Shown piece by piece: positions 1-24,237 of a DNA stretch of 24,237 nucleotides; the first letter of the stretch is position 1, and every line of letters begins with the position of its first letter. The stretch lies in IMG/VR virus record IMGVR_UViG_3300018080_000586, positions 1 to 24,237 of that record; one strand, written 5' to 3'. The notes beneath the pieces are model-generated. The model was not told the DNA's origin. It made no database searches and saw only the letters and a list, made by a program, of their open reading frames with translations. The stretch comes from a virus. The position numbers and the translations under genes were made by a program.

Positions 1-121
1 TAATCGCAAAGACAAGAAATTTTTCGCCAATTTTTTGCCTCCTTACTCTCCGATGGGCTGGCTCTGGTAGCGGGATACGGCGTTTCGGTGTGCGGGGTGT
101 GGGGCGGGTATGCGGCCTCTT

Positions 122-137
122 TGTGCGCTATATCACA
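122..137 (+). promoter_or_regulatory. CRP-like binding site 1
   Basis: The sequence TGTGC-N6-TCACA matches 9 of 10 key positions of the CRP/Vfr consensus TGTGA-N6-TCACA, with the correct 6-base spacing. It lies 107 bases upstream of a second, perfect site. Binding by a host CRP-family regulator is inferred. Confidence 0.35.
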
Positions 138-228
138 TTTTGTCAAAATTGTTCTCATTTGGTGCTCTGAGGAATGTGCGATTTTTGAAAAAATTAAGTC
201 CTTGTATATCAGGTACTTAAATCGGGAA

Positions 229-244
229 TGTGATATTGGTCACA
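229..244 (+). promoter_or_regulatory. CRP-like binding site 2 (perfect half-sites)
   Basis: TGTGA-TATTGG-TCACA is an exact match to both CRP half-sites with the canonical 6-base spacer. Its centre (236.5) lies about 60-61 bases before the +1 predicted from the TATAAA at 285-290, the classical class I activation distance. This suggests control of the late or packaging promoter by a host cAMP-receptor-type protein, or a phage mimic of one. Function is inferred. Confidence 0.45.
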
Positions 245-262
245 AAACAGGCACTTTTCGGG

Positions 263-297
263 GTTGGGCCCTTTGTAAACAGGTTATAAATCAATGG
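263..297 (+). promoter_or_regulatory. Possible class I CRP-type promoter
   Basis: TATAAA at 285-290 is a good sigma-70 -10 element. The -35 region (about 263-269, TTGGGC or GTTGGG) is poor and the spacing short at 15-16 bases, as expected of a promoter needing an activator. The +1 would be near 297, leaving a leader of about 275 bases before the terminase gene that contains the 406-438 palindrome and the 480-501 hairpin. Confidence 0.35.
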
Positions 298-405
298 GTT
301 GGGAGAGTGTTAGTTTTTGTCCCAAAACAAGACAACGCGCACGCGCACGTAAGAAGAAATATATAAACAACACTTAATTTAGTAATAACCTCGTTCCTCA
401 TCTAT

Positions 406-438
406 CGTCACTCGGTTAATAAAATTAAGCGAGTGACG
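406..438. repeat. Interrupted palindrome before the terminase genes
   Basis: Perfect 9-base arms, CGTCACTCG (406-414) and CGAGTGACG (430-438), enclose a second inverted repeat, TTAAT (416-420) and ATTAA (424-428), separated by a single G-G mismatch and a 3-base loop AAA. An 8-base direct repeat CGTTCCTC occurs at 392-399 and again at 437-444, overlapping the right arm. There is no T-run directly after it, so it is not a simple intrinsic terminator. It could be an RNA structure, a regulator-binding site or part of a packaging site. Confidence 0.6.
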
Positions 439-479
439 TTCCTCTATGGGTTTTTTGTCGGGGGTTGTTTTTCATGTCG

Positions 480-501
480 CCTCCGGTGGGGGTCTTTTTT
501 T
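480..501 (+). terminator. Terminator-like hairpin with T7 run
   Basis: A short stem, CCTCC-type arm at 480-484 pairing with GGGGG at 488-492 (one G-U pair, 3-base loop), is followed within two bases by seven T residues (495-501). This is the form of a weak intrinsic terminator on the plus strand. It would stop transcripts arriving from upstream, including from the possible promoter near 297, unless an antiterminator acts. Confidence 0.35.
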
Positions 502-506
502 GTCTT

Positions 507-535
507 TTGCTTTTTGGACGGAAATGGTGTATCTT
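507..535 (+). promoter_or_regulatory. Possible sigma-70 promoter for the terminase operon
   Basis: TTGCTT (507-512) and TATCTT (530-535) are separated by 17 bases and would start transcription near 542, about 30 bases before the terminase start codon and just after the terminator-like hairpin. Both boxes are only partial matches. Confidence 0.25.
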
Positions 536-572
536 ACACTTAGCAACCCAACCGCAATGCAGGGAGTTCGGT

Positions 573-1679
573 ATGCAAAACCAAGTGTCAGTGGATAGCT
601 GTGTCCCGTACCACGAGATCAATGCTCGTCTCGGGATAGATCGCTCCACCATTCAAAACTATCACAGAATCGGGACACTACCCGAGAGCCTGAAACTTTC
701 GTTTCCCTCCTCGGAGGTTGGCTTACCTGTGCACTCTCGAAGTGTGTGGTACGAGTGGGAAGAGATGCTGCTTTTCTTGAGACGCAAGATGCAGAGGCCG
801 AAGCTCAAGACGTCCGAAAGGTGTCTAAATAACTTGGGGTTTGATAGTGCTGGGGAGCCATTACACGACCATGGATACGTGATTAGATTGAGTGCAAAGC
901 AGTCTGCACACTACACAAAACAGGTGAAAATGAACCCAGATTATAGCCCGGTAGATGACCTATCAGGGTTCTTGTCGAAGAAGGTGTGTGGATACCCCAC
1001 GGATGCCGTACCTTTGAGAAATGAGCACAAGAAGTTGTTCAGAGATATGCCTCTCGTCCAAGGAGGTGTGTCAAATTCGCACGATACACCCCCAATGACT
1101 CCTAAGTTACCCTCTTCGGTAAAAAACATCAAAACGACCCCTCTAACGAGTTCTCCAAAAAGAGCTACACTTTCCGACCAAATACAAGCTATTGACCAGC
1201 AGTTAAAAGCTATTCGTGAGATACCTCTATCAGAATTTACCACCGAGGCTGTGGATAGACTCAATCTCACACTGAGTGATCCCGACATATCTGCAGAGGT
1301 TAGTGAGCGGTCAGAACTGCGCAAGAAGATGGCCGGTACCGACCAGACAGTTGTCAAGATGAATGCCTTGGCAAATAAGTATATTGAGATTGATGATGAG
1401 TTGAAATTGATGCGAGGACTTGGACGGGCGATATCGGCGGGGATAGCACAAGCAACACCCAAACTATCGGCGGATGCTATAGGTTCCGTACTGACCCAAC
1501 TATCCATGCACGATAGTGAGCGGTACAACATACATGAGATGGAGGCAGTAATTGATAAACTAGCACTGTCCCGCTCGATAGAATTGATTCTAAACTCTTC
1601 CTTGGAGGTTCTACGAAATGCTGCGGAGAACCTTAAACAAGCGACCGGAAGGCTTGACGAGGAGGAGTCCGATGGGTAG
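573..1679 (+). CDS. Putative terminase small subunit (DNA-binding HTH protein)
   Basis: A 368-residue protein directly before the large terminase, the usual place for the small subunit that recognises the packaging site and loads DNA into the motor. Residues about 11-40 (start VPYHEINARLGIDR) read as a helix-turn-helix of the winged type seen in lambda Nu1. The middle (about 170-205) is Ser/Thr/Pro-rich and probably a linker. The last 160 residues are charged, heptad-like helix that could form a coiled coil for oligomerisation. It is twice as long as lambda Nu1 (about 180 residues), so the role rests mainly on position and the HTH. The start at 573 follows AGGGAG (561-566). An upstream in-frame TTG at 465 would add 36 residues encoded by the terminator-like region and is rejected. 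Alternative: another HTH regulator. Confidence 0.5.
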   Translation: MQNQVSVDSCVPYHEINARLGIDRSTIQNYHRIGTLPESLKLSFPSSEVGLPVHSRSVWYEWEEMLLFLRRKMQRPKLKTSERCLNNLGFDSAGEPLHDHGYVIRLSAKQSAHYTKQVKMNPDYSPVDDLSGFLSKKVCGYPTDAVPLRNEHKKLFRDMPLVQGGVSNSHDTPPMTPKLPSSVKNIKTTPLTSSPKRATLSDQIQAIDQQLKAIREIPLSEFTTEAVDRLNLTLSDPDISAEVSERSELRKKMAGTDQTVVKMNALANKYIEIDDELKLMRGLGRAISAGIAQATPKLSADAIGSVLTQLSMHDSERYNIHEMEAVIDKLALSRSIELILNSSLEVLRNAAENLKQATGRLDEEESDG

Positions 1680-1684
1680 AAAAT

Positions 1685-1719
1685 ACCTACTACTGCTTCC
1701 TGCATTGCCAGTAGTAGGT
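1685..1719 (+). repeat. Stem-loop 1 between the terminase genes
   Basis: Perfect 11-base arms, ACCTACTACTG (1685-1695) and CAGTAGTAGGT (1709-1719), with a 13-base loop, start six bases after the preceding stop codon. No T-run follows, so it is not a standard intrinsic terminator. A role in mRNA processing, 3'-end protection or DNA packaging is possible. Confidence 0.75.
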
Positions 1720-1722
1720 TAT

Positions 1723-1748
1723 GTGGGAGGGGAGAGATCCCTTCCCAC
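1723..1748 (+). repeat. Stem-loop 2 just before the large terminase start
   Basis: GTGGGAGGGG (1723-1732) pairs with CCCTTCCCAC (1739-1748) over 10 bases with one G-U pair and a 6-base loop AGAGAT. It lies three bases after stem-loop 1 and 26 bases before the terminase start codon. The purine-rich arm resembles a Shine-Dalgarno sequence, so the hairpin could set the level of large terminase translation. Confidence 0.7.
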
Positions 1749-1774
1749 TCTACTCTTACCATCATGGGGCACCC

Positions 1775-3835
1775 ATGGATAAACGACTATCCCCACAAGA
1801 GAAGGTCAATAGTATTCTTGACGCGTTCCTAGAAACGCTGACACCTTTTCACATCCCCGATATGGATGATTGGTGTGATGAGAACCTTTACATACCGGAG
1901 GATTGTACAGCGCAACCAGGTATGTGGGTGACTGACCGATTCCCCTATTGGCACTTCTGGATGAAGGCCATGACACCGCATAAAACAGGGACAAAAGAGC
2001 TTTTATTTCTGAAGGGTTCACAGATTGCATACACCACTGTGATTATTGCTTTCTGTATGTACATATCCAAAACATACCCCTCACCGATACAGGTATTACT
2101 ACCAACCAAAACGATGGCCGATGACTTCTCTAAACTGAAACTGGCGCCTATGATAAAGCAGGATTGTGTCAAGGATACTTTCGGAGACGATGTACCTAAA
2201 GGGTACTCAAAGAGTATTGACAAAAAAGCTTTCGTTGGCGGGTTCTTGGCCCTCGGGTCATTGAATGATTCAAACTTTATTAAGATGCTATCCATCCGGT
2301 ACCAGATTGTTGATGAAGAGGATTCAGCAAACATTGTATCGAAAGAGGATGGGTCCAATCTGGAGATAGCAGCAAAGCGTCAGAACAACTATACCGATAA
2401 GCTCCGAATACGCGGTGGAACCCCTAAAATTAAGGAAACTTCTACGGAGTGGAGGGATTATCAGAAGGGTACCCAGCGCAAGTTTATGCTACCTTGTCCG
2501 TTCTGTAATCCAGAGGTGGATTTTACCAAAACCATGTTCTATCTGGAACATGACCTCTTCAAGCAGGAGGGGGAGGTGGTTGATGATATGTACGCGAAGG
2601 TGTATCTGAACTGCCCGCACTGTGACGGAGAGATTTATGAGCACCATAAATCGTGGATGTTTGAACGGGGCGAGTGGTTCCGGTTCGATCAGGAGCTCAA
2701 TAAAATGGTGTACGATCCCATCCATCACGAGAAGGAAACGGCGTGGCTACCATCCTATTACTCCCCTCTCGGGTTTCTCTCGTGGCGCGAAGCGTTCCAA
2801 GATTATAACAGATATGTCCGTACCAAAGATACCGAGTATCTGACGGTGTACACCAACCAGATTGAGGGTATGCCTATCTCTCTCTTGGAAAATGACGGTT
2901 TTGACAGAACCGAGCTTAGTCAGCGTGTAGCGACATCGACCTATGGCCGAGATATTGAAGCTCCTAAAGGTGTTTTGATGATAACTATGGGTGTGGATAT
3001 TCAGGGAGACCGCATTGAGGCGGAAGTTTTGGGGCACGGCATCGACGAAGAGAAATGGTCTATTGAGTACCTTGTTTTTCGAGGGGATACTAAAACCCTT
3101 GGCGGAAAAGAGGGTGCGGATAATAACGGCAACCCGACCGCGTGGAGAAAGCTGGCAGAACACATATTAGGCCGTAGGTACAAGCATGAAAGTGGCTGTA
3201 ATATGCCAATCGAGTACACTTTTGTGGATGCTGGGTGGCGAACAGACCAGACTCACACATTCTGTAAAATGTACGAAAAGCACGGGGTATTTCCTGTTGT
3301 GGGACGTGCTGGGTGGAACAATGGACGATTCGATGCACCCCAGAAACGCCACCAGAAATACAAGACGTATCTACACAAGGCGTACAAGGATGTTCTGATT
3401 AAAGAGATTTATGAGGATCTGAAAGTACAGGATTACGGGCAGAGGTACCAACACTTCCCCAATAATCCCGATGTGTACAACAAGAAATATTTTAAAGGTC
3501 TTACCTCTGAAAAACTCGTAACAAAACGAGTAAGCGGTAAGGATAAACTACAATGGGAAACCCCAGAAGGATTGAGAAATGAACCTATTGATGTGCGGGC
3601 CTATGCCCTTGTTGCTGCCATGGCATCCAGTGTCAATTTGGGTGTAAGAGCGACACGGAAATACCCACTTGCTACAAGGTTCCTCACTTTTTGGAAGGAG
3701 CCAAAAACAGAGACTAGCAAGGTCATCGCAAGAACAAATGAGAAACAACTAGGGGAGCAAAAAAAGAGTGTAAACTTTGCGACAAAAGCCCCCGCAAGGA
3801 AAAGAAAAGCGAGACAACTATCCCAAGGTATATAA
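1775..3835 (+). CDS. terL: Terminase large subunit (lambda gpA family)
   Basis: The DNA-packaging motor: an ATPase that pumps DNA through the portal plus a nuclease that cuts the concatemer. At 686 residues it is near lambda gpA in size (about 640). A Walker A-like motif KGSQIAYTT begins at residue 80, and Walker B VDEE has its acidic pair at 180-181. A zinc-ribbon-like pair, CPFC (241-244) and CPHC (280-283), separates the ATPase from the nuclease, as usual in this family. The nuclease has GVDIQGDR (D408) and FVDAGWR (D485) as likely metal-binding aspartates. The C-terminus is Lys/Arg-rich. The ATG at 1775 has a weak GGGG (1766-1769) before it. An ATG at 1721 in the same frame lies at the edge of stem-loop 2 and would add 18 uncharacteristic residues. 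Lambda-family membership suggests cos-type packaging, but some relatives differ. Confidence 0.93.
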   Translation: MDKRLSPQEKVNSILDAFLETLTPFHIPDMDDWCDENLYIPEDCTAQPGMWVTDRFPYWHFWMKAMTPHKTGTKELLFLKGSQIAYTTVIIAFCMYISKTYPSPIQVLLPTKTMADDFSKLKLAPMIKQDCVKDTFGDDVPKGYSKSIDKKAFVGGFLALGSLNDSNFIKMLSIRYQIVDEEDSANIVSKEDGSNLEIAAKRQNNYTDKLRIRGGTPKIKETSTEWRDYQKGTQRKFMLPCPFCNPEVDFTKTMFYLEHDLFKQEGEVVDDMYAKVYLNCPHCDGEIYEHHKSWMFERGEWFRFDQELNKMVYDPIHHEKETAWLPSYYSPLGFLSWREAFQDYNRYVRTKDTEYLTVYTNQIEGMPISLLENDGFDRTELSQRVATSTYGRDIEAPKGVLMITMGVDIQGDRIEAEVLGHGIDEEKWSIEYLVFRGDTKTLGGKEGADNNGNPTAWRKLAEHILGRRYKHESGCNMPIEYTFVDAGWRTDQTHTFCKMYEKHGVFPVVGRAGWNNGRFDAPQKRHQKYKTYLHKAYKDVLIKEIYEDLKVQDYGQRYQHFPNNPDVYNKKYFKGLTSEKLVTKRVSGKDKLQWETPEGLRNEPIDVRAYALVAAMASSVNLGVRATRKYPLATRFLTFWKEPKTETSKVIARTNEKQLGEQKKSVNFATKAPARKRKARQLSQGI

Positions 3836-3841
3836 GGATTT

Positions 3842-3871
3842 TTGTGTTTTTGTGTAACAAGTGTATATATT
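3842..3871 (+). promoter_or_regulatory. Possible promoter before the head genes
   Basis: TTGTGT (3842-3847) and TATATT (3866-3871) lie 18 bases apart in the only sizeable gap (59 bases) between the terminase and the small head protein. The region is AT-rich. The -35 box is weak, so this is tentative. Confidence 0.25.
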
Positions 3872-3894
3872 ACTAACACAGGAGACCAGTGCCA

Positions 3895-4125
3895 ATGGCT
3901 ACAAAAGCAGAGAAAATTGCACAGATAGAAGCCCGACTAGTTCTATATAGAACGGCGGAAGCTACTGTACTCACTGGCGCACAGTCCTACGAGGTTGAGG
4001 ACAAACGCTTCACCAGAGCCGACCTAGAGCAGATCCGCATGGAGATTCGTCTACTTGAGGGAGACCTAGCAAGGCTTACAAAGAAATCAATCATAGTACA
4101 GCGTGTAAACATGGGACGTAGATAA
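3895..4125 (+). CDS. Small head-tail joining-type protein (gpW position)
   Basis: A 76-residue helical protein between large terminase and portal, where lambda encodes gpW, the connector that closes the filled head. A stretch SYEVEDKRFTRADLEQIR followed by a charged helix resembles the small gpW/DUF6148-type proteins in this slot. The Shine-Dalgarno AGGAG (3880-3884) serves either ATG 3895 (10-base spacing) or an in-frame GTG at 3889 (4-base spacing), which would add two residues. Its stop overlaps the portal start by one base (TAATG), implying translational coupling. The family assignment rests on position and general pattern. Confidence 0.65.
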   Translation: MATKAEKIAQIEARLVLYRTAEATVLTGAQSYEVEDKRFTRADLEQIRMEIRLLEGDLARLTKKSIIVQRVNMGRR

Positions 4126-5864
4126 TGGGATCACTTCAGCGATCTATCGGTGGTTTGTACGGAAGTAGCGGACTAATCACCCCAGGTAGTAAAAACACCC
4201 GATTCGGCACAGCTATGGAAGGCTCCCCCTCATCACCCACAGTGAACTATGCCTCCGTACATGAAGAGGCTGTGGGTCTTGTAAAAAATCTCTCCTTATC
4301 ATCTGCTATAATCCCAGCTTACACCTCCACACTAACAAATAATGTTATTGGTAGAGGGCTGTCTCCTATACCACGGGTTAAAGCGTCAGAGCTTGGACTG
4401 TCCGAGGATGAGACCAATAAGATAGAGGAAAAACTGAAGTTCCACTACGCCACTTTCTGTGATATGGAAGAAGCCACATGGGAGCAAAACATGTCCCTCG
4501 GAGAAGCTGAGAAGACCGCTTTCCGGGTGTGGATAGAGAGTGGCGACTTTTTCTTTATGATGCCCACTGTTGAACGAGCTGGGTTTCCTTACGGGTTCTG
4601 CGTCAAGTTTATAGCCCCCGGTTTGGTTCGTAACCCAGATGATATTTCTGTACATAACAAAGATATCTTCAATGGCATCGAGCGCGATAGTCAGGGACGT
4701 GATAGAAATTATTGGATAGCCAATTTTTATGAGGAAGACGGCGGGGAAGTAATACCGTCAACTCTTCAAAAACACAAACCGTACCCCATAAGAGACGCTG
4801 AGACCGGCGAACGATACATATACCACATGAGATCTACTTCAGACTTTGGACAGCGAAGGGGACTACCCCCTCTTGCTAAAGTGGCTAGTTTGATACATGC
4901 TGTGACCCTGCTAACAGAGGCGGAGCTTGTATCCGCTATTGTGGCGTCCTTCTTTACTGTCTTTATTACAGATGACTCGCCCTACACAGACGCTATGCCA
5001 TCCCCATTCAGCGATGGGCACATTGACACAAGAACCGGAGCCGTCGTAGACCCTTCAGATATTGATGAGGACGCAGAGGATGGCGGGTACGAGGATATTG
5101 AACTGAAGCTATCATCCGGGAATATTTATAACCTCCCCGGTAGCAAAAAAATCACAACAGCATCACCAAACAAGGAGAGTGAAAACTATCCTGGGTTTGT
5201 GGAAGCTATCGAGAAACAAATCTTTGCAGCCGGCGGGGTATCTATAGAGGTGGTTCTGCAATACTTCTCACAATCCTATTCAGCGTCACGAGCAGCGGCA
5301 CTGAACTCGTTCAAAACATTCCATGCGTCCAGAACAACGTGGTACAAGGGCTTCAGCAATCGTATATACGAGAAGATTGTTATACGTCTCGCAGAACTCA
5401 AAGAGATCCCAGCGGATGTTGAGAAGATGAAGAGAGACCCATATTATCGCCATTTGTGGACCAACGTACAATGGCTCGGGCCAGTTATGGGTAGTATACG
5501 TCCAGGTGAAGAGGCGGAAGCCGCTAGGATACGCCTAGAAACCAACGTAACGACCCGTGACTACGAAAGAACCCTTGTGGTGGATGAGGTTGATAATCTC
5601 GACATGAACGCTACTATAGAGAGCGAAAGAGAGTGGGAAGCTAAGATGCACAACCGACTCAACCAAGAGTATCCACTTGGAACACAACAGAAGATTACAA
5701 CAGCACGATCTTTCCACGACATAGATAATGATGGTTCGGGAGACCCGACGAACATTCTTGAGACGAATAAAGCTATTCGCTCGGTCTATAAAAAGAACGT
5801 GGTGGAAAAGGTAGAGGATGCCGACAACGATAACGACAACGAAGGCGGGGAAAATGCCAAGTGA
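4125..5864 (+). CDS. Portal protein (lambda gpB family)
   Basis: A 579-residue protein that forms the dodecameric ring at one vertex of the capsid through which DNA enters and leaves. The N-terminal pattern (AVGLVKNLSLSSAIIPAYTS, then NNVIGRGLSP at about residue 67-76) is characteristic of lambda-family portals, as is the order small connector, portal, S49 protease. Length is close to lambda gpB (533). The last 30 residues are very acidic (Asp/Asn/Glu-rich), probably flexible. The start overlaps the previous stop and its 3' end overlaps the protease start by 11 bases. Lambda gpB is processed during maturation; whether this one is cannot be read from the sequence. Confidence 0.93.
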   Translation: MGSLQRSIGGLYGSSGLITPGSKNTRFGTAMEGSPSSPTVNYASVHEEAVGLVKNLSLSSAIIPAYTSTLTNNVIGRGLSPIPRVKASELGLSEDETNKIEEKLKFHYATFCDMEEATWEQNMSLGEAEKTAFRVWIESGDFFFMMPTVERAGFPYGFCVKFIAPGLVRNPDDISVHNKDIFNGIERDSQGRDRNYWIANFYEEDGGEVIPSTLQKHKPYPIRDAETGERYIYHMRSTSDFGQRRGLPPLAKVASLIHAVTLLTEAELVSAIVASFFTVFITDDSPYTDAMPSPFSDGHIDTRTGAVVDPSDIDEDAEDGGYEDIELKLSSGNIYNLPGSKKITTASPNKESENYPGFVEAIEKQIFAAGGVSIEVVLQYFSQSYSASRAAALNSFKTFHASRTTWYKGFSNRIYEKIVIRLAELKEIPADVEKMKRDPYYRHLWTNVQWLGPVMGSIRPGEEAEAARIRLETNVTTRDYERTLVVDEVDNLDMNATIESEREWEAKMHNRLNQEYPLGTQQKITTARSFHDIDNDGSGDPTNILETNKAIRSVYKKNVVEKVEDADNDNDNEGGENAK

Positions 5865-7224
5865 CGTAACGAATACATATAATTTTCTACTAGTCGCGGA
5901 TAACTATGACTCTTTTCATGCAATTACCCAGGAGCGCGAAGAGCTTTTCAAAAACCACAACCGCGAGTCGATGGAAGCCATGGAGAGCCAAATAAGTGGA
6001 ATATCTGGCGCAGACCGGTATTTCGAGGGAGGCCGATTGGCCTACCGTAAGGACAATATCGGTATCATAAAGATAGCAGGTATTTTGGTATCCGAGGGCG
6101 ACTGGTGGGATATCTACATGGGGAGAGTACCCTATGGATACATTATTGAAGCCGCACAAGCGTTTGGTGCAGACCCAGAAATAGATAGTATCTTACTACA
6201 CATGAACACCCCGGGCGGTGAGATGCGGGGTGTTGATGAGGCATTTAAGGTTCTCTCCGAGATTGAAAAACCTATAGATACTCTTGGTATGGGAAGTATT
6301 TGCTCTGCCGGGTATTACCTAGCGTCTGCCACAAATAACATATATGCCACCCCAATGACAGTGGTGGGGAGTGTTGGTGTGTTGGCACAAATACCGGCAA
6401 AAGCGGACAACGAGCTCATAACTATCGTTGCGGAACAATCCCCCAACAAGGTACACACAGGGGCCGCAAAAATAGCTCACCTACAAAAGCAAATAAATAA
6501 TTTTGCAAAACTCATGTTAGAGGACATATCTTTAGGAAGAGGGGTGTCGGTGGACACTATCACTGCTGAGTACGGCGGTGGCGACATCTTCCTTGCGGAA
6601 GAAGCTCTCGAAAAAGGTATGATAGAAAAAATCATGTTCTTTAGTACTTACACTAAAAAAGGAGGAGGGCTTATGACCCCCGAAGAACTGAAGATGAAGC
6701 ACCCAGCACTGTACGCACAGGTAAAAAGTGAGGGTATCGCTGAGGGAAAAGAAGGGGCGCAAACTCCTACTCCAACAGCAGAAACTCCTGCAACTCCTGT
6801 ACAAGCAGCCGCTCCGGTAGCACCACAAGAACCTGTAACACTTGGGGGTGATCTCCAGGCTGGTATGGCTTCTCTTATGGCTATCGCAACCGACGCGAAA
6901 ACTGACGCCCAACGCAATGAGGGGACTAAAGTTTTCGGTGAATCAATCGCATCAGGTAAGGATATTGCAGTGGCAGAGGCCGCAGCTTACAAAGCAATGT
7001 TCGCCCTTGTTGAAACAAACACACCCCAGCCAGCAGAACCAACACACGGTAAGCGTGCGGCGGCGATGGCGGCGGATATGGGTAACACCTCAATCGAAAC
7101 AGCACCATCTGGTGAGGGCGATGGGGGCGGTGATGAGAACCTATCAGAATGGGACAAATCTGCAAAAGAACTCGCAGAGGCGGGTGTAGAAGGATATAAC
7201 GTAAAGGAGGCCCCCCTTGGCTAA
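5854..7224 (+). CDS. Head maturation protease, S49/ClpP-like (lambda gpC family), with fused scaffold domain
   Basis: A 456-residue serine protease that assembles inside the procapsid and processes head proteins. The S49 signature is clear: NTPGGE at 118-123 (oxyanion region), MGSICSAGYYLAS with the likely nucleophile S151, then VVGSVGV. After about residue 260 it becomes a Pro/Ala/Thr-rich, charged region equivalent to scaffold. Length is near lambda gpC (439). The start at 5854 has GAAGG (5841-5845) before it and overlaps the portal by 11 bases; an in-frame ATG at 5818 has no good ribosome site and would add 12 low-complexity residues. The C-terminal 183 residues can also be made separately from an internal start at 6673. 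The catalytic lysine was not assigned. Confidence 0.92.
   Translation: MPSDVTNTYNFLLVADNYDSFHAITQEREELFKNHNRESMEAMESQISGISGADRYFEGGRLAYRKDNIGIIKIAGILVSEGDWWDIYMGRVPYGYIIEAAQAFGADPEIDSILLHMNTPGGEMRGVDEAFKVLSEIEKPIDTLGMGSICSAGYYLASATNNIYATPMTVVGSVGVLAQIPAKADNELITIVAEQSPNKVHTGAAKIAHLQKQINNFAKLMLEDISLGRGVSVDTITAEYGGGDIFLAEEALEKGMIEKIMFFSTYTKKGGGLMTPEELKMKHPALYAQVKSEGIAEGKEGAQTPTPTAETPATPVQAAAPVAPQEPVTLGGDLQAGMASLMAIATDAKTDAQRNEGTKVFGESIASGKDIAVAEAAAYKAMFALVETNTPQPAEPTHGKRAAAMAADMGNTSIETAPSGEGDGGGDENLSEWDKSAKELAEAGVEGYNVKEAPLG
6658..6669 (+). promoter_or_regulatory. Internal ribosome binding site for nested scaffold
   Basis: AAAGGAGGAGGG lies inside the protease gene a few bases before the in-frame ATG at 6673. 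It is one of the strongest Shine-Dalgarno sequences in the window, and strong sites at this spacing are not expected by chance inside a coding region. Confidence 0.85.
6673..7224 (+). CDS. Nested capsid scaffold (Nu3-like), in frame within the protease gene
   Basis: An internal ATG preceded by AAAGGAGGAGGG gives a 183-residue protein identical to the C-terminus of the protease. This is the arrangement of lambda C and Nu3, where the shorter product is the internal scaffold that guides shell assembly and is then removed. The product starts MTPEELKMKHPALYAQVKSE, a helical start, then a Thr/Pro/Ala-rich linker, Ala-rich helices and an acidic end with SEWDKSAKEL, a plausible shell-binding helix. 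It is somewhat longer than Nu3 (about 130). The gene ends 8 bases inside the decoration gene. What is seen is the start site and composition; the scaffold role follows from the lambda family. Confidence 0.85.
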   Translation: MTPEELKMKHPALYAQVKSEGIAEGKEGAQTPTPTAETPATPVQAAAPVAPQEPVTLGGDLQAGMASLMAIATDAKTDAQRNEGTKVFGESIASGKDIAVAEAAAYKAMFALVETNTPQPAEPTHGKRAAAMAADMGNTSIETAPSGEGDGGGDENLSEWDKSAKELAEAGVEGYNVKEAPLG

Positions 7225-7609
7225 CGAAGAGTACAACACAGAGCAGCTCAGTCTGAGCGAACGTGAAGATATCCGCCTTGGTGGTGGACATCCAGTCGAA
7301 ACAGAAGTTCTTACCGCGAAGGATAGCACAGCTATCGTAGCGTATACGCTTCTGTCTACAATTAAAGATACCGAGGATGAAGACTTTGGGGTGGTTATTC
7401 CTATCGGGGACGCTTTTGATCCCGCCACTCACTACATCGCAGGTATCAGCTATACCGCCGCGCTTGCTACCGAAACCGGTAAAAAAATAAGCGCATTCAC
7501 TACAGGTAAGTTCGATCAAACGAAACTTGCAAATGCGGACGATGTAACCACTGCAGTGGTGATGGCATGTAAAGATGCTGGCATCCTCTTCGGTCAACGT
7601 GTAAAGTAA
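7217..7609 (+). CDS. Head decoration protein (lambda gpD family), TTG start
   Basis: A 130-residue protein expected to bind as trimers on the expanded capsid and stabilise it against DNA pressure. Length (lambda gpD 110), position between protease/scaffold and major capsid gene, and the pattern of an HPVET segment followed by a beta-rich core with DPATHYIAGI and ending VMACKDAGILFG fit the family. The start codon is TTG at 7217, with AAAGGAGG (7203-7210) six bases upstream. No in-frame ATG or GTG lies near, so TTG is well supported. It overlaps the protease/scaffold gene by 8 bases, suggesting coupled translation of scaffold and decoration. Confidence 0.87.
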   Translation: MANEEYNTEQLSLSEREDIRLGGGHPVETEVLTAKDSTAIVAYTLLSTIKDTEDEDFGVVIPIGDAFDPATHYIAGISYTAALATETGKKISAFTTGKFDQTKLANADDVTTAVVMACKDAGILFGQRVK

Positions 7610-7621
7610 AGGGGATATAAA

Positions 7622-8734
7622 ATGGCAATTAACGCAAGTAACACAGTGGATATGCGAGTAGCCCAGGAGCTTTCTACGAAAGTCTGGGGACTCACCAAAG
7701 ATCCTAAAACCTTCCTTCGCACACTTATTGGTGGTGCGCAGGGTAATGTACCTACTGAGTGGCACACCTCTACAAAATTTGATTATGACAATACGTCAGA
7801 GTCAAACGAAGTGTCAAGCCACACAGATCGTAAATCTCCGCCAAATGTTATTTCGGCAGAGGGTTTCCAACGCGGGAACGCAACACTTCCTTACATCAAC
7901 GAGAGTTTTGAAATAACTCCCGAAGATCTTGAAGTACCTCCTGCGGGCGTCGACCCATTCGCATGGGCGAAATTCTCAGAGGTCGCGAAGTACCGCGCAC
8001 TCGCTACGAAGTTTGACCTCCGTATGCGTAAGCGTATTGCAAACAGCGGAGAGCTTCAGGTAGCTGAACAGCTCACTACTGGTGCGGTGACTTTCAATCT
8101 TGTGGACAACAAGGGCAACACCAAAGATATCAAAGTGAACACCAACCAGCCGGCCACCGGTAAGGTTGCCCTCACTCTTGATGCTCGCTGGAACCAGGCA
8201 GCCTCGGCTGATAACCGACTCGCTAACGTGGAGACATGGGTAGAGACCGCTATCACCAATGGTGATAACGCCCCTAACACCATGGTAACTTCTATGGAAA
8301 ACTGGCAAGCACTTCGCCAAGATGCAAACTTCGTAGCCCTTCAGGGCCGTCGTTGGGATCCTCTTGTGTCGGACAAGCCTACATACATGAACGGTATCGA
8401 AGTTTCTCAGGTGGGTACACTCACTACAGAAATCGGCGCTGTAATTAAAGTGTATGTGTACCACGCAAGCTACAAGAACCCCATCTCTGGTGATCTTGTA
8501 CGTTTCGTACCTGCTGAGTATCTTTCATTGTTCAATGATGCGGGCCTTGGTCTAACACACCACAAAGGCACCATCAAAAACATGAAGGCAATTAAAGCGG
8601 ACCTCGCGTATGCCGATGTGTATACTTACTACGCAGAGGATCGTTACGGAAAAGGCGAAGAAAAAGTGTATGAGACATCATCTCTTGATCTTCTCCAAGA
8701 TGCTCGCGGCCTTATGTCCGTGAAAACCTACTAA
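7622..8734 (+). CDS. Major capsid protein (lambda gpE family, HK97 fold)
   Basis: A 370-residue protein that forms the shell, slightly longer than lambda gpE (341). It follows the decoration gene at 12 bases, with purine-rich AAAGGGG before the ATG. Features typical of the family: an N-terminal stretch on Phe/Leu-rich assembly (TFLRTLIG), a DPFAWAKF segment, a central WVETAI block followed by MVTSMENWQALRQD, and a C-terminal YAEDRYGKGEEKVYETSSLDL. Codon use here looks smoother and less rare-codon-rich than in flanking genes, as expected for a very abundant protein. Confidence 0.92.
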   Translation: MAINASNTVDMRVAQELSTKVWGLTKDPKTFLRTLIGGAQGNVPTEWHTSTKFDYDNTSESNEVSSHTDRKSPPNVISAEGFQRGNATLPYINESFEITPEDLEVPPAGVDPFAWAKFSEVAKYRALATKFDLRMRKRIANSGELQVAEQLTTGAVTFNLVDNKGNTKDIKVNTNQPATGKVALTLDARWNQAASADNRLANVETWVETAITNGDNAPNTMVTSMENWQALRQDANFVALQGRRWDPLVSDKPTYMNGIEVSQVGTLTTEIGAVIKVYVYHASYKNPISGDLVRFVPAEYLSLFNDAGLGLTHHKGTIKNMKAIKADLAYADVYTYYAEDRYGKGEEKVYETSSLDLLQDARGLMSVKTY

Positions 8735-8747
8735 GAAGGAGAATGCA

Positions 8748-9137
8748 ATGCAGTATTTAGTGAAACCTAACTACACTATTGAATGGGCTGACGGTAAAAA
8801 CCGTCAGACCCTCAAAGGTGGTGTAGAAGTCGAGATATCTGAAAAACTAGTGAAGCTTATCGAAAAAGAGCTAGACAGTCCTTTTTCAACTAAGGTAAAA
8901 CTTGTTAGTGAAAAGATCAACGACGATAAAGATGCAGAGTCACAGGGCACCAATAAAGGCGAGATGAAAGTCGAAGCTATTAGCGGTGTGGGTGCAGCGT
9001 CAGTAACAGTACTTAACGGTGTTGGTATTGAGACTGTTCAAGACCTTGTAGACGCAGACCCAGAGGATGAGAAATACGCAGACATTGATAAAATGGAAGC
9101 GTGGATCGCCTCTGCCAAGGCTTTTTTAGAGGCTTAG
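8748..9137 (+). CDS. Small head-tail connector-region protein with helix-hairpin-helix-like C-terminus
   Basis: A 129-residue protein after the major capsid gene, with AAGGAG before its ATG. Residues about 1-55 are a small beta/alpha unit (YLVKPNYTIEWADGK). The C-terminus from about residue 80 (ISGVGAASVTVLNGVGIETV) contains two GVG turns typical of helix-hairpin-helix or SAM-like folds. The layout resembles Mu gp35/HI1506-type proteins in the same slot. Such a fold could bind DNA at the portal vertex or act only in protein contacts. The match is by pattern, not confirmed. Confidence 0.5.
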   Translation: MQYLVKPNYTIEWADGKNRQTLKGGVEVEISEKLVKLIEKELDSPFSTKVKLVSEKINDDKDAESQGTNKGEMKVEAISGVGAASVTVLNGVGIETVQDLVDADPEDEKYADIDKMEAWIASAKAFLEA

Positions 9138-9138
9138 C

Positions 9139-9915
9139 ATGGGAATGCAACTGTATCCAACAACATGGGCCAAGTACCAGCAGGGAGATCTCTCCCTGCT
9201 GGACACCCATGGCGTTATTTTCCTCACAGCAGACTACATCTTTGATAGTGCCCACGAGTCAATAACGGACATACCCGAGGATGCTATCGTTGCTACCGGG
9301 AATCTCTCACAAATCACATACGACGCACCAACAAACAAATTTTTAGTATCCGATATATCCGTAAATAACACGGAAGAGGATAATATCACAGGTTTGATGC
9401 TTTATCGACAGAATGACCTACAAGCAGAGAGCTTTCTTGTGTGGTACTCTGACGACATTGCAGGACTACCCCTCGTATCAACGGGTGGAGACCTCACGAT
9501 ATCCTTTCCCGACGGCCTTTTACAGATCACCGAGAGCGGATACACCAATAGTGGTATCGTCATCACAGAGGTATTAGGGACATCGTTTGAACAACAAATA
9601 TCCCTAGATATCGACAACAACCTAATGCACCCCGGCGAGTTCCCACGCCAAGTAATCTATAAGTACGTGAACAACCCAGATCCGGTTGTGCTTATGGCGC
9701 TTATTACCGCCATTCCAAAGGACACCGAGATAGAGGGTATAACGGCTACCACAGGCACTATAAAGCTCAAAGTGAACAACAACAGTATCACGGGAACTAT
9801 CCGAGAGGGAGACCTTGTTACAGTGGATGGAATAACCCACACCGTTGTCACATGGAACCGAGAGGTTTACACCTCCGACATCTATGCAGCACCAACCATT
9901 GAGGATATACCGTAA
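9139..9915 (+). CDS. Unrecognised structural protein, connector region
   Basis: A 258-residue protein that I do not recognise. It is rich in beta-prone Thr/Val/Ile, with few Cys, no signal peptide and no membrane segment. A central pattern of alternating hydrophobic residues (GLMLYRQNDL, then ESFLVWYSDD) suggests a beta-sandwich virion protein. It sits between the helix-hairpin-helix protein and the gp37-like protein, a place that in Mu-like phages encodes neck or head-completion proteins. A second in-frame ATG at 9145 is possible. A perfect 12-base inverted repeat (9177-9202) lies within its first 22 codons. Confidence 0.75.
   Translation: MGMQLYPTTWAKYQQGDLSLLDTHGVIFLTADYIFDSAHESITDIPEDAIVATGNLSQITYDAPTNKFLVSDISVNNTEEDNITGLMLYRQNDLQAESFLVWYSDDIAGLPLVSTGGDLTISFPDGLLQITESGYTNSGIVITEVLGTSFEQQISLDIDNNLMHPGEFPRQVIYKYVNNPDPVVLMALITAIPKDTEIEGITATTGTIKLKVNNNSITGTIREGDLVTVDGITHTVVTWNREVYTSDIYAAPTIEDIP
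9177..9202 (+). repeat. Perfect 12-base inverted repeat inside the 5' end of a gene
   Basis: CCAGCAGGGAGA (9177-9188) and TCTCCCTGCTGG (9191-9202) are exact reverse complements separated by two bases. In RNA this would be a stem of about 10 pairs with a 6-base loop. It lies 39 bases after the start codon at 9139. No T-run follows. Confidence 0.75.
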
Positions 9916-10508
9916 TGGGGGCGCTACCGGACAAGTTTGGATCACAGCCATACCGCATAGCGGAACGTATCGCAGAGGCACTTGTAGAGGGTACAGACCT
10001 CGGGGCCGACAAGATACGCATACAACCCGCACTTATAGTACCAGACGCAGGAGCAACCATCATAGTAATGTGGGGGGACTTCTCTGCAGATGGAGTGGCC
10101 GGAAACTTTTCTGACACGGCTACATGGATGAGTGAGGTATTCACCGTCGCAATCGTGGTAAACGACAGAGAGAACCAAACCTCTAAAACCTCCGCAATTC
10201 AGATGATATCCAACCTACGGGCACAGATACAGGATACGCTTCTACGCAATCAGGTAGAGGATCTTCGCGAGGTGTTGCTCGGCACGGACGGTATACAGAC
10301 AAGGAACATACGTATCGAGGGCGGAACACCCATTAAAGAGGAAATTCCACAGGGCGAGAAAGTTATTGGGCAGACATTGAGTTTGCGCATAGAATATATT
10401 GAGGATTGGAGGGCGGAACAACGCGAGTTAAACCGCGCCAATTTTAAATCTACCACGGAAACAGAAGATGGTACAACCCGGGAGGATGAATGGCCAGTCA
10501 CATTATAG
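9915..10508 (+). CDS. Mu gp37-like protein, probable tail terminator
   Basis: A 197-residue protein starting on the last base of the previous stop codon. N-terminal helix with RIAERIAEAL, then a beta-rich core with a stretch VFTVAIVVNDRENQ and EKVIGQTLSLRIEYIEDW, a pattern of proteins that cap the tail tube (Mu gp37, lambda gpU type). Its position two genes before the sheath matches Mu. A charged C-terminus (Arg/Glu/Asp) ends it. Its 3' end overlaps the next start by 19 bases. The role is inferred from position and fold-like pattern. Confidence 0.55.
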   Translation: MGALPDKFGSQPYRIAERIAEALVEGTDLGADKIRIQPALIVPDAGATIIVMWGDFSADGVAGNFSDTATWMSEVFTVAIVVNDRENQTSKTSAIQMISNLRAQIQDTLLRNQVEDLREVLLGTDGIQTRNIRIEGGTPIKEEIPQGEKVIGQTLSLRIEYIEDWRAEQRELNRANFKSTTETEDGTTREDEWPVTL

Positions 10509-10699
10509 TTAAGGCACTTGTTGATGGTGTGGAGGATATTAACGGCACAAAATATCCAAAAGGTGTGGAAGTAATGGCTACAGAGTCATATTACATCCGC
10601 AAACTTGCTCGTCTGGGCGAGATAAAAGTAGTAGTACCAAAGAAGTCAAAGGCTACAAAGCCAGCATCCAAGGATGCAAAGAAAGATGAACAGAAGTAG
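10490..10699 (+). CDS. Small DUF2635-like protein (Mu gp38 position)
   Basis: A 69-residue protein directly before the sheath gene. Pattern: a small beta region with a short GTKYPKGVEV turn, then SYYIRKLARLGEIKVV, as in the short DUF2635 proteins that sit before the sheath in Mu-like phages. The last 20 residues are almost all Lys, Ala and Asp/Glu. The start is set by GGAGGATGA upstream; the gene overlaps its neighbour by 19 bases. Function is unknown; a chaperone or neck role is possible. Confidence 0.65.
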   Translation: MASHIIVKALVDGVEDINGTKYPKGVEVMATESYYIRKLARLGEIKVVVPKKSKATKPASKDAKKDEQK

Positions 10700-10721
10700 T
10701 AACATATAACAGGAGGTTGTT

Positions 10722-12149
10722 TTGGGCTCAAAAACAGGAATATGGACACCTACGGTAGCTCTTGATCTTTCCCGCGACAATAGAGTTGGTGATGGAGGGT
10801 TTTTCCCCACACAGTCTCTCATTGTCGGACAAAAGGTCACTGCAGGAACCGCAGAAAATGGATCAATTCACAAAGTCTCTTCGCTCTCAGAAGTGGAGCA
10901 ACTTTGCGGAAAAGGCAGTCAGTTGTATGACTTAATGAAGTCATACTTTTCGTACACATCCACACAGCCGGTGTATATCGGGGTGCTAGACGATGCGGAC
11001 ACCGCAACCAAGTATAGCAACTCATTTACCCTTACGGTTACTGACCCAGAGGCGGGTGTTCTCGGCATTCGTGTAAACGATGAGAAATACACCGTAGCTG
11101 TAACAGATGCAGACACAGCAACCACGCTCGGTGATAGAATTGTGGCCGCTCTCGAAGATGCTGCACACTATTACGAGGTGACAAACGCTCTAGGTGTTGT
11201 GAAATTTGAATGTCGCAACGGCGGTTTGGCTGTAGGTGGTGTGGATGTACGCTTCTCCCCAGACAGTGAAGATACACCCCCAACAGGTGTTACTGTTGCT
11301 GATGGTGTAGTAGTAGCAGGGACTATCGACCCTGACGTGGACGACGTTCTAATGAATGTCGGAGATACCTACTTTATCAACATGTGGGGACCTTATGCAG
11401 ATACGGCGTCTCTTCAAAAATTCATTGACAAACTGAATACACTCGGCGATAAGTACAATGCTGCTGACAGTATTTACCATACTATCGTTCGTGGAACAGC
11501 TTCTACCATCCGTGCTAAAGCACAGGCTCTCCGGTCTATCCGCTTTGCCTTGCACTGCATCGAGGGTATGAAACAGTCAGTAAACAACTACCTCGGTACC
11601 AGCGCACGGGAAGTAACCACAAGTATTGCAAAAGATGTCAATAAACCACTACACAACCTCAGACTACGCGGAGTTCGTGTGTGGTCGGACGGTCTTGAGT
11701 GGTCTGAGCGCAATTCACTTGCCGGAGACGGTGTGGCCACTATCAACCCAGAAACGGGCGAACTAGAGGCTCCAGTTACTTGCTACGTGGCGACAGATGA
11801 TGAGCGTCGATGGGAAAACATCTTCGCACTCTCCTACATGCGCAGATCGTTCCGTGACCATATCACAGGCATGTACGGACAAGCGGTGATTATCACCCGT
11901 CCCGGCGCAACTATCAGCCCATCTAAAAAGGTGATTACTCTCGCAACAGCGCGTGTATCAGCAATTAGTTGGTATGCCGATCAGGTTCGTGCGGCTCACG
12001 CACAGGATGAACAGCGTTTTGCTGACGAGCTACTAGTAAGCCTTGCTGACAGTGACACTATCGAGTGGTTCCTACCGGTAACACTTGTCGTGCCTTTCGT
12101 AGTTGGTGATGGTCTTATTTCATATCGACAAATCTCGGAAGAGGAGTAA
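10722..12149 (+). CDS. Tail sheath protein (Mu gpL family), TTG start
   Basis: The contractile sheath subunit, 475 residues (Mu gpL about 495). The N-terminus (GIWTPTVALDLSRDN) and the C-terminal domain with RRWENIFALSYMRRSF, DHITGMYGQ and ending near VTLVVPFVVGDGLISY fit the sheath family. Between them is a variable outer domain with beta repeats (EAGVLGIRVND). It begins with TTG at 10722, 5 bases after AGGAGG (10711-10716); the next in-frame ATG is more than 60 codons in, so TTG is needed. It is followed at three bases by the tube gene. Confidence 0.92.
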   Translation: MGSKTGIWTPTVALDLSRDNRVGDGGFFPTQSLIVGQKVTAGTAENGSIHKVSSLSEVEQLCGKGSQLYDLMKSYFSYTSTQPVYIGVLDDADTATKYSNSFTLTVTDPEAGVLGIRVNDEKYTVAVTDADTATTLGDRIVAALEDAAHYYEVTNALGVVKFECRNGGLAVGGVDVRFSPDSEDTPPTGVTVADGVVVAGTIDPDVDDVLMNVGDTYFINMWGPYADTASLQKFIDKLNTLGDKYNAADSIYHTIVRGTASTIRAKAQALRSIRFALHCIEGMKQSVNNYLGTSAREVTTSIAKDVNKPLHNLRLRGVRVWSDGLEWSERNSLAGDGVATINPETGELEAPVTCYVATDDERRWENIFALSYMRRSFRDHITGMYGQAVIITRPGATISPSKKVITLATARVSAISWYADQVRAAHAQDEQRFADELLVSLADSDTIEWFLPVTLVVPFVVGDGLISYRQISEEE

Positions 12150-12152
12150 ACC

Positions 12153-12557
12153 ATGGGACTAATAGCACCAGGTAATGACACAATCGCAGGACCAGTCAAA
12201 TTGGACTGTAATGGAACACAAATTCTCATTGAGGGTTCGTGGAAATCCTCGAAGGGCAACACCAACGGTGAAGTCCTTCGTACACCAACCAACCAAACAG
12301 CGGGTGTCAAGCGGACACCCGGCGGGGGCTATGTAGAGGGTAATGCTTTCGTGGATAAGGCTTTCATTGAGAATGTCCTAGCACCAGCAGAAAGCATCCT
12401 CACACAGCGCACTACTGTTACTCTTACGCTACCTACTGGAGATCTTTTCGTTCTTACGAATGCGTTCTTTGTAGCTGACGGAGAGATGGATTCGGATTCT
12501 GGTGTAATGGCTATGCGTTGGGAAGGTGACGGCGAGATTACACCGCTTGACGCATAA
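12153..12557 (+). CDS. Tail tube protein (Mu gpM family)
   Basis: A 134-residue protein forming the inner tube around which the sheath contracts. It follows the sheath gene directly, as in all contractile-tail phages, and has the beta-rich character expected, with TVTLTLPTGDLFVLTNAFF and a closing GDGEITPLDA. Mu gpM is of similar size (about 118). GGAG lies before its ATG. An 8-base GC-rich hairpin (12301-12321) is present in the coding sequence. Confidence 0.88.
   Translation: MGLIAPGNDTIAGPVKLDCNGTQILIEGSWKSSKGNTNGEVLRTPTNQTAGVKRTPGGGYVEGNAFVDKAFIENVLAPAESILTQRTTVTLTLPTGDLFVLTNAFFVADGEMDSDSGVMAMRWEGDGEITPLDA
12301..12321 (+). repeat. GC-rich 8-base stem-loop in the tube gene
   Basis: CGGGTGTC (12301-12308) and GACACCCG (12314-12321) are exact reverse complements with a 5-base loop AAGCG. 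It lies about 50 codons into the tube gene. It could slow ribosomes or be incidental. Confidence 0.45.
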
Positions 12558-12595
12558 CACCACAGAGAACATACTAGGCAAGAAAGGAAGATAGT

Positions 12596-13150
12596 ATGAG
12601 TGAAAATGTAGTAGAAGTTGAACAAGTAGACGAAACACCCAAGGTTATCCACACGGGCCTCCAGTCTGAGGCTTTTAAAGAAGCCGTAGCACAGGAGGAA
12701 GAGTGGACCAGCGAAGAGTTGGGAGAGCACGAAGGGGAGGACACTACGGATAGTGGTGTCTGCCCCGATAAGAACAATCCCAACATCATTGACATCTCGA
12801 AGGTGGATCAGGTGGAGTTTCGTAGACTATTTATCGAGCTTGGAACACCTAAAGTCGGTATCGGGTTTGTGTATGAACTACGCCAACACGTAAAATACAC
12901 GGCTATGGGGGAGACGGAACCTCGTATACTCAAAGAGGTTAAATTCTCAAAAGATGTACGAGCTTCTGACCTAACAGGCTTTGCTGTGGCGGAGATTAAT
13001 GAAGGCTTGAAAACCGGACGTATGGCACAACTCATTTCGATAGTGTGCGGTATTCCGAAACAGGCGGCCCTTAACTTGGGACTGGCCGACATCGCAGATT
13101 TAGGAGCGTATGTTGTCAGTTTTTTAGTGAATGGACCGAAGAGTATCTAG
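12596..13150 (+). CDS. Tail assembly chaperone, zero-frame product (Mu gp41 family)
   Basis: A 184-residue protein between tube and tape measure, the invariable place for the chaperone that holds the tape measure during tail assembly. The first 65 residues are acidic and probably disordered. The rest, from VDQVEFRRLFIELG on, with ILKEVKFSKDVRASDL and ending GAYVVSFLVNG, fits the Mu gp41 / P2 E family, including the hydrophobic block just before the recoding site. AGGAAG precedes the ATG. A fraction of ribosomes should slip at 13120-13126 to make the longer form. Confidence 0.85.
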   Translation: MSENVVEVEQVDETPKVIHTGLQSEAFKEAVAQEEEWTSEELGEHEGEDTTDSGVCPDKNNPNIIDISKVDQVEFRRLFIELGTPKVGIGFVYELRQHVKYTAMGETEPRILKEVKFSKDVRASDLTGFAVAEINEGLKTGRMAQLISIVCGIPKQAALNLGLADIADLGAYVVSFLVNGPKSI

Positions 13151-13302
13151 CCTTCCAAATGCTCACCGTGGACGCATTTAAGTGGTCCCCCGCGGATCAC
13201 TTACAATGCACCTACGAGGAGATACGGTCCTTTAGAAAACTGGCCGAAGATAGAATCGCCCTACGACAAAAGGCAATGAAGGCGGGGCTATGGATATCAT
13301 AG
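12596..13302 (+). CDS. Tail assembly chaperone, -1 frameshift fusion (Mu gp41/42, P2 E+E' type)
   Basis: A -1 slip at the heptamer T-TTT-TTA (13120-13126) joins the first 177 residues of the chaperone to 58 residues read from 13126 to a TAG at 13300-13302, giving 235 residues. The extension begins SEWTEEYLAFQMLTVDAF and has an aromatic-rich helix then a charged helix (EEIRSFRKLAEDR), as expected of the P2 E' / Mu gp42 domain that binds the tape measure. The -1 frame is open from before the heptamer to the stop, has no ribosome site of its own, and fills the otherwise unexplained gap up to the tape measure gene. The zero-frame stop lies only 8 codons after the slip. Confidence 0.88.
13102..13126 (+). 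promoter_or_regulatory. Programmed -1 frameshift site with SD-like stimulator
   Basis: The heptamer TTTTTTA at 13120-13126 is in the correct phase (X XXY YYZ, zero-frame codons TTT-TTA). AGGAG (13102-13106) lies 13 bases upstream, like the internal Shine-Dalgarno stimulator of dnaX-type frameshifting. Phage P2 uses the near-identical TTTTTTG. A weak downstream stem (GGACC 13133-13137 with GGTCC 13184-13188) is not compelling. Confidence 0.85.
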
Positions 13303-13330
13303 CATCCGCCTCTAACTCTATGGAGATGTC

Positions 13331-15346
13331 ATGGCATTAAACACCGCCCCAATTATTGTACCGATAGAAGCCCGTAACAAAACAGGTAAAGGGCTCACAA
13401 GCGTACAAAAGAATCTAAAATCTTTTGCCGCATTCTCCACCCGAGCTGGCCTGGGAATGACAGCCGCCATCACAACGCCACTAGCAATGTTTGAGAGGGG
13501 TATACTCTCTACAGCATTTGGGGCATCTGAATCTCTTGCCTACATGAAAGCCAATATCGACCAAAATGGCGTATCCTTGAGACAGCTCCAACAACAGACA
13601 ATCAGCACGGCCTCGTCTAACATAAAAACTGTAAGACAAATTGCCGATATGAACAAGGAGCTCGGTAAGGGCGGTATGAAATCTACGGAGATATCTGCGT
13701 TGATGACACCCGCAGTAAACCTAGCAACCGTTGTAGAGGGTGAGACGGCTCTTGTCGCTAAAACCCTTTCCACCATTAACGCGGTATATCCAGAGATTAC
13801 AAAGACTACAAGAGACGCGTCACGTGCTATGGATATGGTAGCTGCAACAGTGACGGGATCTCCACAGGACTTTGACGACTACTCAGATGCTATGCAACAC
13901 ACAATCGGTGTGGCTAAGAGCATGGGGATGACATTCAAGGAGCTTAATCAGTCTATAGGACTCCACGCATTCTTTGGTATCAAAGGATCTCGTGTAGGGG
14001 CACAGACCAAAGCACAATTACGGATGTTCACAGAACAGAAGAAGATGGCGGAGCTTTTCGGACTACAAGGGTCTGATGAACGAGGACGTCTTAAAAAACC
14101 ATCACAACTATTCCGTGAGATGAGCGATCGTTTGTATGCCCCCGGGGTGTCACAACAGGAACGACTCACGAGACTAAAATCAATATTCGGCAGAATCGGT
14201 ATCACCGGAGCATCTGCGGCAATGTTAGACCTTCAGCAACCAAAGGGCAAGGCATCTTTTGAGAAGATGGCGGATACTTTGGAGAGATCAGAAGGTCTTA
14301 TCAATCGAATGATAAACACTCTTCTAGGCGAAGGACTCTTCGGAACCTATAAGAAGATGGCTGCGTCTTTTGATGCAATGAAAGTGCGTATAGGCTTTGC
14401 ACAAGAAGGTATGCTCACCACAGCCATGAAGGGCTTAACCACCCTATTCAATGCTATAGGAGTGATACCTAAACCTATCATACAGGGACTCACTGTATTT
14501 GCCGCAGGTCTGGTTGCTATGGGGCCGGCCCTGTTGATAGCCGGGACCCTTGCTAACATTGTGGTAGCATTCTCCCTAGCTGCAGGGCCGATAACCGCTA
14601 TGGTGTCTGGGGCGGGTAAATTAGCTGTCGTAGGCAAGGTGTTGGGGGCAGTATTCAGCGGGCCACTCCTTTTGGTGATGGGCAAATTACTACTCGTGGT
14701 GGGTGTTATCACAGGGGCAGTAGCCGCTCTTGTTGGAATGGGGCAGAGAGCCGCAGAGCTTAACCAACAAATAGAGACGGGCACCTCGAAGTTCAAAAAC
14801 CTTGAAGAGCTTATGAAACTGACAGGAGACGAGACCAACAAGGCCACAGGGTTGTTGGGCATATTCTCGGACATGTTAAAAAACATCTCCCAGATACTAA
14901 AACCTCTAGTGGATTGGTACTACGCCCGTAAAGACCGCATAGCAGGGGAAAAACTTCAGACATTGAAACAGGCAAAGGGTGTGGCCGACCCCACGACACA
15001 TGACCTTCTCACAAGGGTGATGACGGATAGTGCGGCGAGAAGAGGAACAAACCCACTCCTTGCTGGGTCTATCTACTCCTTTGGTGGTCGTACAAAGATG
15101 CTAGAGAAAGCACTAGCCAGCCCACAGATGTCACAAGCTACCAAAGAAGCTGAGATAGAGAAATATATCAAAGCGTTTGCGACTACCGACATTATAGCAC
15201 AGCTAGAGGCGTCTAAAGGGGCGGGAATGTACAATGAATACGGAAACCAGTCACCATCCACAATAAACTTGTCTATCCGTAATGCAACCTCCTACGGTCT
15301 CGACATCGAAGAAGAAGCAGCAGTACCAACGGCGAATATTCAATAG
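13331..15346 (+). CDS. Tail tape measure protein
   Basis: A 671-residue protein that sets tail length and is packed inside the tube; at roughly 0.15 nm per residue it predicts a tail of about 100 nm. The N-terminal half is helical with coiled-coil-like, Gln/Lys-rich segments (LRQLQQQTISTASSNIKT) and a phage-tail tape measure type core (about residues 110-330, e.g. EITKTTRDASRAMDMVAATV, then a GITGASAAMLDL segment). A long hydrophobic region at about residues 377-470 (Gly/Ala/Val/Leu) would cross the inner membrane during DNA injection. GGAG (13322-13325) precedes the ATG. It lies directly after the frameshift product, its expected partner. Confidence 0.9.
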   Translation: MALNTAPIIVPIEARNKTGKGLTSVQKNLKSFAAFSTRAGLGMTAAITTPLAMFERGILSTAFGASESLAYMKANIDQNGVSLRQLQQQTISTASSNIKTVRQIADMNKELGKGGMKSTEISALMTPAVNLATVVEGETALVAKTLSTINAVYPEITKTTRDASRAMDMVAATVTGSPQDFDDYSDAMQHTIGVAKSMGMTFKELNQSIGLHAFFGIKGSRVGAQTKAQLRMFTEQKKMAELFGLQGSDERGRLKKPSQLFREMSDRLYAPGVSQQERLTRLKSIFGRIGITGASAAMLDLQQPKGKASFEKMADTLERSEGLINRMINTLLGEGLFGTYKKMAASFDAMKVRIGFAQEGMLTTAMKGLTTLFNAIGVIPKPIIQGLTVFAAGLVAMGPALLIAGTLANIVVAFSLAAGPITAMVSGAGKLAVVGKVLGAVFSGPLLLVMGKLLLVVGVITGAVAALVGMGQRAAELNQQIETGTSKFKNLEELMKLTGDETNKATGLLGIFSDMLKNISQILKPLVDWYYARKDRIAGEKLQTLKQAKGVADPTTHDLLTRVMTDSAARRGTNPLLAGSIYSFGGRTKMLEKALASPQMSQATKEAEIEKYIKAFATTDIIAQLEASKGAGMYNEYGNQSPSTINLSIRNATSYGLDIEEEAAVPTANIQ

Positions 15347-15355
15347 GCGGGAATA

Positions 15356-16735
15356 ATGGCACTAATAGAAAGTAACAGCAGGACTTTTCAATCACAAGCA
15401 CTCCCGTCTGACGTCTGGAAAGACCGCCTACGGGAGAAAGCAACCATACGCCGAGGTAGTGAAGTAGTCTCCTTCTTCGTCGGAGGTCACACGTATTCCG
15501 GAAAACACCGAGTATCGGTTTACAAGTACCCTGAATCAAACAAGGTATCCTACCACCGGATAGGTGATGACTCGACAACGGTAACACTACCCGGATGGAT
15601 AGTTAGTGAGGACATCGAAATGTCTGTAAACGGCATAAACCAGCCAGTTATGGCATACCACGATGTTCGGGATAGACTACGGGCAATCCTACAAAAAGGC
15701 GGGGTGGTGACACTAGAACACCCGTATCTAGGGACGATGTTGTTGATGATTGACAGTTTCACCGTCACTGAAAAAGTCGGACAGTTTGCTTACGCGGATG
15801 TAGCCATCACAGGATTTAGGGTGGATAAACGAAACTTCCGCGAAGACTACTCAGCCACGGACGCCTCCCTTGTGATAAACGAGATGGTTATTGCAGTGGA
15901 AAAGGCTGTGAGCTTTTCTGTAGAGAACGGTGTTCAAGAACTACAGAAGGTCGGAGGAGACCCGAACCGCGCACCGACAACGCCCGGGTGGGTTCAGCGG
16001 TTGGATAACCGCATTGATGGCATAGATAACGTGGTTGCTGGTATCGAACAGGTTGTGGTGTCGCCCATCAAAAAAGCACAGGCAGTGCTACAAGGCACGA
16101 TAGACCGCATTCGCAAACTGAGACAAACCGGTCAGCGACTATATGTCGCCAAGAAGGGGATGTCGCGCCTACAGTCACTATCTATCGGGCTCTTCTACGA
16201 CTCCACAGCACTATACAACACTATTGTGGGGGCAATGACGCCGGGATTTAACCCCTTCGGAGACATACCCCTCTCCCCTACGGAACAACAGAAGATCATC
16301 AAAGAGTACGCCGTCTCTATCCCGGAGGAGTCATTACCAAAGGCTTTTGATCTATCCTTTGAGGGTGTTATTAATCGGACGGTAGCAAGCCAGTGTGTTA
16401 TGGTATCATGTGCGATGGCGGCCAATGCCTCGTATCAGTCACAACAGGATATAGAGGACACACGGGACGCCATAGTGCGTTTGACGGACTCCTACCTGTC
16501 TTACGACGCGGTAACGTATGAGGAGCGGGAAGCCATTATGGGGCTTAAATCGGCCACAATCACTGCACTCTACAGTGCCAATACACTCAGTGTTCGGAAG
16601 ATAACGCCTGAGAGCCCTGAGACGCTTATCAACCTCTTATACAAAGAGACCGGAGGAGTGTCGCAATTAGCTGAGACCGCCATCCGAAACAATATCAGGG
16701 ATCCCTTTTCTATAGCCACTGAGGTGGTTCTGTAA
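15356..16735 (+). CDS. Baseplate/tail protein, Mu gpN family (DNA circularisation protein N-type)
   Basis: A 459-residue protein (Mu gpN about 491). The N-terminal domain has the family layout: KDRLREKATIRRG, then a beta-rich region and DRLRAILQKGGVVTLEHPYL followed by a GTMLLMID segment, the LxHPxLG motif typical of gpN. Mid-protein helices (about residues 225-280) with NVVAGIEQVV could form a rod. In Mu this protein joins the baseplate to the tail tube. It starts 9 bases after the tape measure and overlaps the next gene by one base. Confidence 0.85.
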   Translation: MALIESNSRTFQSQALPSDVWKDRLREKATIRRGSEVVSFFVGGHTYSGKHRVSVYKYPESNKVSYHRIGDDSTTVTLPGWIVSEDIEMSVNGINQPVMAYHDVRDRLRAILQKGGVVTLEHPYLGTMLLMIDSFTVTEKVGQFAYADVAITGFRVDKRNFREDYSATDASLVINEMVIAVEKAVSFSVENGVQELQKVGGDPNRAPTTPGWVQRLDNRIDGIDNVVAGIEQVVVSPIKKAQAVLQGTIDRIRKLRQTGQRLYVAKKGMSRLQSLSIGLFYDSTALYNTIVGAMTPGFNPFGDIPLSPTEQQKIIKEYAVSIPEESLPKAFDLSFEGVINRTVASQCVMVSCAMAANASYQSQQDIEDTRDAIVRLTDSYLSYDAVTYEEREAIMGLKSATITALYSANTLSVRKITPESPETLINLLYKETGGVSQLAETAIRNNIRDPFSIATEVVL

Positions 16736-18162
16736 TGACAATGAAAAGTAATGAAGAGCCTGTACAACGCCTGTACTCGTTCATAACTGCCCGAATGGTG
16801 GATATGAACACCGGCAAGGGTCATACCATACGGAGTTGGGTGAAAGCCCGCATAACCAGAAGTCTTGACCGTATCGCTGGCACAGGGTCATTAGAGCTAC
16901 AGGACGTTCAAGGCAATGACTATTCCGGGATGGTGGAGTCCCCTATAGTAATTACGCTCCACATGCGAGACAGGGAAGATCCGAACTACAGAGAAGATCG
17001 AAAAGTAATGACCGGGTACGTAAGGTCGTTACAAGACACCCGCGGACAGGATAAAACCACAATACAGATAACTGTGGCCGACAACACAATAGATCTCACA
17101 GAGTGCTATCCCCTCGTTCGTCGGGTGCAGGATGGAACCGACGAGGGTAACGCAATACCCTTTCTCCCGGGAAAGGCACCTATTAAGGAAACACCCAGTG
17201 AGGAAGTTGAGCCGGTTTATCAGAACAAGACTCTTGCGGAAATATGCACAGCGATGTGTGAGCCATTCGGGATACCTGTAGTGGATTACGCAAAAGACGA
17301 AACACCCTTTGAGATATTCACGGTGGAAGAGACCACAACGGTGTGGAAACAGATAGCAAAGCTCTGTAACCAACGGGGCGTACTTGCATACACCAACGAA
17401 CATGGAGAGCTCGTTTTAGGCAACTTGGGATACACTACCGATGGCTTTGATAATAGCACATTAGGTGATAGCACCCTACGTTCCGGACGCGTGGAAACGT
17501 GGAGACAGGGACAAATGTACACGTTTGTAAAAACAGAGCAATACAAGCACCGGTTCTCGCACTACAGAACAAAAACCCCGATAACCACCAACGGGTCATG
17601 GGAGGAGGAGTACCGCATACTCAGAAATAGAACATCTCGCAGGTTCCGCCCCAAAGTGCTTCAAATACGCAACGAGCAAAAAGGCTCCCTTAATAATCTA
17701 GCACTGTGGAAATCTCAAACAGACTTTGGACAATCCCTACAGTGTGAAGGACACTTCACCTCGTGGAATCGGTGGAACAAGTATGTGGAGGGCAGATTAT
17801 TGGACCCATACGTACACTTTCCCGGCCAACGAGTCAATCTAAATATGACCGCGTGGGGTTACACAACCCCTGACTGGATCAAGACGGAAGTTACTTACGA
17901 GATCAGTGGCACTAGTTCGAGAAACACGAAAGTGGTTCTGCGTCCAGCCTCTATGTACGCCAAACTGAAGAAGGACGAGAGCAAAGAGATAGCCCGCGAG
18001 GACTTGGTAGAAAAGCCTCAAACAAAGAAGTTTATATTTGTTTACGACCCACAAGAGGCTACAGGGTACGCGCCTGTTCCCGATAAAACCAAAGTACCTG
18101 ATACCCCAGTCAACACACCAGAGCCGTACTTTTCCGCAGCACCCACACAGGGAGATAGATAA
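16735..18162 (+). CDS. Baseplate hub protein, Mu gp44/gpP (late control D) type
   Basis: A 475-residue protein of the baseplate hub that carries the spike. The N-terminus (WVKARITRSLDRIAGTGSLE) and the following pattern KVMTGYVRSLQ, then KTTIQITVADNTIDLTECY, match Mu gp44 and P2 gpD families: a small beta-barrel ring fold. It is longer than Mu gp44 (about 380), partly because of a C-terminal Pro-rich tail from about residue 436. It starts on the last base of the previous stop (TAATG) and ends the same way against the spike gene, so translation of the baseplate genes is probably coupled. Confidence 0.85.
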   Translation: MTMKSNEEPVQRLYSFITARMVDMNTGKGHTIRSWVKARITRSLDRIAGTGSLELQDVQGNDYSGMVESPIVITLHMRDREDPNYREDRKVMTGYVRSLQDTRGQDKTTIQITVADNTIDLTECYPLVRRVQDGTDEGNAIPFLPGKAPIKETPSEEVEPVYQNKTLAEICTAMCEPFGIPVVDYAKDETPFEIFTVEETTTVWKQIAKLCNQRGVLAYTNEHGELVLGNLGYTTDGFDNSTLGDSTLRSGRVETWRQGQMYTFVKTEQYKHRFSHYRTKTPITTNGSWEEEYRILRNRTSRRFRPKVLQIRNEQKGSLNNLALWKSQTDFGQSLQCEGHFTSWNRWNKYVEGRLLDPYVHFPGQRVNLNMTAWGYTTPDWIKTEVTYEISGTSSRNTKVVLRPASMYAKLKKDESKEIAREDLVEKPQTKKFIFVYDPQEATGYAPVPDKTKVPDTPVNTPEPYFSAAPTQGDR

Positions 18163-18692
18163 TGGATATCATGGGAGTAATCGACAAGCTCATTAAGGCC
18201 ACCACCTTTGCTATAGGGAAGAGTGGAGGCTCTGCTGCCGTAGAGTTTTTTGAGAGATCGAAACGTCAGAAACTCAGCATAAAAGGCACACAGTCCGAAA
18301 ATATGCAGGACTACGGCTTTTATTCGGTGCTAAATGATAAGGGTGAGTGCATCACTATCCACCCACAGGGGTCTAACAAAGGTATCGTTATTAAAGCGGA
18401 TATGCCCCAATATCGCCCGGACCCTAGCGACTTGGAGCCTGGGGAGGTGGGTATTTTTAACTCCGACGGTGTTCGCATAAGACTTCTCGGGAAGAGCGTC
18501 ATTGTCGAGGGCGCCGACGATATACTACTGGGTGACGAGAGAACTTCCACCAGTGTCCTCAAGGAAACTATATTAAATACACTACTAAATCACACCCACA
18601 CGACATACCCGACAGGTGGGGAGTCGACACCCTCGGTAGCACTGAAGGCATTAGCACCCAGTGAACTGGTAACAAACACAAAGGTGGAGTAA
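18162..18692 (+). CDS. Baseplate spike, Mu gp45 family
   Basis: A 176-residue protein forming the trimeric membrane-piercing spike at the end of the tube. The central YGFYSVLNDKGECITIHPQG and a GEVGIFNSDGVRIRLLGKSV stretch are typical of the OB-fold and beta-helix of gp45/P2 gpV. H144-T-H146 near the end (LLNHTHTTYPTGG) is the HxH motif that binds iron at the spike tip in relatives, a known feature of the family. Mu gp45 is about 197 residues. It starts and ends within TAATG overlaps. Confidence 0.88.
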   Translation: MDIMGVIDKLIKATTFAIGKSGGSAAVEFFERSKRQKLSIKGTQSENMQDYGFYSVLNDKGECITIHPQGSNKGIVIKADMPQYRPDPSDLEPGEVGIFNSDGVRIRLLGKSVIVEGADDILLGDERTSTSVLKETILNTLLNHTHTTYPTGGESTPSVALKALAPSELVTNTKVE

Positions 18693-19423
18693 TGGCAATC
18701 ACAGTAACGAACTACACAAAGCCATTTACCGTAGAGAGCGGGAAGTCTGTCACAGTAAGTGTAGAAGCCTTTGCTACAGGAGGTCTTACTTACACATGGA
18801 CGGTCGGGGGGGTTCTCTACCAGTCCGGATCTAAAAACAATCACAACTTTACAACGCCAGTCACCGACGGACAACACACCATTCGATGCACAATAAGTGA
18901 GGATGGTGGGGGCACTACCCCTGTGGATATTACCTACACGGTGGAGAATCGACAAAAGTTCTCCCCCGCACTGAACTCCCCAAAAGTGGACGGCCTTGAT
19001 ATCCGTTTTGATGGGATCGACTTTGTACAGGAGGAGACCTTCACAACAGCAATAACACTGGCGCTATTCACGGATGGACGGGCTTCAGACTCAGATACGC
19101 TACCCACGGAACACGATGAAGACCCGAGAGGGTGGTGGGGTGACTCTATACTGAATATGCAAACCGGATCTACTGCATGGCTCTATGCCGAGCGCGGAAA
19201 ACTGCACAAGGACACCCTGCTATCCGTGCGCAGTGCCTACGAGAATGCGCTGGAAAGACACCTTATCGACACAGGCATGGCAGACACCGTGAGTGTCACT
19301 TATGAATTGGTGGACTACGACGCAGTTCAGTGGTCCATAATTATAGGTGTGGACAGAAAAGGCGAAGTATATATTAATTGGAAAGACCGGTGGGATAGGA
19401 CACTCAACGAGGCGGCACAATGA
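18692..19423 (+). CDS. Mu gp46-like baseplate protein with N-terminal Ig/PKD-like domain
   Basis: A 243-residue protein with two parts. Residues about 95-243 match Mu gp46/GP46: EDPRGWWGDSILNMQTGSTA followed by WLYAERGKLHKDTL, then a helix and beta end (MADTVSVTYELVD). Residues about 3-85 are an added Ig-like or PKD-like domain: KPFTVESGKSVTVSVEAFA, then GLTYTWTVGGVLYQSGS and DGQHTIRCTISEDGG. Mu gp46 lacks this; it is 140-150 residues. The GGAGTA ribosome site is in the preceding stop region. The 3' end overlaps the next start (ATGA). Confidence 0.85.
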   Translation: MAITVTNYTKPFTVESGKSVTVSVEAFATGGLTYTWTVGGVLYQSGSKNNHNFTTPVTDGQHTIRCTISEDGGGTTPVDITYTVENRQKFSPALNSPKVDGLDIRFDGIDFVQEETFTTAITLALFTDGRASDSDTLPTEHDEDPRGWWGDSILNMQTGSTAWLYAERGKLHKDTLLSVRSAYENALERHLIDTGMADTVSVTYELVDYDAVQWSIIIGVDRKGEVYINWKDRWDRTLNEAAQ

Positions 19424-20538
19424 TACGAGTACCCAGTATAAGTGAAATCTATACGAACATGAGGGCAGACGCGCAGGTGTTGTTTGGCACCGGCTCTAGC
19501 ATCCCCACCTTTTCCATATTGAATATTGTTTTGGTCTCTTTTGCAGGAGCCATGAAATTACTGTACACCGCACTAAGCGTATTGGAAATCAATATCCTAC
19601 CGGACAAAGCTACAGGGGAGCTCCTTCAAAGGCAACTGGATAGTAGAGGCATACCCGTAAGCGCCGGAAAACAGGCAGAGGGTACGCTAATCTTCACAGG
19701 AACTCCAGCCTCGGTAATTCCAGATGGAACAGAGGCCACAACACCTTCCGGCTACACTTATAACACCGTCGGGGAGTCTGTTATCGAGAGTAACGGACAG
19801 AGTAAAGAGGTTCCCATACAGGCAAGTACACTGGGATCTGAAGGCAACTATATAGGCCAATCTCTAACACTACCCACACCCCCGGCTGGTGTGGACAGTG
19901 TTGTTTACATAAAAGAGTCACCGCTCGGTGGCCAAGGTCCTGACACGGAAGAGGATAGCCGACGAAAAATAAAACTATATGACACAACACCCCTCACCCT
20001 CGGACTAGAGGACAACTACGCAACCATAGCGTCTAGTGTGGACGGTGTGGGTCGTGTGTGGGTACAACGTGCAGGATATTGGACAGGCCCAAACACCGTA
20101 GTGGTAACACTGGCTACAAAAGACATGCTACCGGTAGCCCCCTCCACTCTTACAGAAGTGAGGAACCTTTTCAACTCAGACCCCGAGTCTAATCAATTCG
20201 GCACATCTATCGCGGTTAGAAACATCTCTACCAAAGAGCTGGATATTTGGGTGGGTATGAAACCCAACACAACCGACTACCAAGCGGCGGTGGAACAGGC
20301 AATGCAGTATTATTTCTCAAACACTGTACAGCCATCGTATCAGGTATTACTGTCCGAACTATTCGCGGCGATGGATGCTGCGGGGGTACGAGACTACATC
20401 ATAACCCGACTAGATTATGGTGGGGACACGGTATACGACTATACTAGCTCAAGTATATCTGACAGACCAACCAAGATACTACCCGGAAACGGTTACACAA
20501 TTAGTCTAGGGACGATCACTTTCTCAGGAGAGATTTAA
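19420..20538 (+). CDS. Baseplate wedge protein, Mu gp47 / P2 gpJ family
   Basis: A 372-residue protein (Mu gp47 about 360) forming the baseplate wedge. The N-terminus (IPTFSILNIVLVSFAGAMKL then ALSVLEINILPDKATGELLQ) and central blocks GTEATTPSGYTYNT, GSEGNYIGQSLTLP, and LGGQGPDTEEDSRRKIKLYD are the classic J-family sequence. The C-terminus is beta-rich with ATKDMLPVAP. It overlaps gp46 by four bases (ATGA) and gp48 by one base. Confidence 0.92.
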   Translation: MIRVPSISEIYTNMRADAQVLFGTGSSIPTFSILNIVLVSFAGAMKLLYTALSVLEINILPDKATGELLQRQLDSRGIPVSAGKQAEGTLIFTGTPASVIPDGTEATTPSGYTYNTVGESVIESNGQSKEVPIQASTLGSEGNYIGQSLTLPTPPAGVDSVVYIKESPLGGQGPDTEEDSRRKIKLYDTTPLTLGLEDNYATIASSVDGVGRVWVQRAGYWTGPNTVVVTLATKDMLPVAPSTLTEVRNLFNSDPESNQFGTSIAVRNISTKELDIWVGMKPNTTDYQAAVEQAMQYYFSNTVQPSYQVLLSELFAAMDAAGVRDYIITRLDYGGDTVYDYTSSSISDRPTKILPGNGYTISLGTITFSGEI

Positions 20539-21317
20539 TGGCATTCCCTATTCGAGACATCGAGCAAATTACAAGCAGTGTATTTTCTCTGATGCCACGC
20601 TCTCGGTTCTGGTCTAAAACCCCTATAGATGTTGTGAGTGGCGAAGGCGCCCAAGCACCTTTTATAGAACAAGAGAGTGAGAATCTACCCGACGAGGTGG
20701 ACTGGAGATCGTATGGAGTCCTTTACCGTCTTTTCATGGCACCCGCTATCCAGATCAAAAAAGCACAACAAAGAGCACAACAAATCATAAATGAGGCCAG
20801 CCCGGGAAGTGCGGTAGGTAGTGTGCGAGACTGGTACCGATACCTATTCAATCTCGCCCCAGACGATATAAGTGACGCCACATTAAAATCCCGCATAGAT
20901 CAGTTTTTGGATGACCGAAGAACGAGATATACCATAGCAGAGGTCACAGCCTACGCACTCGAAAGAGGTGTTACTGTGAGCATATCAAACATGTGGACAA
21001 CAGATGCAGAGGGGGAAGTTCTCGGGATACGAGCCCATACGTCTGTTTGTGGCACGGGGGTTTGTGGCCGGATGCAACTTGGCAAGGTCACAGAGACAGG
21101 GTATGCAGAAGTAGAGGTAACTGATCGAGGATTGACTGGATATACAAACGAGGAGATAAAAGAGCTCCTCACACCCCTCATCTCTGCTGATACAATTATT
21201 AGATGGGTATTTACTGACCAACCAGAAGAAGGGGATATTATTCAAACACTATCCTCCTCGCTAAATGTGGTACAGACCACATCTTCAACGGATAACATAA
21301 TTCAAGGAGTATCATAA
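20538..21317 (+). CDS. Baseplate protein, Mu gp48 / YmfQ (DUF2313) family
   Basis: A 259-residue baseplate protein, the partner of gp47 in Mu-like baseplates. N-terminal helix-rich region (DIEQITSSVFSLMPR, later DDISDATLKSRIDQFLD), then an ERGVTVSISNMWT segment and a conserved two-cysteine block CGTGVCGRM. These patterns and the gp47-gp48-fibre order fit the family. Its last 25 residues are Ser/Thr-rich. The stop overlaps the fibre start by one base. Confidence 0.85.
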   Translation: MAFPIRDIEQITSSVFSLMPRSRFWSKTPIDVVSGEGAQAPFIEQESENLPDEVDWRSYGVLYRLFMAPAIQIKKAQQRAQQIINEASPGSAVGSVRDWYRYLFNLAPDDISDATLKSRIDQFLDDRRTRYTIAEVTAYALERGVTVSISNMWTTDAEGEVLGIRAHTSVCGTGVCGRMQLGKVTETGYAEVEVTDRGLTGYTNEEIKELLTPLISADTIIRWVFTDQPEEGDIIQTLSSSLNVVQTTSSTDNIIQGVS

Positions 21318-24237
21318 TGCCAGCACCGGGACCTAACGATATCGTAAGAGATGTTCTATGGGAGAGTGATTACACAGAGGCAGAACTACGGGCAAATCTA
21401 AAGCCCGGACAAGTTGGCTGTGTAGCTAAAGACACCCACAACTTTATTCAGGTACTCAACGACGAAACTGTTCTATCAGTACCGATGAAAAATACCAATG
21501 GTATTATAAAAGTGAACAGTGACACTACCATGCAAGAGATTCAGGATTACATAGATCTTGGTATTCGGGCGTTTGTCATCGCCGACGCTGGTAGCATAGT
21601 CACACTCACAGGGACATTAAATCTCTCTGCAGGTAACTACTATTTTTACGGACCCATAGGGAATGTGAACGAGCAGGGCAAGTATGTTCTGGAGGATGTT
21701 GTCTTTGACACCGGAAATATCGCTGGAAATACCGCGTCAATATCCTTCCTCACCAACACCGAGACTAAGGGAAGTGTGGAAGTGATTGGGAATTTTGTGA
21801 GTCTTATCATAGACACACTACGCTCCGCTGAAACAACCACATTCACATCTGTACTCCCCACGTATATTGAGCACTTTATCTCAGATGTTGCAGGAGACCC
21901 AAACCCGGAGATTTTAGAGGCGGACGAGGTTTCTCGTGTAAAATATCAATACCGTACCGGGATATCAAACGTCCTCAAGAACTACCAAGGAACGGACGTC
22001 ACAGGGATTCGTAAAGAGGAGTGGAGACGGAAGAACCCCACCATAAATGAAAACCCCTCACAAACGGACTACCTACCACAATCCAATCCCCTACCCCACA
22101 AAGAAGGTCGTGTGTATTACGATGAAGCGTCTCGCAGCCTTGTCTATTACAATGACAAAACAGAAGTAAAGATGAACATAGGCCGAGAATTGTGGATGCG
22201 AGGGGTAAATAACACGGGCGAGGACATACTGAACGGCCAGGTGGTATACGCCGACACAGCATCGGGAGGCCTTCCATCATTCAATTTAGCGGATGCCGAT
22301 GCCTACGATAAGCAAGTTGTGATGGGTGTCGCCACGATGGACATACCGGCGGGGGAAGAAGGTGAGATAACATCCTTCGGGGCGGTGAATGGCTTCGATA
22401 CGTCACACTTGACAGAGGGTGCGGAGATATACCTTTCAACTACTCCAGGTCTCCTAACAAGCGACAGACCATCGTTTCCGGCTAAAGCGGTTATGGTTGG
22501 AGGCTGTACGGTGTCCGACGCTACAAACGGTTCTGTATTTGTTATTATTAAAGAAGACAACTACATGTATCAATTCGACGGTTGCATTGTAGAGAAACAA
22601 GACACAGAAGTAAGAGTGGAAGCGGATAATAAAGTGTACATGTATGTCGAGAAGCTCGGAGGTGGTGATCTACCGGTACAGCTAGAATCTGCCGTCCACT
22701 TACTTGATTGCACCACGGTCAAAGGCTACGCAGGACTCCCTACAGAGACGCGAGCACGGGTTGAACTTGTACAGGGGACTGCTACAGTACCGCAATACAA
22801 TAATACCCACATAGAACTTGTCGGTGGTGTTGCGGAGTTGCATAATACAACTTCATACCCGACGGTTCCTTTCGCCCCTATATCGCAAACAACCATACGT
22901 GACTATGTTACTGTTGCTACTGAAGGCCCAGACGCTAATAGAAGAGTCACTAGCTCGATCAACCACGATGGCAGAGGTCGGATATCATACCTTATCGAAA
23001 GGTGGCAACAAGAGTCACCAAAATGGAGTAGCGGAGTAACTCCGACGGCTACTATTACCGACTTATCTACTGACATAATGGACTTCTCAACTCTTGCGGG
23101 TGTGGTATACCAGACACACAGGCAAACCATGCCCGCACTCCAGGTAAGTGTGGACGGGATCACTGTTGCCAATGGTCCTGGAGGGGCAGGTATCGCACCT
23201 TTTACAAAAGTCACAAATCTTTTAGATATCTGCGGGTATACCTCGGTAGATGAAGCGCGTAACACCAACTCGAGAGGGCATATCGTTGTCTTTGGGCTTG
23301 TCAATAAGGAGACTTCGGAGTGTAAGTTGATGGTGAACCTGCCAAACGCCTTATATGGTGGTAATGATGCCCAAGCATTTAATGATTATAATGGTACAGC
23401 AGTAAACAGTGTAACAAAAGATTTAGCTTATACAACGTTCCTTATTGCTCGTATTCAATATGATATTTCTAATGCTGACAGTGTTCGTTTTATTGACTCA
23501 GATGGTAACACTACAACTGATGGTAGTGAGATAGTAAATCTACTTGGTACTCCACTAGGTATTATTGGTGGAGGGGCAGGTAGTGCATCTTCCTATATAC
23601 CAACGATCGCACAGGTTCTTGGGGAGGGTAATGACGCCGGAGCAACACAGATCAAGAATATCGCCGATGCTACAGACCCACAAGATGCCACACCGTATAG
23701 CCAGGTTGAGGGACTCGTCATTGCGGGAAATGCACTTAGAAGCTTTACGGGCCGGCCGCAGGTAACTGTACAGGACGTTATCGACGCGGGAGACACCCTC
23801 ATAAGCGCAAATAGCGAAACAATCTCCGGCACAATAGTATTCAAAAGGGGAGCAGATTATCACTTCTATGGGGATGTATACTTTGGGGGGGACGTTACCT
23901 TTCAATGCCCTAATAATGGCGATAGACCCCCGACGCTTTTCTTTCACGGGGATGCTTATATTTCTTTCGACAAGTCTCTAGGCACTACACAGACGCTCGA
24001 CTTCGGATCGTTCGGTGGTGGGGCTATTGAGTTTAGAAAAAATCTTATTATCGGGTATGCAACGGATAGCGACCCAACTAACAAGATCGTTCTAACCGGA
24101 GATATCTACGCAAGTAAGATACTCGCGCAATCAATCCCACCGGTTTTACTAGACATAACAGATACCCTCTATTATGAGGAGTCTACTATTGACGGCACGA
24201 TTACCGTTAGTGGTAGCCTAACGAACCAGTGGTGGAA
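21317..24237 (+). CDS. Tail fibre / receptor-binding protein, partial (3' end beyond window)
   Basis: Open from ATG 21317 (overlapping the previous stop, AAGGAG upstream) to the window edge with no stop: at least 973 residues. The position after gp48 is that of Mu tail fibre S. The N-terminal 60 residues probably attach to the baseplate. A beta-helix-like segment follows (AGNYYFYGPIGN, about residues 104-115), then a widespread fibre domain with ELWMRGVNNTGEDILNGQVV and GAEIYLSTTPGLLTSDRP. A region around 890 has a second YHFYG segment (from 848) and repeated strands, again beta-helix-like. A low-GC stretch at 23341-23580 differs from its flanks. Host specificity would lie in the C-terminal part. 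Confidence 0.85.
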   Translation, partial: MPAPGPNDIVRDVLWESDYTEAELRANLKPGQVGCVAKDTHNFIQVLNDETVLSVPMKNTNGIIKVNSDTTMQEIQDYIDLGIRAFVIADAGSIVTLTGTLNLSAGNYYFYGPIGNVNEQGKYVLEDVVFDTGNIAGNTASISFLTNTETKGSVEVIGNFVSLIIDTLRSAETTTFTSVLPTYIEHFISDVAGDPNPEILEADEVSRVKYQYRTGISNVLKNYQGTDVTGIRKEEWRRKNPTINENPSQTDYLPQSNPLPHKEGRVYYDEASRSLVYYNDKTEVKMNIGRELWMRGVNNTGEDILNGQVVYADTASGGLPSFNLADADAYDKQVVMGVATMDIPAGEEGEITSFGAVNGFDTSHLTEGAEIYLSTTPGLLTSDRPSFPAKAVMVGGCTVSDATNGSVFVIIKEDNYMYQFDGCIVEKQDTEVRVEADNKVYMYVEKLGGGDLPVQLESAVHLLDCTTVKGYAGLPTETRARVELVQGTATVPQYNNTHIELVGGVAELHNTTSYPTVPFAPISQTTIRDYVTVATEGPDANRRVTSSINHDGRGRISYLIERWQQESPKWSSGVTPTATITDLSTDIMDFSTLAGVVYQTHRQTMPALQVSVDGITVANGPGGAGIAPFTKVTNLLDICGYTSVDEARNTNSRGHIVVFGLVNKETSECKLMVNLPNALYGGNDAQAFNDYNGTAVNSVTKDLAYTTFLIARIQYDISNADSVRFIDSDGNTTTDGSEIVNLLGTPLGIIGGGAGSASSYIPTIAQVLGEGNDAGATQIKNIADATDPQDATPYSQVEGLVIAGNALRSFTGRPQVTVQDVIDAGDTLISANSETISGTIVFKRGADYHFYGDVYFGGDVTFQCPNNGDRPPTLFFHGDAYISFDKSLGTTQTLDFGSFGGGAIEFRKNLIIGYATDSDPTNKIVLTGDIYASKILAQSIPPVLLDITDTLYYEESTIDGTITVSGSLTNQWW
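23179..23582. repeat. 14-base direct repeat pair in the fibre gene
   Basis: TGGAGGGGCAGGTA occurs at 23179-23192 and 23569-23582, exactly 390 bases (130 codons) apart and in the same reading phase, coding GGAG-type turns. The second copy closes the low-GC block. It may mark a recombination seam or a duplicated loop. Confidence 0.5.

Follow-up and report, generated by a model that had tools for sequence, protein, structure and literature searches.

The window analysed here is the whole of the IMG/VR virus record IMGVR_UViG_3300018080_000586 (24,237 bases), in which a contractile-tail module of the Mu type lies downstream of a lambda-type terminase, portal and capsid. The module is ordered as sheath, tube, chaperone, tape measure, DNA circularisation protein, gp44-like hub and baseplate J. 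On the + strand, the tail sheath gene (10722-12149; phrog_165, E=2.4e-61) and the tail tube gene (12153-12557; PF10618, E=2.7e-10) are followed by a gene for a 184-aa tail assembly chaperone (12596-13150, with the SD sequence AAAGGAA), whose weak matches to PF10109 and phrog_166 point to a short form resembling gpE or gpG, and then by the tape measure gene (13331-15346; PF10145, E=4.1e-19; phrog_1533, E=6.5e-30). This placement of the chaperone gene, between a PF10618 tube gene and a PF10145 tape measure gene, is the one that frameshifted chaperone pairs occupy.

Several other features of the window were recorded. Between 1721 and 21317, head genes of the lambda type (GpA terminase, lambda portal, capsid E) are combined with the Mu-type contractile tail module, and a long ORF (21317-24237), 973 codons so far, leaves the window at its right end in the position usual for a tail fibre. 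The stretch of the window that folds most strongly (1651-1775), with -53.5 kcal/mol over its 125 nt (z -3.8), contains two long hairpins and bridges the junction of ORF 465-1679 with the terminase gene; it may serve in processing, packaging or regulation. A 20-nt perfect palindrome, GCAGGGAGATCTCTCCCTGC, lies at 9180-9199 within ORF 9139-9915. Rfam and tRNA scans returned no matches.

An in-phase slippery heptamer near the end of the chaperone gene

The + strand heptamer T_TTT_TTA occupies positions 13120-13126. The zero-frame codons at the site are AGT (13118-13120), TTT (13121-13123) and TTA (13124-13126), with the T at 13120 completing the heptamer, and this codon phase of ORF 12596-13150 bears out the exact slippery phase that the initial annotation had assigned to it. 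The ORF product ends in ...GAYVVSFLVNGPKSI, and the zero frame past the slip reads VNGPKSI (7 aa) up to the stop at 13148-13150, seven codons after the heptamer. The -1 frame, open from 13075, would add 58 residues after the slip, SEWTEEYLAFQMLTVDAFKWSPADHLQCTYEEIRSFRKLAEDRIALRQKAMKAGLWIS, encoded at 13126-13299 on the + strand and ended by a TAG stop (13300-13302). Only 28 nt separate this stop from the tape measure ATG at 13331, as expected from the earlier reading of a 58-codon frame that closes shortly before the tape measure gene.

Candidate stimulatory elements flank the heptamer on both sides. Upstream, the SD-like AGGAG was indeed located 13 bases before it (13102-13106, + strand), with a predicted anti-SD duplex of -6.5 kcal/mol, a value reached at 5.2% of in-gene positions. 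The spacing of 13 nt falls within the 9-14 nt reported for -1 stimulatory SD elements (PMC5009743), and comparable SD-like elements occur upstream of the heptamer in phages phiNP and PY223 and in the viral contig L011.

Downstream, a 98-nt RNA fold is predicted from the single sequence at 13133-13230 (+ strand; MFE -40.6 kcal/mol), leaving a 6-nt spacer from the heptamer. Its layout resembles a three-way junction, with a GGACC/GGUCC closing stem that encloses two hairpins, one small and one long (the latter at about 13162-13221), and a three-way-junction 3' stimulator is known from IS911 (PMC5009743). The fold is stronger than synonymous-codon nulls (z -3.4 to -4.7) and than dinucleotide shuffles (z -5.3, with boundaries picked after the fact), and lies within the top 0.5% of 400 random in-gene positions when spacer and length were allowed to vary equally. 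Ranked among 966 generic windows of 100 nt, however, the region comes only 21st, and the MFE structure of the wider region also base-pairs the slippery run itself, so that we regard the fold as a good candidate rather than a proven stimulator.

Both reading frames have probable counterparts in distant phages

The chaperone, sheath, terminase, baseplate J, portal and capsid queries retrieved no close relatives from viral contigs, nor did the terminase and sheath queries from genome contigs, and tblastn of the chaperone and extension against phages gave no meaningful match. Since the window's own proteins found no close relative, all comparisons were made with distant phages. A sheath search yielded phiNP, PY223, EPP-1, BgVeeders33, Pmp9 and a Vibrio phage; the phiNP and PY223 extensions, used as queries, yielded the viral contigs L009-L023; and P2, lambda, Mu and a Fusobacterium phage served as references. 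The order sheath-tube-chaperone-tape measure is kept in the distant Mu/P2-type relatives.

At the place matching the window's heptamer, near the chaperone end, an in-phase T_TTT_TTG or T_TTT_TTC was found in P2, phiNP, PY223, EPP-1, BgVeeders33, JD-Fnp2, L009, L010 and nearly all of L011-L023, and the T6A form was seen in none of these relatives. Pmp9 and the Vibrio phage have an annotated chaperone without such an in-phase site. The relatives' -1 extensions span 50-79 codons, and usually 0-10 zero-frame codons are left after the heptamer (3-10 in most, 6 in P2), so the window's seven-residue zero-frame tail, whose length had been correctly read and singled out as a peculiarity, is in fact usual.

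In the zero frame, PF10109 (Phage_TAC_7, described as 'tail assembly chaperone proteins, E, or 41 or 14') matches chaperone residues 119-177 with E=0.018 and 15.5 bits, below its curated cut-off of 25. The match covers profile positions 26-78 of 79 and ends at residue 177, the last ahead of the slip. Phrog_166, which includes the phiNP and PY223 chaperones, matches with E=0.026, and when the 423 six-frame segments were searched with a profile of the relatives' zero-frame proteins, the chaperone ORF scored best (E=0.026, next 0.42). Mu gp41 yielded no signal when profiles were compared. The aligned relatives lack some 75 acidic residues that the chaperone has at its N-terminus (12596-12820).

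For the extension, we built a profile from the extensions of ten relatives, leaving the window out, and searched it against the 423 stop-to-stop six-frame segments of the window. The segment holding the extension (+_f0_13075) came first (E=0.015, next 0.16), and all nine leave-one-out profiles placed it above every other window segment. None of 3000 shuffled extensions scored as high, by a small margin (10.4 bits against 9.7 for the best shuffle). The P2 E' family phrog_1756 matches the extension weakly (E=0.1), PF06528, the P2 E' extension family, gave no match to it, and the core common to the extensions is F-x-W-x-P-x-[DE]-x-L. The matches in both the zero frame and the extension are singly weak (E 0.015-0.1); what persuades is that each frame, independently of the other, matches its own half of the expected pair.

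These comparisons bear on whether the extension might instead be a separate small gene, translated by re-initiation at ATG 13159 after termination at 13148-13150. In favour of this, that ATG lies in the -1 frame, 8 nt past the chaperone stop, and precedes the conserved F-x-W-x-P motif. It lacks an SD, however, its best value being -2.2 kcal/mol as against -4.9 to -10.7 at the 12 other starts checked, and in 7 of the 11 relatives listed the first 25 extension codons contain no start codon, such that the family cannot depend on re-initiation. Re-initiation would, moreover, account for neither the in-phase heptamer nor the fold. We therefore rejected an independent start at ATG 13159, given the missing SD and the absence of a start codon there in most relatives, and consider this reading very improbable.

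The extension carries the phage's own codon bias

A further alternative is that a T6A run and an open -1 frame coincide by chance, with no slippage and no function. We found 20 in-phase X_XXY_YYZ heptamers in the listed + strand genes, two of which (9122 and 13120) lie at most 10 codons from the gene end; of these two, only the one at 13120 opens onto a -1 extension at least 50 codons long. At 2.6% of the codon positions within genes the -1 frame stays open for 58 codons or more, and the joint chance of the site features in the chaperone gene, taken as a rough product, is below 1e-3.

Scored by the phage's own codon usage, the extension reaches 0.253 bits per codon, compared with reference windows at 0.364 +/- 0.136 in frame and -0.256 +/- 0.171 when shifted. 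None of the out-of-frame 57-codon windows matches this score, and the part of the extension beyond the chaperone stop still scores 0.209.

The second end-proximal site (9122-9128) is likewise an in-phase T_TTT_TTA, three codons ahead of the stop in an ORF (8748-9137) that follows the major capsid gene. In favour of chance, it shows that the window's heptamer can also occur at another place in the genome. It opens onto a 45-codon -1 frame overlapping the next gene, and the fold downstream of it is strong (-38.7 kcal/mol). Its extension scores -0.288, a non-coding value, for which reason we rejected it as a coding frameshift. Against chance at 13120 stand the coding score of that extension, in contrast to the one at 9122, and the coincidence there of homology, synteny and 5' and 3' elements, leaving a chance origin with a minimal probability.

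Transcriptional slippage on the T6 run would yield a similar protein from the homopolymeric run that is present. A run of T6 is short for productive RNA polymerase slippage, and ribosomal slippage better suits the exact phase of the codons, the SD-like element and the downstream element, so we give a transcriptional origin of the fusion hardly any credence. A single longer gene broken in two, whether by a recent frameshift mutation or by an indel from sequencing or assembly, is just as improbable, since known relatives are split at the homologous position too, even if the window is a single IMG/VR record without a near relative for comparison.

A model for the chaperone pair and its relation to known systems

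The initial proposal of a programmed -1 frameshift in the tail chaperone gene is thus supported by the coding bias of the extension, by weak homology in both frames, by the position and gene order found in relatives, by an SD-like element whose spacing lies within the reported 9-14 nt and by the downstream fold. We conclude that programmed -1 ribosomal frameshifting very probably yields, from one gene, a tail chaperone pair like E/E+E' of P2. What we show at this locus is the phase of the heptamer, the open -1 frame and its coding bias, the homology in each frame, the synteny and how the fold compares with its nulls; the occurrence of slippage in the window's chaperone gene, and its rate, we infer.

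Under this model, most ribosomes would translate ORF 12596-13150 into the 184-aa chaperone, and a minority would be held at T_TTT_TTA by the contact of AGGAG with 16S behind and the 98-nt fold 6 nt ahead. Two tRNAs would then slip in tandem from TTT_TTA to TTT_TTT, re-pairing one base back, and the product would consist of residues 1-177 fused to the 58 new residues. Its junction would read ...SFL-SEW, or ...SFF-SEW if Phe-tRNA enters in the -1 frame, an ambiguity of the residue at the slip that is also described for the HIV site (PMC5009743). The SFL-SEWTEEY junction first predicted is accordingly one possible form, and SFF before SEWTEEY is the other.

In lambda, the short form is reported to bind the tape measure protein and the extension to recruit tube subunits (PMC5009743). 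By analogy with lambda G/GT and P2 E/E+E', the window's short form would coat the tape measure protein, and the extension of its long form would recruit tail tube subunits, such that the tail polymerises around the tape measure.

The mechanism itself is known and widespread. The chaperone frameshift is reported as conserved in long-tailed dsDNA phages (Xu, Hendrix and Duda 2004, cited in PMC5009743, PMC2628397 and PMC3931495), and the P2 T6G site is established, with T7G and T7C variants on record (PMC3931495). The T6A heptamer and the predicted three-way-junction-like fold are small differences, and our understanding of tail assembly is unchanged by them. No description of a T6A tail-chaperone site was found in the literature searched, most subscription literature lying outside the search. 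It is possible, though we hold this only tentatively, that the T6A site, the three-way-junction-like 98-nt 3' stimulator and the upstream SD act as a set, with the stimulators making up for the weakness that this heptamer shows in E. coli tests; the literature searched held no description of such a combination for phage tail genes. The window adds a very divergent phage to the users of the conserved tail-chaperone frameshift, provides a correct annotation for a coding stretch of ~150 nt that gene finders would miss, and offers a natural T6A site, flanked by candidate 5' and 3' stimulators, with which the T6G sites of P2-type phages can be compared.

The window's arrangement resembles P2 gene E/E+E' (T_TTT_TTG) in its contractile tail, its in-phase T-run heptamer and the tape measure gene that comes next. 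The number of zero-frame codons left (6 in P2, 7 in the window) and the length of the extension (57 and 58 codons) are close, and the F-x-W-x-P-x-[DE]-x-L motif is common to both extensions, with an identity there of ~15%. Unlike in P2, the window's heptamer ends in A, its zero-frame protein is much longer (184 aa), and its extension stops 28 nt ahead of the tape measure gene, whereas the P2 extension overlaps that gene. The Mu-type phages phiNP, PY223, EPP-1 and BgVeeders33 share the tail gene order, most of them with a DNA circularisation protein downstream, and have a T6 heptamer near the chaperone end with a -1 extension of 50-54 codons; in phiNP and PY223 an SD-like element lies 9-11 nt before the heptamer, as it does at 13 nt in the window. 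The window differs from these phages in its T6A heptamer and the ~75 extra N-terminal residues of its chaperone, at 17-23% identity. Lambda G/GT also slips by -1 ahead of the tape measure gene (PMC5009743), the likeness in function being one of analogy, but uses the heptamer G_GGA_AAG and a 144-codon extension in a phage with a long non-contractile tail. Finally, the HIV-1 gag-pol site U_UUU_UUA is the same heptamer as the window's, and IS911 has a three-way-junction 3' stimulator with which the predicted fold may be compared; in both cases the genes and functions are unrelated and any resemblance is mechanical only.
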